Part shown: piece by piece, positions 1 to 60,891 of the stretch
Layout of the letters: the number at the start of each line of letters is the position of its first letter
How positions within the stretch are numbered: the first letter of the stretch is position 1
Source: Alphaproteobacteria bacterium
Lineage (GTDB): Bacteria; Pseudomonadota; Alphaproteobacteria; M2410
NCBI GenBank assembly: GCA_030614785.1
Contig: JAUWTJ010000014.1
Span: 1 to 60,891, forward strand
Direction of reading: 5' to 3'
DNA: 60,891 bases
Translations under genes and position numbers: made by a program
The notes under the pieces: generated by a model
The model's database searches: none
The model's input: only the letters and a program-made list of their open reading frames with translations
What the model was told of the DNA's origin: nothing

Positions 1-120
1 GCAACTTTTCCTGACCGCGAGGTCTTACAAATTGATGCTGGCCCGATTGTCTTCGGTGGTCGCGGTATTCATTGCATGACCCAGCAGCAGCCAAAAGGAA
101 AGGCCCTTCCACCAGATTGA
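1..120 (+). CDS. aguA: Agmatine deiminase, C-terminal 39 residues (partial)
   Basis: The left edge of the window lies inside a gene read in frame 1, with a TGA stop at 118-120. The 39 visible residues contain GGRGIHCMTQQQPK, which matches the C-terminal active-site motif of the agmatine deiminase/peptidyl-arginine deiminase family (GGGxIHCxTQQxP). The cysteine in HCMTQ is the family's catalytic nucleophile, so it is retained. The enzyme hydrolyses agmatine to N-carbamoylputrescine and ammonia, in polyamine synthesis from arginine. A hairpin terminator begins inside the last codons. The rest of the gene is outside the window, so integrity cannot be judged. Confidence 0.8.
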   Translation, partial: ATFPDREVLQIDAGPIVFGGRGIHCMTQQQPKGKALPPD

Positions 121-144
121 TGAAAGGGCCATTTTCCTGTTTTT
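100..144. terminator. Rho-independent terminator, probably bidirectional
   Basis: GGCCCTTcc (102-110) pairs with gAAAGGGCC (122-130) around a loop of about 11 nt. It is followed on the plus strand by a T-rich run (131-144) and on the minus strand by a T/C-rich run. It lies between the plus-strand agmatine deiminase tail and the minus-strand GGDEF gene, so it can serve both. Confidence 0.65.
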
Positions 145-160
145 AACCTGAACTCCGCAG

Positions 161-847
161 TTAAGCTGTCTTGCGAGTCTTGTCTTTGTACATCGACCGG
201 TCAGCGCGGCGCAGCAATTCCTTTGATGTTGAGGTCGGTCCGTACTGCTCAAGGCCAAAGCTTGCTGTGACATCAAGGCGGAGGGTTCCGACCTGTACGG
301 TCAATGGATTGAGCGATCTGCGAACTTCCATGGCGCGGGCGCGGGTGGGAACCTGTTCGGCGCGAACGAACAGAATGGCAAATTCATCGCCGCCAAGTCT
401 TGTGACATAGTCTGTCCGCCTGCAATTGGCATCCAATTTTGCAGCGAGTTGCCGGAGCACCTCATCACCCACTTCATGGCCAAACTCATCGTTGATTTGC
501 TTGAAGTTGTCGATGTCGATATAGGCGAGCATGCCTGTTTCCAGGTAGCGCCGGGCATTGGTCAGGGACAGACGCATGGCTTCCTGAAATCCGCGGCGGT
601 TGAGAAGGCCTGTCAAGGGATCGGAGATCGACAGGTTTTCCAGATGGCCAATGCGCTCACGCTGCTGAGAGATCAACTGCTCGGCTTGTGTCGCGTAATT
701 GAGCATCTTGTTGACGAGATCAAGACTCTCGCCACCAATTTGATCCGGGTCACTTTTAAGCGATTGCATCAGGCGCGTGGCGAGTTGTCCGACGATCGGA
801 TTTTCCTCGTCTGACGGGGCGATTTGTTCCAGTACTGAATTCTGCAT
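161..847 (-). CDS. Diguanylate cyclase (GGDEF domain)
   Basis: A cytoplasmic 228-residue protein predicted to make cyclic di-GMP from two GTP. The N-terminal 70 residues are acidic and helical without a recognisable sensor, and residues about 50-75 look like a short coiled coil leading into the cyclase domain (DPLTGLLNRRGF onward). The active-site loop is a canonical GGDEF. The product-inhibition I-site (RRTD, RxxD five residues upstream) is intact, so the enzyme should be active and feedback-controlled. I chose the ATG at 847 over the GTG at 853 because AGGAGG lies 9 nt before the ATG but only 2-3 nt before the GTG. No EAL domain is present. Its input signal is unknown. Confidence 0.88.
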   Translation of the reverse strand: MQNSVLEQIAPSDEENPIVGQLATRLMQSLKSDPDQIGGESLDLVNKMLNYATQAEQLISQQRERIGHLENLSISDPLTGLLNRRGFQEAMRLSLTNARRYLETGMLAYIDIDNFKQINDEFGHEVGDEVLRQLAAKLDANCRRTDYVTRLGGDEFAILFVRAEQVPTRARAMEVRRSLNPLTVQVGTLRLDVTASFGLEQYGPTSTSKELLRRADRSMYKDKTRKTA

Positions 848-1297
848 AAGCACTTCCTCCTACACTATTATTGACGCACGCCCCTTCACTTCATGTCGCG
901 GAGCGAAAACTCTCCAAAGTGTTTCGCAAGGCTTGTGCCAGGATTGATAACGCAGAAATGTGCAGAAATCAGCCGATTTTGAATCATTGTTAACGGGATT
1001 AAGCGGCAAAGGTTACCAGGCCGGAGTGCCGGTCGGAAAATTCTGCCGCGCGATGGGGAGGGGAATGAAGGGGCAGGCCGAAGGCTTGAGGTCGACGCCA
1101 ACGAGGCATCAAGCGGAGCGAGTTGTAGGGAGTGAAAACCGTACTACTGTCCGCCATATAGGTTCTGATCTGTTTTGTTGGTTTGTGACTGACCACCCTA
1201 TTAGCCGCCGCCTAAGCGGCAGTCACGTCTGTTTCCATGAGCTCACATATTAACTCCGCCCATTCTGACAGTTCAAGAGCAAGCGAAACGCTCTCGC
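848..1297. other. Intergenic region with no gene seen
   Basis: About 450 bases between the start of the GGDEF gene and the end of the Kef-type antiporter gene. The short open frames here have no protein-like character. An imperfect stem-loop can be drawn at 1185-1226: GTGACT/AGTCAC arms enclose an inner GCCGC-CTAA-GCGGC hairpin. It lies downstream of the antiporter stop but has no T-run, so I do not call it a terminator. Confidence 0.5.
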
Positions 1298-2995
1298 CTA
1301 CTCGATAGTCTTCCCGATTTTTTCATAGTCGTCCTCACGAATTTCCCGAAGAATCTCCGAGACGTCAGCAGGCTTGATACCGATAGAGGCCAGCGTAATT
1401 GCTCCTAACTGAAGACTTGCTTCGAGTGCTTCCGGGACGGCCTCCGCCGCGCCCAAGGCCTCAAGCTTTTTCACATGCGTGAGGTCCCTGGCGCGGGCAA
1501 AAACAGGCAAACCCGGTTCCACTTCCTGCAATGCTGAAACAAACTGGTCGGCCACCGCCGGCTGGTCGATGGTAACCACTGCCCCAATAGCCCTCTTTGC
1601 ACCAACTGACTGTAGGACACTGCTCTGACTCGCATCTCCGTAAAACACGTTGTAGCCTAGAGCCCGGCAGGCCGCGGTTCGACGTGCATCCAAATCAAGG
1701 GCCACATTTGAAACTCCGGCTTCGTTGAGCAGTTTGGCAACTGTCTGACCAACTCTGCCAAATCCCAGTATGATGACATGGTCTTCAAGTTCCAGGGTTT
1801 CCCTAAAATCAGCTCCATCTGACGATCCTCTCCCACGCTCCATAAGGATTGACAATTTTTCTCCGGCAATGGCCATAAAGGGAGAGGTCACCATCGTCAG
1901 TGCCACGCTTGTCAGAAGAAGTTGAACAACATCCGGGGCAATGAGGTTGGCTGCGCCCGCTGATAGAAACAGAACAAACCCAAATTCACCGCCCTGAGAA
2001 AGTATAAGGCCGGTGCGAATTGCACTCGATAACGGCTGCTGATAGGCCCAGGTCAACATTGTAATGGTAAGGGACTTGACCACAAGGAGGGCCAGAACAA
2101 TGAGGACGACATCCTCCAGCCGACCTAGAATCAGTGACGTATCAATCGACATGCCCACGGTCATGAAGAACAGGCCAAGCAATACCCCCTTGAAAGGGCG
2201 AATGTCAGATTCAATCTGATGTTTGTATTCCGTTTCGGAAAGCAGGAGGCCCGCAAGGAAAGCCCCAAGTACCATTGAAACGTCCACGAGCGTCAGAAGC
2301 CAGCCTGTGCCAAGGATAACAAGCAGAGTGGTTGCGACAAACACTTCCGGGCTTTGTGTGCCTGCGACAATTCTGAAGGTTGGTCTCAGAACCAGGCTCC
2401 CGATAACGATGACCAGCACCAAAACAACTGTCGCCTCCAAAATAGCAAGGCCCATTGCCACCCAGAATGATTCGTACTCTCCACCAAAGATCGTAATCAG
2501 CATGAGCAGAGGAACAATGGCCAGGTCCTGGAACAAAAGGATGGCGAAGGATGTATTGCCATAGGGCGTTGTCCTTTCCCCCCGTTCTGTCAACAACTGG
2601 AGAACGAAAGCCGTTGACGACAGCGCAAGGCCAGCACCGATGATAATGGCTCCCTCGCGCGATGCTCCCAGGTAACCTGCCGCTCCTCCAATAATCAGGC
2701 CCGTCACAACCACCTGAAGTCCGCCAAGTCCAAAAACCAGTTTGGCAAGGGTACTCAGTCGATCCCGCGAAAACTCAAGACCAATCATAAAAAGAAGAAA
2801 AACAACACCAAACTCGGCCAGTGCATGGGCGCTTTCCGACTCACGGATAACGGCAAGTCCGTATGGGCCAATCAAGGCACCAGCCACGAGATATCCAATA
2901 ATCGGGCTGGTCTTCAGACGCTGGAACGCTGTGACAACAACGATGGCGGCCAGAAGAAAGATCAGAACATCGTATAACAACTCGGGCTGATGCAA
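1298..2995 (-). CDS. CPA2-family monovalent cation:proton antiporter (KefB-like)
   Basis: A 565-residue inner-membrane protein. Residues 1-380 form about 12 hydrophobic segments of the Na+/H+ exchanger (CPA2) fold. They include the NhaP/Kef-like patch PIIGYLVAGALIGP near residue 30 and the LALSSTAFVLQLL helix. Residues about 405-525 form a TrkA-N/RCK domain with the nucleotide-binding loop GFGRVG, which suggests gating by NAD(H), glutathione adducts or another ligand. It probably exchanges K+ or Na+ for H+. The start is TTG, with GGAGGG 8 nt upstream. The Kef-specific ancillary protein KefF/KefG is not adjacent, so the ion and ligand cannot be assigned. Confidence 0.85.
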   Translation of the reverse strand: MHQPELLYDVLIFLLAAIVVVTAFQRLKTSPIIGYLVAGALIGPYGLAVIRESESAHALAEFGVVFLLFMIGLEFSRDRLSTLAKLVFGLGGLQVVVTGLIIGGAAGYLGASREGAIIIGAGLALSSTAFVLQLLTERGERTTPYGNTSFAILLFQDLAIVPLLMLITIFGGEYESFWVAMGLAILEATVVLVLVIVIGSLVLRPTFRIVAGTQSPEVFVATTLLVILGTGWLLTLVDVSMVLGAFLAGLLLSETEYKHQIESDIRPFKGVLLGLFFMTVGMSIDTSLILGRLEDVVLIVLALLVVKSLTITMLTWAYQQPLSSAIRTGLILSQGGEFGFVLFLSAGAANLIAPDVVQLLLTSVALTMVTSPFMAIAGEKLSILMERGRGSSDGADFRETLELEDHVIILGFGRVGQTVAKLLNEAGVSNVALDLDARRTAACRALGYNVFYGDASQSSVLQSVGAKRAIGAVVTIDQPAVADQFVSALQEVEPGLPVFARARDLTHVKKLEALGAAEAVPEALEASLQLGAITLASIGIKPADVSEILREIREDDYEKIGKTIE

Positions 2996-3051
2996 GGAAT
3001 ACCCTCCAACTCAATGCCACGTGCCTGATAGGGACAATAAGGTTCCCGGTT

Positions 3052-3077
3052 TGTCAAGGTGTGGTGTCATTGACACC
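3052..3077 (-). promoter_or_regulatory. Possible promoter -35 and operator palindrome of the antiporter gene
   Basis: On the minus strand, TTGACA (3057-3052) could be a -35 box about 57 nt before the antiporter start. Directly upstream is a perfect 7-bp inverted repeat, GGTGTCA-T-TGACACC (3063-3077). The compact symmetric site next to a -35 box looks like an operator. I see no strong -10 box and cannot name a regulator. Confidence 0.3.
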
Positions 3078-3124
3078 TGTTCTGCCCAGGAAAGGAGGTT
3101 CATATTACCAATTCCGGGCGGGGT

Positions 3125-3262
3125 TCACATTCTCTGCAGGCCGATATTTTTCATTTTCACCGCCAGCTCTGAAATAGATACTTTCATCTGGTCAGGTAAC
3201 AGCTTGTTCACGTCTGCTTTGCGATCCAGGGCTGTTTTTGTCTGAACCGTCGTCGACAGCAC
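3125..3262 (-). CDS. Possible 45-aa small protein or dinB read-through tail
   Basis: Downstream of the dinB stop, in the same reading frame, the sequence stays open for about 54 codons. It encodes a hydrophilic, plausibly helical peptide ending in VNKLLPDQMKVSISELAVKM and a few more residues, then TGA at 3127-3125. The only in-window start is a GTG at 3262 with no well-spaced ribosome-binding site. It could be a small protein, the eroded end of a longer ancestral DinB, or chance. I do not recognise a family. Confidence 0.22.
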   Translation of the reverse strand: MLSTTVQTKTALDRKADVNKLLPDQMKVSISELAVKMKNIGLQRM

Positions 3263-3286
3263 CCTGATTGCGGCAACCGAACAGGT

Positions 3287-4576
3287 TTAGTTCAGGGAGC
3301 TGCGGCCCTTGACGATGGCGTCGTCGCCGAATTTCGCGCGCAGTTTGTCCATGGCGCGTTCGGCCTGGCTGCGGCGTGTGCCGTCGATGTCGATGAGATC
3401 GGGCGGATCGGCGAAATCTGCGTCACACAGATTGGCGAGGCCGACGCCGAGAAGGCGGTAGGGCGTGCCATTGCATTCCTTCTTTAACATATCGGCGCTG
3501 TGTTCGAATATTCTGTTTGCCATGTGTGTTGGTGAGCCGAGCGTGCGGCTGCGAGAAATGGTTTTGAAACTGGCTGTCTTCAGCTTGAGAGTGATGGTCT
3601 CACCGGCCAGGTGTGAGGCTTTGGCTCGTTTGGATACTTTTTCGCACATCTGCCACAGAAGTTTTTCAAGCTTATCGAACGAAGAGATGTCGTCACGAAA
3701 GGTCAGCTCGTTTGATATGCTTTTCATCGGAGAACGCGGGTTGACGACGCGGGTGTCGTCGCCGTGCGCAAGGCGAGACAGACGCAGGCCCATGACGCCA
3801 TATTTCTTTGCTAAAACTGTTTCATCCATTTTTTGAATCTGTCCAATGGTGGTGATGCCGCCCTGGGCCAGGGTTTTTTGAAAGGCCTTGCCGACGCCGT
3901 AGATGATTGAAACAGATTGCTTTGCCAGGAAGTCTGTGGCTTCGGCTTTGCCAATGACAGAGAACCCGCGCGGCTTGTCGAGGTCGGAGGCGATCTTTGC
4001 CAGAAACTTGCAATAGCTCAAACCGACCGAGACCGTCAGCCCGAGGTCGCGCTCTATTTCGGCGGCAAAGGCAGCTATGGTCTCAGCCGCCGTGCGGCCG
4101 TGAAGTCGCTCGGTGCCGGACAGGTCGAGGAAAGCTTCATCTATGGACAAGGGTTCGACCATGGGGGTGAGCGCGCGCATTCGTTCCCGGATTTCCTTCC
4201 CGACAGCGCTGTATTTGCTCATGGTGGGCCGAAGAACAACGGCATCGGGGCATTTTTGCAAGGCCTTGAACATCGGCTGGGCGGAGTGTACGCCGTAGGT
4301 TCGCGCGATATAGCAGGCGGTTGAGACGACGCCTCGTTTTCCCGACCCGCCGACAATCACTGGCTTGTCGGCAAGTTCGGGATTGTCGCGCTTTTCGACC
4401 GAGGCATAAAAGGCGTCACAGTCGACGTGAGCCATGGTGAGGGTGCGGAGTTCTGCGTGAGCGATGAGGCGGGGGCTGCCGCAGGAGGTGCAACGCCTGG
4501 TGTTGCTCAAAGGTTCCAGAGTGAGACACTGACGACAAAGCAGCCCGCCTGGACTTGTTGTGCCATCAACTGTCAT
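3287..4576 (-). CDS. dinB: DNA polymerase IV (Y-family) with N-terminal zinc-ribbon extension
   Basis: A 429-residue translesion polymerase. The Y-family core begins at about residue 48 ([19 protein letters not shown], with the first metal-binding Asp). [12 protein letters not shown] carries the second catalytic Asp-Glu pair, and helix-hairpin-helix and little-finger regions follow. It lacks proofreading and extends past damaged bases. Ahead of the core are about 45 extra residues with C14-x2-C17-x11-C29-x2-C32, a zinc-ribbon pattern absent from E. coli DinB but seen in alphaproteobacterial relatives. The C-terminus has no clear beta-clamp box. The ATG overlaps the end of the upstream fructokinase gene by 11 bp, so the two are probably cotranscribed. 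No LexA box was identified. Confidence 0.92.
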
Positions 4577-5486
4577 TGGGGCTGACGTCCTCTAGCGGCC
4601 AAAGCCAGGCCGCGCCGCGCACGCCGCTTGAATCGCCGTGGATATTTTTTCTCAGCCGAATGATCGGATCCTCGCTCATTACATGAGGAACCATCTTGTC
4701 CGGCACGTTGTCATAGAGATGTGCGATATTCGACATGCCGCCGCCAAGCACGATGACATCCGGGTCGAAAATATTGACTACAACAGCCAGCGCGCGCGCC
4801 ATGCGGTCTTCATAGGCCGTCAGGGCTCGCAGAGCTGCCTGATCGCCATCTTCAGCTGCGGCGCAAATCTCCTCTGCTGTCAGATTGTTTCCGGTGCGCG
4901 CGGCAAAGTCTCTGGCGAAACCGGGTCCCGAGAGCCACGTTTCGATGCAGCCCGTCCTGCCGCAATAACATTGCGGGCCGGGATGTTCCTCAGACGTTGG
5001 TGCGGGCAGAGGATTGTGGCCCCACTCACCGGCGATCCGGTTTGCGCCCTGCAAGGGGCGGCCATGAACGACGAGCCCGCCGCCACATCCGGTCCCGACA
5101 ATGACGCCAAACACTGTGTCAAAGCCTTGTCCTGCGCCGTCGACAGCCTCTGAAAGGGCAAAGCAATTGGCGTCATTCTGCAGCCTGACCGGGCGTTCAA
5201 GCAGGCGCTCGAGATCCTTGTCCATGGGGCGGCCATTGAGCCAGACAGAATTGGCGTTCTTGATCAGGCCGGTTCGCGCGTCAATGGCGCCCGGCATGCC
5301 GATGCCGACGGTGCCGCTCTGCCTGGTTGTTTCTTCCAGATCGTGGATCAGGGCCTGAATTGCCTCAAGGGTCGCGTCGTAGTCATGTTGCGGAGTTGCC
5401 TCGCGCTTTCGGCCAAGTTCGCGGCCTTCATCGCCCAGAGCAATGGCCTCGATCTTTGTGCCGCCAACATCAACGCCCAGTCTCAT
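4566..5486 (-). CDS. mak: ROK-family fructokinase (Mak-like)
   Basis: A cytoplasmic sugar kinase of 306 residues, the usual ROK length. It opens with the phosphate-binding loop [23 protein letters not shown] and [13 protein letters not shown] follow, then the ROK zinc site (EWGHNP ... [10 protein letters not shown]), and it ends with [15 protein letters not shown]. These stretches are close to E. coli Mak (YajF), the manno(fructo)kinase, so ATP-dependent phosphorylation of fructose to fructose-6-phosphate is the best guess. Glucose or mannose are also possible. It lies between a HAD-phosphatase gene and dinB on the same strand with almost no gaps. No sugar transporter is nearby. Confidence 0.88.
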
Positions 5487-5495
5487 GGTCCTGCT

Positions 5496-6167
5496 CTATC
5501 CTCGCGCCCTGGCTATAGTCTCTTCAATGACCCTTTGAGCTTCAACCCAGTCGTCGATCCGATGGTCACAGTCGGGGGCGGGGCCAAGCAATTTTGCCAG
5601 GCGGATGTCCCCGATAAAGTGAATGATCGTGGCGTGTGGAACGCCGCGGCGGACGGACGAAATATTGGGCGGCAGGTCATCCAGAAAAAACACAGGATCA
5701 CCGGTCCGTTCTGACAGCGCTGCTGCCGCCGCGCCCTTGGCACCGTCGTTGGCGACAACAGGATAGGACATGTTGTGGCGTTCCAGCGCCGCCAAGCGGT
5801 CTTCGCGGTGCTCTTCTGGCATATTGGTAAGAATAATAATCTGGGCGTGGCGGGCAAGGGCTGCCAGAGCCTCGGCGGCTCCGGGCACGGGTGACATATC
5901 ACGGGTCGAGGTGGCAAAGAAATCGGCCAGCAAGTCCTTCATTCCGCTGGCGGGGAAGGGAACCTTCGTTTCCTTGTGTTTGATGTTTCCCGTAATCGCA
6001 AAGCTTTGAAGGTCGAGATAGTGATCCCGGGTGTCCAGATAGTGCTCAAGAGAGCGGACAAATTCAAACAGCACCTCGTCGGCATCGCAAATGACCAGCG
6101 GGCGGCTAGAATCGAGCTCTATTTCATCAATTTGGCTGCGAACCGAATCAGTCAGGATTCCGGGCAT
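5496..6167 (-). CDS. HAD-superfamily hydrolase
   Basis: A 223-residue cytoplasmic phosphatase-like protein. HAD motif I is VICDADEVLFEF (residues about 17-28), motif II is the Thr of IIILTNMP, the conserved Lys is in GAKGAAA, and motif IV is the acidic pair in FFLDDLPPN. The cap is a small helical insert after motif I. The substrate is unknown; it may be a sugar phosphate, since the next gene is a fructokinase. The open frame reaches back to 6422, but residues before MPGILTDS are an antisense-like, Arg/Trp-rich shadow of the DUF3572 gene, so I start at 6167. It lies 13 bp after the DUF3572 stop. Confidence 0.82.
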   Translation of the reverse strand: MPGILTDSVRSQIDEIELDSSRPLVICDADEVLFEFVRSLEHYLDTRDHYLDLQSFAITGNIKHKETKVPFPASGMKDLLADFFATSTRDMSPVPGAAEALAALARHAQIIILTNMPEEHREDRLAALERHNMSYPVVANDGAKGAAAAALSERTGDPVFFLDDLPPNISSVRRGVPHATIIHFIGDIRLAKLLGPAPDCDHRIDDWVEAQRVIEETIARARG

Positions 6168-6180
6168 TCTGCTTTTCCTG

Positions 6181-6456
6181 TTACCATATGCCCGAGGTCG
6201 CCCCGGGTAGTGCAATGCGAGCCCGCATGGGTAATTCCGGTTCGAGCTGGCAGGCCTCACAGAACGCCATGGTTCGCTGGTCGTTGTCCAGAATGAAGTC
6301 CAGAAGCGCGCCAAGGACCTGGGGATCGCCCGCACCCTGGCGCAAATCCTCAGGGCCCATGCCGGTTTGAGCCTGAAGCGCGGAAAAAATCGCGTCGTCG
6401 GCCACGATAAATCCGAGCGCATCCAGGGCTATGGTTTCGGCCTGTTGGAGCTGCAT
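6181..6456 (-). CDS. DUF3572 family protein
   Basis: A 91-residue acidic helical protein beginning MQLQQAETIALDALGFIVAD and containing the pattern QVLGALLDFILDNDQ followed by AFCEACQLEPE. This matches the small alphaproteobacterial DUF3572 family, often encoded just upstream of divK in divergent orientation, as here. Its function is unknown. It appears to be the first gene of a minus-strand run DUF3572-HAD-mak-dinB with spacings of 13, 9 and -11 bp. Confidence 0.8.
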   Translation of the reverse strand: MQLQQAETIALDALGFIVADDAIFSALQAQTGMGPEDLRQGAGDPQVLGALLDFILDNDQRTMAFCEACQLEPELPMRARIALPGATSGIW

Positions 6457-6541
6457 TTGGGAGGTCCTTCCCGGTTTGTTTGATGCTTTGGCGGCTATTT
6501 ACAAATCATACCGTGTGATTGGCACCGTCTGGCGCAAGCTT

Positions 6542-6557
6542 TAAACAAAAGATTAAC
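6542..6557 (+). promoter_or_regulatory. Possible CtrA-binding site upstream of divK
   Basis: TAAA-N7-TTAAC resembles the CtrA consensus TTAA-N7-TTAAC with one mismatch, 71 bp before the divK ATG. CtrA control of divK is known in Caulobacter. Assignment here rests on sequence resemblance alone. Confidence 0.33.
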
Positions 6558-6627
6558 GTTATTCTGCAAGTATTGGACGAACAAAGTGCCTGATTCAGGC
6601 ATACCGGAATCCGGAGAAGTTTATCCT

Positions 6628-6993
6628 ATGACGAAAACTGTCCTCATTGTCGAAGATAATGAACTGAATATGAAGCTTTTCCACGACTTGTTGGATGCTC
6701 ACGGTATCGGGACGCTCCAGACCAGCGATGGTATGGAGGCCCTGGAAATTGCCCGTAAGCATCATCCTGATTTGATTCTGATGGATATCCAGCTGCCCGA
6801 GGTTTCGGGTCTGGAAGTCACGAAATGGATCAAGGAGGATGAAACCTTGTCGTCCATTCCTATAGTGGCGGTTACGGCGTTCGCAATGAAGGGGGACGAG
6901 GAGAAAATCCGTGAAGGGGGGTGCGAGGCCTATATCGCAAAGCCCATCTCGGTAACCGAATTCATGGATACTGTAAGAAAGTTCCTGAACTAG
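6628..6993 (+). CDS. divK: Single-domain response regulator DivK
   Basis: A 121-residue stand-alone receiver domain with the acidic pocket E9-D10, phosphoacceptor D53 in LILMDIQLP, the conserved Thr in VAVTAFA, and Lys in YIAKPIS. In alphaproteobacteria DivK relays phosphorylation between the DivJ/PleC histidine kinases and the CckA-CtrA pathway and so controls asymmetric division. The ATG at 6628 has GGAGAAG about 9 nt upstream, and extending to 6586 adds an unrelated leader. It is followed 30 bp later by pleD, the conserved divK-pleD pair. Confidence 0.95.
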
Positions 6994-7023
6994 GCCGACC
7001 TCGATGACAAGGTAAGGTTTTAG

Positions 7024-8397
7024 ATGTCTGCACGTGTGCTGGTTGTCGATGACATTTTAGCTAATGTGAAGCTACTGGAAGCGAAGCTGACCTCGGAATA
7101 TTTCGAGGTCATCACCGCTCTCGACGGACCGTCCGCGCTTGAAGTGATCGAGGCGGAAATGCCGGATATTATCCTGCTGGATGTCATGATGCCGGGCATG
7201 GATGGTTTTGAGGTTTGCCGGCGGATCAAGGCAAATCCCGTTACCGAACATATCCCTGTTGTTATGGTCACCGCCCTTGATCAGGCGTCGGACCGCGTAT
7301 CCGGCATTGAGGCTGGCGCCGATGATTTTCTGACAAAACCTGTGAATGACATTGCGCTCATGGCGCGGGTCAAGGGGCTTGTCCGTCTCAAGGTTATGAT
7401 GGACGAGCTTCGTATGCGCGAAGCGACTGGCGAGACTATCGGGATTGATCTTGCCGGAGACGGCAACCCTGATGAACTGGCCGGAAAGGGCGAGCTTCTT
7501 CTCGTTGAAGAGCGGCGCATTGGCGCCCAGAAGATCACCGAGACGCTTTCGGACCTGTACAATATTACCATCCAGACGACCCTTGAGGGATGCAACAAGG
7601 CGATGGATGAAAAGGACTATGACCTCGTGCTGGTCAATCTTTCGGTTCAGGGCTTTGACGGGCTGAGGCTGTGTTCGCATATCCGATCCAGGGAAATCAC
7701 TCGCAATGTGCCCATTCTGGTGATTGTCGATGACGGAGACACGCCGCGCCTTGTGAAGGCCCTTGAAATCGGGGTCAACGATTATGTTCAGCGGCCTATC
7801 GATCGCAATGAACTTTTTGCCCGTGGAAAAACCCAGCTGCGCCGCAAGCGGTTTGCTGATCGCCTGCGCAATAACTTTCACAAGAGCATTGAAATGGCGA
7901 TCAGTGACCCGCTCACTGGTCTTTATAATCGTCGCTATATGTTGAGCCATCTTGAGACGATTATGCGTGAAAATGCGACCACCCGCAAAACCGTCTCTTA
8001 TATTATCGTCGATATTGACTACTTCAAGTCAGTCAATGATGAACATGGCCATGATGTGGGCGATGAGGTTCTCAAGCAGTTTGGTGTGCGCATTCAGAAT
8101 AATATTCGCGGTGCGGATCTTGCGTGCCGCTACGGCGGTGAGGAATTCGTCATCGTTATGCCGGATACGGATCTTTCGTTCGCCTTGATGGTCGCCGAGC
8201 GGCTGCGTCTCTATGTGGCGGATCAGCCCTTTGAACTCGAGATCGGCCCCAAAAAGCTCAATCTTACGATCAGTATTGGCGTTGCCTGCAGCGAAACGTC
8301 AGATGAAACGCCTGCCGAGTTGATGCGCCGGGCAGATCAGGCCCTCTACCGCGCCAAACGCGATGGCCGCAACCGGGTGGTGACGGACGCCGCCTGA
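7024..8397 (+). CDS. pleD: Diguanylate cyclase response regulator PleD
   Basis: A 457-residue protein with two receiver domains and a GGDEF-family cyclase. REC1 (residues 1-120) has the D9-D10 pair and phosphoacceptor D53 (LLDVMMP). REC2 (about 155-270) is degenerate: the acidic pocket reads VEERR and the expected phosphoacceptor site reads LVLVNLSVQ, with Asn for Asp, so it acts as the dimerisation adaptor as in Caulobacter PleD. The cyclase domain starts at DPLTGLYNRRYM, carries GGEEF at 371-375 and an intact RxxD I-site (362-365). It makes c-di-GMP on phosphorylation and feeds polar development. It is probably cotranscribed with divK. Confidence 0.95.
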   Translation: MSARVLVVDDILANVKLLEAKLTSEYFEVITALDGPSALEVIEAEMPDIILLDVMMPGMDGFEVCRRIKANPVTEHIPVVMVTALDQASDRVSGIEAGADDFLTKPVNDIALMARVKGLVRLKVMMDELRMREATGETIGIDLAGDGNPDELAGKGELLLVEERRIGAQKITETLSDLYNITIQTTLEGCNKAMDEKDYDLVLVNLSVQGFDGLRLCSHIRSREITRNVPILVIVDDGDTPRLVKALEIGVNDYVQRPIDRNELFARGKTQLRRKRFADRLRNNFHKSIEMAISDPLTGLYNRRYMLSHLETIMRENATTRKTVSYIIVDIDYFKSVNDEHGHDVGDEVLKQFGVRIQNNIRGADLACRYGGEEFVIVMPDTDLSFALMVAERLRLYVADQPFELEIGPKKLNLTISIGVACSETSDETPAELMRRADQALYRAKRDGRNRVVTDAA

Positions 8398-8418
8398 AGC
8401 GATCTTCCAAATCTCAAC

Positions 8419-8451
8419 AAAAAACGCCGCCTCACTTGAGACGGCGTTTTT
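8419..8451. terminator. Bidirectional Rho-independent terminator between pleD and rpmG
   Basis: AAAAACGCCGCCTCA (8419-8433) pairs almost perfectly with TGAGACGGCGTTTTT (8437-8451) around a tiny loop. A-run and T-run flank the GC stem, so it can stop transcripts from both convergent genes. Confidence 0.85.
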
Positions 8452-8474
8452 GTATTCTCATGTGAAGGCGATCC

Positions 8475-8642
8475 TTATTTGATCTTGCCTTCCTTGAATT
8501 CCACGTGCTTGCGCACAACCGGATCATATTTGCGAGCGGTCATCTTCTCGGTCATGGTCCGTGAATTCTTCTTGGTGACGTAAAAATAACCGGTCCCGGC
8601 CGTGCTATTCAAACGGATTTTTACTGTGGTCGCCTTGGCCAT
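8475..8642 (-). CDS. rpmG: 50S ribosomal protein L33
   Basis: A 55-residue basic protein beginning [19 protein letters not shown] and continuing through [10 protein letters not shown] to the C-terminal VEFKEGKIK. This is the length and pattern of bacterial L33. It is a large-subunit protein near the tRNA E site. This is the zinc-free (C-) form: it has no CxxC pairs. The gene is too short for common ORF cut-offs. It converges on pleD across the terminator at 8419-8451, an arrangement conserved in many alphaproteobacteria. Confidence 0.95.
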
Positions 8643-8767
8643 CTGGTTCCAACTCCGCTGTGAGCGCGGTGTTCCGCGCTGTTTCTAACTTGTTTTGCTC
8701 TTTATGAGGCGCGGAACATACGGTTTTCGGCGGCAAAGTCAAGCGCAGCGGATCGGCTCCCCGGTTT

Positions 8768-9469
8768 TCAGTAGTACCGGGTCCTGAGGGCCTGGTTCCG
8801 GTAGGATGCGAAAAGGATCTCGCCTTGTGGCTCTTCCAGAAATCCAAGGCCATTTACCGAGAGCTCGCTGACGCGGCCGAGCATGCACTCTGTGACGTCA
8901 ATTATCGGTAGTTTCAGCGCCTCGTCGAGGCTGTGCCAGCCAAGGTCGGCCAATTCGTGGGAATCGGCCAATTCTCCGCGGGCTTTGGCAGCCGGGGCGG
9001 CGAGAAACCGGGCGTGAAACCGGTACGGGCTGTTGGTCGGCGTGATCGCCCGGCCAATCATCCTGAGGCAGCCGTGATCGGGCCGGAGGCCGCGTGATGT
9101 AAAGCCCGCCCAGGGGCCGTCGCCCTCGACGGGATCGGCGTCTTCGGCCAGCATGAGCCCGACCTCTTCCCAGGTTTCCCGGATGGCGGCATTGGCAAGG
9201 GCTGAGGCTTTGGCTTCCGAACACTTCGATGTCGCGCGCAGGGCCGTGGAAACGGCAGGATTGAGCTCACGGGACGGCGATATGGTCCAGTCGTCTGATT
9301 CTATTTTGCCGCCGGGAAAGACATAGATATCGGGCATGAAGGGCGACTTTGTGTGCCGCTGGCCCATCAGGACCTCAATGGTCCCGCCTGAATCTCGCAG
9401 CAGCATCAAACTGGCTGCATCTTTCGGCACGACAGGCGTTCCGGGCGGCATCGCTTGCGGCTTGTTCAT
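8768..9469 (-). CDS. NUDIX hydrolase (first of two paralogues)
   Basis: A 233-residue NUDIX protein. The fold starts at PKDAASLMLLRDSG, the G-box is FPGGKIESDD, and after an insert of about 35 residues the helix motif AAIRETWEEVGLML supplies the REUXEEXGU metal-binding core. The long insert between G-box and helix resembles the NUDT19-like/CoA-diphosphatase branch, so cleavage of an acyl-CoA or nucleotide diphosphate is likely, substrate unproven. The ATG at 9469 is preferred over the TTG at 9484 because GAGGAAA lies 8 nt before it. It shares the fold, insert and RPHD-like C-terminal region with the NUDIX protein at 13722-14456, and the two flank the inserted operon. Confidence 0.87.
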   Translation of the reverse strand: MNKPQAMPPGTPVVPKDAASLMLLRDSGGTIEVLMGQRHTKSPFMPDIYVFPGGKIESDDWTISPSRELNPAVSTALRATSKCSEAKASALANAAIRETWEEVGLMLAEDADPVEGDGPWAGFTSRGLRPDHGCLRMIGRAITPTNSPYRFHARFLAAPAAKARGELADSHELADLGWHSLDEALKLPIIDVTECMLGRVSELSVNGLGFLEEPQGEILFASYRNQALRTRYY

Positions 9470-9563
9470 GGCCGGTTTCCTCAAAGTTTCTTATTTCTTG
9501 TTTCATGCAAGGGTGGCCGGGCGGCGCGCCGAGGTCAAGGGTGTTGGCAATCTGGAAACTGCC

Positions 9564-9794
9564 GAAAATGTTTGTCCCCGCGAGGTCGAGGCTGTGCTGG
9601 AACACCATCCGGGCATCGCCGATGTGGCGTTCATCGGCTTGCCGGACAAGGACCGGGGCGAGGTCGTCTGTGCGGCGATTGTCGGGCGCGGGGAAGAAAC
9701 GCCGGGGCTCGATGAGCTACGGAAGTTCTGCCGCGACAAAATCGGTGGCTACAAGATTCCCAAGCGGATGATTGTTGTGGAAGCTATTCTGCGG
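9564..9794 (+). pseudogene. C-terminal remnant of an acyl-CoA synthetase/AMP-ligase gene
   Basis: About 77 codons read ENVCPREVEAVLEHHPGIAD, then VAFIGLPDKDRGEVV and GYKIPKR. This is the C-terminal subdomain of AMP-forming acyl-CoA ligases, normally ENISPxEVExVLxxHPxVAEAAVVG...GYKVPKR with the catalytic lysine in this last stretch. Nothing corresponding to the N-terminal adenylation domain lies upstream, where the sequence is the start of the NUDIX gene. Downstream the frame runs into unrelated, AT-richer DNA. It is a decayed gene end left beside an insertion, and it dates the neighbouring region as rearranged. Confidence 0.75.
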
Positions 9795-9918
9795 ATCTTC
9801 GAGTCGGAGAGAGCAGGACTACGTGAGTGCGCCTGCGCTCAATCCCCGGGAGGGAACGACTCATATCTCTCTGCAGCCCTTCAAGTTAAGAGCGTACAAC
9901 TCGTAGGGTGCACTCTTG

Positions 9919-9947
9919 TTGCGATTTTAATGAATCTCCATTATGTT
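9919..9947 (+). promoter_or_regulatory. Candidate sigma-70 promoter of the ABC-3C operon
   Basis: TTGCGA (9919-9924) and TATGTT (9942-9947) are separated by 17 bp, about 90 bp before the TTG start of the first operon gene. Spacing and placement are good, and the boxes are fair matches. Confidence 0.38.
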
Positions 9948-10035
9948 GCGTTCTGGTATCTTGGGTTCTTCCGGTAAGACAAACGCCAGGCGAAATCGTG
10001 GCTTTGCCGAAGATGTTCTATAGGCGAGAGATGAT

Positions 10036-11220
10036 TTGACCGAAAACACACAACATACCGCCAAAGGCCCAATGGCAGGATATCTCTACCAATGCCGCAT
10101 CGCTTTGTTTCAAGGGATGGAGTCGGCCAAGAACAACCCAAATGGCAGCATTTCCATTGAGCGCTTTGATGACGTTGCGTTCGAAAATGATGACGTAGCC
10201 GAGTGTCTGATACAGGCCAAACATCACATTAGTGGCGGTGACCTAGGAGACAAGAGTACAGACGTTTGGAAGACAATTCGCATTTGGGCGCAATCAACAC
10301 TTTCAGATCCCCTGTTCCCTACAAAAACGAAACTCGTCCTACTGACAACATCAACAGCTCCTGTTGGGTCCGCCATGGAAATGCTGAGAGCCGCCACAGC
10401 CAGTGCAGTACGAGACGAAGCATGCAGTCAACTGGCAAAATCCGCTGAGGAGTCAAGTAATCAGCAAACGGAGATTGGGCGGAAAGCATTCCTTGAACTC
10501 AGCGAGGCGAACCGCAGGGCATTGGTTCACGCAATTGAGGTCTATGACAATGCCCCCAATTTGATTGACATGCGCGAGGAAATTGAGGGGCAATTGGTAT
10601 TCACTGCGCCAGATCATGTGCAAATGATAACCGACCATCTTGAAGGCTGGTGGTTCGCAGTTGTCGCGGAATCCCTAATTAAAGACGGTATGCCAAGCAT
10701 ACCTGTCCAGCATATTGTACGTAAGATATTTGAGATCGCTGGTCACATTCAGCGTGGTGAATTGCCTGTTCTCGACTCAATTTCGACTGAAACTCAGGAA
10801 TACTCCGCAGACGATGAAAAAAGGGTGTTTGTTAAACAAATGCGCCTGATAAATGTTTCCGACAATGCTGTAAAACGAGGGACAAGTGACTACTACAAGG
10901 CGCTGGCTCAAAGATCACAGTGGGCCAGAGAGAATCTGTTGTTGGACGGTGAAGCAACAAAATTCGATTGGAAACTCGCTGACCAATGGGAACGAAAATG
11001 TGAGCAGGAAATGGATTTGAATGCTCCAAGCAATGACGATGAAAAAGAAACTGTTGGGAAAAACATCTTTTACTGGGCGCAGGAAAGCCAAATACCGTTC
11101 CGAAATGTGGTTGAGACCTGGATAACAGCGGGGTCATTTCACTCTTTGGCGGATCGACTTCAAGTTGGTTGGCATCCGGATTTCAAAGACAAGTTCGATA
11201 TTGATGGGGATGATAAGTGA
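10036..11220 (+). CDS. ABC-3C system effector: nuclease-like N-terminus plus ABC-3C C-terminal domain
   Basis: A 394-residue cytoplasmic protein. The N-terminal 100 residues follow the pattern of DUF4297/Cap4-like restriction-endonuclease folds: GYLYQ near residue 15, an acidic IERFDD (E42, D45, D46), then IQAKHH (Q60-x-K62) and VWKTIRIW. E/D...Q-x-K is the usual catalytic constellation, so DNA cleavage is inferred. Residues about 195-394 resemble the C-terminal domain shared by three-component ABC systems, ending in WITAGSFHSLADRLQVGWHP. The start is TTG with GGCGAGAG upstream; an ATG at 10072 would remove only 12 residues. It overlaps the next gene by 4 bp (GTGA). It is AT-richer than its surroundings. 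The target and trigger are unknown. Confidence 0.75.
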   Translation: MTENTQHTAKGPMAGYLYQCRIALFQGMESAKNNPNGSISIERFDDVAFENDDVAECLIQAKHHISGGDLGDKSTDVWKTIRIWAQSTLSDPLFPTKTKLVLLTTSTAPVGSAMEMLRAATASAVRDEACSQLAKSAEESSNQQTEIGRKAFLELSEANRRALVHAIEVYDNAPNLIDMREEIEGQLVFTAPDHVQMITDHLEGWWFAVVAESLIKDGMPSIPVQHIVRKIFEIAGHIQRGELPVLDSISTETQEYSADDEKRVFVKQMRLINVSDNAVKRGTSDYYKALAQRSQWARENLLLDGEATKFDWKLADQWERKCEQEMDLNAPSNDDEKETVGKNIFYWAQESQIPFRNVVETWITAGSFHSLADRLQVGWHPDFKDKFDIDGDDK

Positions 11221-11726
11221 CTTCATTACCTGCATGGGCGAGTAGACCGCTGGAAGAAGCTAACCTCTTCAATCCAGCGTTTTGCAGTGCATTATCATTT
11301 GAATTTGTACGGACGTATACGAAGGAAAGACCTGACGGTGCTCCACTACCTCTCCTTCCTTTGGTCTTTTCAATTGTGCTGCATTCAGCAACTCGCAAAA
11401 AGCTACCAGGCACGACGTTAACCGCATTGTACGAATGGATACAGCGAAACAACCATTGCCTTATAGGTCTGCCTGATCGGACGACCTCAGTGGTTCCTTT
11501 GGTAAAAGAAGCCATCATCTTTTCACTGAGTAATGATATTCTTAAATTCAACAACGGATATTACATTGTACTTTCTGAAAAGAAAGCCTCGTTTACACCA
11601 AAATTTCTCGAGCAGAGCACAAATGAACTGAACGATATAGTAGACCGCACACGCTTCCTCGCGAGATGGTTCGTTAAGTCGGGATCGGAGTCGTCAATAT
11701 TGTCGAGTTGGGGAATTAGGCCATGA
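11217..11726 (+). CDS. ABC-3C system middle component
   Basis: A 169-residue protein that starts at GTG inside the stop of the previous gene and ends inside the ATG of the next. It opens RPLEEANLFNPAFCSALSFE, continues with LPLLPLVFSIVLHSATRKKL and ends WGIRP. This is the pattern of the small middle component of three-component ABC systems (EEANLFNPAF...LPLVLHxxTRxxLP...). These are helical, HTH-like adaptors thought to link the ATPase to the effector subunit; that role is inferred from comparative genomics of the family, not shown by this sequence. No catalytic motif is visible. Confidence 0.8.
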   Translation: MTSLPAWASRPLEEANLFNPAFCSALSFEFVRTYTKERPDGAPLPLLPLVFSIVLHSATRKKLPGTTLTALYEWIQRNNHCLIGLPDRTTSVVPLVKEAIIFSLSNDILKFNNGYYIVLSEKKASFTPKFLEQSTNELNDIVDRTRFLARWFVKSGSESSILSSWGIRP

Positions 11727-13651
11727 GTTTTAGCATCAAGAATGTCATTCTATATTCTCATGACGGGAAAATAAGAGTCCTTTCATTAAGAAGACATGGG
11801 CTCAATATTATCACGGGAAAGTCAAAAACTGGCAAGTCAGCCCTAATTGATATTATCGACTATTGCTTGGGGAGGGGAAGTTACAACGTTGCGGAAGGAG
11901 TCATCCGTAAGAAAGTGTCTTGGTTTGCCGTGGAACTTGTTAAAGGCGAAGACCAAGCTTTTATAGCAAGGGACAACCCAGGTCCAAGCGCCTCTACTGG
12001 ATCCAAAATCTATTTCCGCCGGGGTGTTCACGCAGAAAGACCGACCCTAGCAGACCTTCAAAAGAATACGACCGAGAATGCTTTAAAGTCTTTCGTGACA
12101 CAATTTGCAGGAATTTCTGAAAACGAGCATCGTTATGCTTCAGGCAAAGTGTCTCAGCACGCCGCAAATATCAGCCATGCTCTCTTTCTGTGTTTTCAGG
12201 AACAGAATGAAATTGGAAATCACGATAGACTTTTCCATCGCCAAGGTGAGCCGTTTATTCCGCAAGCAATCAAGGACACCATTCCCTACTTTCTTGGCGC
12301 AGTTGACGAAGATCATTTTCTACTTCGAGCAGAACTTGATGCCGCAATGGAAAAGTTGAAAGAGTTGGAAGGTCGGGAGAATGCGAAGAATAGAGCCTAC
12401 GATACAGAATTGGAGAGAATCCGACGTCTGGTTTTGGAAGGCAAGAGACTTGGATTACTCGACCAATCTTTCGAGCCTGTTGACAAAGCAGAAACAATTG
12501 AAATGCTGCATGATGTAAACACCAGGGATTTTACAGCGTCAGAGGTCGTCTCAGATTTTGGTTCAACAATTGAAAGGCTCAAAGGAGAACAAACAACTTT
12601 ACAGGGCTCTCTTGAAACAACCAACCAAGATACCCGAGCAGCTAAGTCTTTCCTTTCTGATCAAAATGCGTTTTCGAGAGAAAGCAGTGAACAGGCTGCA
12701 CGCCTTAAATCTATTGGTCTGATCAAACATGCAAAAGATGACATTTCTATATGCCCCATCTGCGAAAACGATCTAATCGAGCCTGTAGCAGGTGCTGATC
12801 AGATTTCTAAGTCATTAGATAACCTTACGATCCAGATGGAGGCAATCCATAGAGAAAGCCCGCACCTCCAGAGCCATGTCGCTGACTTAGAAAGAAAACA
12901 AGATACTCTGACAGAGTCACTGAGAGAGGTCCAATTCAGCTTGCGACAAGCGATAGTTGAAGATGAAAGGGCAAGGAACCAACAGGACCAACTCGTGGCT
13001 CGTGCGCGTTTCATCGGAAGAGTATCCAGTTTCCTGGAATTGGTAAGCCCTGAGGATGGTGACGGTGGTCTGTTGGAACAAATCGAGGCCGCCAAACTTG
13101 CCGTGTCGGCTCTCAAAGAGCGGGTCAATTCTGATGATATCACTCAAAAGCTGGATACATTCCTCAACTTTGTTAACGGCAAAATGACAGAATATTCAGA
13201 TCAATTGGATTTGGAGCATAAAGGTAGCGCATTGCGCCTAGATGTTAAGAAGTTGACAGTCGTCGCAGATACTGAAGATGGGCCTATACCGCTCACCCGC
13301 ATGGGAAGCGGTGAGAATTGGGTTGGCTATCACGTGCTCACACATCTTGCTCTTCATTGGTGGCTACGAAGGCAAAACCGACCTGTTCCAGGGTTTCTTG
13401 TACTTGACCAACCTTCGCAGGCACATTATCCGGTAGACCAAGATCAAGATGGCAAGCTTGACCCGCTCAAAGACGAAGATCGACATGCGGTCCATGCTCT
13501 TTTCTCCCTCATGTGTAAAGCCTGTCAGGAAATTGATGAAAATTTCCAGCTCATTGTTCTAGACCATGCGCATATCGTCGAAGACTGGTTTGAGGAAGCC
13601 ATCGTTGAGGAATGGAGAGGAGAAAATGCCCTTGTGCCAAACGATTGGTAG
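11723..13651 (+). CDS. DUF3732 Rad50/SMC-like ABC ATPase of an ABC-3C system
   Basis: A 642-residue SMC-type ATPase. Walker A is GKSKTGKS (residues 32-39), followed by ALIDIIDYCLGRG. Two long coiled-coil arms (about 200-330 and 360-440) flank a central CPIC (C344, C347), which looks like a Rad50-type zinc hook. The signature region is MGSGENWVGYH (527 onward) and Walker B is FLVLDQPSQ (D562), with Gln where classic ABC proteins have the catalytic Glu; DQPSQ is typical of DUF3732. The ATPase probably senses or threads foreign DNA and licenses the partner effector. The ATG overlaps the upstream TGA (ATGA), showing translational coupling. Confidence 0.87.
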   Translation: MSFSIKNVILYSHDGKIRVLSLRRHGLNIITGKSKTGKSALIDIIDYCLGRGSYNVAEGVIRKKVSWFAVELVKGEDQAFIARDNPGPSASTGSKIYFRRGVHAERPTLADLQKNTTENALKSFVTQFAGISENEHRYASGKVSQHAANISHALFLCFQEQNEIGNHDRLFHRQGEPFIPQAIKDTIPYFLGAVDEDHFLLRAELDAAMEKLKELEGRENAKNRAYDTELERIRRLVLEGKRLGLLDQSFEPVDKAETIEMLHDVNTRDFTASEVVSDFGSTIERLKGEQTTLQGSLETTNQDTRAAKSFLSDQNAFSRESSEQAARLKSIGLIKHAKDDISICPICENDLIEPVAGADQISKSLDNLTIQMEAIHRESPHLQSHVADLERKQDTLTESLREVQFSLRQAIVEDERARNQQDQLVARARFIGRVSSFLELVSPEDGDGGLLEQIEAAKLAVSALKERVNSDDITQKLDTFLNFVNGKMTEYSDQLDLEHKGSALRLDVKKLTVVADTEDGPIPLTRMGSGENWVGYHVLTHLALHWWLRRQNRPVPGFLVLDQPSQAHYPVDQDQDGKLDPLKDEDRHAVHALFSLMCKACQEIDENFQLIVLDHAHIVEDWFEEAIVEEWRGENALVPNDW

Positions 13652-13721
13652 GATGCCGCGTGCCCCAAAGTCGAGAGCAATTTAACTCACATGTTCGGCA
13701 CGGCAATCGTTGGTACTGAAG

Positions 13722-14456
13722 CTAAACCCGATCCTGCATCGCCTTGCCATGTTTGAAATGCACGAATGGGCCTTCGTCTTCCGGCGCGTGGCCTTCCTTC
13801 AACCGTCGTTCTACTTCCAGCAGGACCATCCGCGTTATGTTGGGTAGCTCGAGGTCCTGCGCGTCCTTGAGGGTGACCCAGTGGATGCCGAGCAATTCGC
13901 CGGAGCCTTCGGGGGCTTCGTGGACGTCGCCCTGGATGAGGTCGGCGTCGCCCATGAAGAAGCGGGCGTCGAACCGTCTGTTGCGATAGGGCGGGGTGAT
14001 GGCGCGGGCGATCAGGTGCAGCGTGTCGAGGCGCGGGTTGACGTCGTATTTGAGGAACTCGGCCCAGTGCGGTGATTTGGTCTTGAGGGTCGGCGTGTCG
14101 GGCTCGCCGAGCACAAGACCGGTTTCTTCAAAGGTCTCGCGAATGGCGGCGAGCGCCAGGGCGCGGGCCTTTGTTTCTGTACAGCCTTTGGTGAGGCGTT
14201 TCATGACGGCGGGGTGAAGATCGTGGGGCGGGATAATGCGCCCGTCGCCGACATCGACCTTGCCGCCGGGGAAGACAAACTTGCCGGGCATGAACTTGTG
14301 GCCATCGGAGCGCTTGCCCATCAGGATCTTCGGCGTCTTCTGGTCGCGCCGGACGATGATCAGGGTGGCGGCGTCTTTGGGGCGAACCGCGCGGCCTTTG
14401 GAGCGAATTTCACTGCCCTTGATGTATTTGGGATCAAATGTGGTTTTCTCGCTCAC
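13722..14456 (-). CDS. NUDIX hydrolase (second of two paralogues)
   Basis: A 244-residue NUDIX protein. RPKDAATLIIVRRD opens the fold, the G-box is FVFPGGKVDVGDG, and after an insert of about 38 residues AAIRETFEETGLVL gives the REUXEEXGU core. The organisation and many residues match the paralogue at 8768-9469, including the PxR(N/F)DARF-type stretch. It is the last gene of a minus-strand run with UDGb 12 bp upstream. The start is a GTG. A diphosphate substrate such as a CoA or nucleotide derivative is inferred from the family; it is not proven. Confidence 0.87.
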   Translation of the reverse strand: MSEKTTFDPKYIKGSEIRSKGRAVRPKDAATLIIVRRDQKTPKILMGKRSDGHKFMPGKFVFPGGKVDVGDGRIIPPHDLHPAVMKRLTKGCTETKARALALAAIRETFEETGLVLGEPDTPTLKTKSPHWAEFLKYDVNPRLDTLHLIARAITPPYRNRRFDARFFMGDADLIQGDVHEAPEGSGELLGIHWVTLKDAQDLELPNITRMVLLEVERRLKEGHAPEDEGPFVHFKHGKAMQDRV

Positions 14457-14468
14457 GGGCGTGTTCCC

Positions 14469-15131
14469 CTATTTTAGGTTGGCCTTTACGGTCCTTATTG
14501 CGGCGGTGAACATCTGTGGCGTCAACCGGCCGGTATTGGTGTTGTAGCGGGAGCAGTGATAGCTGTCGACCAAAGTGACGCTCGGCAGGCCTTCCGCCGT
14601 GATGGAATGCACCGCATTGTGACCAAAGGGGTGGGCGGCGAGCCTGAGACCGTAGGTTCGCAGCAGCGTATCATGGGCGATCCGGCCAAGGGCGAGAATG
14701 ACTTGCAGATTGGGCAGTGCGTTGAGGCGGGCTTTCAAAAACCCGCGACAATTGTTGATCTCGGCGCCGACGGGCTTGTTCTGCGGCGGGACGCAGCGCA
14801 CGGAATTTGAGATCATGCAATCGACCAGCTCAAGGCCGTCATCGGGCCTGGCATCATAGGTGCCACTGGTAAAGCCGAGTTTTGCCAGGGTGGCATAAAG
14901 AAGATCGCCGGCATAGTCGCCGGTAAAGGGCCGGCCGGTCTTGTTGGCGCCCTGCAGGCCAGGCGCAAGGCCGAGGACGAGAAAGCGGGCACTGTCCGGA
15001 CCGAAGGAGGGCACCGGGCCATTGAACCAGTCCGGATGTGCCGCCCTGTGTTCATCGAGAAATTCAACAAGCCGTGGACACAGATTGCATTCGTATGGGG
15101 GCTCGGGCGGAAAGGGCGTTTCGGAGGTCAT
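14469..15131 (-). CDS. Uracil-DNA glycosylase, family 5 (UDGb)
   Basis: A 220-residue base-excision repair enzyme removing uracil and probably hypoxanthine from DNA. Motif A is LGLAPGLQGANKTGRPFTGD, the family-5 form in which the catalytic Asp of family-4 enzymes is absent. Motif B is DSYHCSRYNTNTGRLT. Four cysteines sit where the family binds a 4Fe-4S cluster: ECNLC near the N-terminus (two), RCVPPQNKP, and NNCRGF. The length is typical. ATG start at 15131. It is followed 12 bp later by the second NUDIX gene, so a shared damage or nucleotide-sanitation theme is possible. Confidence 0.88.
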   Translation of the reverse strand: MTSETPFPPEPPYECNLCPRLVEFLDEHRAAHPDWFNGPVPSFGPDSARFLVLGLAPGLQGANKTGRPFTGDYAGDLLYATLAKLGFTSGTYDARPDDGLELVDCMISNSVRCVPPQNKPVGAEINNCRGFLKARLNALPNLQVILALGRIAHDTLLRTYGLRLAAHPFGHNAVHSITAEGLPSVTLVDSYHCSRYNTNTGRLTPQMFTAAIRTVKANLK

Positions 15132-15209
15132 CGGCGGTCTGGTATCCAGAGAGTGTTGGGGTTATGCGTTGGTATGCGGAGCATTATCATCATCGGCGTT
15201 GCGAGATAT

Positions 15210-15737
15210 TTAGTCGCCGCCAATATCTGCGACAAGCTCGGCCAGTTCAATGAAGTGATCGGCCTGGCGACGCAGTTCGTCGGCGATCATCGGCGGCCTG
15301 GACTTGAGCGTCGAGACCACACTGACGCGCACGCCCTTGTACTGAACGGCTTCGACAAGCCGGCGAAAGTCACCATCGCCCGAGAACAGAACCATTTGAT
15401 CTACATGGGCCGCCATCTCCATCATATCGACGGCGATCTCCACGTCCATATTACCCTTGATCTTGCGCTGCCCGTTTGCATCGGTGCTTTCCTTGGCCGG
15501 CTTCGTCACCAGGGTATAGCCATTGTAGTCGAGCCAATCGACCAGGGGGCGCAGGGGCGAATTTTCATGATCCTCGACCAGCGCCGTATAGTAGTAGGCC
15601 CGCAGCAATGACCCTTGTGTTTGGAAATGCTGAAGCAGCTTCTTATAGTCGATATCGACCTCAAGGCCTTTTACAGCGGCATGCAAATTTGCCCCGTCGA
15701 TGAAGAGGGCGATCTTGTTCGGGTCTTTGGCGGGCAT
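15210..15737 (-). CDS. NYN-domain protein (LabA/DUF88-like putative RNase)
   Basis: A 175-residue cytoplasmic protein of the NYN (PIN-like) nuclease family. The first acidic site is IALFIDGANLHAA, the middle one is GNMDVEIAVDMMEMA, and the third is MVLFSGDGDFRRLVEA. These Asp residues form the metal-binding centre of PIN-like ribonucleases, and the substrate is unknown. ATG at 15737 is preferred to the TTG at 15743. It lies 78 bp upstream of the UDGb gene on the same strand and diverges from folK with about 90 bp between the starts. Confidence 0.85.
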   Translation of the reverse strand: MPAKDPNKIALFIDGANLHAAVKGLEVDIDYKKLLQHFQTQGSLLRAYYYTALVEDHENSPLRPLVDWLDYNGYTLVTKPAKESTDANGQRKIKGNMDVEIAVDMMEMAAHVDQMVLFSGDGDFRRLVEAVQYKGVRVSVVSTLKSRPPMIADELRRQADHFIELAELVADIGGD

Positions 15738-15830
15738 GGGCAACTTTCACAAAAGGGTTGGACGCAAAATCCTCGCGGCCTTATACAGCAGATGTAACAT
15801 CAGATTTTCCGATCAGTGAGGTTTTTTAAA

Positions 15831-16355
15831 ATGATTTTGATCGGATTGGGGGCAAACCTCGGGTTTGAAAACAGGTCACCGGTTCAGAATATGGAGCGTG
15901 TCCTTGAGCTCCTTGATAGCAACTCTTCGGTCAGCGTCGAGCAGATTTCCTCGTGGTATTGCACCGCCCCGGTCGGCAAAGTGGATCAGCCGGACTATTT
16001 TAACGGTGTCGCCACACTGACGACCCGCCTTGATCCGCTCGGTCTGATGCGCCTGCTGCTTGAAACAGAGCGGGGTTTTGGCCGAATCCGGGATGAGCGC
16101 TGGGGACCGCGGACCATGGATCTCGATTTGCTCGATTTTGACGGCAGGGTTCTCGATCTGGACGAGGACGGGGTGACGCTTCATTTGCCTCACCCCAGGC
16201 TGCATGAGCGGGCCTTTGTTCTTTATCCTCTGATGGACGTGGCGCCGGATTGGTGCCATCCGGTGACCGGGCGGAGCGCCGGGGTCTTGCTGGCCGATAT
16301 CGGGCCGGATCAGGCGGTTCGAAAGGTTGCAAAAACGGGACAAAATGGGGGTTGA
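15831..16355 (+). CDS. folK: 6-hydroxymethyl-7,8-dihydropterin pyrophosphokinase
   Basis: A 174-residue enzyme that transfers pyrophosphate from ATP to 6-hydroxymethyl-dihydropterin in folate synthesis. The N-terminus ILIGLGANLG, the pterin-site GRIRDERWGPRTMDLDLLDF with the metal-binding DLD, and LPHPRLHERAFVLYPL are canonical HPPK motifs. ATG at 15831 has GTGAGG 8 nt upstream; the longer GTG form at 15816 would use that very site as its start. folP and folB are not adjacent, so folK stands alone here. Confidence 0.95.
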   Translation: MILIGLGANLGFENRSPVQNMERVLELLDSNSSVSVEQISSWYCTAPVGKVDQPDYFNGVATLTTRLDPLGLMRLLLETERGFGRIRDERWGPRTMDLDLLDFDGRVLDLDEDGVTLHLPHPRLHERAFVLYPLMDVAPDWCHPVTGRSAGVLLADIGPDQAVRKVAKTGQNGG

Positions 16356-16521
16356 ACCGGTGAGGTGCGCGTTGCGGGGTATGAGTGTCCCGATTTGGCG
16401 GTTCTGGCAGCGGAAAGCCTTGCTTTTGTGCGCTGCAACGATTACACAATCCAATCCCGTTTCCGGCAGAACTTGGCCGGGCGAGGCGGGTCCTGTTTGA
16501 AAGCATATGGAGCTGACATAA

Positions 16522-16932
16522 ATGGCACGGGTTACCGTTGAGGATTGCGTCGAAAAAGTACCGAATCGTTTTGAACTGGTTTTGCTGGCGGCCCAAAGGT
16601 CTCGGGCGATTTCTGCAGGCGAGCCTGTGACAATTGAGCGGGACAACGACAAAAACCCTGTTGTTGCGCTGCGCGAAATTGCCGACGAAACCGTCGACCA
16701 GGATGAGCTGCGCGAAAATCTGATTGCCGGTATGCAAAAACACATTGAAGTCGATGAGCCCGAAGAGGACAATATGGCGTCCCTGATGGGTGAGAGATCG
16801 GCAGATGTGCCTGATGCAGTCTCGATGTCTGAAGCAGATCTGTTGCAGGCTTTGAGGACCGACGGCCCGGTGAAGGCGGACGAACCTGCGCCGACGGCGG
16901 AAGATGTTTTCGGAAAGTCTTCCGAAGAATAG
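16522..16932 (+). CDS. rpoZ: RNA polymerase omega subunit
   Basis: A 136-residue protein starting [20 protein letters not shown], with the omega core [13 protein letters not shown] and [13 protein letters not shown]. Omega assists folding of beta-prime and forms part of the ppGpp-binding site. The last 55 residues are an acidic, low-complexity tail typical of alphaproteobacterial omegas and absent from the 91-residue E. coli protein. It precedes the RSH ppGpp synthetase gene, as in many bacteria. GGAGC lies 10 nt before the ATG. Confidence 0.96.
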
Positions 16933-17072
16933 AATGGCATGGAGTCCAGGCTCCGGCTAATGGATACGCGTGGCCTGGCAGATAACCCTTGTTCCGGCCC
17001 TTGTCCCGGCCTGGTTCTTAAAACGGGGCTCCCCCGACAGACGGCCGCGCTCTTTTGAAGTGGTAGCGGCCG

Positions 17073-19259
17073 ATGATCCGGCAATATGAACTGGTAGATA
17101 TGGTGCGGGCCTACGATCCCAATGTGGATGAGGGCCTGCTCAACCGCGCTTATGTGTTTTCCATGAAAGCCCACGGATCGCAGATGCGCCACTCGGGCGA
17201 TTCCTATTTTTCCCACCCTCTTGAGGTCGCCGGTATTTTGACCGGTCTCAAGCTTGATTCCGTGACCATTGCGACAGGTCTGTTGCATGATACGGTCGAG
17301 GATACGACGGCCAGTCTTGGGGAAATTGAGAAAACCTTTGGCAGTGAAGTCGCCGCCATGGTCGACGGCGTTACCAAGCTGAGCCAATTGGAACTTTCCT
17401 CGGAAGAAACCAAGCAGGCCGAGAATTTCCGCAAGTTTATGATCGCCATGTCGCGGGATATTCGCGTGCTTCTGGTCAAGCTCGCGGACCGGCTGCACAA
17501 TATGCGGACCCTGCATCACCATCCGAAGGAAGCCAGCCGTCGCCGGATCGCGCAGGAGACCATGGACCTTTATGCTCCTCTTGCCGGGCGTATCGGGATG
17601 CAGGACGTGCGCGACGAACTGGAAGACCTGTCCTTTGAAATGCTCCACCCCGAAGCGCGCGAGTCCATTCTGGCGCGCCTCAGTCTTGTCGCCGGCGAGA
17701 GCGACCAACTTATTGATGAAATTCAGGACGTCGTCACCCGTGTCTTACAAAGAGGCGGGCTGTCGGTAACGGTTTCAGGTCGACAAAAGCGACCCTATTC
17801 GACCTGGCGTAAACTGCAGACGAAGGAAATTTCCTTCGAACAACTCTCTGATATCGTGGGGTTTCGAGTTATCGTGAATGACGTTGAGGCCGGCTACCAG
17901 GCGCTCGTCATTCTGCACCGCAAATGGAAAACCGTGCCCGGTGGGTTCAAGGATTATATCTCAACACCGAAGGCAAACGGCTATCAGTCCATCCACACAA
18001 CGATTATCGGTCCGAAGCAGCAACGGGTCGAGCTGCAAATTCGCACAAGGGAGATGCATGAGATTGCCGAATCCGGCATTGCGGCTCATTGGCTGTATAA
18101 AGAACGTCAAAAGGAACTCGGGTTGGAAGTGGACACTACCAGGCCGAAATCCAATCCCTACGAATCGTTGAGCCAGTTTGTGGAAATGCTGGAGCATGGT
18201 GACAATCCGCAAGAGTTTCTGGAGCACTCCAAACTTGAAATGTTCTCGGACCAGGTGTTCTGTTTTACGCCAAATGGTGATCTGATCAATTTGCCGGTCG
18301 GGGCCACGCCAATCGATTTTGCCTATGCTGTGCACACGGATGTCGGTGATAGTTGCGTCGGCGCCAAGGTGAGCGGTGTCAATGTTTCTCTTCATGCGGA
18401 GCTTCACAACGGCGATACGGTGGAAATTCTTCGCTCGGATGCTCAAACCCCGGATCCTGTCTGGGAAGGTGTCGTGGCGACCGGAAAGGCGCGTTCGGCC
18501 ATTCGTCGTTCGGTGCGCGACGCTGAAAGAAGTGAATTTGTTCGCCTTGGCAGGGACATGGCGCTTCAAACCTTCGGCCGTGAAGGACAGGAGTTTACCG
18601 ACAAGGGGCTGGAAATTGCGGCACAGCGGCTCAAACTTGAAGATTCCGAAGAGGTTCTTGCGCAGGTCGGTAGCGGGATTTTGACCGGCTATGACGTCCT
18701 GACAGCAGTTTTCCCGGGCCATTCGGTCAAGGCGCGACGGGCGCGACGATCCTTTCGTCTTCTCAATCGATCAGTGGAAGTCAGTCCCCGTGTGCCCATC
18801 AAAGGGCTGCGTCCGGGATTGGCCGTCCATCTGTCAAAATGTTGTTATCCTATACCAGGTGACCGGATCGTCGGCATTCGTGAGCCGGGAAAAGGGGTCA
18901 ATGTCCATACAATCGATTGCGAGATCCTGAAACATCATCAGGATACCCAGGACGACTGGATTGATTTGTCATGGGACAAGGATGCCTCGGAGCATATGCG
19001 CATGATCGGGCGGATCCGCGCCTTTATGCAACACGAAGCCGGGTCACTTGGCGTTTTGTGTACGCGCATTGCTGATTTTGACGGCAATATTACAAACATC
19101 AAGATACAGGAACGCAAAAGCGATGTGCATGAAGTCATCGTGGATATTGAAGTTGATAACCTGGAGCACCTGACCCACATTATCGCAGCCTTGCGGGCCA
19201 ATCCGCGGGTTCGTTCTGTGCGCCGGGTTCGTGGTGGCCAGGCGGCTGGCCTGATTTGA
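17073..19259 (+). CDS. Bifunctional (p)ppGpp synthetase/hydrolase (RSH)
   Basis: A 728-residue RelA/SpoT homologue controlling the stringent response. The HD hydrolase domain (about 25-180) keeps the metal site (HSGDSYFSHP, LLHDTVEDT). The synthetase domain (about 235-355) has KDYISTPKANGYQSIHT and VELQIRTREMHEIAE. TGS (about 385-445, VFCFTPNGDLINLP), a RIS/zinc-finger-like region with CCYPIPGD, and a C-terminal ACT domain follow. Oddity: the RxKD motif typical of bifunctional enzymes reads G-F-K-D here (VPGGFKDY). It is followed 18 bp later by pyrE. Downstream of rpoZ. Confidence 0.95.
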   Translation: MIRQYELVDMVRAYDPNVDEGLLNRAYVFSMKAHGSQMRHSGDSYFSHPLEVAGILTGLKLDSVTIATGLLHDTVEDTTASLGEIEKTFGSEVAAMVDGVTKLSQLELSSEETKQAENFRKFMIAMSRDIRVLLVKLADRLHNMRTLHHHPKEASRRRIAQETMDLYAPLAGRIGMQDVRDELEDLSFEMLHPEARESILARLSLVAGESDQLIDEIQDVVTRVLQRGGLSVTVSGRQKRPYSTWRKLQTKEISFEQLSDIVGFRVIVNDVEAGYQALVILHRKWKTVPGGFKDYISTPKANGYQSIHTTIIGPKQQRVELQIRTREMHEIAESGIAAHWLYKERQKELGLEVDTTRPKSNPYESLSQFVEMLEHGDNPQEFLEHSKLEMFSDQVFCFTPNGDLINLPVGATPIDFAYAVHTDVGDSCVGAKVSGVNVSLHAELHNGDTVEILRSDAQTPDPVWEGVVATGKARSAIRRSVRDAERSEFVRLGRDMALQTFGREGQEFTDKGLEIAAQRLKLEDSEEVLAQVGSGILTGYDVLTAVFPGHSVKARRARRSFRLLNRSVEVSPRVPIKGLRPGLAVHLSKCCYPIPGDRIVGIREPGKGVNVHTIDCEILKHHQDTQDDWIDLSWDKDASEHMRMIGRIRAFMQHEAGSLGVLCTRIADFDGNITNIKIQERKSDVHEVIVDIEVDNLEHLTHIIAALRANPRVRSVRRVRGGQAAGLI

Positions 19260-19277
19260 GATTAAGGAGAACATGAC

Positions 19278-19865
19278 GTGGATCACGAAAGTGTCTTGAA
19301 TGAGTTCCGGGCGGCTGATGCCCTTCTGGAGGGACATTTTGTTCTGTCATCGGGCAAACATTCTGACCGATATTTGCAATGCGCCCGGGTGATGATGGAT
19401 GCGGAGCGGGCGGCGCGTTTGCTCGGTGCGCTGGCCAGCAAAGTCCGTGAGGAAATCGAGGGTCCAATCGATCTTGTCGTGTCTCCGGCGATGGGCGGCG
19501 TCATTGTTGGTTATGAACTGGCGCGGCAACTGGGCGTTCCGGCGATCTTTATGGAGCGGGTCGAAGGCGAATTTGCCTTGCGGCGCGGGTTTGAGATTGA
19601 AGACGGCGCGAAGATCCTGATGGTCGAGGATATTGTGACCACCGGTCTTTCCTCACGCGAGTGCATTGGCGCCATTCAGGACCACGGCGGCAATGTTGTC
19701 GGCGGGGCTTGCCTGATTGATCGTTCGAACGGCAAGGCGGACATCGGTGTTCCGCTGGTTCCTTTGATCCGGCTTGAAGTTCCGGTCTATGATCCGGATG
19801 AATTGCCGGAAAGTCTCAAGAGTATTCCGGCAGTAAAGCCGGGCAGCAGGGGTTTGAAGAGTTGA
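19278..19865 (+). CDS. pyrE: Orotate phosphoribosyltransferase
   Basis: A 195-residue enzyme that converts orotate and PRPP to orotidine-5'-phosphate in pyrimidine synthesis. FVLSSGKHSDRYLQCA binds orotate, DLVVSPAMGGVIVGYELA and ERVEGEFALRRGF are family segments, and KILMVEDIVTTGLSS is the PRPP loop. The length fits the short alphaproteobacterial form. The annotated start at 19278 is GTG, with AAGGAG about 9 nt upstream. It begins 18 bp after rsh and ends 4 bp before pdxJ, in a single plus-strand operon. Confidence 0.95.
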   Translation: MDHESVLNEFRAADALLEGHFVLSSGKHSDRYLQCARVMMDAERAARLLGALASKVREEIEGPIDLVVSPAMGGVIVGYELARQLGVPAIFMERVEGEFALRRGFEIEDGAKILMVEDIVTTGLSSRECIGAIQDHGGNVVGGACLIDRSNGKADIGVPLVPLIRLEVPVYDPDELPESLKSIPAVKPGSRGLKS

Positions 19866-19869
19866 GCCT

Positions 19870-20649
19870 ATGACAAAAGCTGTTTCCTATGCCGGTCCCT
19901 TGCGCCTTGGTGTGAACATTGACCATGTGGCGACCATTCGCAATGCGCGAGGCGGTGGCCACCCCGATCCGATCCTCGCTGCGCAAATTGCGGCGAACGC
20001 TGGTGCGGATGGTATTACGGCGCATTTGCGCGAGGATCGCAGGCATATCGCTGATGGCGATATTGATCGGCTGATGAGCGATGAGATCCACCTGCCGCTT
20101 AATCTGGAGATGGCGGCGACGGAAGAGATGCTTGAGATTGCGCTGCGCCACAAACCCCATGCGGTTTGTATTGTCCCGGAAAACAGGGAAGAAGTGACAA
20201 CCGAGGGCGGTCTGGATGCGGCGGCGCATCACAACAAGCTGGCGTATTATGCTGACAAGATTGCAGCAGCCAACATTCGGCTGTCTCTCTTTATTGAACC
20301 ATCCAGTGTTCAGTTTGCCGTTGCCAAATCCATGGGTGCGCAAGTCGTTGAGCTTCACACCGGGGCTTATTGCGAGGCGGTGATTGAGGGCGACGAAAAA
20401 AAGGTAGCGGACCATTTAAAGCGTTTGCAAGACGGTGCAGCAGAAGCTCATGCCATGGGGCTGGAGGTTCATGCCGGCCATGGATTGACCTACAACTGCG
20501 TCAAACCGATCGCGGCGATCCCGGAGGTGATGGAGCTCAATATCGGCCACTTCCTGATTGGCGAAGCGATTTTCATTGGTCTCGATGAGGCAATCAGGAA
20601 GATGCGTATTTTGATGGATGAGGCCCGAAAGAGTGAGTCAGGCAAATGA
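19870..20649 (+). CDS. pdxJ: Pyridoxine 5'-phosphate synthase
   Basis: A 259-residue TIM-barrel enzyme that condenses 3-amino-2-oxopropyl phosphate and 1-deoxy-xylulose-5-phosphate to pyridoxine phosphate in the DXP-dependent vitamin B6 route. [33 protein letters not shown] and [14 protein letters not shown] are hallmark motifs. It supplies PLP, used by HemA and GlyA encoded elsewhere in this window. It overlaps acpS by 4 bp, and the pdxJ-acpS pair is conserved in proteobacteria. Confidence 0.97.
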
Positions 20650-21062
20650 TAATTGGTTTGGGCAATGACATCATTGATATACGCCGCATCGACAAGGCGC
20701 TGGAACGTTTTGGCGACCGATTTGTTCAGCGTATTTTTACGGATCTTGAACAAAAGAAGTCTGACAGGCGGCGCAATCGATCCGAATCCTACGCCAAGCG
20801 TTTTGCCGCCAAAGAGGCGACAGCGAAAGCCCTGGGAACAGGTTTTCGCAAGAGTGTTTACTGGCGTGATCTTGGTGTGATCAATCTGCCGTCCGGCAAA
20901 CCAACAATGAAACTGACCGGCGGGGCGTTGGAGCGGCTTAAACAGATCACTCCCCCTGCGATGAAGCCGCAGATTTCTCTAACGATCACCGATGATTACC
21001 CAATGGCACAGGCGATTGTTATCATAATGGCTGTTCCGGAAGACATGGAGCTGCCCGAATGA
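20646..21062 (+). CDS. acpS: Holo-[acyl-carrier-protein] synthase
   Basis: A 138-residue phosphopantetheinyl transferase that moves 4'-phosphopantetheine from CoA to apo-ACP for fatty-acid synthesis. The metal-binding [15 protein letters not shown] and [16 protein letters not shown] motifs are intact. The ATG overlaps the pdxJ stop (ATGA). There is a 48-bp gap before lepB. Confidence 0.96.
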
Positions 21063-21110
21063 TACGTGGGGCAAGAGGCGGCATTTGGGATACCCAAAAG
21101 GGGATAGTTT

Positions 21111-22403
21111 GTGTGGAATGAGTTGAAGTTTTGGTTTCAGAGCCGTATTGGCCGGGGTTTCCCTGTTGAGCTTGAAGCGGCAAGCGTTTTGCTGACAACC
21201 TCTTTGAAGGGTTCAGAGGCTATCCGGCGCGATCTCAATATGGTGCTGGATCTCATCAATGCCTTGCGCAAGGCCGGTGATGGGGAGAAAGAGGCACTTG
21301 TCGAGAGGTACGGGCAAGTTCTTGCATCAATTGATGGCAATGCGGCAGCAGCAGCGAGCGACGGGAAGTCCCTCATTGACGGGTCAGATTACCATTGGAC
21401 CTTGTCGGAGGGGGCAGGCGCCAACTGGCTGCGCAAGCTGGAGCATATTCCCCTGGTTGCCGGAAAATCCGGTCTCGATTTGCCAGTGGTTTCGGATCTC
21501 GACAACCGCGACGCCAATTGTGACGAGGCACAGCGCCGTGTTGCCGGAGCGATCAAGGCCGTGAACAAGGCTTCGACCGGATTTTCCTCACACCAAAAGG
21601 CTGTCGCCAAACGGCTTGCGAAATTTGCCGAAGATAGCCGACGTGAGGCTGCGGCGTTTCCTGACGAGGCGCGTGAGAGCCTGAGTGAGATTGCCCAAAT
21701 TGTTGTCGTTGCCCTGTTGATAGCTCTGGTCTTCAGATCTTTCCTGTTTCAACCGTTTAACATCCCGTCTGGTAGTATGAAGTCTACCCTTCTGAAGGGG
21801 GATTATCTTTTTGTTTCAAAATATGCCTACGGATTCAGCCACAATAGTTTTCCTTTTAGCGTCAATTTCTTTGAGGGAAGAGTATTCAATCACGTGCCAA
21901 AGCGTGGTGATGTGATTGTTTTCAAGATGACCCGAGATGGTCGGACGGACTACATCAAGCGTCTCGTCGGCTTGCCGGGTGATAAGCTGCAAATGAAAAA
22001 CGGGGTTCTCTATATTAATGACACTCCGGTTCGCAAGGAGATCGATGGAGACTATTGGTATAAGGATGATATCACCGGAGAAGAGTTCGCGGTGCCCAGG
22101 TATCGAGAGACACTTCCCAACGGAGTTGTCCATACAACTCTTGATATGACTGCGCTGGGCCGCAATGATAATACCAGTATCTATCGGGTCCCTGACGGGC
22201 ATTATTTTTTCATGGGCGATAATCGGGACAACTCACAGGATAGCCGTGTTATTGGAGGCGGCGTTGGTTTTGTGCCGGAGGAAAACCTTGTCGGCCGGGC
22301 TGAGATCATTTTCTTCTCGGTCGACGGTTCTGCCAGGATCTGGCAAATATGGCGCTGGCCGACCGCCATACGTTACTCACGGATATTTAAGAGAATTGAA
22401 TGA
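21111..22403 (+). CDS. lepB: Signal peptidase I with a long N-terminal extension
   Basis: A 430-residue membrane protease that cuts Sec and Tat signal peptides on the periplasmic side. The SPase I part begins near residue 188: a TM helix (SEIAQIVVVALLIALVFR), the nucleophile S222 in NIPSGSMKSTL, general base K283 in DYIKRLVGLPGD, and GHYFFMGDNRDNSQDSR. The preceding 190 residues are a hydrophilic, helix-rich region with no TM segment or recognised domain; usual alphaproteobacterial LepB begins right before the helix. The start is GTG at 21111 with GGGGATA upstream. The frame is open throughout the extension. It overlaps rnc by 4 bp. Confidence 0.9.
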   Translation: MWNELKFWFQSRIGRGFPVELEAASVLLTTSLKGSEAIRRDLNMVLDLINALRKAGDGEKEALVERYGQVLASIDGNAAAAASDGKSLIDGSDYHWTLSEGAGANWLRKLEHIPLVAGKSGLDLPVVSDLDNRDANCDEAQRRVAGAIKAVNKASTGFSSHQKAVAKRLAKFAEDSRREAAAFPDEARESLSEIAQIVVVALLIALVFRSFLFQPFNIPSGSMKSTLLKGDYLFVSKYAYGFSHNSFPFSVNFFEGRVFNHVPKRGDVIVFKMTRDGRTDYIKRLVGLPGDKLQMKNGVLYINDTPVRKEIDGDYWYKDDITGEEFAVPRYRETLPNGVVHTTLDMTALGRNDNTSIYRVPDGHYFFMGDNRDNSQDSRVIGGGVGFVPEENLVGRAEIIFFSVDGSARIWQIWRWPTAIRYSRIFKRIE

Positions 22404-23095
22404 CTGAGCGCACTTCAAAGAACCAGCGGGATATGTTCCAGGGCCGCATTGGCTACCGGTTTAAGGATATCCATCTGCTGGAGGAGGCTTTGACCCATTC
22501 GAGCGCCACACCTTCGGGTCACCCGCACAACGAACGTCTTGAGTTTTTGGGCGATCGGGTGCTTGGTCTTGTGATTGCCGATGAGCTCTTGAGGCGGCAG
22601 CCGGAGGCGGAGGAAGGAAGCCTTGCGCGAGCCCTCAATGCCCTTGTTCGCAAGGAGGCCTGTGTGGTCGTTGCTCAGCAGATGGACCTTGGCGCCATGC
22701 TTGTGATGGATACAGCAGAAGATCGCGCCGGCGGGCGGAAGAAAAAGAGCCTTCTGGGTGATGCGTGCGAGGCGTTGATTGCGGGAATATACCTGGATGG
22801 CGGGTTCGAGGCCGCTCGGACTTTTATTCTGGATAAGTGGTCGAGTCAGATTGAGAGCGTCGGTGACGTGCGCCCCGATGCCAAGACCGCGCTTCAGGAA
22901 TGGGCGCATGCGGCGTTGACGGTGACGCCTGACTATGAGACCACCGCTCGGGATGGTCCGGATCACGCGCCGACGTTTACGGTTGAGGTCAAGGCGGGCA
23001 CACTTGCCCCGACCACGGGCGCAGGTCCGTCAAAGAGAGATGCAGAACAAAATGCGGCGGAAGCGATGCTGCGCCGGGAAGGTATTTGGCCATGA
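22400..23095 (+). CDS. rnc: Ribonuclease III
   Basis: A 231-residue double-strand-specific endoribonuclease for rRNA and mRNA processing. The catalytic signature NERLEFLGDRVLGLVIADEL is intact, the second acidic site is in LLGDACEALIAGIYLDGG, and residues about 160-228 form a dsRNA-binding domain (ALQEWAHA ... SKRDAEQNAAEAML). The ATG overlaps the lepB stop by 4 bp, and the era start overlaps its own stop. lepB-rnc-era is a conserved operon order. Confidence 0.97.
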   Translation: MTERTSKNQRDMFQGRIGYRFKDIHLLEEALTHSSATPSGHPHNERLEFLGDRVLGLVIADELLRRQPEAEEGSLARALNALVRKEACVVVAQQMDLGAMLVMDTAEDRAGGRKKKSLLGDACEALIAGIYLDGGFEAARTFILDKWSSQIESVGDVRPDAKTALQEWAHAALTVTPDYETTARDGPDHAPTFTVEVKAGTLAPTTGAGPSKRDAEQNAAEAMLRREGIWP

Positions 23096-24039
23096 TGGAA
23101 GGTGAGAAGATTTTGACACGTTGCGGATTTGTTGCCGTTATTGGCGCGCCGAATGCAGGTAAGTCGACGCTTGTGAATGCGATTGTCGGTGCGAAAGTTG
23201 CCATCGTGACCCACAAGGTGCAAACCACGAGAACGCGGCTCAGGGGCATCGCGCTCGAAGGTGCGGCACAAATTATTCTGGTTGATACGCCGGGTATTTT
23301 CGAACCTAAACGCAAACTCGACAGGGCAATGGTTGATGCTGCCTGGAGCGGGGCTCAGGATGCAGACCTGGTTGCCCTTGTGGTGGATGTTGAAGCGTGG
23401 CGAGACCGTGACAAGGGCGGTGCGGCCAGGCGTGCAGCGGAGGACACCGACCGGATTTTACTGGGTTTGCAACGCTCGAAGCGCAAGGCGGTCCTCGTCC
23501 TCAACAAGATTGATATCCTGCGTCATGAAGAGCTGCTTGCGATTTCATCCTCGCTCAACGAGATCTTGTCCTTTGAGGAAACATTCCTGATTTCAGCGGA
23601 AAAGGGAAAAGGCGTCAAGGATCTGACGCTATGGTTTGCGGACCACTTGCCTGAAAGCCCCTGGCTGTATCCGGAAGATCAGATCGCGGACGCACCGCTT
23701 CGCACGCTGGCAGCTGAAATTACGCGGGAAAAACTCATTCTGCGCCTGCATCAGGAATTGCCCTATGCGATCACAGTGGAAACAGAGACCTGGGAGGAAA
23801 AATCCGATGGTTCCGCCCGCGTGGAGCAGGTGATCTTCGTTGAGAGAGATGGCCAAAAGGCGATTGTGCTTGGTCATCAGGGCAGTACTATCAAGGATAT
23901 TGGCGCGAAAGCTCGCAAGGAGATGGCCGAGAGCTTTGGCTTCCCGGTGCATCTCTTCCTGTTTGTCAAAGTGCGCGAAAAGTGGGCCGAGGATCCGGAG
24001 CGCTATCGTGAGCTTGGTCTTGATTACCCCAAGTCATGA
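23092..24039 (+). CDS. era: GTPase Era
   Basis: A 315-residue GTPase for 16S rRNA maturation and 30S assembly. G1 is GAPNAGKST, G2 lies near TTRTRLRG, G3 is DTPG, and G4 is NKID. A C-terminal KH domain (about 215-300) contains GHQGSTIKDIGAKARKEM, which binds the 3' end of 16S rRNA. I start at the ATG at 23092, which overlaps the rnc stop (ATGA); the TTG at 23086 would only add two residues. Confidence 0.97.
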   Translation: MMEGEKILTRCGFVAVIGAPNAGKSTLVNAIVGAKVAIVTHKVQTTRTRLRGIALEGAAQIILVDTPGIFEPKRKLDRAMVDAAWSGAQDADLVALVVDVEAWRDRDKGGAARRAAEDTDRILLGLQRSKRKAVLVLNKIDILRHEELLAISSSLNEILSFEETFLISAEKGKGVKDLTLWFADHLPESPWLYPEDQIADAPLRTLAAEITREKLILRLHQELPYAITVETETWEEKSDGSARVEQVIFVERDGQKAIVLGHQGSTIKDIGAKARKEMAESFGFPVHLFLFVKVREKWAEDPERYRELGLDYPKS

Positions 24040-24071
24040 TTGCACGGCATACCAAAAACGTGGGCTAGCCA

Positions 24072-24842
24072 ATGGACTGGACTGACGACGCTATTGTTCT
24101 CTCGCTTCGTCGGCACGGCGAAAGCGCCGCTATTGCAGAGCTTCTGACGCGCGAGCACGGACGACATATGGGGCTGGTGCGCGGGAGTTCCCGGCGACAT
24201 GGTGCAACGCTGCAGCCAGGTTCAACGGTTCGGGCAACCTGGCGGGCCAGGCTGGAAGATCATTTGGGGACCTGGACAATCGAACCGGCGAAATCCCGTG
24301 CGGGCATCCTGCTTGGCGAGGCCGCCGCATTGGCTGGTTTGACCTCAGCCTGCGCGGTAACAAGTCTCTCTTTGCCTGAGCGAGAAAACCATCGCCCGCT
24401 TTATGATGCCCTTGAGGTTCTGGCCGATGCCTTCGAGGCGGTGGAGGTCTGGCCGGCGCTTTATGTCAGGTGGGAACTTGGTTTGTTGGCCGAGCTTGGC
24501 TTTGGCCTTGAGCTTGAAGCGTGCGCGGTGACGGGGGTGAGCCAAGATCTTACCCATGTGAGCCCGCGAACCGGCCGCGCCGTTTGCCAGGCAGAGGCGG
24601 CCCCTTACAAGGGCAGGCTCCTCGCCTTGCCCGGCTTTCTCAGGGGGCAGGCGGCCCGGGGGCCGACCGATGAGCGTGCGGGAGACATGAACCCTCACGA
24701 TGTTCTGGACGGGTTGGTCCTGACCGGCCATTTCCTTGAGACGCGGGTGTGGCGGCCGCACGGCAAGGTGGAGCCTGAAGCGCGCCAGAGACTGGCCAGG
24801 CGGCTTGAAAAGCTCGCGCAGACGGGAAGAATCATTGAATAG
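24072..24842 (+). CDS. recO: DNA repair protein RecO
   Basis: A 256-residue recombination mediator that loads RecA on SSB-coated DNA with RecR. The N-terminal OB fold begins MDWTDDAIVLSLRRHGESAA and is followed by a helical domain typical of alphaproteobacterial RecO (LYVRWELGLLAELGFGLELE, ACAVTG). The zinc-binding cysteines found in some RecO proteins are mostly absent. It closes the rsh-recO block with a 32-bp gap after era. Confidence 0.93.
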   Translation: MDWTDDAIVLSLRRHGESAAIAELLTREHGRHMGLVRGSSRRHGATLQPGSTVRATWRARLEDHLGTWTIEPAKSRAGILLGEAAALAGLTSACAVTSLSLPERENHRPLYDALEVLADAFEAVEVWPALYVRWELGLLAELGFGLELEACAVTGVSQDLTHVSPRTGRAVCQAEAAPYKGRLLALPGFLRGQAARGPTDERAGDMNPHDVLDGLVLTGHFLETRVWRPHGKVEPEARQRLARRLEKLAQTGRIIE

Positions 24843-24916
24843 AGTAGCCCGTTGGCCCATAAGTCCGGGATGTTATATGCGGCTGGTTTGTAAACAGGAA
24901 GTGAGTTGAGAGTGTC

Positions 24917-27142
24917 ATGAGTGCACCCGATAAAATTGACGGGATTCAGCCGGAGCCTTTAGCGCGTGCGCTGGGCGAGCGGTACCTTGCCTATGCACTG
25001 GCAACGATTATGAACCGGGCCTTGCCTGATGTGCGCGACGGTCTGAAGCCTGTTCACCGACGGCTGCTTTACGCGATGCAACAGTTGAAACTTGATCCAG
25101 GCTCCGGGTTCAAAAAGTCGGCTCGGGTGGTCGGCGACGTGATTGGCCGATTTCATCCGCATGGTGATCAATCGATCTATGACGCGCTTGTGCGCCTTGC
25201 GCAGGATTTCACCCAGCGCTACCCCCTGATCGATGGACAGGGGAACTTCGGCAACATTGACGGCGACAATGCCGCGGCCATGCGGTATACCGAAAGCCGT
25301 CTTACCGATGTTGGCATGGCACTGCTTGCCGGTATTGATGAAGACACAGTCGACTTTCGTCTGACCTATGACGATGTGGACGAGGAACCGGTTGTTCTGC
25401 CAGGCGGCTTTCCAAATCTGCTGGCCAATGGTTCTTCGGGGATCGCGGTTGGCATGGCGACCAGTATTCCACCGCACAATGCAGGCGAACTCTGCGATGC
25501 ATTGCTGCATCTTATCAAGACGCCGGGCGCGGGCATCGAAAAGCTTATGAGCTTCATTCCCGGCCCTGATTTTCCCACCGGCGGCATTATCGTTGACTAC
25601 TATGAAACCATTCTGGAAGCTTATAAGACGGGACGCGGTGGCTTTCGTGTTCGTTCGAACTGGCACAAGGAAGACGGCAAACGTGGCACCTATGTCATTG
25701 TCGTGACCGAGATCCCGTATCAGATCCAAAAATCCAGACTGATTGAGAAAATTGCGGAGCTTGTGCAGAACAAGAGATTGCCTCTGCTGACGGATGTGCG
25801 TGACGAATCTGCCGAAGACATTCGCCTGGTTCTTGAACCAAAGAGCGGCAAGGTTGATCCGGATGTGCTGATGGAAAGCCTCTTCAAGCTTTCTGATCTT
25901 GAGACACGGGTTCCGCTTAACATGAATGTGCTCGATGCCGATCAGACGCCCCGGGTCATGAACCTCGCGGAAGTCTTGCTATCATTTTTGACGCATCGGC
26001 GCGATGTGCTGCTCAGACGAACAAGATTTCGGCTCGACAAGATTGAAAAGCGGCTTGAAATCCTTGGCGGCTATCTGATTGCCTATCTCAATCTGGATGA
26101 GGTGATCCGGATCATCCGCTTTGAAGATCACCCGAAGCAGAAGTTGATCTCGACTTTTGAGCTCACCGAGGTTCAGGCTGAAGCCATTCTCAATATGCGT
26201 TTGCGCTCCTTGCGCAAGCTTGAGGAAATGGAGATCAAGACCGAGGACAAGGCACTGCGCAAGGAGCGCACTGAACTCAGGAAACTCCTGAAGGACGAGG
26301 GCGCGCAGAACATGATCCTGACGTCCGAGATCAAGGACATCAAGGCGCGCTTTGGTCAAAAGACGAAGCTTGGCGCGCGCCGAACGGACTTCGCCGAGGC
26401 GCCGGAGTTCGAGGTTGATGTTCTTGAAGCGATGATCGAGAAGGAGCCTATTACCATCCTTTGTTCGGAAAAGGGCTGGATCCGTACCATGAAGGGGCAT
26501 GCGGATGGTGGAGCGGATATCAAATATAAGGACGGGGACCGCGAGAAGTTTGTTATTCATGCGGAAACCACCGACAAACTGGTGCTCTTTGGAACCAATG
26601 GGAAGTTCTATACCGTCGCCGCTGACAAGCTGCCGGGCGGGCGGGGACATGGTGAACCGGTGCGGCTGGTCGTTGACCTTGGAAATGATCAGGACGTCGT
26701 GAACCTGTTTGTGCATGATCCGGAGCGCAGGCTTCTGGTTGCTGCGTCATCCGGGCACGGCTTTATCATCAATGAGGCTGATGTTGTCGCCTCGACCCGT
26801 GGGGGGAGGCAGGTTCTGAATGTTTCCGGAGCCGCTGAGGCGCAGGCCTGTGTTGTCGTGGCCGGTGATACGGTTGCGGTGATCGGTGATAATCGCAAGC
26901 TGCTACTGTTTCCGTTAGACCAATTGCCGGCGATGGCGCGTGGGCGCGGTGTTAAACTGCAACGCTACAAGGACGGCGGTCTGGCTGATGTGACGACGTT
27001 CAAGTATAAGGATGGTCTTGGGGTGCCTGAGGGATCAGGCCGCATACGGACCTTTACGGATCTCAAGGATTGGCGCGGCGAACGTGCTCAGGCTGGCCGA
27101 CTTCCGCCCAAGGGGTTCCCGCGGCGCAACAAACTCAATTAG
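24917..27142 (+). CDS. parC: DNA topoisomerase IV subunit A
   Basis: A 741-residue subunit that cuts and rejoins DNA for chromosome decatenation. The N-terminus carries the breakage-reunion domain: [37 protein letters not shown], and active-site Y124 in [12 protein letters not shown]. The C-terminal part (from about 490) has degenerate beta-propeller blades, fewer than in GyrA, which together with the length favours ParC over GyrA. parE is not in the window. RBS GAAGTGAG upstream of the ATG. It converges with the histidine kinase gene, with no obvious terminator in the 61-bp gap. Confidence 0.93.
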
Positions 27143-27203
27143 TGCAGGTTATGAGATAGAGGTCCGCTGATCAGGATGCGAGGTTGTCTTGATCGCTGCG
27201 AAT

Positions 27204-29540
27204 CTAGTGTTCGAGGCCGTCCTGCTTTTCCTGCATGACGCGAGCGAGCTCCGCTTCGAGATCGATCAGGGAGTAAGGCTTGGTTATATATCCATTCAAT
27301 TCAGTGTTATGATACTTTTTCTGATTCAGGTTCATGGCATCGGCGGTCAATGCAATAATAGGTACATTGCCGGGTCGCTTTGACTGTGAGCGGATTTGGC
27401 GGGTCGCTTCGGGGCCATCCATCACCGGCATCTGCATATCCATCAGAATCACATCATAGTGCGTGTCAGAGGGTGAATTGATGTACGCGTTGAGAGCTTC
27501 CTTGCCGTTTTCGGCGAATTCGAATGTGTGCCCGAGGCGTTCGAGGAATTTTGATGCGAGCAATTGATTGACCTTGTTGTCCTCCGCTACCAGAATATGA
27601 AGGGGGGCAGTTTCACTGTCGGTCCCGACTGCATGAGGCGCAACATCATTGGCAGGTTCTACAACCTCACATGTAATTCGGATGCGGAACGTGCTGCCCT
27701 CTCCGTAGACGCTGGTTGCGTCGATAACACCGTTCATCAGTGTTGTCAGTTCCCTGCAGATTGATAATCCCAAACCGGTTCCCTGGTGTTTCCGGGTTGA
27801 TGAACTGTCGTCCTGTTCAAATCGTTCGAAGAGTCGCGACAGGTCTTTCTTATGGATGCCGATTCCGGTATCCCTGACGGATATTTCAAGGTCGAGTCGA
27901 TTGTCCATATTCTGCCCGACGTTTAATTGGAGCGAGACTTCACCCTCGTCGGTGAACTTTGCAGCATTGCCAACGAGGTTGATCAGAATCTGACGCAGTC
28001 TCTGGATGTCGGACTTGATCCAGATAGGATCTTCGCCGGGAAAATCGGTGGTGAAGGCAATGCCCTTTTGCTCCACGCTGGTGCGCAAAAGATCTTGAAT
28101 ATCCTCAACAAACTCACGCAGTTCAAAGGAGGTGTATTCCAGTTCTGTGCGACCGGCCTCAAGGCGGGCCAGATCGAGAATATCATTGATGATCGCAAGC
28201 ACTGAGTCAGACGCATTGCGGGCGACTTTAAGGTATCGCTTTTCGTCTTCGCTGGAGTGTGAAGTGTCAATGAGCTCGAGCATGCCTTTGATCGCTGTCA
28301 GGGGTGTGCGGACCTCGTGGCTCATATTCGCCAGAAACTCCGACTTTGATTGATTGGCAGTTTCGGCGAGGTCCCTGGCCTCGGACAACTCTGTTTCCCT
28401 TTGAATTTGTTCAGTCAGATCCAGGAGCGCGACCGCAAAATACATTTTCTCGGCAATAACCAGTTTTGAGACCGAGGCCGCCGCCGGGAACGTTGACCCG
28501 TCTTTTCTGCGACCTTTGATGGGAGATCTGGCATCCATCCTGAGTGTTGTCATATCGGGTTTGGCAAAGCTCGCCAATCTCTCGCCATGATTGGGGCGAT
28601 GCTTCTCCGGGATCAAAATATCGACGGATTTTCCGAGGACTTCAGTTTGGGAGTACCCGAAGACCTTTGTTGCAGCCTGGTTAAACTCGGTAATGATCCC
28701 ATCTTCTGTCGTCGTTAAAAGGGCGCTTGGAGAAATACGCAGGATTTCAGTTACCCTGTGCTCTGACCTTCGCAGTGCAGTTCTTGCCTCCAGGTTTCGC
28801 TTTGCTTGCCCTCTGGCCTGGCGGGTGGCAATGATGATACCCACCATGCCAAGCAGCCAGCCCAGAGAATGGGTTGCCGCGAGGAACCTGAATGTCTTGG
28901 TGTTTTCAACTAAAAAGGATGTGGTCGGAAGGGAAAGTACGATGCCCCCGCGAAAGTCTCCCGTCTGGAATCCGAGTATCCCGTGACATTTGTCACAGCC
29001 TTCATCCATGTAAAGAGGTTTCATTATTCGGATATAAGGTTCGCCATCAATGCTGGCCTGGTCAATAATGACTTTCTCACCTGATTTCAGTTTAAGCAGC
29101 GCCTCACGTTCCCATGCATCCGGGGCGTTTGCCGGATTCAGTAATTCGATCCCGGTGACTTTTCCTTTTATGCCATAGAGCTTTTCGTATTCTGCCATGA
29201 TCTGCCGGGCCATATAGTCAGGGTTCATTAGTGTCAGTTCTTTACCTGACGGTGTCGTAATATCCCGTTCAGGGATGTGGGCAAGATATGGATTGGGGGG
29301 AGTGTTTTGCGAGACTGGAACATAGGTGCCGCCATGCCTGGTGTTCCAGTTGCGAAATGCCTGATCAATGTTGAAGTTGGCTTCGGCCTCGTTGTGAAGA
29401 GTCTCAGTGTGGTGAGTAACTAAAAACCGGTAGCTTGTGGCGAACGAGGCAATCGTCAGAACCGTCCACAGGAAGGCTGCCGCCACTGCGTAGCGCGAGA
29501 CGAGCGTCAGCGTATTGGACCTTTCGGTGTTGAAAATCAT
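27204..29540 (-). CDS. Hybrid histidine kinase with a haem-binding (CxxCH) periplasmic sensor
   Basis: A 778-residue membrane sensor. TM1 (about 17-40) and TM2 (about 222-240) enclose a periplasmic domain of about 180 residues that contains CDKCH (182-186), a c-type haem attachment motif. The surrounding sequence resembles DUF3365/Tll0287-like domains. A PAS domain (about 262-375), HisKA (NMSHEVRTPLTAIKGM, His408), HATPase (NLVGNAAKF ... GTGLGLSICREL) and a C-terminal receiver (VILMDMQMPVMDG) follow. It is probably a redox or gas sensor. No HPt or output regulator gene is adjacent. The TRAP transporter genes downstream on the same strand begin 150 bp away and may be unrelated. Confidence 0.88.
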   Translation of the reverse strand: MIFNTERSNTLTLVSRYAVAAAFLWTVLTIASFATSYRFLVTHHTETLHNEAEANFNIDQAFRNWNTRHGGTYVPVSQNTPPNPYLAHIPERDITTPSGKELTLMNPDYMARQIMAEYEKLYGIKGKVTGIELLNPANAPDAWEREALLKLKSGEKVIIDQASIDGEPYIRIMKPLYMDEGCDKCHGILGFQTGDFRGGIVLSLPTTSFLVENTKTFRFLAATHSLGWLLGMVGIIIATRQARGQAKRNLEARTALRRSEHRVTEILRISPSALLTTTEDGIITEFNQAATKVFGYSQTEVLGKSVDILIPEKHRPNHGERLASFAKPDMTTLRMDARSPIKGRRKDGSTFPAAASVSKLVIAEKMYFAVALLDLTEQIQRETELSEARDLAETANQSKSEFLANMSHEVRTPLTAIKGMLELIDTSHSSEDEKRYLKVARNASDSVLAIINDILDLARLEAGRTELEYTSFELREFVEDIQDLLRTSVEQKGIAFTTDFPGEDPIWIKSDIQRLRQILINLVGNAAKFTDEGEVSLQLNVGQNMDNRLDLEISVRDTGIGIHKKDLSRLFERFEQDDSSSTRKHQGTGLGLSICRELTTLMNGVIDATSVYGEGSTFRIRITCEVVEPANDVAPHAVGTDSETAPLHILVAEDNKVNQLLASKFLERLGHTFEFAENGKEALNAYINSPSDTHYDVILMDMQMPVMDGPEATRQIRSQSKRPGNVPIIALTADAMNLNQKKYHNTELNGYITKPYSLIDLEAELARVMQEKQDGLEH

Positions 29541-29696
29541 GCGACCCGGTCACTCTTTGGCCATTTTGCCCGTATGGCATTGGCAGACAGCGTATATTAG
29601 GAGCAAATTGTAAATGAAGATGAAAGGGCGGCTTTTTACCTCCTATAAGAGTGTTAGATTGAATTGGCGTCTCATGATGGAGGCGAAACCCGCTTG

Positions 29697-31277
29697 CTAC
29701 CCAAAGATGGTTTCCGGTAACCAGGTGGCCAGTTCAGGGAACAAGGCAATCAGGCCCAGTGCCAGAATTTGTATTATGACGAAGGGAATGGCACCACGAT
29801 AGATATCGCTGGTCCTGACCTCCGGCGGCGCGACGCCGCGAAGATAGAACAGGGCAAAGCCGAAAGGCGGCGTGAGAAAACTCGTCTGCAGGTTGATCGC
29901 CATCATGACACCCAGCCAGACCGGGTCCATGCCCATCATGAGAAGCGTCGGCGCGACGATCGGCACGACGACAAAGGTGATCTCGATAAAGTCGAGAAAG
30001 AATCCAAGAACAAACATAATCGCCATGACAGCAAGCATGGCGCCAAACATGCCGCCGGGTATCGTATTCAGAAGCTCGTGAACTGTTTCATCGCCGCCAA
30101 GGCCTCTGAACACCAGGGAAAAGAGCGCTGCACCAATGAGGATGACAAAGACCATGGAGGTGATTTGCGCTGTGGAGCGGACCACTTCATGCAACACTTT
30201 TCCGCGCCAGGTTCGCGCCAGGGAAACCAGTATGCCTGCCCCGACAAGGCCGCAAAGCCCCATGGCAATCAATATCCCGATGTGTTCGATAAATGTATTC
30301 GATACCCGGCCAAGGCGCAGATCGATTGTGGCCGTCAGGATCATCAGGACAATGAAGGCCAGGGGCGACATTACGATGAAGATTTGAGCGATCCGGGCTT
30401 GTCCTTCCTCTATGGCACGGTAGCCGGCAAGCAATGTAGCGCCAATGGCGCCGATGGCGGCCGCTTCGGTCGGGGTTGCAATGCCGCCGAGGATTGATCC
30501 CAGAACGGCGACCATCAGCGCAAGAGGGGGCAACAGCGCGCGAATGGCTTCCTTGAACAGCGCCCGTTGATCGCCAATCTCTTCTTTGGTAAAGGCCGGT
30601 GCCGCCGATGGCCGTATGATTGCGATAGCGATGATGTAGGCCATGTAGAGACCGACCAGCATAAGTCCGGGCAGCAGTGCGCCGGCAAAAATGTCGCCGA
30701 CCGACATTGTGTCGGGTGACAGGATACCTTGTGTCAGTTGGGCTTTCTGATAAGCGCTGGAAATGACATCGCCGAGCAGGATGAGCACGATGGAGGGCGG
30801 AATGATCTGACCGAGGGTTCCTGCGGCGGCTATGATACCAGTTGCAAGTGGCACATCGTAATTACGCTTCAGCATGGTGGGGAGCGACAAAAGCCCCATG
30901 GTCACGACTGTTGCGCCGACAATGCCGGTGGAGGCTGCAAGCAGAGCGCCGACGATGCAGACGGAAATACCGAGGCCGCCGCGCAGGGTGCCGAAGAGTT
31001 TACCCATGATATCAAGTAATTCCTCGGCGACCTTTGAGCGCTCCAACATGACGCCCATGAAGACAAAAAGCGGCACGGCAAGGAGCACTTCATTGGTCAT
31101 GGTGCCGAATATTCGTTGTGGCAGGGCAGTGACGAAATTGATCTGGAAAACCCCAAGGCTGAGTCCGAGGAGGGCGAAGACCAGGGCGCTACCGGCCAGG
31201 GTAAAGGCCACAGGATATCCTGACATCAACAGAACGCAGGTGAATACAAAGAGCAGGAGGTCGAGATGTTCAATCAT
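29697..31277 (-). CDS. dctM: TRAP transporter large permease (DctM)
   Basis: A 526-residue membrane protein with about 12-14 hydrophobic helices, longer than the 430-residue textbook DctM but usual for the mannitol/chloroaromatic-type branch. FVFMGVMLERSKVAEELL, GATVVTMGLLSLPTMLKRNYD, GTLGQIIPPSIVLILLGD and TSFLTPPFGFALFYLRGVAP are DctM landmarks. It forms the ion-coupled channel with DctQ and takes solute from the periplasmic binding protein. It overlaps dctQ by 8 bp. The substrate is probably a 2-oxo acid or other organic acid, judging by the binding protein. Confidence 0.92.
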   Translation of the reverse strand: MIEHLDLLLFVFTCVLLMSGYPVAFTLAGSALVFALLGLSLGVFQINFVTALPQRIFGTMTNEVLLAVPLFVFMGVMLERSKVAEELLDIMGKLFGTLRGGLGISVCIVGALLAASTGIVGATVVTMGLLSLPTMLKRNYDVPLATGIIAAAGTLGQIIPPSIVLILLGDVISSAYQKAQLTQGILSPDTMSVGDIFAGALLPGLMLVGLYMAYIIAIAIIRPSAAPAFTKEEIGDQRALFKEAIRALLPPLALMVAVLGSILGGIATPTEAAAIGAIGATLLAGYRAIEEGQARIAQIFIVMSPLAFIVLMILTATIDLRLGRVSNTFIEHIGILIAMGLCGLVGAGILVSLARTWRGKVLHEVVRSTAQITSMVFVILIGAALFSLVFRGLGGDETVHELLNTIPGGMFGAMLAVMAIMFVLGFFLDFIEITFVVVPIVAPTLLMMGMDPVWLGVMMAINLQTSFLTPPFGFALFYLRGVAPPEVRTSDIYRGAIPFVIIQILALGLIALFPELATWLPETIFG

Positions 31278-31965
31278 GCTCGGCCCCTTCGAAGTTTGCC
31301 AGGGGAACGGTCATTGCAGCCTCGTGCTCGATCTCTTTTTCAAATCCGGTGAGAAAGGCGGCGCGGTGGATGGCAACAGACAGGCCTTGCAGGATCATCA
31401 TCCAGGCAAAAACAGGAATAATGCTCTTGAGGAGATATACCGCCTGAATACCGCTCGTTTCCCTCGATCCTTCGTGAACGCCCCATGAAAGTTCAATATA
31501 GGGAAGGGCGGTATCGACAATGAGGAACATGACAGGGAAGAGCAGGAAGTAGGTTCCCAGGAAGTCGATCAACGCTTTGCGCGTCTCTGAGGCTCCTCGA
31601 TAAAAAATATCGACGCGCACATGGCCATCGACCCAGAGAGTGTAGGAGGCGGCGAGCATGAAAAGCAGCCCGTGCATGTAGGTGATGGACTCCTGAACCC
31701 AGATAAAGCTCAGCCCAAAGATATACCGTAAAAGGACGGCTGTGGTCATGGTCAGAACCATGAACAGAGAGAGCCAGGCGATGACATGTCCTGCCTGTTT
31801 GGCAAACCCGTCCAGAAGTCCGGCGAGCGGAACAAGGTAGCCTGTCAGTAGCTTTGCGGCTGTTGGCGCGACGGCCGCCGTGGCAAGCAGAAGGACGGGG
31901 AGAACCATGTGGAAATAGAGCACGATATCAAGGATTGCCAGTAATCCGTGGACTGTTTCGTTCAT
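31270..31965 (-). CDS. dctQ: TRAP transporter small permease (DctQ)
   Basis: A 231-residue protein with four TM helices, the usual DctQ count, including RYIFGLSFIWVQESITYMHG and VDGHVRVDIFYRGAS, both typical of the family. It is the accessory membrane subunit of the TRAP transporter. I start at the ATG at 31965, with GGGAAA 7 nt upstream, not the GTG at 31986. It lies between dctP and dctM on the minus strand; the order of transcription is dctP-dctQ-dctM. Confidence 0.9.
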   Translation of the reverse strand: MNETVHGLLAILDIVLYFHMVLPVLLLATAAVAPTAAKLLTGYLVPLAGLLDGFAKQAGHVIAWLSLFMVLTMTTAVLLRYIFGLSFIWVQESITYMHGLLFMLAASYTLWVDGHVRVDIFYRGASETRKALIDFLGTYFLLFPVMFLIVDTALPYIELSWGVHEGSRETSGIQAVYLLKSIIPVFAWMMILQGLSVAIHRAAFLTGFEKEIEHEAAMTVPLANFEGAEHD

Positions 31966-32001
31966 AGTGAATTTCCCGGTTCCCACTTGCGTGAATGCAC
32001 T

Positions 32002-33171
32002 CTAGTAAGTGAAGCCGAGCCGGCGGGCGGCAAGGTAAGGTTCATCATTGATGGCAGACAGCTCCATGCCTTGCATCCGTGCTTTGAGAAATGCAGCCAG
32101 AATTCTTTCGGACAGCTCGTCGCCCGTGCCGGCTTCACGCACGACGAGGCCCGAGACCCTGCCGATCTCGGTCAAGATCTCATCCGAGAACACGCGCATC
32201 TGTACGCCGTGTTTGCTGATGAGCGCGCGCAGGGCATTCGTGTTAAAAGCGTTGAACTCGGCTGCTGAAAATTCGTTCTCCGCAAGGCAGGCTTGTTGAA
32301 TGATGGCTTTGTGTGATGGCGGCAGGCTTTCCCAGACATCGAGGTTCAGGCCAAGGGCGAGTTGCGCGCCTGGTTCGTGAAAGCCCGGGTAATAGTAGAA
32401 TTTTGCAATCTTGTAGAAGCCAAAAGCCAGATCATTCCAGGGGCCGACCCATTCCGTGGCATCAATGGCACCGGACTGAAGCGCGGGAAAGATCTCACCG
32501 CCGGGCAGAGCAACCGCAGAGGCGCCAAGGCGCCGGATAACTTCGCCGCCGAGACCGGGCATGCGCATCTTGAGGCCCTTCAGGTCGTCAAGAGAGTTGA
32601 TCTCCTTATTGAACCAGCCGCCCATCTGATTGCCGGTGTTACCAGCGACAAAGGCCTTGATCCTGAATTTTGCGGATAGCTCATCCCAAAGCTGCTGCCC
32701 GCCATTGTGGTGGATCCAGGCCTGGATTTCCCGAGCCGTCATACCAAAAGGAACTGATGTAAAGAAATTGAAGGCTTTGGATTTGCCCTGCCAATAATAT
32801 TCCGCACCATGATACATATCGGCGGCGCCGGTGGAGACGGCATCAAAAGCTTCAAAAGCGCCGACCAGTTCACCTGCAGCGTAGACCTTGATGTCGAGCG
32901 CTCCGTCGGTCATTTCAGTGATGCGGGCCGCGATCCGTTCCGGCGACATGCCGAGCCCGGGAAAGTTCTTTGGCCAGGTTGTGACCAGTTTCAAGTGTCT
33001 TTTGCCGCTGATAATCGCCGGGGAGGCGATCCCGTCAGTCTTCGGGGAGACACTGTCGCCGCTTCCCGATCTGATTTTTGAACGGGTTACCGCCAGGGTT
33101 CCGAGCGCGGCTGTTGCAGCCCCGGCTGTGGCAATCAGTCCTGCGCCGGACAAGAGTTTGCGGCGATCCAT
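32002..33171 (-). CDS. dctP: TRAP transporter solute-binding protein (DctP, TakP-like)
   Basis: A 389-residue periplasmic protein that captures the solute for DctQM. The N-terminus MDRRKLLSGAGLIATAGAAT is a twin-arginine-type signal, so it may be exported folded. The mature part has TTWPKNFPGLG, AEYYWQGK, SVPFGM, KMRMPGLGGEV and DATEWVGPWNDL. These segments resemble TakP and related binding proteins for 2-oxo acids and lactate. The ligand is inferred from resemblance only. It is the first gene of the TRAP operon. Confidence 0.9.
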   Translation of the reverse strand: MDRRKLLSGAGLIATAGAATAALGTLAVTRSKIRSGSGDSVSPKTDGIASPAIISGKRHLKLVTTWPKNFPGLGMSPERIAARITEMTDGALDIKVYAAGELVGAFEAFDAVSTGAADMYHGAEYYWQGKSKAFNFFTSVPFGMTAREIQAWIHHNGGQQLWDELSAKFRIKAFVAGNTGNQMGGWFNKEINSLDDLKGLKMRMPGLGGEVIRRLGASAVALPGGEIFPALQSGAIDATEWVGPWNDLAFGFYKIAKFYYYPGFHEPGAQLALGLNLDVWESLPPSHKAIIQQACLAENEFSAAEFNAFNTNALRALISKHGVQMRVFSDEILTEIGRVSGLVVREAGTGDELSERILAAFLKARMQGMELSAINDEPYLAARRLGFTY

Positions 33172-33221
33172 CGTGAACCCTCTGAGCTGTCAAAGTGAGA
33201 AGAAAGTGCGAAGCCCTATCT

Positions 33222-33968
33222 TTACTCGAATTCGGAAAAAGGCAACCACTTGCCTGATTTGAGGACCTCCAGTGGCTGGAAACGGCTCTTGTAGTCCATT
33301 TTGTTGCAGCCCTTGATCCAGTAACCCAGATAGACGTAGGGCAATCCACGCTTTCGCGCCTGGTTGATGTGGTCGAGTATCATATAGCTGCCGAGGCTTC
33401 GGTCCTGGTCGCCTGTTTCAAAGAAGCTGTAGACCATGGATAGGCCATCTTCGAGCACATCGGTGAGAACGGTGCCTACGAGGTGGCGGGGGGCCGCGCT
33501 CAGTCTGGCCCCGATCCGGTATTCAACAATTTGGGTATTAACTGTGGTTTCCTCGACCATGCCGGCATAGTCGTGGACTGACATGTCGGCCATGCCGCCG
33601 TCTGCATGGCGTGCATCAAGATAGGGTCGCAGGATTGAATATTGCTCGCTGGTGGCCTGTGGACCGGTGAACTCGGCGTGCAGATCACGGTTTCGTGCCA
33701 TGATTCGCCGGAGGCTCTTCGATGGTTCAAATTTGTCGACCACGATCCGAGCCGAGACACAGGCCGAACATTCCTCGCAGGCGGGTTTGTAGGCGATGGC
33801 CTGGGATCGACGGAAGCCGTCATGGACCAGTTGATTGTGAAGCTGATCGGAAAGAGGTCCGGCAAGCGACGTAAAGACTTTTCGCTCCATCTTGCCTTCG
33901 ACATAGGGGCAAGGCGAGGGAGCCGTGATGTAAAACTGAGGTATGTATTTCGAGGACTGGTCTGTCAT
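33222..33968 (-). CDS. bpt: Aspartate/glutamate leucyltransferase (bacterial N-degron)
   Basis: A 248-residue Bpt/ATE-family enzyme that transfers leucine (or arginine) from aminoacyl-tRNA to proteins starting with Asp or Glu, marking them for ClpS-ClpAP. The N-terminal half holds PCPYVEGK and YKPACEECSACVSARI, the cysteine-rich region of ATE proteins. The C-terminal half has MVYSFFETGDQDRSLGSYMI and YVYLGYWIKGCNKMDYKSRF, the GNAT-like core. It is the length of bacterial Bpt. ATG start at 33968; 54 bp separate it from the SLC13 gene. Confidence 0.92.
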   Translation of the reverse strand: MTDQSSKYIPQFYITAPSPCPYVEGKMERKVFTSLAGPLSDQLHNQLVHDGFRRSQAIAYKPACEECSACVSARIVVDKFEPSKSLRRIMARNRDLHAEFTGPQATSEQYSILRPYLDARHADGGMADMSVHDYAGMVEETTVNTQIVEYRIGARLSAAPRHLVGTVLTDVLEDGLSMVYSFFETGDQDRSLGSYMILDHINQARKRGLPYVYLGYWIKGCNKMDYKSRFQPLEVLKSGKWLPFSEFE

Positions 33969-34021
33969 TCTCTCTCGATCCGTTGTCGCAACCCGCGCCC
34001 GCTAACCAATTGATCATTGGC

Positions 34022-35887
34022 CTAGCTTATACCGAAATACCACGGCGCAAACAGGCTAAAGATTAGCCACAGAATGATTATCAGGGGTGTTCCGGCTTTG
34101 ACATAGTCACCAAACTTGTAGTGGCCGGGCCCCATGACCAGCAAATTGGTCTGATAGGCCATCGGGGTCGCGAAGGAACAATTGGCAGCAAATATCACGG
34201 CAAATATGAAAGCGCGCGGATCAACGCCTGTTTCGGTTGCAATGGTCGCGGCAATCGGAGTGAAGAGGACTGCTGTAGCATTGTTCGACAGAACATTGGT
34301 GAGCAAGGCAACCATCAGAAAAAAGGCCGACAGCAGCACCTGTGTTGAATAGCCAGAAAATAATTCGACCAGATTGTGCGCCAGATACATGGCTCCGCCG
34401 GTTACCTGAAGCGCTGTTCCCATCGCAAGGGCCGCCCCGACGAGAAGGTATATGCGCCGGTCAAAGGCCCGCGCTGCCTGACGAATGTTAAGACAGCCGC
34501 CGGCGACCATGGCGAAGGCCCCGGCCATGGCCGACACGACAATTGGTAAGAGTCCGGTTGCTGCCGCGAGGATGGCAATGCTGAAAATCAGGCGCGCCTT
34601 GAAGGCATTTGTAATATTCGGCAATTCCTCGGATGACCACTCAAGGGGGAGAATATCTCTGTTGGCGCGAAGTCCCTGTGTATTCTTTTGTGTTCCAAAA
34701 ATGAGCAGAACGTCACCGGCCTCAAGGCGAATTTCGTTCATGCGAACGCGGATCATGCGGCTGCGCCTCTGAATGCCCAGGACGATGCAGCCGGTTTGGT
34801 AGCGAAATCCGATTTGCTGAATATTTCTGCCAATCATGCGTGAGCCGGGCGCTATGACTGCCTCAATCATCGTCAGGGCCTGGCCGCCGCGCCGGCTCGG
34901 GTCTTCCTGATGATCAATCATGCCACTGAGGAATTTTGGCTGCGAGGAGATGACCTCACTGAGAGTCTTACGTGTTGCCGCGACAATGACTGCGTCTCCG
35001 CGCTGCAATTCAATGCTCTCAAAGGGGGGCAGGATGGCATTTTCACCGCGTTGAACCATGCGGACGGTCATGTTCTTTAAATCCGGAAAGAGCCCGGCCA
35101 CAGCTTTCTTTCCAATGAGCGGATGGCCGAAAGATAGATCGATCTGGGCGATATACTGCCTGCCCGCCTGCCCGCCCATTTCGCCAGACAGGCTTTCGCG
35201 CGCGGGAAGCGTGCGTGGCAAAACGAGGGCGATGTAAACAAAACCGACACTGGCAAGGACCAGTCCGGGAACAGTCAGATCGAAGAAACCTATTTCCACG
35301 GCAGCGCGCCCGGCGACACTTGCCGCGCTCGCCGCCGCAGTCTCTGCGACCAGCAAGTTTGTTGATGAGCCGATAAGCGTCGTCATGCCGCCAAGGACGC
35401 AGACAAAACTCAAGGGGATCATCACCTTGCTGACCGCCATGTCCGAGCGCGTGGCGACAGCGCTCATGATCGGAATAAACATGACGGCGACGGGCGTGTT
35501 ATTCAGAAAGGCGGAAATGATCCCTGCGATCAACAGAACGAAGACAATGGTGAGACGCGGTCGTCCTCTGAACATTATGGCAAGACGTTGCGCGGGCGCT
35601 TCAAGGGCCCCGGCCTGATACATGCCCTGGCCGATGATCAGAAGGGCGATAATGGCCATTAACGCTTCGTTGGCGAAGCCCTCCAGCAGACGGCCGGCAT
35701 CCAGAAGGTTTTGCCCGGTCATGGGGTCGGTTACCGGGAATATCTGAAACAGCAACATCAGCGTGCCGATAACACCGGCTGAGACCATTTCGAGCGGCCA
35801 GCGATCGGCGCTGTAAATCAGAACGGCGCAGAAAATCACCGCAAAGGTCAGCCACATTTGCAGTTCTGTCACGACGATACCGTCCAT
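34022..35887 (-). CDS. SLC13/DASS-type permease with two TrkA-C domains
   Basis: A 621-residue membrane protein. Hydrophobic segments form two halves (about 8-225 and 435-621) separated by two RCK-C/TrkA-C domains (about 235-320 and 335-410: RGDAVIVAATR, EAGDVLLIFGTQ). LNNTPVAVMFIPIMSA and LSNNATAVLFTPIAA are the paired SNT-like motifs that bind Na+ and substrate in divalent-anion symporters. Such proteins carry sulfate, C4-dicarboxylates or related anions; the substrate is not evident. The ATG has only a weak RBS. It is transcribed towards bpt and away from the globin gene. Confidence 0.88.
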   Translation of the reverse strand: MDGIVVTELQMWLTFAVIFCAVLIYSADRWPLEMVSAGVIGTLMLLFQIFPVTDPMTGQNLLDAGRLLEGFANEALMAIIALLIIGQGMYQAGALEAPAQRLAIMFRGRPRLTIVFVLLIAGIISAFLNNTPVAVMFIPIMSAVATRSDMAVSKVMIPLSFVCVLGGMTTLIGSSTNLLVAETAAASAASVAGRAAVEIGFFDLTVPGLVLASVGFVYIALVLPRTLPARESLSGEMGGQAGRQYIAQIDLSFGHPLIGKKAVAGLFPDLKNMTVRMVQRGENAILPPFESIELQRGDAVIVAATRKTLSEVISSQPKFLSGMIDHQEDPSRRGGQALTMIEAVIAPGSRMIGRNIQQIGFRYQTGCIVLGIQRRSRMIRVRMNEIRLEAGDVLLIFGTQKNTQGLRANRDILPLEWSSEELPNITNAFKARLIFSIAILAAATGLLPIVVSAMAGAFAMVAGGCLNIRQAARAFDRRIYLLVGAALAMGTALQVTGGAMYLAHNLVELFSGYSTQVLLSAFFLMVALLTNVLSNNATAVLFTPIAATIATETGVDPRAFIFAVIFAANCSFATPMAYQTNLLVMGPGHYKFGDYVKAGTPLIIILWLIFSLFAPWYFGIS

Positions 35888-36208
35888 GGAGTTCTGTACC
35901 TGTCTGGTTTAATGCCAGGAGATCCGGAGTGCCGGTTTGGCTTCCTGCGCAAAATAGCGACTTTTTTCGGAGAAGGGGAGTTTTTTGCGGATGCGTGCGT
36001 TGGCGGGCGCGGATTAGAGCATTTTCACGGGTGCTTGGCCAGTCGCAGATTGGCGTCTGTTCAGTTGTGCACGAGCCCGGCTCTGCACTCTTGCAGACTT
36101 CGCATAGGGCATTAGACTGGCATTGTGCGGCGATGTATGTGAGCGTCGCCGTCGCACTCGAAAGGGGTGTCGGACCTTTGGGTCAAATTGTGAAATGTGA
36201 GAGGAATT
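35888..36208. other. Intergenic region with no gene seen
   Basis: About 320 bases between the divergent SLC13 and globin genes. Frames here are short or shadows of the globin gene. It must contain both promoters, but I see no box pair good enough to call. Confidence 0.5.
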
Positions 36209-36619
36209 GTGCCGGTGGATGGTTTGGAGAAGACGATTGTCGAAAGTCTTGAGCGTGTTGCGGAAACGGCAGGAGACCCTACACCGGCCGTTTACGAGCG
36301 TCTCTTCGAACGACATCCGGAAATGCAGCCACTGTTTATTCTTGACCGGAACGGTAGTGCGCGGGGGCATATGTTGTCGGAAGCCCTCGACTGTGTTCTG
36401 GATTTTTGTACGGGCGACAAATACGCCTCGAATTTCATCGAGAGCGAACAGATGAACCACGACGGGCTTGGCGTGCCGCCGGACATCTTCAGCACCTTCC
36501 TTGCAATCGTGGTTGAAGTTTTCAAAGAGTTGCTGGGCACTGACTGGACGGCCGAAATGGATACTGCCTGGAAAGACGTCCTGAAAGGGCTTGAGGTAGC
36601 ACCACCGTCCGCTGGCTGA
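36209..36619 (+). CDS. Globin-like protein
   Basis: A 136-residue cytoplasmic protein with the globin helix pattern: VYERLFERHPEMQPLF matches the B-C helices of bacterial haemoglobins (FYxRMFxxNPELxxLF). NHDGLGVPPDIFSTFLAIV matches the proximal F-helix region (KHxSxxIKPEQY), with His as the likely haem ligand. AWKDVLKG ends the H helix. The flavohaemoprotein reductase domain is absent. A role in NO or O2 chemistry, or as a haem-less globin-fold sensor, is possible. The start is uncertain: GTG at 36209, just after GAGAGGA, is chosen over GTG 36197 or 36215. Confidence 0.68.
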   Translation: MPVDGLEKTIVESLERVAETAGDPTPAVYERLFERHPEMQPLFILDRNGSARGHMLSEALDCVLDFCTGDKYASNFIESEQMNHDGLGVPPDIFSTFLAIVVEVFKELLGTDWTAEMDTAWKDVLKGLEVAPPSAG

Positions 36620-36626
36620 TCAGTTC

Positions 36627-37538
36627 CTACGGCCTGTGTTGCGGCGGCATAACGGGCGCCTCGCGCAACAGGACGACCGAAATCCGACGATTGGCAGAGG
36701 CAAGCGGGTCATCGGGAAACAGAGGTTCGGACCCAGCCTTGCCGGAAACCATATAGACCCGGTCTCCATCGACGCCCTCGTCCATAAGAATGCGGCGGGT
36801 TGCGTTGGCGCGACCTGCCGAGAGTTCCCAATTAGAATAGCCGTCGCGGCCGTAGAAGGTGGCCGAGTCTGTATGCCCGCTAATGGTGATGCGATTGGGC
36901 AGCTGATCAATGATGATTGCCAAAGCCTTGATGAGATGCAGTGTTCTGCTGTAGGGCTCGACGCTTCCCGGGGCAAACATCGGGCGGCCTTCCTGATCGA
37001 CAATCTGAATGCGCAATCCCTCGGGGGTCTGGTCAATGAGGATGTGCTTTGAGAGCTCGGCCAGTTCCGGCATATCTTTCATGGCCTGACGCAGGCTTTC
37101 CTCTGCCTGGTTAAACATTTTCGCATCATATTCGGTGGTTGATTGTTCAAGAGAGGCTTGCGATTCCTCGCCGGTACTTTTGGCTTTGGCCTCTTGTGCA
37201 TCCTCGGATGCACTGACATCGGTGGCGGGGTGTTCCTGAGTAGCTTCGGCGGCAACGTTGGCCTGGCCATCGGCGCGTGCGCCGTCATCGGAGAAGGCAG
37301 TGCCGCCCAGCATACCACCGGATCCGCTTTGAGATTTACTGACACTGGCCGGAGCAAAGTAATCTGCGATGCCGCGCTTTTGCTCTGGGCTGGTCATGTT
37401 GAGAAGCCACATGAGCAGGAAGAAGGCCATCATCGCGGTTACAAAATCGGCATAGGCGACTTTCCACGCGCCGCCGTGAGCTGCGGCTTCCTGCTTTTTG
37501 ATTTTTTTAACAATAATTGGCCGAAGTTCGTCAGACAC
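36627..37538 (-). CDS. motB: Flagellar motor protein MotB
   Basis: A 303-residue stator protein anchoring MotA to peptidoglycan. The N-terminal cytoplasmic RPIIVKKIKK and the single TM helix carry the proton-binding Asp in KVAYADFVTAMMAFFLLMWLL (about residue 31). A long polar Ser/Glu/Ala-rich plug and linker (about 60-150) follow. The OmpA-like domain has ITISGHTDSA and LSAGRANATRRIL. GTG at 37538 has AGGA about 8 nt upstream and starts at the conserved SDELRPII; the longer frame to 37574 has no better site. No motA or other flagellar gene lies nearby. Confidence 0.9.
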   Translation of the reverse strand: MSDELRPIIVKKIKKQEAAAHGGAWKVAYADFVTAMMAFFLLMWLLNMTSPEQKRGIADYFAPASVSKSQSGSGGMLGGTAFSDDGARADGQANVAAEATQEHPATDVSASEDAQEAKAKSTGEESQASLEQSTTEYDAKMFNQAEESLRQAMKDMPELAELSKHILIDQTPEGLRIQIVDQEGRPMFAPGSVEPYSRTLHLIKALAIIIDQLPNRITISGHTDSATFYGRDGYSNWELSAGRANATRRILMDEGVDGDRVYMVSGKAGSEPLFPDDPLASANRRISVVLLREAPVMPPQHRP

Positions 37539-37625
37539 GATATATTCCTGAAAGTTTTCTACGAAAGGGCCCATTTCGGGCTCTTTTTGGTATTGCAGGG
37601 TTGATTTTCGCGGATCAGCGTTAAT

Positions 37626-38147
37626 ATGGAGTTAGGCCGCTTGGACGCTAAAATTAACCTCAAGGATAGTGCGGGTTTTTCGGCCCGGTCGTTTCGTGAT
37701 GCGCTGGGGTGCTTCGCGACGGGCGTTGTCGTCGTGACCACCCATCCGGACGGCTACAAGCCGATCGGTCTGACGGTGAACTCGTTCGCTTCGGTATCTC
37801 TTGATCCGCCACTGGTGCTGTGGAGCCTTGATCGGGGCGCCGATACACAAGGACCATTTCTTGCCAGCGATCACTTTGCCATTAATGTCCTGCGCGCCGA
37901 TCAAGAGGCGCTTTCTGTCCGGCTATCGACCCGCGGCAGTCACGGCTTGCACGACGATGAATATGAGACCTGGGAGACCGGCGCGCCGATCCTGACGAAC
38001 ACACTGGCCCAGTTCGATTGCGAGGTTCAGGAACGCATTGATGGCGGTGATCACGTCATATTTCTGGGGCGGGTCAAGCGTATGGCCTCGCGAGAAGGCG
38101 AGCCGCTCGTGTTCGCGCGGGGCAAATATCGGGAGCTTAAAAGTTGA
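37626..38147 (+). CDS. Flavin reductase family protein (FMN-binding split barrel)
   Basis: A 173-residue protein of the HpaC/flavin-reductase-like fold: FRDALGCFATGVVVVTT, PIGLTVNSFASVSLDPPLVLWSL and FAINVLRADQEALS are the FMN/FAD contact segments. It ends with a DHVIFLGRV strand. Such enzymes pass reduced flavin to a partner monooxygenase or act alone on flavins. No oxygenase gene is adjacent. It is translationally coupled to the next small membrane-protein gene (TTGA overlap) and diverges from motB. Confidence 0.87.
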   Translation: MELGRLDAKINLKDSAGFSARSFRDALGCFATGVVVVTTHPDGYKPIGLTVNSFASVSLDPPLVLWSLDRGADTQGPFLASDHFAINVLRADQEALSVRLSTRGSHGLHDDEYETWETGAPILTNTLAQFDCEVQERIDGGDHVIFLGRVKRMASREGEPLVFARGKYRELKS

Positions 38148-38542
38148 CGCCTGATCCTTCTGCAGAACAAGCCGCGCCCGGACTTTCTTTCAAGGCCTTT
38201 ATACTTTTTCTGAAAGGTCTTCATTGGGTGCTCGTCGGCTTTGCGCTGGTCGGATGGTTGGCAACGAGCGAGCCCTGGCTGCTGGTCTATCTGATCTATG
38301 TGCCGCTCATGGTGATCCACTGGAGCTTCAACGAAAACTCCTGCATCGTGAGCAATTTCGAGACGTATCTGTTGACCGGAAAATGGCGCAACGAACACAA
38401 TCCCGAAGAGGGCGCTTTTGTGCGTACCGCTCTCGTGCGCGTGTTCGGCCGGGCTCCGCCGGAGAAAGCCTTTGATATTTTCATCCGGGTATTGATGATC
38501 GCGACCTGGAGTGCCGCCTTCTTTAAATGGCGCGGGATGTAG
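38144..38542 (+). CDS. Small membrane protein, function unknown
   Basis: A 132-residue protein whose TTG start overlaps the flavin reductase stop, with GGGAG upstream. It has hydrophobic stretches at about residues 16-41, 44-60 and 112-126. These enclose a polar loop with HWSFNENSCIVSNFETYLLT and HNPEEGAFVRT. The CIVSNFE stretch looks conserved-motif-like but I do not recognise the family. It may be an inner-membrane partner of the reductase. It ends 22 bp before the dehydrogenase gene. Confidence 0.62.
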   Translation: MTPDPSAEQAAPGLSFKAFILFLKGLHWVLVGFALVGWLATSEPWLLVYLIYVPLMVIHWSFNENSCIVSNFETYLLTGKWRNEHNPEEGAFVRTALVRVFGRAPPEKAFDIFIRVLMIATWSAAFFKWRGM

Positions 38543-38564
38543 ACTTGCAGATCAGGAGAAAGAT

Positions 38565-39449
38565 ATGAGTGTGAAAGTTGGCTTTGTTGGGCTCGGGGTC
38601 ATGGGATTTCCGATGGCCGGGCATCTGGCGAAGGCCGGGCACGATGTTACTGTTTACAACAGGACGGCCGCCCGGGCAGAGGCATGGTTGGGAACTTATT
38701 CCGGGTCGATTGCTGCGACACCGCGCGAGGCGGCCGAAGGGGCGGATGTTGTTTTTGCCTGTGTCGGTAATGACGATGACGTGCGCTCTGTGGCCTTTGG
38801 CGCGGACGGAATTATTGCCGGACTTTCAAAAGGGGTTGTCTTTGTCGATCACACGACGGCGTCCGCAGATCTTGCCCGTGAGCTGGCTGAAGCGTGTGAG
38901 GGCGAGGGCTGCGGCTTTCTTGATGCGCCTGTGTCGGGTGGGCAGGCGGGTGCTGAAAATGGCGCCCTGACGGTTATGACGGGCGGCGCGCAGGAAGCCT
39001 TCGACGTGGCGTTGCCGCTGATGGACTGCTATGCGAAGTCGGTGAAATTGATGGGGCCAGCGGGCTCGGGTCAGCTCACCAAAATGGTCAATCAGATTTG
39101 CATTGCCGGGATTGTGCAGGGACTTTCCGAAGGGCTGCATTTTGCCGAAACTGTCGGCCTTGATGTCGGGGCTGTCGTCGACGTGATATCAAAGGGCGCG
39201 GCTCAGTCGTGGCAGATGGACAACCGGGCTGGAACCATGGCGGAGCGCAAGTTCGATTATGGCTTTGCCGTCAACTGGATGCGCAAGGATCTTGATATTT
39301 GTTTGCGGGAAGCGGCGCGCCGGGGCGCTCGGCTTCCAGTTACCGCGCTGGTAGATCAGTTTTATGGAGATGTTCAGGCGATGGGCGGCGGTCGGTGGGA
39401 TACGTCGAGCCTGCTCGCGCGCCTCGCGAAGACTTCAGACGTTGCATGA
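38565..39449 (+). CDS. NAD(P)-dependent beta-hydroxyacid dehydrogenase (3-hydroxyisobutyrate dehydrogenase-like)
   Basis: A 294-residue oxidoreductase. The Rossmann motif is VGFVGLGVMGFPMAGHLAKAG. The substrate loop is DAPVSGGQAGAENGALTVMTGG, and the catalytic Lys lies in GQLTKMVNQI. The C-terminal cofactor segment contains FAVNWMRKDLDI, close to the hydroxyisobutyrate/tartronate-semialdehyde dehydrogenase group. Substrate could be 3-hydroxyisobutyrate from valine breakdown, which would fit the isobutyryl-CoA mutase encoded nearby, but this is inference. ATG at 38565 with AGGAGA 8 nt upstream. Its 3' end overlaps the convergent gene by 110 bp. Confidence 0.88.
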   Translation: MSVKVGFVGLGVMGFPMAGHLAKAGHDVTVYNRTAARAEAWLGTYSGSIAATPREAAEGADVVFACVGNDDDVRSVAFGADGIIAGLSKGVVFVDHTTASADLARELAEACEGEGCGFLDAPVSGGQAGAENGALTVMTGGAQEAFDVALPLMDCYAKSVKLMGPAGSGQLTKMVNQICIAGIVQGLSEGLHFAETVGLDVGAVVDVISKGAAQSWQMDNRAGTMAERKFDYGFAVNWMRKDLDICLREAARRGARLPVTALVDQFYGDVQAMGGGRWDTSSLLARLAKTSDVA

Positions 39450-40368
39450 TTGAACGGCCGGCGGGGCGGTGTTGTGCGATGACGGCGGAGGCTATTTCAA
39501 GGGCCACTTCGCGCTCAAACTCCTGCAGGTCTGCCGGGCTGCAGGTTATGTCGCGAGCCAGCAGATGCGATCCGTCGATTGAATCGCGGACTGCAATGGC
39601 AACATGGACGCCGCCGTCTTGCAGCTCGACACTGCCCTCAACCGCGTAGGCTGAATCAGAGGCGTGCGACACGCTATTTTTGTGTTCGGCCCAGTTACCC
39701 GCAGGTGAAATCTCAACGGCGAGGTTTGGAATGCGCGCCAGGGTTTCTGAAACACCTTGGCCAAGACGCAGTGCGATCCGATGTGCGGCACCGCAACTGC
39801 GGCTGTTGTCAGCAAAATTGGTGATGCAAATAAGGGGTGCGGCGTCTGAGCCAGACGTGACCGGGGCGGCCGCAGCTGTCGGGCGAAGGTCCGAGAGGGC
39901 TGACTTGATCCCGGTGTGTTGTTTCTGCGCCCTGGCTGCTGAAGTTCGGGAGGGCCGCAAAGGGGCGATTTCCTCGCGCAGTTCGGTGGATTGATCGTGC
40001 TGCCAGGCATCTTCCAGAGCTTCCGCGAAGTCCATCCCGGCGGTATCATTTGCCGGTGAGAATTGGTCGCGTGCTTCTGCGTTTCGCTCACCCGTGTGTT
40101 CAAACAGGTTTGAAACGTTTCGGGTTTCGTTGTGATCCACCAATTGTGACTGGCGGATGCCCTGTTGTGCCAGGACGGGATTTAATCCGTTAAACTCTTC
40201 GGCAGGCTGAAAGAGGGGGGCAAACGGGCGGAACAGGAGTTTCAGCACCTTGATGGAAATCATCACGGTCAACATTCCTATAAATATTGCAGTAACCGGC
40301 CCGTAACCTGCGTATTGCAGGCCCACGAGGCCGTTAAACCACCCAACAAAAGAGTTAAACGCGTCCAT
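39340..40368 (-). CDS. One-TM protein with a TolB/adenylate-cyclase-associated C-terminal domain, function unknown
   Basis: A 342-residue protein. One TM segment (about 18-45, AIFIGMLTVMISIKVLKLLF) is followed by a disordered polar linker (60-165). From about 175 the pattern is PLICITNFADNSRS ... AYAVEGSVELQDGGVHVAIAVRDSIDG. This resembles the TolB-like region found at the C-terminus of class III adenylate cyclases and some regulators (xxLEGSVRxxGxxxRIxxQLxDxxxGxHLW). The cyclase domain itself is absent. ATG at 40368 has AGGGGGA 8 nt upstream. The last 37 codons overlap the dehydrogenase gene in antisense and look like shadow, so the end may be a drifted stop. Confidence 0.6.
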   Translation of the reverse strand: MDAFNSFVGWFNGLVGLQYAGYGPVTAIFIGMLTVMISIKVLKLLFRPFAPLFQPAEEFNGLNPVLAQQGIRQSQLVDHNETRNVSNLFEHTGERNAEARDQFSPANDTAGMDFAEALEDAWQHDQSTELREEIAPLRPSRTSAARAQKQHTGIKSALSDLRPTAAAAPVTSGSDAAPLICITNFADNSRSCGAAHRIALRLGQGVSETLARIPNLAVEISPAGNWAEHKNSVSHASDSAYAVEGSVELQDGGVHVAIAVRDSIDGSHLLARDITCSPADLQEFEREVALEIASAVIAQHRPAGRSIMQRLKSSRGARAGSTYPTDRRPSPEHLHKTDLPAR

Positions 40369-40468
40369 CACCACATCCCCCTGAAGCATCCCAAAGCAAC
40401 CCGAACAATCCCGGACAGGCCCAATCTGTCCGATACCCGGTACATTACTCGTCCAAAACCGGACTCGA

Positions 40469-41596
<1,128 letters not shown>

Positions 41597-41681
41597 TCAG
41601 GCAATTATCATACGTTGAGCCCGTGGGTGCTTACCTGATATAGAGTGACCGGTACCAATCCTTGAATTCCAGGTTACCTCC

Positions 41682-44600
41682 ATGTCTGACAGCCAAAATA
41701 CCAGCGCCACACCCGTCTCGCTGAAATACCAGTGCCGCAACCGGATCCGGATTGTAACAGCCACGAGCTTGTTCGACGGCCATGATGCGGCGATCAATGT
41801 GATGCGGCGGATCCTGCAATCGACCGGCGCAGAAATCATCCATCTGGGCCACAACAGGTCGGTGGGCGAGATCGTGGAGGCGGCCCTGCAGGAAGATGCA
41901 CACGCGATTGCGGTCAGTTCCTATCAGGGTGGACATACCGAGTTCTTCAAATACATGATCGACATGCTGAAGGAAAAAGGCGCGGGGCACATCAAGGTCT
42001 TTGCCGGCGGGGGCGGGGTCATTGTGCCGCGCGAGATCAAGGCGCTTGAAGCCTACGGCATGACGCGGATCTATTCTCCTGAAGATGGTCAGCGGGTTGG
42101 CCTGCAGGGCATGATCAACGAGATCTGCGAAAAGGCCGACTATTCAATTGTTGAAACCAGAAAGCCGGATCTTGAGAAGGCAAGGGCGGGGGACCGAAAG
42201 GCGCTGGCCCATCTCCTCTCCTGTCTTGAAAACGATGCTCTTCCTGCTGAGGACCTGAAGGTCTTGCGCGATGAGGCCAGAGCGGTGCGCGTGCCGGTTT
42301 TTGGTATTACCGGGACTGGCGGGGCTGGCAAGTCGTCGCTGACTGATGAAATTGTCAGACGGTTTAGAATTGGTCAGGATGATCAATTAAAAATTGCTAT
42401 CCTGGCAATCGATCCGTCGAGACGGCGCAGCGGGGGTGCGCTGCTGGGTGACCGCATCCGCATGAACGCCATCGATCATGAAAATATCTTCATGCGCTCG
42501 CTTGCCACTCGCGACGCGGAAACAGAAGTACCCGATTACCTGGCTGATATGATTGCCGCAACAAAGATTGCCGACTTTGATCTGGTTATTGTGGAGACAC
42601 CGGGGATCGGGCAGGGCAATGCGGCGCTGCTGCCGCTGGTTGATCTTTCGATGTATGTCATGACGCCGGAGTTTGGCGCGGCGACGCAGCTCGAAAAGAT
42701 CGACATGCTGGATTTTGCCGATCTTGTCGCGATCAACAAGTTTGATCGACGCGGCGCTGACGATGCCCTGCGCGATGTGCGCAAGCAGGTCCAGCGTAAC
42801 CATGAAGATTTTTCAAGGGCGCCGGAGGATTTTGCGGTTTATGGCACAATTGCCTCGCGCTTTAACGACGACGGTGTAACGGCGCTCTATCACGGGATCC
42901 GGCAGGAGCTGGCGACGCGCGGATTCCTGAAACTTGATGCAGGCTCGCTGCCAAAGGTGCCCGGTAAAGTCTCCACCAATGCTTCGGTCATTGTCCCGGC
43001 GGAACGCAGGCGCTATCTGGCGGAAATTGCCGAGACGGTTCGCGGTTATCATGCCCACGCTGCGGCGCAGGCAAGGATTGCGCGTGAGCGCCAACAATTG
43101 CAGGCATCAAAACAAATGCTGGAGGAAGCGGGCGAGAAAGCCCCTGCGTCGTTTGATGGTTTGATCGCGAGCCGAACGGATCAGCTTGACCGATATTCAA
43201 AAGCCCTGATCGATGGCTGGGCAGAAACGAAGGCAGCCTATGCCGGCGACGAGTTTGTAACCAAAGTCCGCGACCGTGAGATCAAGACGTCACTCGTTTC
43301 CAAAACGGAATCTGGCAACGAGATTCGCAAGATTTCACTGCCCGCTTATGAAGATGATGGTGAAATTCTGAAGTGGCGACTGAAGGAAAATCTGCCTGGT
43401 GAGTTTCCCTTTACCGCCGGCGTGTTCCGCTTCAAACGCGAAGGCGAAGACCCGGCGCGGATGTTCGCCGGGGAAGGCGATGCTGCGCAGACCAATGAGC
43501 GCTTCAAGGTGCTGTCGGCGTATTCTGACGCCAAGCGCCTTTCGACGGCGTTTGATTCTGTGACGCTTTACGGTTCTGATCCTGCCTTGAGGCCGGATAT
43601 TTACGGCAAGGTCGGCAATTCGGGTGTTTCCATTGCGACGCTGGAAGACATGAAAACGCTCTATGACGGGTTTGATCTTTGTGATCCGATGAATTCGGTG
43701 TCGATGACGATTAACGGCCCGGCGCCAACGATCCTCGCCTTCTTTCTCAATACGGCAATTGATGTTCAGGTCGAAACCGAGGAAAAGAAAAAGGGTCGCC
43801 GCCTGACCGAAGCGGAGTTTGCCGCCAAGAAGGCATGGGTCCTTGAAAATGTTCGCGGAACGGTTCAGGCGGACATCCTGAAGGAAGACCAGGGGCAAAA
43901 TACCTGTCTGTTTTCGACCGAGTTCTCGCTCAAAATGATGGGCGACATAGCGGCATATTTCGTCGACAATAACGTGCGCAATTTCTATTCGGTCTCGATT
44001 TCCGGCTATCATATTGCTGAGGCGGGCGCCAATCCGATCTCTCAACTGGCGTTTACGCTGGCCAACGGGTTTACCTATGTCGAGAGCTATCTGGCGCGCG
44101 GTCTGGCGATTGATGACTTTGCGCCCAATCTGTCATTCTTCTTCTCTAACGGGATGGACCCGGAATATACCGTGCTTGGCCGGGTTGCCCGGCGCATCTG
44201 GTCAACGGCGATGCGTGACAGGTATGATGCCAATGAGCGTAGCCAGAAACTGAAATACCATATCCAGACATCGGGTCGCTCGCTGCACGCTCAGGAAATG
44301 GACTTCAATGACATCCGGACAACGCTGCAGGCGCTCATCGCGACCTATGACCATTGCAACTCGCTTCATACCAACGCCTATGACGAGGCGGTGACGACAC
44401 CGACAGAGGAGTCTGTGCGCCGCGCCCTGGCGATACAGCTGATTATTAATCGGGAGTGGGGCCTTGCCAAAAATGAAAATCCGAACCAGGGCTCCTTTGT
44501 TATCGACGAGCTGACAGACCTTGTAGAAGAGGCAGTGCTGCAGGAATTCGAGAGGATCTCTGATCGTGGCGGGGTTTTGGGGGCGATGGAGACCGGCTAT

Positions 44601-44957
44601 CAACGCGGCCGCATCCAGGATGAGTCCATGCTCTATGAACATCGCAAACACGATGGTTCACTGCCCATTGTCGGGGTTAATACCTTCCTCGCCCGGGAAA
44701 CCAAACACGAAGAAGACAAGGTTATTGAACTTTCGCGTTCTTCGGAAAAGGTCAAGCAGTTGCAGCTTGAGCGCCTGGCAGCGTTTCATAAAGCGCACGC
44801 TGAGGCAAAGCCGGCAGCGCTTGAACGGCTGCGTCAGGCAGTGCTCGACGATAGCAATGTGTTTGCCGTGTTGATGGATGTTGCGCGCGTCTGCTCGCTG
44901 GGAGAGATTACGGAGGCCTTCTTCGAGGTCGGCGGACAATACAGACGGAACATGTAA
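41682..44957 (+). CDS. icmF: Fused isobutyryl-CoA mutase (IcmF)
   Basis: A 1091-residue adenosylcobalamin enzyme interconverting isobutyryl-CoA and butyryl-CoA. Order: B12-binding domain (about 20-150, with DGHDAAINVMRR including the lower-ligand His34), a MeaB-like G-protein chaperone (about 200-450; P-loop GTGGAGKSS near 211), a linker, then the acyl-CoA mutase barrel (from about 540; NGPAPTILAFFLNTAID, SVSISGYHIAEAGANP, FFFSNGMDPEYTVLGR). The domain order and length match IcmF. The AYxDx/TYDH differences that set substrate preference within the family were not evaluated, so pivalyl-CoA mutase activity is possible. ATG with a weak upstream site. Confidence 0.93.
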   Translation: MSDSQNTSATPVSLKYQCRNRIRIVTATSLFDGHDAAINVMRRILQSTGAEIIHLGHNRSVGEIVEAALQEDAHAIAVSSYQGGHTEFFKYMIDMLKEKGAGHIKVFAGGGGVIVPREIKALEAYGMTRIYSPEDGQRVGLQGMINEICEKADYSIVETRKPDLEKARAGDRKALAHLLSCLENDALPAEDLKVLRDEARAVRVPVFGITGTGGAGKSSLTDEIVRRFRIGQDDQLKIAILAIDPSRRRSGGALLGDRIRMNAIDHENIFMRSLATRDAETEVPDYLADMIAATKIADFDLVIVETPGIGQGNAALLPLVDLSMYVMTPEFGAATQLEKIDMLDFADLVAINKFDRRGADDALRDVRKQVQRNHEDFSRAPEDFAVYGTIASRFNDDGVTALYHGIRQELATRGFLKLDAGSLPKVPGKVSTNASVIVPAERRRYLAEIAETVRGYHAHAAAQARIARERQQLQASKQMLEEAGEKAPASFDGLIASRTDQLDRYSKALIDGWAETKAAYAGDEFVTKVRDREIKTSLVSKTESGNEIRKISLPAYEDDGEILKWRLKENLPGEFPFTAGVFRFKREGEDPARMFAGEGDAAQTNERFKVLSAYSDAKRLSTAFDSVTLYGSDPALRPDIYGKVGNSGVSIATLEDMKTLYDGFDLCDPMNSVSMTINGPAPTILAFFLNTAIDVQVETEEKKKGRRLTEAEFAAKKAWVLENVRGTVQADILKEDQGQNTCLFSTEFSLKMMGDIAAYFVDNNVRNFYSVSISGYHIAEAGANPISQLAFTLANGFTYVESYLARGLAIDDFAPNLSFFFSNGMDPEYTVLGRVARRIWSTAMRDRYDANERSQKLKYHIQTSGRSLHAQEMDFNDIRTTLQALIATYDHCNSLHTNAYDEAVTTPTEESVRRALAIQLIINREWGLAKNENPNQGSFVIDELTDLVEEAVLQEFERISDRGGVLGAMETGYQRGRIQDESMLYEHRKHDGSLPIVGVNTFLARETKHEEDKVIELSRSSEKVKQLQLERLAAFHKAHAEAKPAALERLRQAVLDDSNVFAVLMDVARVCSLGEITEAFFEVGGQYRRNM

Positions 44958-45214
44958 CTCTGGGCAGGCGGAGCATGTAATTTCGGTCTGGCAGCAAGAA
45001 ACTGCATCATGGTGCGCAACTGACAAGCGTAGACATTTCAAGGTAAACAGGGGTTTTACGCTGGGTCCAGATTTACTGCGGTTTACAAGAGTTAACAAAG
45101 TCCTGCATTAACCTGGAACCTGATTTATTTGCCGTTTGTTTAATGACTCCTTAGCGAATGTATCGGTATTCTCACTTTCAGAAATGGGTAATATCGGACG
45201 AAAGCGAAAGTAGC

Positions 45215-45736
45215 ATGAGTACGACCAGTAGTGCACAGATGATTGGCGGAACACCGCAACAAGAGCCGGACCTCGGGGAACTCAAGGTCAGCTATCTCAA
45301 GGCGCTTGATTTGATCGAAAGGCTTCACCGGCAACTTCTTGATGTTATCAAGGACGACCTGGAACGCAGCGGCCAAACGGATATCAATGCGGTTCAGGCG
45401 TTGCTTCTGTTCAACATTGGCGATTCTGAATTGACTGCCGGCGAACTGAGATCGCGCGGCCACTATCTGGGATCCAATGTTTCCTATAATTTGAAAAAAC
45501 TGGTCGAAGCTGATTACATTTTCCACAAGCGTTCGGAATCGGACCGACGGTCTGTTCGGGTTAGTTTGACACCCCAGGGCCGTGATGTCTGTGATCGCAT
45601 CGCCGCACTTTATGAACGCCATACCAAGTCTATTTCGGAGATCGGCGGCGTCACCAGCGATGATCTGGAAACCATCATAGTGACGCTCGGGCGGCTTGAG
45701 CGGTTCTGGACAGATCAGGTTCGATACCGACTTTGA
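45215..45736 (+). CDS. ldtR: MarR-family transcriptional regulator (LdtR-like)
   Basis: A 173-residue winged-helix regulator. ALLLFNIGDSELTAGELRSRGHYLGSNV is the recognition-helix region, and KLVEADYIFHKRSESDRRSVRVSLT is the wing (DxRxxxxxLT). The C-terminal helices close the dimer and the protein ends RFWTDQVRYRL. It resembles LdtR of Rhizobiales, which controls L,D-transpeptidase genes for cell-wall remodelling and stress tolerance. The start is the ATG at 45215, giving MSTTSSAQ; the frame to 45158 is leader. It is followed by a strong terminator. The last codons and terminator are repeated at 47823-47909. Confidence 0.85.
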   Translation: MSTTSSAQMIGGTPQQEPDLGELKVSYLKALDLIERLHRQLLDVIKDDLERSGQTDINAVQALLLFNIGDSELTAGELRSRGHYLGSNVSYNLKKLVEADYIFHKRSESDRRSVRVSLTPQGRDVCDRIAALYERHTKSISEIGGVTSDDLETIIVTLGRLERFWTDQVRYRL

Positions 45737-45786
45737 GTCTTTGTTGGTAGCTTAAGCGTAGAGGCCTCCTTTCGGGGGCCTTTTTC
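45700..45786 (+). repeat. ldtR tail repeat, copy 1
   Basis: 87 bp covering the last codons of ldtR, its stop and the terminator. It matches 47823-47909 at 78 of 87 positions without gaps; the last 38 bp of the pair are identical. Copy 2 still encodes R-F-W-A-D-Q-V-R-Y-R-L-stop when read in the ldtR frame. Confidence 0.85.
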
Positions 45787-46168
45787 TTTTGTGGATCATG
45801 GAGAACAATCTGTCTCTTGATCCGGTTGTTTGAACCTGCCAGTCTTCGCAAAATAACGGCGTGGCGCATTTCGCACCATGAGCCAGCTAATTGTACACTG
45901 TCCCCGGGTTTCCGAAGCCTCAAACCGCGCCCCCGGGGCAGGCCGAAAAGGGAAGATGATTAAATGTATACTGTCCCCGTATTTCGTGGGGACAAAGCGG
46001 CTCACGGCATCGTTCGGTTTTCAGGGGATAGATCGGTGGGCAGGTGCGATCAAGCGGCCAAGGATGGGGTTGAAGAGTGCATCATTGTCTATCAGTGCCT
46101 AATACTTGATTGAAGGAGCCGAAGCCATGATCTCCGACCTGGATCTTCCATCAGTTAAGGAGCGTCGA
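45737..46168. other. Non-coding left flank of the REP-transposase element
   Basis: 430 bases with no gene. They hold the ldtR terminator, then two forward copies of the element's repeat: AATTGTACACTGTCCCC at about 45889-45905 and ATTAAATGTATACTGTCCCC at 45959-45978. A hairpin GTCCCC-gtatttcgt-GGGGAC lies at 45973-45993. Confidence 0.6.
45752..45790 (+). terminator. Rho-independent terminator of ldtR
   Basis: AGGCCTCC-tttc-GGGGGCCT forms a GC-rich stem (core 45762-45781) followed by TTTTTCTTTT. It begins about 25 bp after the ldtR stop. Confidence 0.88.
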
Positions 46169-47047
46169 ATGTCCAAATTTGCACTCCTTGCCATTGCTCT
46201 CGCTTTGAGCAGTTGTTCGATGAACTTCGCAACTGTTCAAGGTAAAAGGGCGGGACAGCCGACAGAAGTCGCTCGGGAAGGTCAGATCGGTGTCCTTGAT
46301 GGGCCGGTTGCGGATGTCACCCATTCGGCGAAATCCAAACCGCCCGCTCTCCGGAGAATACGGACGAAGGATCTGTGGGGGGATGACAAGGGTCGTCCTG
46401 CAAACTTGTACAAGTTGACCATGGATCAGTCTCCCATTTGCCAGCGGTTGCTTGGAGCGCTCAACCAGCGCATCCCTCGATCAGACTTCAAGTCCTATCA
46501 AATTAAGTCAACCGGCGACCTCTTCCTTCGTAATGATTTCAGTTTGGCTTGGGAGCCATTGATAGTACCTGACGCCCATGGAGAGGTTCCTTATCATCGT
46601 CTTGGTACGGCTGACCTCAATGGCAACGGGCAAAAGGAGTGGCTTGTCCGTGAGTCACAATTGTCTGGCCTCGCTCCTGGCTATACGGATGAAATCTATT
46701 GGGTCGACTCTGACCCCAGGCTCTTTCCTGGGATTGGACTGTACCAGGCAATACACGGTTTTCCACCGCCAGGGGCGAAACTCTCTTGGCCTGGCAATGC
46801 TGTAGTTCCATATGGCGTAGAAAATTATGGATGGCAAAGGGAAAATCCTGCTGAACATTGGGTGGACATCGTAGGGATTGATGGGCGTGGATACTACCTG
46901 TCAACACACCCCCGACAAGACGCCCTCTACCAACAACTGCATGTCAATTTCTACCAAATAGCGGGAAAGCAGACAGGCAAGAAAGTATGCAGTCTTTCGA
47001 CAATCGACGAGTTTTCCGAACTGACGACATATGGAGTTAAAGAATGA
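46169..47047 (+). CDS. Putative lipoprotein, function unknown
   Basis: A 292-residue protein beginning MSKFALLAIALALSSC, a clear signal peptide with lipobox LSSC, so it should be lipidated and membrane-anchored. The body contains LGTADLNGNGQKEWLV, an FG-GAP-like calcium-loop pattern, and Trp/Tyr-rich stretches (VDSDPRLFPGIGLYQAIHG, VENYGWQRENPAEHWVDIV). I do not recognise the family. AAGGAG lies 6 nt before the chosen ATG. It is bracketed by inverted repeats at 45959-45978 and 47175-47194, suggesting it is cargo of the neighbouring transposase element. Confidence 0.7.
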   Translation: MSKFALLAIALALSSCSMNFATVQGKRAGQPTEVAREGQIGVLDGPVADVTHSAKSKPPALRRIRTKDLWGDDKGRPANLYKLTMDQSPICQRLLGALNQRIPRSDFKSYQIKSTGDLFLRNDFSLAWEPLIVPDAHGEVPYHRLGTADLNGNGQKEWLVRESQLSGLAPGYTDEIYWVDSDPRLFPGIGLYQAIHGFPPPGAKLSWPGNAVVPYGVENYGWQRENPAEHWVDIVGIDGRGYYLSTHPRQDALYQQLHVNFYQIAGKQTGKKVCSLSTIDEFSELTTYGVKE

Positions 47048-47228
47048 CGCTGGCAAATTTACAAGTCCAATCAACAGATTATAGCAGCCAACTCATATTC
47101 AAAACGGTTATCACTAACACGCTGGCGACAGACTATCAGACGGCGCGCAACAATTATTTGAAAGCGTGAAATTCGGGGACAGTATACATTTAATTGACAT
47201 GCTGGTGTGACACAGACATCATATCGTC
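47048..47228. repeat. Spacer with third copy of the element repeat
   Basis: 181 non-coding bases between the lipoprotein and transposase genes. GGGGACAGTATACATTTAAT at 47175-47194 is the exact inverse of 45959-45978, and it recurs with two changes at 47740. Confidence 0.7.
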
Positions 47229-47693
47229 ATGGCAAGACTGGCTCGATTTGTGGTTCCCGGGTTTCCGCATCACGTGACCCAGCGTGGTGTGCGGCGCATG
47301 GATGTCTTTTCCTGTGATGACGACTATCGCGCCTATCTTGCTCTTCTGAAGGAGAGCTGCGACAATGCCGGAGCGCAAGTTCTGGCCTATTGTCTGATGA
47401 CGAACCATGTTCATCTGATCCTGGTCCCGTCTACGGAAGACGGTCTGCGCGCCGCTCTCGGTGAAGCACACCGTCAGTATACGCGGTTGATCAACTTTCG
47501 CGACAAGTGCCGTGGCCACCTGTGGCAGGAACGGTTTCATTCCTTCGTTATGGACGAGGCCCATGTGTTGGCCTGTGCGCGGTATGTCGAGCTTAATCCT
47601 GTGGCAGCAGGCATGGTCAGACGAGCCAGGGACTGCAGATGGTCCAGCGCACGGGCGCATCTGTCAGGTCAAAACGATAGGCTGGTGTGCTAA
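47229..47693 (+). CDS. REP-associated tyrosine transposase, C-terminally frameshifted
   Basis: A 154-residue Y1/IS200-like transposase. The catalytic HUH motif is NHVHLIL, the N-terminus RLARFVVPGFPHHVTQRG is diagnostic of RAYTs, and the nucleophile Tyr is in CARYVELNPVAAGMV. The frame stops at TGC-TAA. Moving one base restores the usual C-terminus: PLLSRAPDWAGFLKAGD, which runs into the downstream repeat and stops at 47774-47776. A single-base indel near 47688-47692 has therefore truncated the protein after its catalytic core. It may still bind and nick DNA, but is probably impaired. The ATG gives MARLARF. Confidence 0.85.
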   Translation: MARLARFVVPGFPHHVTQRGVRRMDVFSCDDDYRAYLALLKESCDNAGAQVLAYCLMTNHVHLILVPSTEDGLRAALGEAHRQYTRLINFRDKCRGHLWQERFHSFVMDEAHVLACARYVELNPVAAGMVRRARDCRWSSARAHLSGQNDRLVC

Positions 47694-47822
47694 GCCCGCT
47701 GCTGTCGCGGGCTCCGGATTGGGCCGGCTTTCTGAAGGCTGGGGACAGTATGCAGTTAATTGACATTGCAGCATGAACCTGCGGAATTTTCCCTGTGGCA
47801 AGAATGGCAAGGGCGGTTCTGG

Positions 47823-47909
47823 GCGGTTCTGGGCGGATCAGGTTCGATACCGGCTGTAACATTTTGTTGATAGCTTAAGCGTAGAGGCCTCCTTTCGGGG
47901 GCCTTTTTC
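47823..47909 (+). repeat. ldtR tail repeat, copy 2
   Basis: 87 bp matching 45700-45786 at 78 positions. Read in the ldtR frame it gives R-F-W-A-D-Q-V-R-Y-R-L-stop, so it is a true copy of the 3' end of ldtR (or of a paralogue) without the rest of the gene. Confidence 0.85.
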
Positions 47910-47914
47910 GTTTT
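47875..47914 (+). terminator. Terminator belonging to the ldtR tail copy
   Basis: Same stem-loop as at 45752-45790 (AGGCCTCC-tttc-GGGGGCCT then TTTTTCGTTTT). No intact gene precedes it. Confidence 0.8.
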
Positions 47915-47984
47915 GGCCCGTTCGTCTATGTTGTGATCCGACTCGTTTGGTTTAATAGACTGCGGCGACACAAGGATCATCCTG

Positions 47985-48740
47985 ATGCATCCCTTTCTTG
48001 AGTTTAACGGCTTTCTGGCTTTTGCCCACAGGGGCGGGGCCGAAGAAGCGCCGGAAAATACTATGGCGGCTTTTCAGGCTGCGGTTAAGCTCGGCTATAG
48101 ATATCTGGAGACAGATGCCTATACGACGTCCGACGGGGTTCTTCTGAGTTTTCACGATACGGTGCTGGACCGTGTAACAGACCGGCAGGGCGAACTTGCT
48201 GCGCTGCCTTTTGACGAGGTCAGGAAGGCTCGAGTAGCCGGGCGTGAGCCGATCCCCTTGATGGCCGAGGTGCTGGATGCCTGGCCGGATGTTCGCATCA
48301 ATATTGACCCGAAAGTGGATAGTGCCGTGGAGCCGCTGATCGCGCTCCTCAAGGATATGAATGTGCTGGACAGGGTGTGTATCGGGTCGTTCTCGGCGGC
48401 CCGGATCAAAGCCTTTCGGGATGCTTTTGGCGATCGGGTTTGCACGTCAATGGGGCCCGGCGAAACGGCACGCCTGAGAGCTGCGGCTTTCGGGCTGCCT
48501 GTTGGCCGGTTTCAGGCCAATTGCGCGCAGATCCCGATCAAGCGACACGGGTTGACCCTTGTTGATCCCCGGATGGTTCGGGCGGCCAATCGCAGAGGCA
48601 TCCAGATCCATGTCTGGACGATTGATGATCGCGGCGAAATGGAGCGGTTGATTGATCTGGGGGTTCATGGCCTGATGACAGACCGGCCAAGCCTTCTGAA
48701 GCAGGTTTTAGAGGAACGCGGGATCTGGCGGAAATCGTAG
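47985..48740 (+). CDS. ugpQ: Glycerophosphodiester phosphodiesterase
   Basis: A 251-residue enzyme that splits glycerophosphodiesters (deacylated phospholipids) into sn-glycerol-3-phosphate and an alcohol. The catalytic FAHRGGAEEAPENTMAAF and YLETDAYTTSDGVLLSFHD motifs hold the His pair and Glu/Asp metal ligands. VHVWTIDD near the C-terminus is the barrel-closing segment. There is no signal peptide, so it is cytoplasmic. ATG start at 47985 with AAGGATCAT upstream. It stands alone between the RAYT element and hemA. Confidence 0.9.
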   Translation: MHPFLEFNGFLAFAHRGGAEEAPENTMAAFQAAVKLGYRYLETDAYTTSDGVLLSFHDTVLDRVTDRQGELAALPFDEVRKARVAGREPIPLMAEVLDAWPDVRINIDPKVDSAVEPLIALLKDMNVLDRVCIGSFSAARIKAFRDAFGDRVCTSMGPGETARLRAAAFGLPVGRFQANCAQIPIKRHGLTLVDPRMVRAANRRGIQIHVWTIDDRGEMERLIDLGVHGLMTDRPSLLKQVLEERGIWRKS

Positions 48741-48786
48741 CGATTTGTGCGCCTCCCCGAAGGGTTTTTGCTTTAGTTACTTACAT

Positions 48787-48810
48787 TATGGTTACCGACT
48801 ATTAACCATA
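48787..48810. promoter_or_regulatory. Palindrome upstream of hemA, possible operator
   Basis: TATGGTTA-N8-TAACCATA is a perfect 8-bp inverted repeat centred about 213 bp before hemA. The symmetric spacing fits a dimeric regulator. It is also a weak match to a CtrA-type TTAAC half-site. Confidence 0.3.
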
Positions 48811-49011
48811 GCTGCCTTTAAATAGGGTCGGAAGGGAACGTCGGTGGCCGTTGACGTCTGGCCACTGTCGCTACAAAATGCGACATAACGCCGGATAACC
48901 TTGCCGGATGAGATAGTTTATCAGTTGCGATATTGTTTTGATTAGTGTTCTAAGAGGAACAACGAAGCGTCGGATAAAGTAAGAAAAGTAGCGGATTACA
49001 GGGGTATCGTG

Positions 49012-50223
49012 ATGGATTATCGCAAGGTTCTTGATGGTGCAATTGATGCACTGGTCGACGAAGGTCGATATCGCGTATTTGCAGATATTGAGCGCCAGTG
49101 TGGCGACTTCCCCAAGGCGGTTTATCATACCGGCGAGGGCAAAGAGAACATTACGGTCTGGTGTTCAAATGATTACCTGGCCATGGGGCAACACCCCGCA
49201 GTTCTTGGCGCGATTCATGAAGCCCTCGATAGCGTCGGCGCGGGCGCCGGCGGGACGAGAAATATTGCCGGGACCAATCATTACCATGTGAAGCTGGAGG
49301 CAGAGCTGTCTGATCTTCATGGCAAGGAAAGCGCCTTGCTCTTTACATCGGGCTATATCGCAAACGATGCAACGCTTTCCACCCTCAACAAGATTTTTCC
49401 TGGCCTCGTTATTCTGTCAGATGCGCTCAATCACGCTTCGATGATCGAAGGGATCAAAAGGGGGGGCGGCGACAAGAAGATCTGGCGCCACAATGATCTG
49501 GAGCATTTGGAAGAACTTCTGCAAGCCATGCCGGCCGAGACCCCGAAGCTCATTGCTTTTGAATCGGTTTATTCAATGGACGGGGATATCGCGCCGATTG
49601 GGGCAATCTGTGATCTGGCTGACAAGTATAACGCACTGACCTACCTGGATGAGGTGCACGCCGTTGGCCTCTATGGGCCACGCGGCGGCGGCATTGCCGA
49701 GCGCGACGGGGTCATGGACCGGGTCGATATTATTGAAGGCACGCTTGCCAAGGCGTTTGGCATTATGGGTGGCTATATTGCGTCCAGCGCGAAAATGGTC
49801 GATGTGGTGCGCTCCTATGCACCGGGCTTTATCTTTACAACCTCTCTGGCCCCGGCGCTCGCCGCTGGTGCCATTGCCAGTATTTCACATTTGAAGACCA
49901 GCCAGGTCGAGCGGCAGTCCCATCAGGAGCGCGCCGCTTACCTCAAGCGGGAGCTTTCAAACGCTGGCCTGCCGGTTATGCCGTCCGCCAGCCATATCGT
50001 TCCGGTATTGGTGGGGGATCCGGTGCTGTGCAAGCAGGTGACCGACGAACTTTTGGCTCAGCACCAGATATACGTTCAACCGATCAATTACCCCACTGTT
50101 CCACGTGGAACCGAGCGGCTGCGCCTGACACCAGGGCCAAAGCATACCAACGACGATATGCAGCATCTGGTTTATGCGCTTCAGGCGGTGTGGAAGAAAT
50201 TCGGCCTCCGGTCGGCGGCCTGA
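49012..50223 (+). CDS. hemA: 5-aminolevulinate synthase (C4 pathway)
   Basis: A 403-residue PLP enzyme joining glycine and succinyl-CoA to 5-aminolevulinate, the alphaproteobacterial entry to haem. [48 protein letters not shown] and the PLP lysine in [16 protein letters not shown] are diagnostic. The ATG at 49012 follows a GTG; CAGGGGT lies 6-8 nt before. It is 33 bp upstream of a DUF6898 gene; the glycine-producing glyA comes next, about 440 bp after the hemA stop. Confidence 0.95.
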
Positions 50224-50255
50224 TCAGCTGAAGAGAGGTATACCGGGACCGGGGC

Positions 50256-50465
50256 ATGGCAGAATCACAGGGCCGTATTATCTTTGAATTTATCACGATG
50301 GGGACGTCTGTGAAGGTGTCCGCCATCGATGCGAAATCCGGCACCGAGGTTTCCATCGTCGGTCCGGCCAATGCGCCGCGCCGAAGCCTTGAGCGAACAG
50401 CCGCCAGCAAGCTCAGATTTGTCATGGACAAGGCCGCCAAAGAGGCTGGCCGCGGCTCTTTCTGA
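50256..50465 (+). CDS. DUF6898 family small protein
   Basis: A 69-residue protein, MAESQGRIIFEFITMGTSVK, continuing VSAIDAKSGTEVSIVGPANA and ending in a basic helix. The pattern matches a small conserved alphaproteobacterial family (DUF6898) that often lies next to hemA or glyA. Function is unknown. It probably shares the hemA transcript. Confidence 0.75.
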   Translation: MAESQGRIIFEFITMGTSVKVSAIDAKSGTEVSIVGPANAPRRSLERTAASKLRFVMDKAAKEAGRGSF

Positions 50466-50667
50466 GTACGTAATTCTCCCAAATTGATGAATAAAGGTAT
50501 CGTGCCAGGGGACGATATATGGTATGCACCCATTCCCCGAAGGGCACCTGTAGAAAATCTCCAACAGGGTTGCCGGACAAGGCCCGCCTGACGGATGCAC
50601 CCGATATCTTGCGCCACACCCCTGGCCAACACGCCAATAGTGGGGACTTCTTACAGGAATATCTTGA

Positions 50668-51972
50668 ATGACTGCCAAGCCTGCCGCTTCTGGAAAGAGC
50701 TCTGTTGAACTGTTCTTTTCAACCCCCCTGACGCAAAAGGACCCGGAGATTTTCGGGTCTCTCAAGGACGAACTCGACCGTCAGCAAAATCAGATTGAGC
50801 TGATTGCGTCGGAAAACATTGTCTCGCGCGCTGTGCTTGAAGCGCAAGGGTCAATCATGACCAATAAGTACGCGGAAGGTTATCCGGGGCGCCGCTATTA
50901 TGGCGGCTGCGAATTTGTCGATGTTGCAGAGACCCTCGCCATCGAGCGGGTCAAGAAGCTGTTTAATTGCGGCTTTGCCAATGTGCAGCCAAATTCGGGC
51001 AGCCAGGCCAACCAGGCGGCCTTCATGGCGCTGATCAAGCCAGGCGATACAGTGCTGGGTATGAGCCTTGCGGCCGGGGGGCACCTGACCCACGGCGCAC
51101 CGCCAAACCAGTCGGGCAAGTGGTTTAATGCTGTTCAATACGGTGTGCGCCGCCAGGATGCACAGATCGACTTTGATGAGGTCGCGGCCCTGGCCAAAGA
51201 GCACAAGCCGCAAATGATCGTCGCCGGTGGCTCTGCCTACCCGCGCCAGATCGACTTTGCAAAATTCCGTGCAATAGCCGATGAAGTCGGTGCCTTCCTG
51301 ATGGTCGATATGGCCCACTTTGCCGGTCTTGTGGCTGGCGGTGTTCATCCCAGCCCGCTTGAGCATGCCCATATTGTGACCTCCACGACGCACAAAACCC
51401 TGCGCGGCCCGCGCGGTGGCCTGGTTCTGACGAATGACGAGGCCATAGCCAAGAAGGTGAATTCAGCAGTTTTCCCCGGTCTGCAAGGTGGACCGCTGAT
51501 GCATGTTATTGCTGCCAAGGCGGTTGCTTTCGGCGAAGCGCTCAAGCCGGACTTCAAGATTTACGCCCAGGCGGTGATCGACAACGCCAAAGCCCTTGCT
51601 GAAACCCTGAGCACTGGCGGGCTTGATATCGTATCGAGCGGCACTGACACGCATGTGTTGCTGGTCGACTTGCGGCCAAAAGGGCTGACCGGGAATATCG
51701 CGGAGAAGAGCCTCGAGCGCGCCTTTATTACCTGCAACAAGAACGGCGTGCCGTTTGATCCCGAAAAGCCGATGGTAACGTCCGGGGTTCGCCTTGGCTC
51801 GCCTGCTTGTACGACGCGCGGATTTGGTGTTGCCGAGTTCCAGAAAGTTGGGTCACTGATGGTTGAAGTGCTGGATGGTCTGGCGGCCAACCGAGACGAT
51901 AATTCTGCTGTCGAAGACAAGGTTCGCAAGGACGTGCTTGAACTGACGGCACGCTTCCCGATTTACAAATAA
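50668..51972 (+). CDS. glyA: Serine hydroxymethyltransferase
   Basis: A 434-residue PLP enzyme converting serine and tetrahydrofolate to glycine and methylene-THF. [50 protein letters not shown] and the PLP lysine in [15 protein letters not shown] are canonical. The length is normal. It supplies the glycine used by HemA encoded upstream. The ATG at 50668 is taken, with AGGAATATC upstream. I looked for a riboswitch in the 202-bp leader and saw none. Confidence 0.97.
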
Positions 51973-51992
51973 CTTAGCCGAGGAGCGTCCGT

Positions 51993-52460
51993 ATGCGGTG
52001 CCCATACTGCACAAACGAAGACACGCAGGTCAAAGACAGCCGTCCGACAGAAGATAATACATCCATTCGTCGGCGGCGCTATTGCGCCGGATGCGGAGGA
52101 CGGTTCACGACCTTTGAAAGCATTAAATTGCGTGAACTGACGGTCCTGAAGAAAAACGGCCGCCGGGTTCCGTTTGACCGGGACAAGTTGATGCGGTCAG
52201 TGCAGATCGCGCTGCGCAAACGGCCTGTTGAGCCTGAACGTATCGAGCGTATGGTATCGGGCATCGTCAGGCGGCTTGAGAGCATGGGCGAGGCGGAAAT
52301 CCCTACCGATGCCATTGGCGAGCTCATCATGCTCGGACTGGAATCTCTCGATGCGGTGGCCTATGTACGCTTTGCCTCGGTCTACAAAAACTTCCACGAA
52401 GCGCGCGATTTCCAGCAGTTCCTCGGCAAGCTGGACGAGGACGAAAACGGGTTTGATTGA
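51993..52460 (+). CDS. nrdR: Transcriptional repressor NrdR
   Basis: A 155-residue repressor of ribonucleotide reductase genes. It has an N-terminal zinc ribbon (MRCPYC ... [13 protein letters not shown], two CxxC pairs) and an ATP-cone ([20 protein letters not shown]) that senses dATP/ATP. It lies 20 bp after glyA with GAGGAGCG upstream and precedes the riboflavin genes, the conserved alphaproteobacterial order. Confidence 0.97.
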
Positions 52461-52581
52461 CGTGGATCTTGCAGAGTCCGCCAGGGCCAGTGTCAGGCAA
52501 AGACGGAAGCCGCAAAGCCGCGGGTTTTCCCTAATATATGATCGGTTGCCAGCTGTCTGCCAGTCGGCCTAAACTCCTGGA

Positions 52582-53703
52582 ATGACCCCCGATCTCCACA
52601 CTCACTACATGAAACACGCGCTTGGCCTTGCCGCGCGCGGTCTTGGGCGGGTGGCGCCCAATCCGGCCGTGGGCTGTGTCATCGTCCGGTTTGACGAAAA
52701 CCCCGAAGGCATCGTGGTCGGGCGCGGATCGACGCAGCCTGGTGGCAGGCCTCACGCCGAGACCGAGGCCCTCGATATGGCAGGCGGGGCGGCAAAGGGC
52801 GCGACCGCCTATGTCACGCTTGAACCCTGTGCACACCATGGCAAAACTCCTCCGTGTGCAGAGACATTGGTGAAAGCAGATGTGGCGCATGTTGTTATCG
52901 CCTGTCTTGATCCGGACCCACGAGTGTCCGGCAAGGGCGTGGAAATTTTGAAAGACTTTGGTATCAAGACTTCGCTCGGGGTTCTGGAAGCCGAGGCAAG
53001 ACGGCTCAATCAGGGGTTCATGACCCGTATTGAAAAGGGCAGACCGATGATCTCGGTCAAGGTTGCAACCTCGCTCGACGGGCGGATCGCGACCCACAGC
53101 GGCGACAGTCAGTGGATTACGTCAAACGAGGCAAGGCGCCATGGCCATCGTCTCCGGGCGGAAAGTGATGCCATCATGGTTGGCAGCACGACCGCTATTC
53201 TGGATGATCCGTCGCTTGATTGCCGCCTGGAAGGGCTTGAGGATCGCTCGCCTGTTCGCGTCGTCTGTGACGGCCGTTTGCGGCTGCCTCTGACATCAAA
53301 AATGGTCCAGACGGCAAAAGAAAAGTCAACGATCCTGATCACGTTGACCGGAACCGAAGCGGTGCGCCGCAGAGCGTTTGAGGACTGCGGCGTTAATGTG
53401 ATCAGCGTGCCAGCCGGCAGCAAAGGGCAAATTGATCTGGCGCTGGCGTGTCGGCAGCTTGCAGACCTTGGGCTAACACGGGTTCTGGTTGAGGGCGGCG
53501 GCCATCTGATTGCCTCCCTGATGGCCGAGGGACTGGTTGATGAGATGCACTGGTTCAGGGCGCCCAAAGTCATCGGCAGCGACGGAATTGCGGCGGTTCA
53601 GGCCTTCGGGGTCGACCGGATTGACCAGGCCGCGATCCTCGACAGAACCGGGTTTCAGGTCCTTGGTGAAGATATAGTGGAAACTTACGCGGTTCGGCAC
53701 TAA
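52582..53703 (+). CDS. ribD: Bifunctional deaminase/reductase for riboflavin synthesis
   Basis: A 373-residue enzyme. The N-terminal deaminase has the zinc motifs PHAETEAL and PCAHHGKTPPC. The C-terminal reductase (from about 150: MISVKVATSLDGRIAT, SDAIMVGSTTAILDDPSLDCR, VEGGGHLIASLM) uses NADPH. It converts the GTP cyclohydrolase product to 5-amino-6-ribitylamino-pyrimidinedione phosphate. First gene of the rib cluster, 9 bp before ribE. Confidence 0.96.
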   Translation: MTPDLHTHYMKHALGLAARGLGRVAPNPAVGCVIVRFDENPEGIVVGRGSTQPGGRPHAETEALDMAGGAAKGATAYVTLEPCAHHGKTPPCAETLVKADVAHVVIACLDPDPRVSGKGVEILKDFGIKTSLGVLEAEARRLNQGFMTRIEKGRPMISVKVATSLDGRIATHSGDSQWITSNEARRHGHRLRAESDAIMVGSTTAILDDPSLDCRLEGLEDRSPVRVVCDGRLRLPLTSKMVQTAKEKSTILITLTGTEAVRRRAFEDCGVNVISVPAGSKGQIDLALACRQLADLGLTRVLVEGGGHLIASLMAEGLVDEMHWFRAPKVIGSDGIAAVQAFGVDRIDQAAILDRTGFQVLGEDIVETYAVRH

Positions 53704-53712
53704 AAGAGTTCC

Positions 53713-54336
53713 ATGTTTACAGGAATTGTCACAGATGTCGGCACGGTGAAGTCGGTGGAAAAGACGGGAGATACCCGTTTTGTCATCGAAACCGCCTATG
53801 ATCCCGATGGTATTGAAATAGGTGCGTCCATCGCATGCGGCGGGGCCTGTCTGACGGTCATTGAAAAAGGCCATGCCGGCGACGGGGCGGGCGTCTCTGT
53901 TGGCTCAGGGGGCTGGTTTGCCGTTGAGGCGTCGGCGGAAACGCTGGGCTGTACCAGTCTTGGCGCATGGAAACCGGGCACAAAAATCAATCTGGAACGC
54001 TCTCTCAAGGTCGGCGATGAAATCGGCGGTCATATTGTGAGCGGTCATGTGGACGGTGTCGGCAGGATCCGGTCGATGACCCCGGAAGGCGGCAGCGTGC
54101 GTTATGTCTTTGAAGCGCCCGAGGGCCTCATGAAGCATATTGCCTCCAAAGGCTCAATTACGGTGGAAGGCGTTTCGCTTACCGTAAACGAAGTTGAGGA
54201 TGATACCTTTGGCGTTAATCTCATTCCGCACACTCAAACGGTGACCTCCTTTGGCGCCGTGAAAGTTGGTGATGCGGTTAACCTTGAAATCGATGTGCTG
54301 GCGCGGTATGTGGCGCGGCTGCGGGACGTTGGCTGA
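53713..54336 (+). CDS. ribE: Riboflavin synthase, alpha subunit
   Basis: A 207-residue trimeric enzyme that dismutates two 6,7-dimethyl-8-ribityllumazine to riboflavin. It has two lumazine-binding barrels: MFTGIVTDVGTVKSVEK with SIACGGACLTVIE, then GHIVSGHVDGVGRI with SITVEGVSLTVNEV. Both halves are present. It is in operon with ribD, ribB and ribH. Confidence 0.96.
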   Translation: MFTGIVTDVGTVKSVEKTGDTRFVIETAYDPDGIEIGASIACGGACLTVIEKGHAGDGAGVSVGSGGWFAVEASAETLGCTSLGAWKPGTKINLERSLKVGDEIGGHIVSGHVDGVGRIRSMTPEGGSVRYVFEAPEGLMKHIASKGSITVEGVSLTVNEVEDDTFGVNLIPHTQTVTSFGAVKVGDAVNLEIDVLARYVARLRDVG

Positions 54337-54403
54337 ACAGCCCGTGCTCGATAGTGATAACAACAACAAACGCGCATCAAGCGTGGAGTTTTGAGAGGCC
54401 ATT

Positions 54404-55510
54404 TTGTTTTCTGACTTTTTGTCTCCCATCGAGGACGTAATCGAGGATGCCCGCAATGGACGCATGTTCATTCTGGTGGATGCCGAAGATCGGGAAAACG
54501 AGGGCGACCTTGTTATTCCGGCGCAGATGGCGACCCCGGATGCGATCAACTTCATGGCCCGTTTTGGGCGCGGCCTGATCTGTCTGACGCTGAATAACCA
54601 AAGGGCGGATCAGATCGGTCTGCGCCCGATGACGCCGGACAATGAAATGCGCAACAAGACGGCTTTCACCGTCTCGATCGAAGCGCGCGAAGGGGTTTCG
54701 ACCGGGATCTCGGCGCATGATCGGTCCCATACGATCTCGGTTGCGATCGATCCGACCATGGGCAAGGACGATATCGTTGCGCCCGGCCATGTCTTCCCGC
54801 TGGTTGCACGCGATGGCGGGGTGCTGGTGCGGGCCGGACATACCGAGGCGGCGGTTGATATTGCGCGGCTTGCCGGGCTTTACCCTGCCGGTGTGATTTG
54901 CGAAATTATGAACGATGATGGCACCATGGCCCGGATGCCGGATCTCTTGCCGTTCGCTCAGCTGCACGGTCTCAAGGTTGGTACGATTGCCGATCTCATT
55001 GCCTATCGCCGCCGCTATGACAATCTCATTCACAAGGCGGTTGATACGACGTTCCAGAGTGATATTGGCGGCGAATGGCGCATGATGTTGTACATCAACA
55101 AGGCTGAATATGCCGAGCATGTGGTGCTGGTCAAAGGCGATGTGAAGGACGGCGAGCCGCCGCTTGTGCGGATGCACGCGGTCAACGTCTTTGATGACCT
55201 GCTGGCCATGCAGGGCGGTCGAAGCGATCTTTTGAGTCAGTCCATGCAGGTGATTACCGAGGCTGAGCGGGGTGTGGTTGTCATCATCCGCGAGACACAG
55301 GATACGCTCCTGTCCGATATGCTGGTGCGCAAGGGCGTCGGTCATGCACCGCCAAGGCAAATCAAGGAATATGGCGTCGGCGCGCAGATCCTGCTTGATC
55401 TCGGGGTCAAGGAAATGATCAACCTGACCAATGCCGAAAAGAAGGTTGTCGGGCTTGAAGGGTATGGTCTGAAGATCGTCGAGACCCGCGCCATTCCACA
55501 AAAAACGTAA
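54404..55510 (+). CDS. ribB: 3,4-Dihydroxy-2-butanone-4-phosphate synthase with degenerate GTP cyclohydrolase II domain
   Basis: A 368-residue RibBA-shaped protein. The RibB half (1-205) is intact: [38 protein letters not shown]. In the RibA-like half (about 210-365) the zinc-binding HxxC...CDC segment reads [20 protein letters not shown], with none of the three cysteines, and the RQEGRG catalytic loop reads RETQDTLL. The half therefore cannot be a normal cyclohydrolase, as in the RibBX-type proteins of Rhizobiales. GTP cyclohydrolase II must come from elsewhere. The start is TTG with GAGAGG 6 nt upstream. Confidence 0.92.
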
Positions 55511-55539
55511 AACTCTAAACACATCCGTATGGAGATTGA

Positions 55540-55986
55540 ATGATGTCCGGCCCGAAGGTTCTGATTGTTGAGGCCCCTTACTACAAGGATATTGCCGAAG
55601 AGCTTGGCCGCGGCGCGATAAGGGCACTGGAAGGGCGCGGTGCCTCCTATGATCGCATTGAGGTTCCGGGTGTGCTTGAGATCCCGGCTGCGGTTCGCTT
55701 TGCCCACTGCAGCGCCGATGAGGTCAAATATGACGGGTTTGTTGCGCTGGGCTGTGTTATACGCGGCGAGACGACCCATTATGAAACTGTGGCCAATGAA
55801 TCGGCCCGGGCGCTGATGGATCTTTCGGTGGACTATCTGCTGGCGCTTGGCAACGGTATTCTGACAGTGGAAAACCCGGATCAGGCGTGGGCCCGCGCCA
55901 AAATGGACGAGCTGGATAAAGGTGGCTGGGCGGCGAATGCCTGCCTCGACATGATTGAGCTCAAACGTAAATTGAATGTGAAGTAG
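55540..55986 (+). CDS. ribH: 6,7-Dimethyl-8-ribityllumazine synthase
   Basis: A 148-residue protein joining the RibD product and the RibB product. [20 protein letters not shown], the substrate loop [13 protein letters not shown], and [21 protein letters not shown] with its catalytic His are typical. It follows ribB by 29 bp and precedes nusB by 9 bp. Confidence 0.95.
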
Positions 55987-55995
55987 CCACGACGG

Positions 55996-56457
55996 ATGAC
56001 CAGTAACAAAAAACCAAAGCTCAATGTTGATGCGAGACGTGCGGCCAGGCTTGGCGCGGTGCAGGCGACCTATCAAATGGACCTGGGGGGAACGCCGTCA
56101 GAAGAGGTGATCGATGAGTTTATTGACCACCGCCTTGGCCAGGAGCTTGAAGGCGACCTCTACAATGAGGCGGACATCGAGCATTTTACCAACCTGATCC
56201 GCGGCGTCGTCACCGATCAGGTGCGGATTGACCGGACCATTGAAGACGGTCTGGCGGATGGCTGGACGATGACGCGCATCGACTCGACGCTGCGGGCGAT
56301 CCTGCGCTGCGGCATCTATGAACTTATCAATATGGTGGATATCCCGGCGCCGGTTATCGTCAATGAATATATTGACCTCAGCAAGGCCTTCTTTGAAGGG
56401 CCGGAGCCCAAGTTCGTCAACGGTTTGATGGACAGGATCGCCAAGGCCGTGCGCTAG
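55996..56457 (+). CDS. nusB: Transcription antitermination factor NusB
   Basis: A 153-residue helical protein that binds boxA RNA with S10 during rRNA transcription. RRAARLGAVQATYQMDLGG, IDSTLRAILRCGIYEL and VIVNEYIDLSKAFF are the family pattern. The ribH-nusB pairing is widely conserved. Confidence 0.95.
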   Translation: MTSNKKPKLNVDARRAARLGAVQATYQMDLGGTPSEEVIDEFIDHRLGQELEGDLYNEADIEHFTNLIRGVVTDQVRIDRTIEDGLADGWTMTRIDSTLRAILRCGIYELINMVDIPAPVIVNEYIDLSKAFFEGPEPKFVNGLMDRIAKAVR

Positions 56458-56489
56458 TTCGGCCTATTTGCCTGATGGCAGGAACCTCG

Positions 56490-57455
56490 ATGGATGAATT
56501 TGCCCTGATCGAGAAATTGTTTCGCCCCCTGGCGGGGCCAGGGGCCCTTGATCTGAAGGATGATGCGGCGATCCTGACGCCGCCCCCTGGCATGGATCTG
56601 GTTCTGACCAAGGATGCCATTGTTGAAGGGGTCCATTTCAGAGCGGATGATCCACCACAGCGGATTGCGCAAAAACTCCAGCGGGTGAACCTGTCTGATC
56701 TTGCGGCCAAGGGAGCAAAGCCTCTGGGGTACCTTCTTGCGGCGGCCTTTCGAAAGGATACGGACCCTGATTGGCTTGAGGGGTTTGCGGCGGGGCTTGC
56801 CGAGGATCAGGCGAGGTTCGGCTGGACGCTCCTGGGCGGAGATACCGTTGCGACGCCCGGGCCACTGACTTTTTCCCTGACGGCCATCGGCACCGTGGCG
56901 AGCGGCAAGACGATTTTGCGCACCGGCGCTGTTGCGGGCGATGATGTTTTCGTCACCGGCACGATCGGTGACGCGGGGCTCGGGCTGGCGCTTTTGGCGG
57001 ACCCGGCAAGACTGCCTGACGCAGCGCTCCGCCAGACCTTGATCGAGCGCTATCAGGTGCCGCAGCCGCGGGTCTCTTTCGGGGCGAGACTTCATGGCTT
57101 CGCCCATGCAGCGGTGGATGTCTCTGACGGGCTTCTGGCAGATGCAGGTCACCTGGCAAAGGCCAGCGGGGTTGCGCTTGATCTTGAGCTGGCGGCGATG
57201 CCGGTGTCTGACGGGGCCAGGGCCATGATTGGCGCCGGCAGCGCACAGCCAGCGCAGCTGCTTTGGCTTGGGGATGACTATGAGCTGGTCTTTACCTGTG
57301 CGCCGTCCAGCCGCGCCAAAGTGGAGCGGCTTGGTGCGGAAGAGGGCGTGCCGGTGTCTCGCATCGGCACCGTGCGGGCCGGTGGCGGGGTTCACCTTCT
57401 GTCCGATGATAGAAGCGAAATAGACGTAGAATCAATTGGTTATACTCACTTTTGA
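56490..57455 (+). CDS. thiL: Thiamine-monophosphate kinase
   Basis: A 321-residue kinase making thiamine diphosphate from thiamine monophosphate and ATP. DEFALIEKLF, GALDLKDDAAIL, VEGVHFRAD, LGGDTVATPGPL and DVSDGLLADAGHLAKAS are AIR-synthase-fold motifs of ThiL. I prefer the ATG at 56490, 7 nt after AGGAA, over the ATG at 56475, which has no RBS. It closes the nrdR-rib-nusB-thiL run. Confidence 0.95.
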   Translation: MDEFALIEKLFRPLAGPGALDLKDDAAILTPPPGMDLVLTKDAIVEGVHFRADDPPQRIAQKLQRVNLSDLAAKGAKPLGYLLAAAFRKDTDPDWLEGFAAGLAEDQARFGWTLLGGDTVATPGPLTFSLTAIGTVASGKTILRTGAVAGDDVFVTGTIGDAGLGLALLADPARLPDAALRQTLIERYQVPQPRVSFGARLHGFAHAAVDVSDGLLADAGHLAKASGVALDLELAAMPVSDGARAMIGAGSAQPAQLLWLGDDYELVFTCAPSSRAKVERLGAEEGVPVSRIGTVRAGGGVHLLSDDRSEIDVESIGYTHF

Positions 57456-57528
57456 AATTGTCGTATCAAGTGAAATGAGCGGTGCGCCATTGACCCTCCA
57501 TTAAGGTGGCCAGGATAGTCTTTGAGCC

Positions 57529-58086
57529 ATGGACCGGCGAAACCACATATTCATTGTCACTTTGATTGTCTCGGGTGCCCGCGCTCTTGTGCTCTGTCTT
57601 GCTTTGTTGGCGGGCATCTCTTCCGCCTCGGCTAGCAGCGCCCCGAAGGCCGACTCTCAAAAGGAGAGCGGCGAGCTTCAGCCGGGGGATGAGGGTTACG
57701 TTCCGCCTCACTCATCCAATATGCCGATGATGCTTATCCCGGCCATCGTCGATGGGCGCATGTCGCACCACATTTTTGTGAGTTATCGCCTCGTGATGCA
57801 CAACGAGCTTCAGGTTGACACGGTGAACCAGAAGATCGCCTGGCTGCACGATGCCTTTTTGCGCGAGGTCTACAAGATCAACCCGATTGATCCGGAAAAC
57901 TCCGACCATGTGGACAAGGCTTTGCTTGAGAAGAGGTTCAAGGAGATTGCCAATGAATTGCTGCATGGCGAGATTGTGGACACTGTTTACTTCATAGAGA
58001 CGAGGTCGGAAAACGAAAGCCTTCAAGTCGAATACGCTCCGCCGCGACGGGGCGAGAAATCAGAACCTGCCAAAAGCGGTCATTAA
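57529..58086 (+). CDS. Putative exported protein, function unknown
   Basis: A 185-residue protein with an N-terminal hydrophobic stretch (ALVLCLALLAGISSASAS), consistent with a signal peptide cut near residue 37. The mature part has PAIVDGRMSHHIFVSYRLVM and VNQKIAWLHDAFLREVYKI, then an acidic helical region. The pattern resembles small periplasmic alphaproteobacterial proteins with a FliL-like look, but I do not recognise a named family. It is 73 bp after thiL and converges on the 87-aa gene. Confidence 0.6.
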   Translation: MDRRNHIFIVTLIVSGARALVLCLALLAGISSASASSAPKADSQKESGELQPGDEGYVPPHSSNMPMMLIPAIVDGRMSHHIFVSYRLVMHNELQVDTVNQKIAWLHDAFLREVYKINPIDPENSDHVDKALLEKRFKEIANELLHGEIVDTVYFIETRSENESLQVEYAPPRRGEKSEPAKSGH

Positions 58087-58096
58087 AGGGCGATCT

Positions 58097-58360
58097 TTAA
58101 ACCGCCTCGACCCGCACGCCCAGGACGCTGAGTTCTCTGGGTGTCTCTTCGCCGGGGACGGGAGCGGGGGCCTTGATGAACTCGACCTTTGAGACGACAG
58201 CAACGTCCTTGTCCTCAAAGAAGCTCTTGGCCACTCTATCGATCTGCTTGAACAGCGAGAGGCGACCGTCGGGTTTGGTGGCGATCCAGTATTCCGGCTT
58301 GTCTCGATCGAGCTGTGTAACGAGGGCAATCCTCGCCGGTTTCTCGCCCGTTTCGACCAA
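58097..58360 (-). CDS. Hypothetical 87-residue protein
   Basis: A frame with protein-like composition, ARIALVTQLDRDKPEYWIAT then GRLSLFKQIDRVAKSFFEDK, ending PRELSVLGVRVEAV. The frame is open back to a TAG at 58406, reading EKKIRPQFEELVETG before the annotated TTG. There is no ATG or clear RBS, so the N-terminus is uncertain and the gene may be a 5'-truncated relic. It directly follows the 58-aa HTH-like gene on the same strand. Confidence 0.45.
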   Translation of the reverse strand: MVETGEKPARIALVTQLDRDKPEYWIATKPDGRLSLFKQIDRVAKSFFEDKDVAVVSKVEFIKAPAPVPGEETPRELSVLGVRVEAV

Positions 58361-58405
58361 TTCTTCAAATTGCGGCCGGATCTTTTTTTCCAGAATCAGG
58401 CAGGC

Positions 58406-58582
58406 CTAGCGCCAGTCATCGAGTAACCATTCGGCGCGTGTGGCAATTGCCCGGGGGATATCTGCTTCGCCGGATTTGAGCCAGGTCAGCGCACCGAGGC
58501 TCTCCAGTTCCAGTGCCTGCGCCAACTCCATGTCGGAAACGGCCAGTTCGTGCTGGATTTCTGCTAGTTCCAGTGGGGTCAT
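58406..58582 (-). CDS. Small HTH-like protein (58 aa)
   Basis: A complete 58-codon gene, ATG at 58582, TAG at 58408-58406, too short for usual cut-offs. It begins MTPLELAEIQHELAVSDMEL, continues AQALEL, and ends PRAIATRAEWLLDDWR. The spacing (ELAEIQ ... SDMELAQALEL ... LTWLKSGEADIPRAIA) follows Cro/XRE-type domains (ELRxIRxxLGLSQxELAxLLGV...VxRWExGxxxIPxxxA). It is probably a divergent DNA-binding or adaptor protein; the basic recognition residues are few. It may be translated with the 87-aa frame downstream. Confidence 0.6.
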   Translation of the reverse strand: MTPLELAEIQHELAVSDMELAQALELESLGALTWLKSGEADIPRAIATRAEWLLDDWR

Positions 58583-58745
58583 GGATTTGAGCCGCGCGCC
58601 TCGTTTTTGCTCTGTTATGCCTCGGAAACCCAGACGCTACGCCATTTCGGCTGATTTGTAACCGTCGATTTTTGCTTTGCTTTTGCAAGTCAATTTTGGC
58701 ATGGTCCGCGCGCTTTGTGCGGCTTTGGGTCTGGGGCGGATCGAT

Positions 58746-58787
58746 TCGCAATCAATCAGCTTTCCCCCGTTTGTCGCAATCAATCAG
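58746..58787. repeat. Direct 14-bp repeat upstream of hppA
   Basis: TCGCAATCAATCAG occurs at 58746-58759 and exactly again at 58774-58787, 28 bp apart, and 55 bp before the hppA ATG. Perfect repeats at this spacing suggest a regulator site, though no known motif is recognised. Confidence 0.45.
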
Positions 58788-58841
58788 GAAAAAGGGCTCT
58801 TCAGGGCCCGATAAGAAGACCTTAAAAAGGAACTCAAAAAC

Positions 58842-60891
58842 ATGAATATTTGGATCATCATTGCCTGCGGGCTGGTGTCGATCGTTTACGGGGCGTGGGC
58901 AACGCGCTCCCTGTTAGCGGCCAGTGCGGGCAATGAGAAAATGCAGGAAATTGCCAAAGCCATTCAGGAAGGCGCCGGCGCCTACCTCAACCGTCAATAC
59001 AGAACCATTGCCATGGCCGGTGTGCCGGTTGCGGCTATCCTGTGGTTTGCTCTGGGGCCGATTTCGGCCATGGGCTTTGTCATTGGTGCGGTGCTTTCAG
59101 GCGCTGCCGGTTACATCGGCATGCTGGTTTCGGTTCGTGCCAATGTGCGCACCACGGAAGCCTCACGTACCAGCCTCGGCGCTGGCCTCAACATTGCCTT
59201 CAAGTCGGGCGCAGTGACGGGCATGCTGGTTGCCGGTCTCGCGCTTCTGGCGATCTCAGGCTTTTACGCATTCCTCACCGGCCCGATGGGCTGGACACCG
59301 GCTGAAAATTCCGAAAACATTATCTCGGCTCTGATTGCTCTGGCGCTCGGCGCTTCGCTGATCTCGATCTTTGCCCGTCTGGGCGGCGGCATCTTCACCA
59401 AGGGTGCAGATGTTGGCGGCGACATGGTCGGCAAGGTTGAAGCCGGTATCCCGGAAGATGATCCGCGTAATGCTGCCACGATTGCTGACAATGTCGGTGA
59501 CAACGTTGGTGACTGCGCCGGTATGGCCGCTGACCTTTTTGAAACCTATGTTGTGTCGGTTGGCGCGACCATGGTTCTGGCGGCGATTTACTTCACTGGT
59601 GTGGCTCAGGAACAGCTGATGCTGCTGCCGCTTGCCATGGGCGGTGTGTGTATCATCACCTCCATCGTCGGCATGATGTTCGTCAAGCTTTCCAAGGGTT
59701 CAACCAACGTCATGGGCGCGCTCTACAAGGGCTTCATTGCAGCCTCGCTGCTTTCCGTTGTGGCGAACTATCTTGTCATCGGCAATGTGGTTGGCCTTGG
59801 CACCGAGTTCACCGCCAAGGGCGAGACCTTCACCGGCATGGACCTGTTCCTGTGTTCGGTTTGCGGTCTGCTCGTTACCGGCCTGATCATCTGGGTGACA
59901 GAATACTACACGGGCACCACCTACCGCCCTGTGAAGTCTATCGCCAAATCCTCTGAGTCAGGTCACGGCACGAACGTTATTCAGGGCCTCGCGGTTTCCA
60001 TGGAAGCAACGGCTCTGCCAGCGATCATCATCTGTGTCGGTATTTTCGCCACGTTCTCTCTGGCAGGCCTCTTTGGCACCGCCATTGCTGTGGCCGCCAT
60101 GCTGGCATTGGCAGGCGTGGTTGTTGCCCTCGACGCGTTCGGTCCTGTGACCGATAACGCCGGCGGCATTGCTGAAATGGCTGACCTTCCCGAAGACGTG
60201 CGCAAGACCACGGATACGCTCGACGCTGTTGGTAACACCACAAAGGCTGTCACCAAGGGTTACGCGATCGCGTCTGCCGGGCTCGGCGCTCTGGTGCTGT
60301 TTGCGGCTTACACAGAAGACCTTGCGCGTTACTTCCCTGACGTGCCGGTTGATTTTGCCCTGTCCAACCCGTGGGTTGTGATCGGTCTGATCATGGGCGG
60401 CTTGCTGCCTTATCTGTTTGGCGCGCTTGCCATGCAGGCCGTTGGCCGCGCAGCACAAGCCGTTGTTGACGAGGTTCGTCGTCAGTTCAGGGAAATGCCT
60501 GGCATCATGACCTATGAAGTCAAGCCTGACTATTCCCGCGCTGTTGACCTTTTAACCAAGGCTGCGATCAAGGAAATGGTTGTGCCGTCCATGCTGCCAA
60601 TCTTTGGCCCGCTGGTGCTCTACTTCATCGTCAACACGGTTGCCGATCAGGCTGCGGCCTTTGCGGCTGTCGGTGCGATGCTGCTCGGTGTGATCGTAAC
60701 GGGCCTCTTCGTGGCGCTCTCCATGACTGCCGGTGGCGGCGCATGGGATAACGCCAAGAAGCTCATCGAAGACGGTGCCCACGGCGGCAAGGGCTCCGAA
60801 GCCCACAAGGCCTCCGTCACAGGAGACACCGTCGGCGACCCCTACAAGGACACTGCCGGTCCTGCGGTTAACCCGATGATCAAAATCACAA
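58842..60891 (+). CDS. hppA: Membrane-bound K+-independent proton-translocating pyrophosphatase (partial, 3' end cut)
   Basis: The frame runs off the window after 683 codons. The protein is an integral membrane pump that couples PPi hydrolysis to H+ export. Visible motifs: [20 protein letters not shown], the Mg-PPi site [34 protein letters not shown], and near the cut [24 protein letters not shown] carries Lys and Thr at the positions that distinguish K+-independent H+-PPases from K+-dependent ones (Ala at the first). AAGGAA lies about 11 nt before the ATG. Confidence 0.93.

Follow-up and report, generated by a model that had tools for sequence, protein, structure and literature searches.

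A probable decayed TIRtron cluster behind ldtR, with an orphan lipoprotein gene between its units

TIRtrons, REPtrons and a truncated transposase

TIRtrons are IS200/IS605-like single-strand transposable units of about 0.8 kb, in which a Y1 HuH transposase lies between TIRs of the GGGGWSAS type. The enzyme was described as a "TIR-associated tyrosine transposase" (TIRYT), with GGGGWSAS as its TIR motif, by Di Nocera and co-workers in 2013 (PMC3733652). Their paper and PMC6006769 set the TIRYT repeats apart from hairpin REPs, and most TIRYTs fall in subclass 2.1 (PMC6006769). The genes of RAYTs, or REPtrons, have abundant palindromic REPs on their flanks (PMC2817692), and the related REPtrons seem not to transpose as a unit (PMC6006769). 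Also known is homology-facilitated illegitimate recombination (PMC3240628), which leaves scars with one homologous side, one side joined at a microhomology and foreign DNA between them.

The stretch of DNA analysed here (the window; 60,891 nt of an alphaproteobacterial contig) contains a 2.1-kb block behind ldtR, which an earlier note had read as a RAYT element with a lipoprotein gene as its cargo. We think, with a probability of about 0.7, that the block is a decayed TIRtron cluster that was fixed behind ldtR as a recombination scar, the lipoprotein gene lying between units. The locus represents, in degenerate form, an already known kind of element, and the scar is neat rather than surprising.

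The transposase gene (47229..47693, + strand) is a pseudogene recognized by Pfam PF01797 (E 7e-11) and by tblastn with full-length homologues, whereas the NCBIfam model REP_Tyr_transpos gives 69 bits, under its 80-bit cut-off. Its translation contains TNHVHL and RYVELNPV, which are the HuH and Y---NP motifs. Codons 1–153 are intact, a 1-nt frameshift follows at codon ~154, and the frame can be recovered to about residue 172; the last ~50 C-terminal residues are missing in the tblastn comparison with full-length homologues. In agreement, hmmsearch scores 271 bits over positions 1–157 of a 223-position model, the related transposases being mostly 218–234 aa long with, in the TIRYT relatives, a C-terminal extension of ~50–70 aa. 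The RE of this copy is missing too, so that the window holds no intact LE–transposase–RE unit with a C-terminal extension. The window TIRYT is a degenerate member by descent and not a working unit.

The GGGGWSAS motif, the lack of hairpins and the low copy number of the repeats lead us, from sequence comparison, to class this transposase as a TIRYT and not as a REP-associated RAYT. The locus resembles the TIRtrons of PMC3733652 by its Y1 HuH transposase with HVH and Y---NP motifs, and by its non-palindromic GGGGACAG TIRs at short distance from the gene (54 nt from the start), in dimers or clusters and few per genome. Unlike a TIRtron, it has REs and LEs left from more than one unit, and the 2.1-kb block includes an orphan ORF and lies between two copies of the ldtR 3' end. 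With the RAYTs or REPtrons (PMC2817692) it shares a homologous transposase (the REP_Tyr_transpos score and a weak match to 4er8) and repeats beside the gene, but neither palindromic GTAG-headed REPs nor an abundant genomic repeat family; in place of palindromic REPs in inverted orientation, repeats that form no hairpin lie directly repeated on either side of the gene. From the earlier label, the RAYT-like Y1 transposase with cognate repeats can be kept, whereas the REP nature of these repeats has to be dropped.

Order and orientation of the terminal repeats

The core repeat GGGGACAGTAT occurs exactly at 45968-45978 (−), 47175-47185 (+) and 47741-47751 (+), and a copy with one mismatch, GGGGACAGTGT, lies at 45895-45905 (−). 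These four matches within one mismatch compare with 0.48 expected in the window, and no shuffled sequence reached four. The inner pair (45959-45985 and 47168-47194) is inverted and 27 nt long, with 96% complementarity and an uninterrupted match of 21 bases, and the right-hand pair forms a direct repeat of 26 nt at 92%. The earlier note had these facts right: four copies, two per orientation and at the places it gave, a perfect 20-bp match in the inverted inner pair, and a direct repeat on the right. None of the repeats forms a stable hairpin, and the DNA folds no better than shuffles. Searching the genome for more copies, as that note had suggested, added only one exact copy in 3.86 Mb (C32:49120-49130), which gives five copies, four of them in the window. 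A REPIN population was rejected, the repeat being nearly absent from the remaining genome.

The meaning of these repeats depends on their orientation. Homologous transposases were drawn from relatives and GTDB genomes and their flanks compared. In 46 of the 61 full-length homologues (6 of 122 shuffled controls) the gene lies between the arms of a 14-mer inverted repeat that differ at no more than two positions, in the order LE(+)–transposase–RE(−), with the LE typically 30–140 nt before the start and the RE just past the stop. None of these 46 bracketed units has an extra gene inside its paired ends.

Compared with such canonical units, the two left repeats of the window are of RE type: one at 45888..45912 (GGGGACAGTGTACAATTA on the minus strand) and one at 45959..45985 (−), the inverted partner of 47168-47194. 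The two right repeats are of LE type: one at 47168..47194 (+), whose GGGG lies 54 nt 5' of the transposase ATG, and one at 47741..47766 (+), a direct repeat of 47175-47200. The resulting order is RE, relic–RE, lipoprotein, LE–transposase, LE–stub, and among the window repeats there is no LE…RE pair around the lipoprotein gene. Four repeats do surround both genes, which is what had suggested a RAYT element with the lipoprotein gene as internal cargo bounded by repeats. This arrangement is, however, the reverse of a bounding LE…RE pair, the transposase is broken and the repeats are not REPs, so that we give this reading almost no credence. Since the LE or RE orientation of each repeat decides the unit to which it belongs, bracketing by repeats alone does not show cargo, and we regard this as a useful negative result.

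Behind the ldtR terminator there are at least two, and probably three, partial TIRYT copies. The first consists of a probable 3' relic and its RE, the second of the frameshifted, truncated transposase and its LE, and the third of a ten-codon 5' stub and its LE. The stub (47795..47821, +; V-A-R-M-A-R-A-V-L) opens with a GTG exactly 54 nt past its LE and ends after about ten codons, cut off at a copy of the ldtR 3' end. The candidate relic (45919..45963, +, frame 0) reads LKPRPRGRPKREDD followed by a stop codon that abuts the RE. With ~14 codons it is weak by profile alone; it has a counterpart with its own RE at C32:49065-49137, which shows 84% DNA identity to 45913-45985 over 73 bp (E 1.6e-14) and whose longer frame resembles TIRYT C-termini (E 0.005, also weak by profile). 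LKPRPRGRPKREDD is probably what remains of a transposase C-terminus. The C32 copy is a solo relic with an RE, no transposase being found beside it. Two further Y1 transposases, which belong to different subfamilies and have GGGGTCAG-type ends, are encoded in the same genome at C28:32875-33297 and C23:46187-46612. Both frames are open; the latter runs into the contig end and has, 5' of the gene, an end formed by an adjacent inverted dimer.

A duplicated ldtR 3' end around the block

The block lies behind a complete ldtR gene for a MarR-family transcriptional regulator (45218..45736, +; NCBIfam NF047395, 257 bits against a cut-off of 250). The repeat finder returned a 94-nt direct repeat with 88% identity that encloses the whole 2.1-kb insertion, i.e., everything reported before. 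Its left copy (45697..45790, +) is the ldtR 3' end with its own intrinsic terminator, and its right copy (47820..47913, +) is the 3' end of an ldtR allele (RFWADQVRYRL and stop) with a terminator. The earlier description of the locus as four repeats, a transposase and a lipoprotein ORF is correct in its parts, and missed this bracketing repeat. A dispersed terminator family was rejected as its source, the genome having otherwise only ~20-nt matches to the stem.

In relatives, ldtR lies directly 5' of the genes for glycerophosphodiester phosphodiesterase (GDPD) and hemA. GDPD forms the conserved right flank of the window block (47985..48740, +; PF03009, syntenic in relatives), and the right ldtR 3'-end copy is located ~128 bp 5' of it, at the native distance, the ldtR–GDPD spacing being 116–200 bp in three relatives (loci L042, L043 and L045 of genomes G001, G002 and G006). 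Some 2.1 kb upstream of the right copy lies the complete ldtR, which has a terminator of its own. In these three relatives ldtR, GDPD and hemA are adjacent with none of the 2.1-kb block between, and conservation extends to the upstream mcm gene in G001.

Outside the join overlap, the coding differences between the two ldtR 3'-end copies are synonymous or an A/T swap (RFW[AT]DQ), both residues of which occur in relatives, and the terminator stem is unchanged. The pattern is thus that of two orthologous alleles, diverged by 12%, and not of a drifting fragment. Moreover, codons 7–9 of the transposase stub share a ~9-bp microhomology, GCGGTTCTG, with the ldtR 3' end, and the join, which the assembly places at 47821, falls there.

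These observations suggest that the block probably became fixed when the chromosome recombined with DNA from a related lineage in which the cluster was already present. On the left side, there would have been homologous exchange in or upstream of ldtR, and on the right side illegitimate joining at the ~9-bp microhomology, leaving behind the second, 12%-diverged ldtR 3' end. A left homologous crossover combined with a right microhomology joining would explain the locus in one event. The likeness to the scars of PMC3240628 is in the homologous side, the microhomology-joined side and the foreign DNA between; unlike in that work, the window event is inferred from the sequence, as are its donor and parental alleles. 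The reconstruction likewise covers the identity of the donor lineage and the order in which the events took place, and a local ldtR duplication could be an alternative source of the right junction. Besides, the duplicated ldtR 3' end lets one read, on a small scale, how one-sided homologous exchange may fix a degenerate insertion cluster.

The orphan lipoprotein gene and the case for mobility

The ORF between the inner repeats (46169..47047, +) encodes a predicted lipoprotein of 292 aa with the lipobox LSSC and is preceded by an AAGGAG ribosome-binding site. Overlapping its stop (ATGA) is a 41-aa ORF with weak coding signal (47044..47169, +), which ends exactly at the LE and may be the truncated second gene of an operon. 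The codon bias of the lipoprotein gene is 0.07, against 0.25–0.34 for its neighbours, and the fold predicted without an alignment is uninformative (pLDDT 31).

No relative of the lipoprotein was found in 142 related genomes, 399 genomes of the phylum and 385 of the class (overlapping sets), nor was there a match in GTDB contigs, IMG/VR, plasmids, phages, Pfam, NCBIfam, PHROGs or PDB. Two class-level matches (E 2e-5 and 0.005) were discarded as artefacts, one consisting of tad-pilus-like genes read through stops and the other of the antisense of a uppP-like gene. The earlier note had proposed searching for the lipoprotein with or without the transposase elsewhere; no homologue of either kind was found anywhere searched, and hence nothing shows that the lipoprotein gene moves. 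Judged from the order of the ends, we take it to be an orphan trapped between separate insertions and not a passenger inside one.

The lipoprotein gene might also be a lineage-specific native gene of the ldtR–GDPD interval, into which the relics were inserted later, with the ldtR copy arising by local tandem duplication. REP-type repeats are, according to PMC3733652, predominantly downstream of coding regions, and the interval is used elsewhere for different genes: in the relative G012 (L182, 5553-7813) it is filled with L,D-transpeptidase-like and DUF1295-like genes, as read by eye from the translations. We nevertheless think this origin unlikely, because none of the three family members has the gene, nor do the other relatives and the genomes of the phylum that were searched (all from other genera), and because most differences in the ldtR fragment are synonymous, as they would be in an orthologous allele but not in a local copy drifting neutrally.

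A different possibility is a composite TIRtron, in which two TIRYT units in direct orientation flanked and moved the lipoprotein gene and lost their outer halves by later decay. The order of a transposase 3' relic with RE, the lipoprotein gene, and an LE with the 5' part of a transposase, both parts on the + strand, is what such an element would leave, and the 21 consecutive matching bases of RE 45959 and LE 47168 fit halves of identical units; the orphan status and weak codon bias of the passenger would fit too. Against it, two complete flanking units are required whose outer halves are absent, the block is single-copy with neither an intact composite nor a second copy in the genome, and the lipoprotein has no relative anywhere searched. 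In addition, no cargo was seen in the homologous paired-end units, and in the related REPtrons transposition as a unit does not seem to occur (PMC6006769). We therefore consider such a composite structure quite improbable, and actual mobilization of the orphan gene by two directly repeated TIRYT units very improbable indeed. If true, it would be the first passenger known to us for this transposase class.

Some homologous loci have ends worth recording beside those of the decayed cluster. At L121 (about 1137-1970), two TIR-like repeats separated by 836 bp enclose a class III cyclase-like ORF but no transposase; the ORF was not counted as cargo, the repeats being self-complementary solo copies of which the right one is degenerate and a poor match. 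Two family members (L031 on G003 C35, and L016 on G002 C84) have a MITE-like mini-dimer on each side of the transposase, with LE and RE ~57–75 bp apart. End arrays occur as well: five REs within ~140 bp after the gene at L123, two REs at L014, and, ahead of the gene at L018, a 27-bp LE-like unit present three times.
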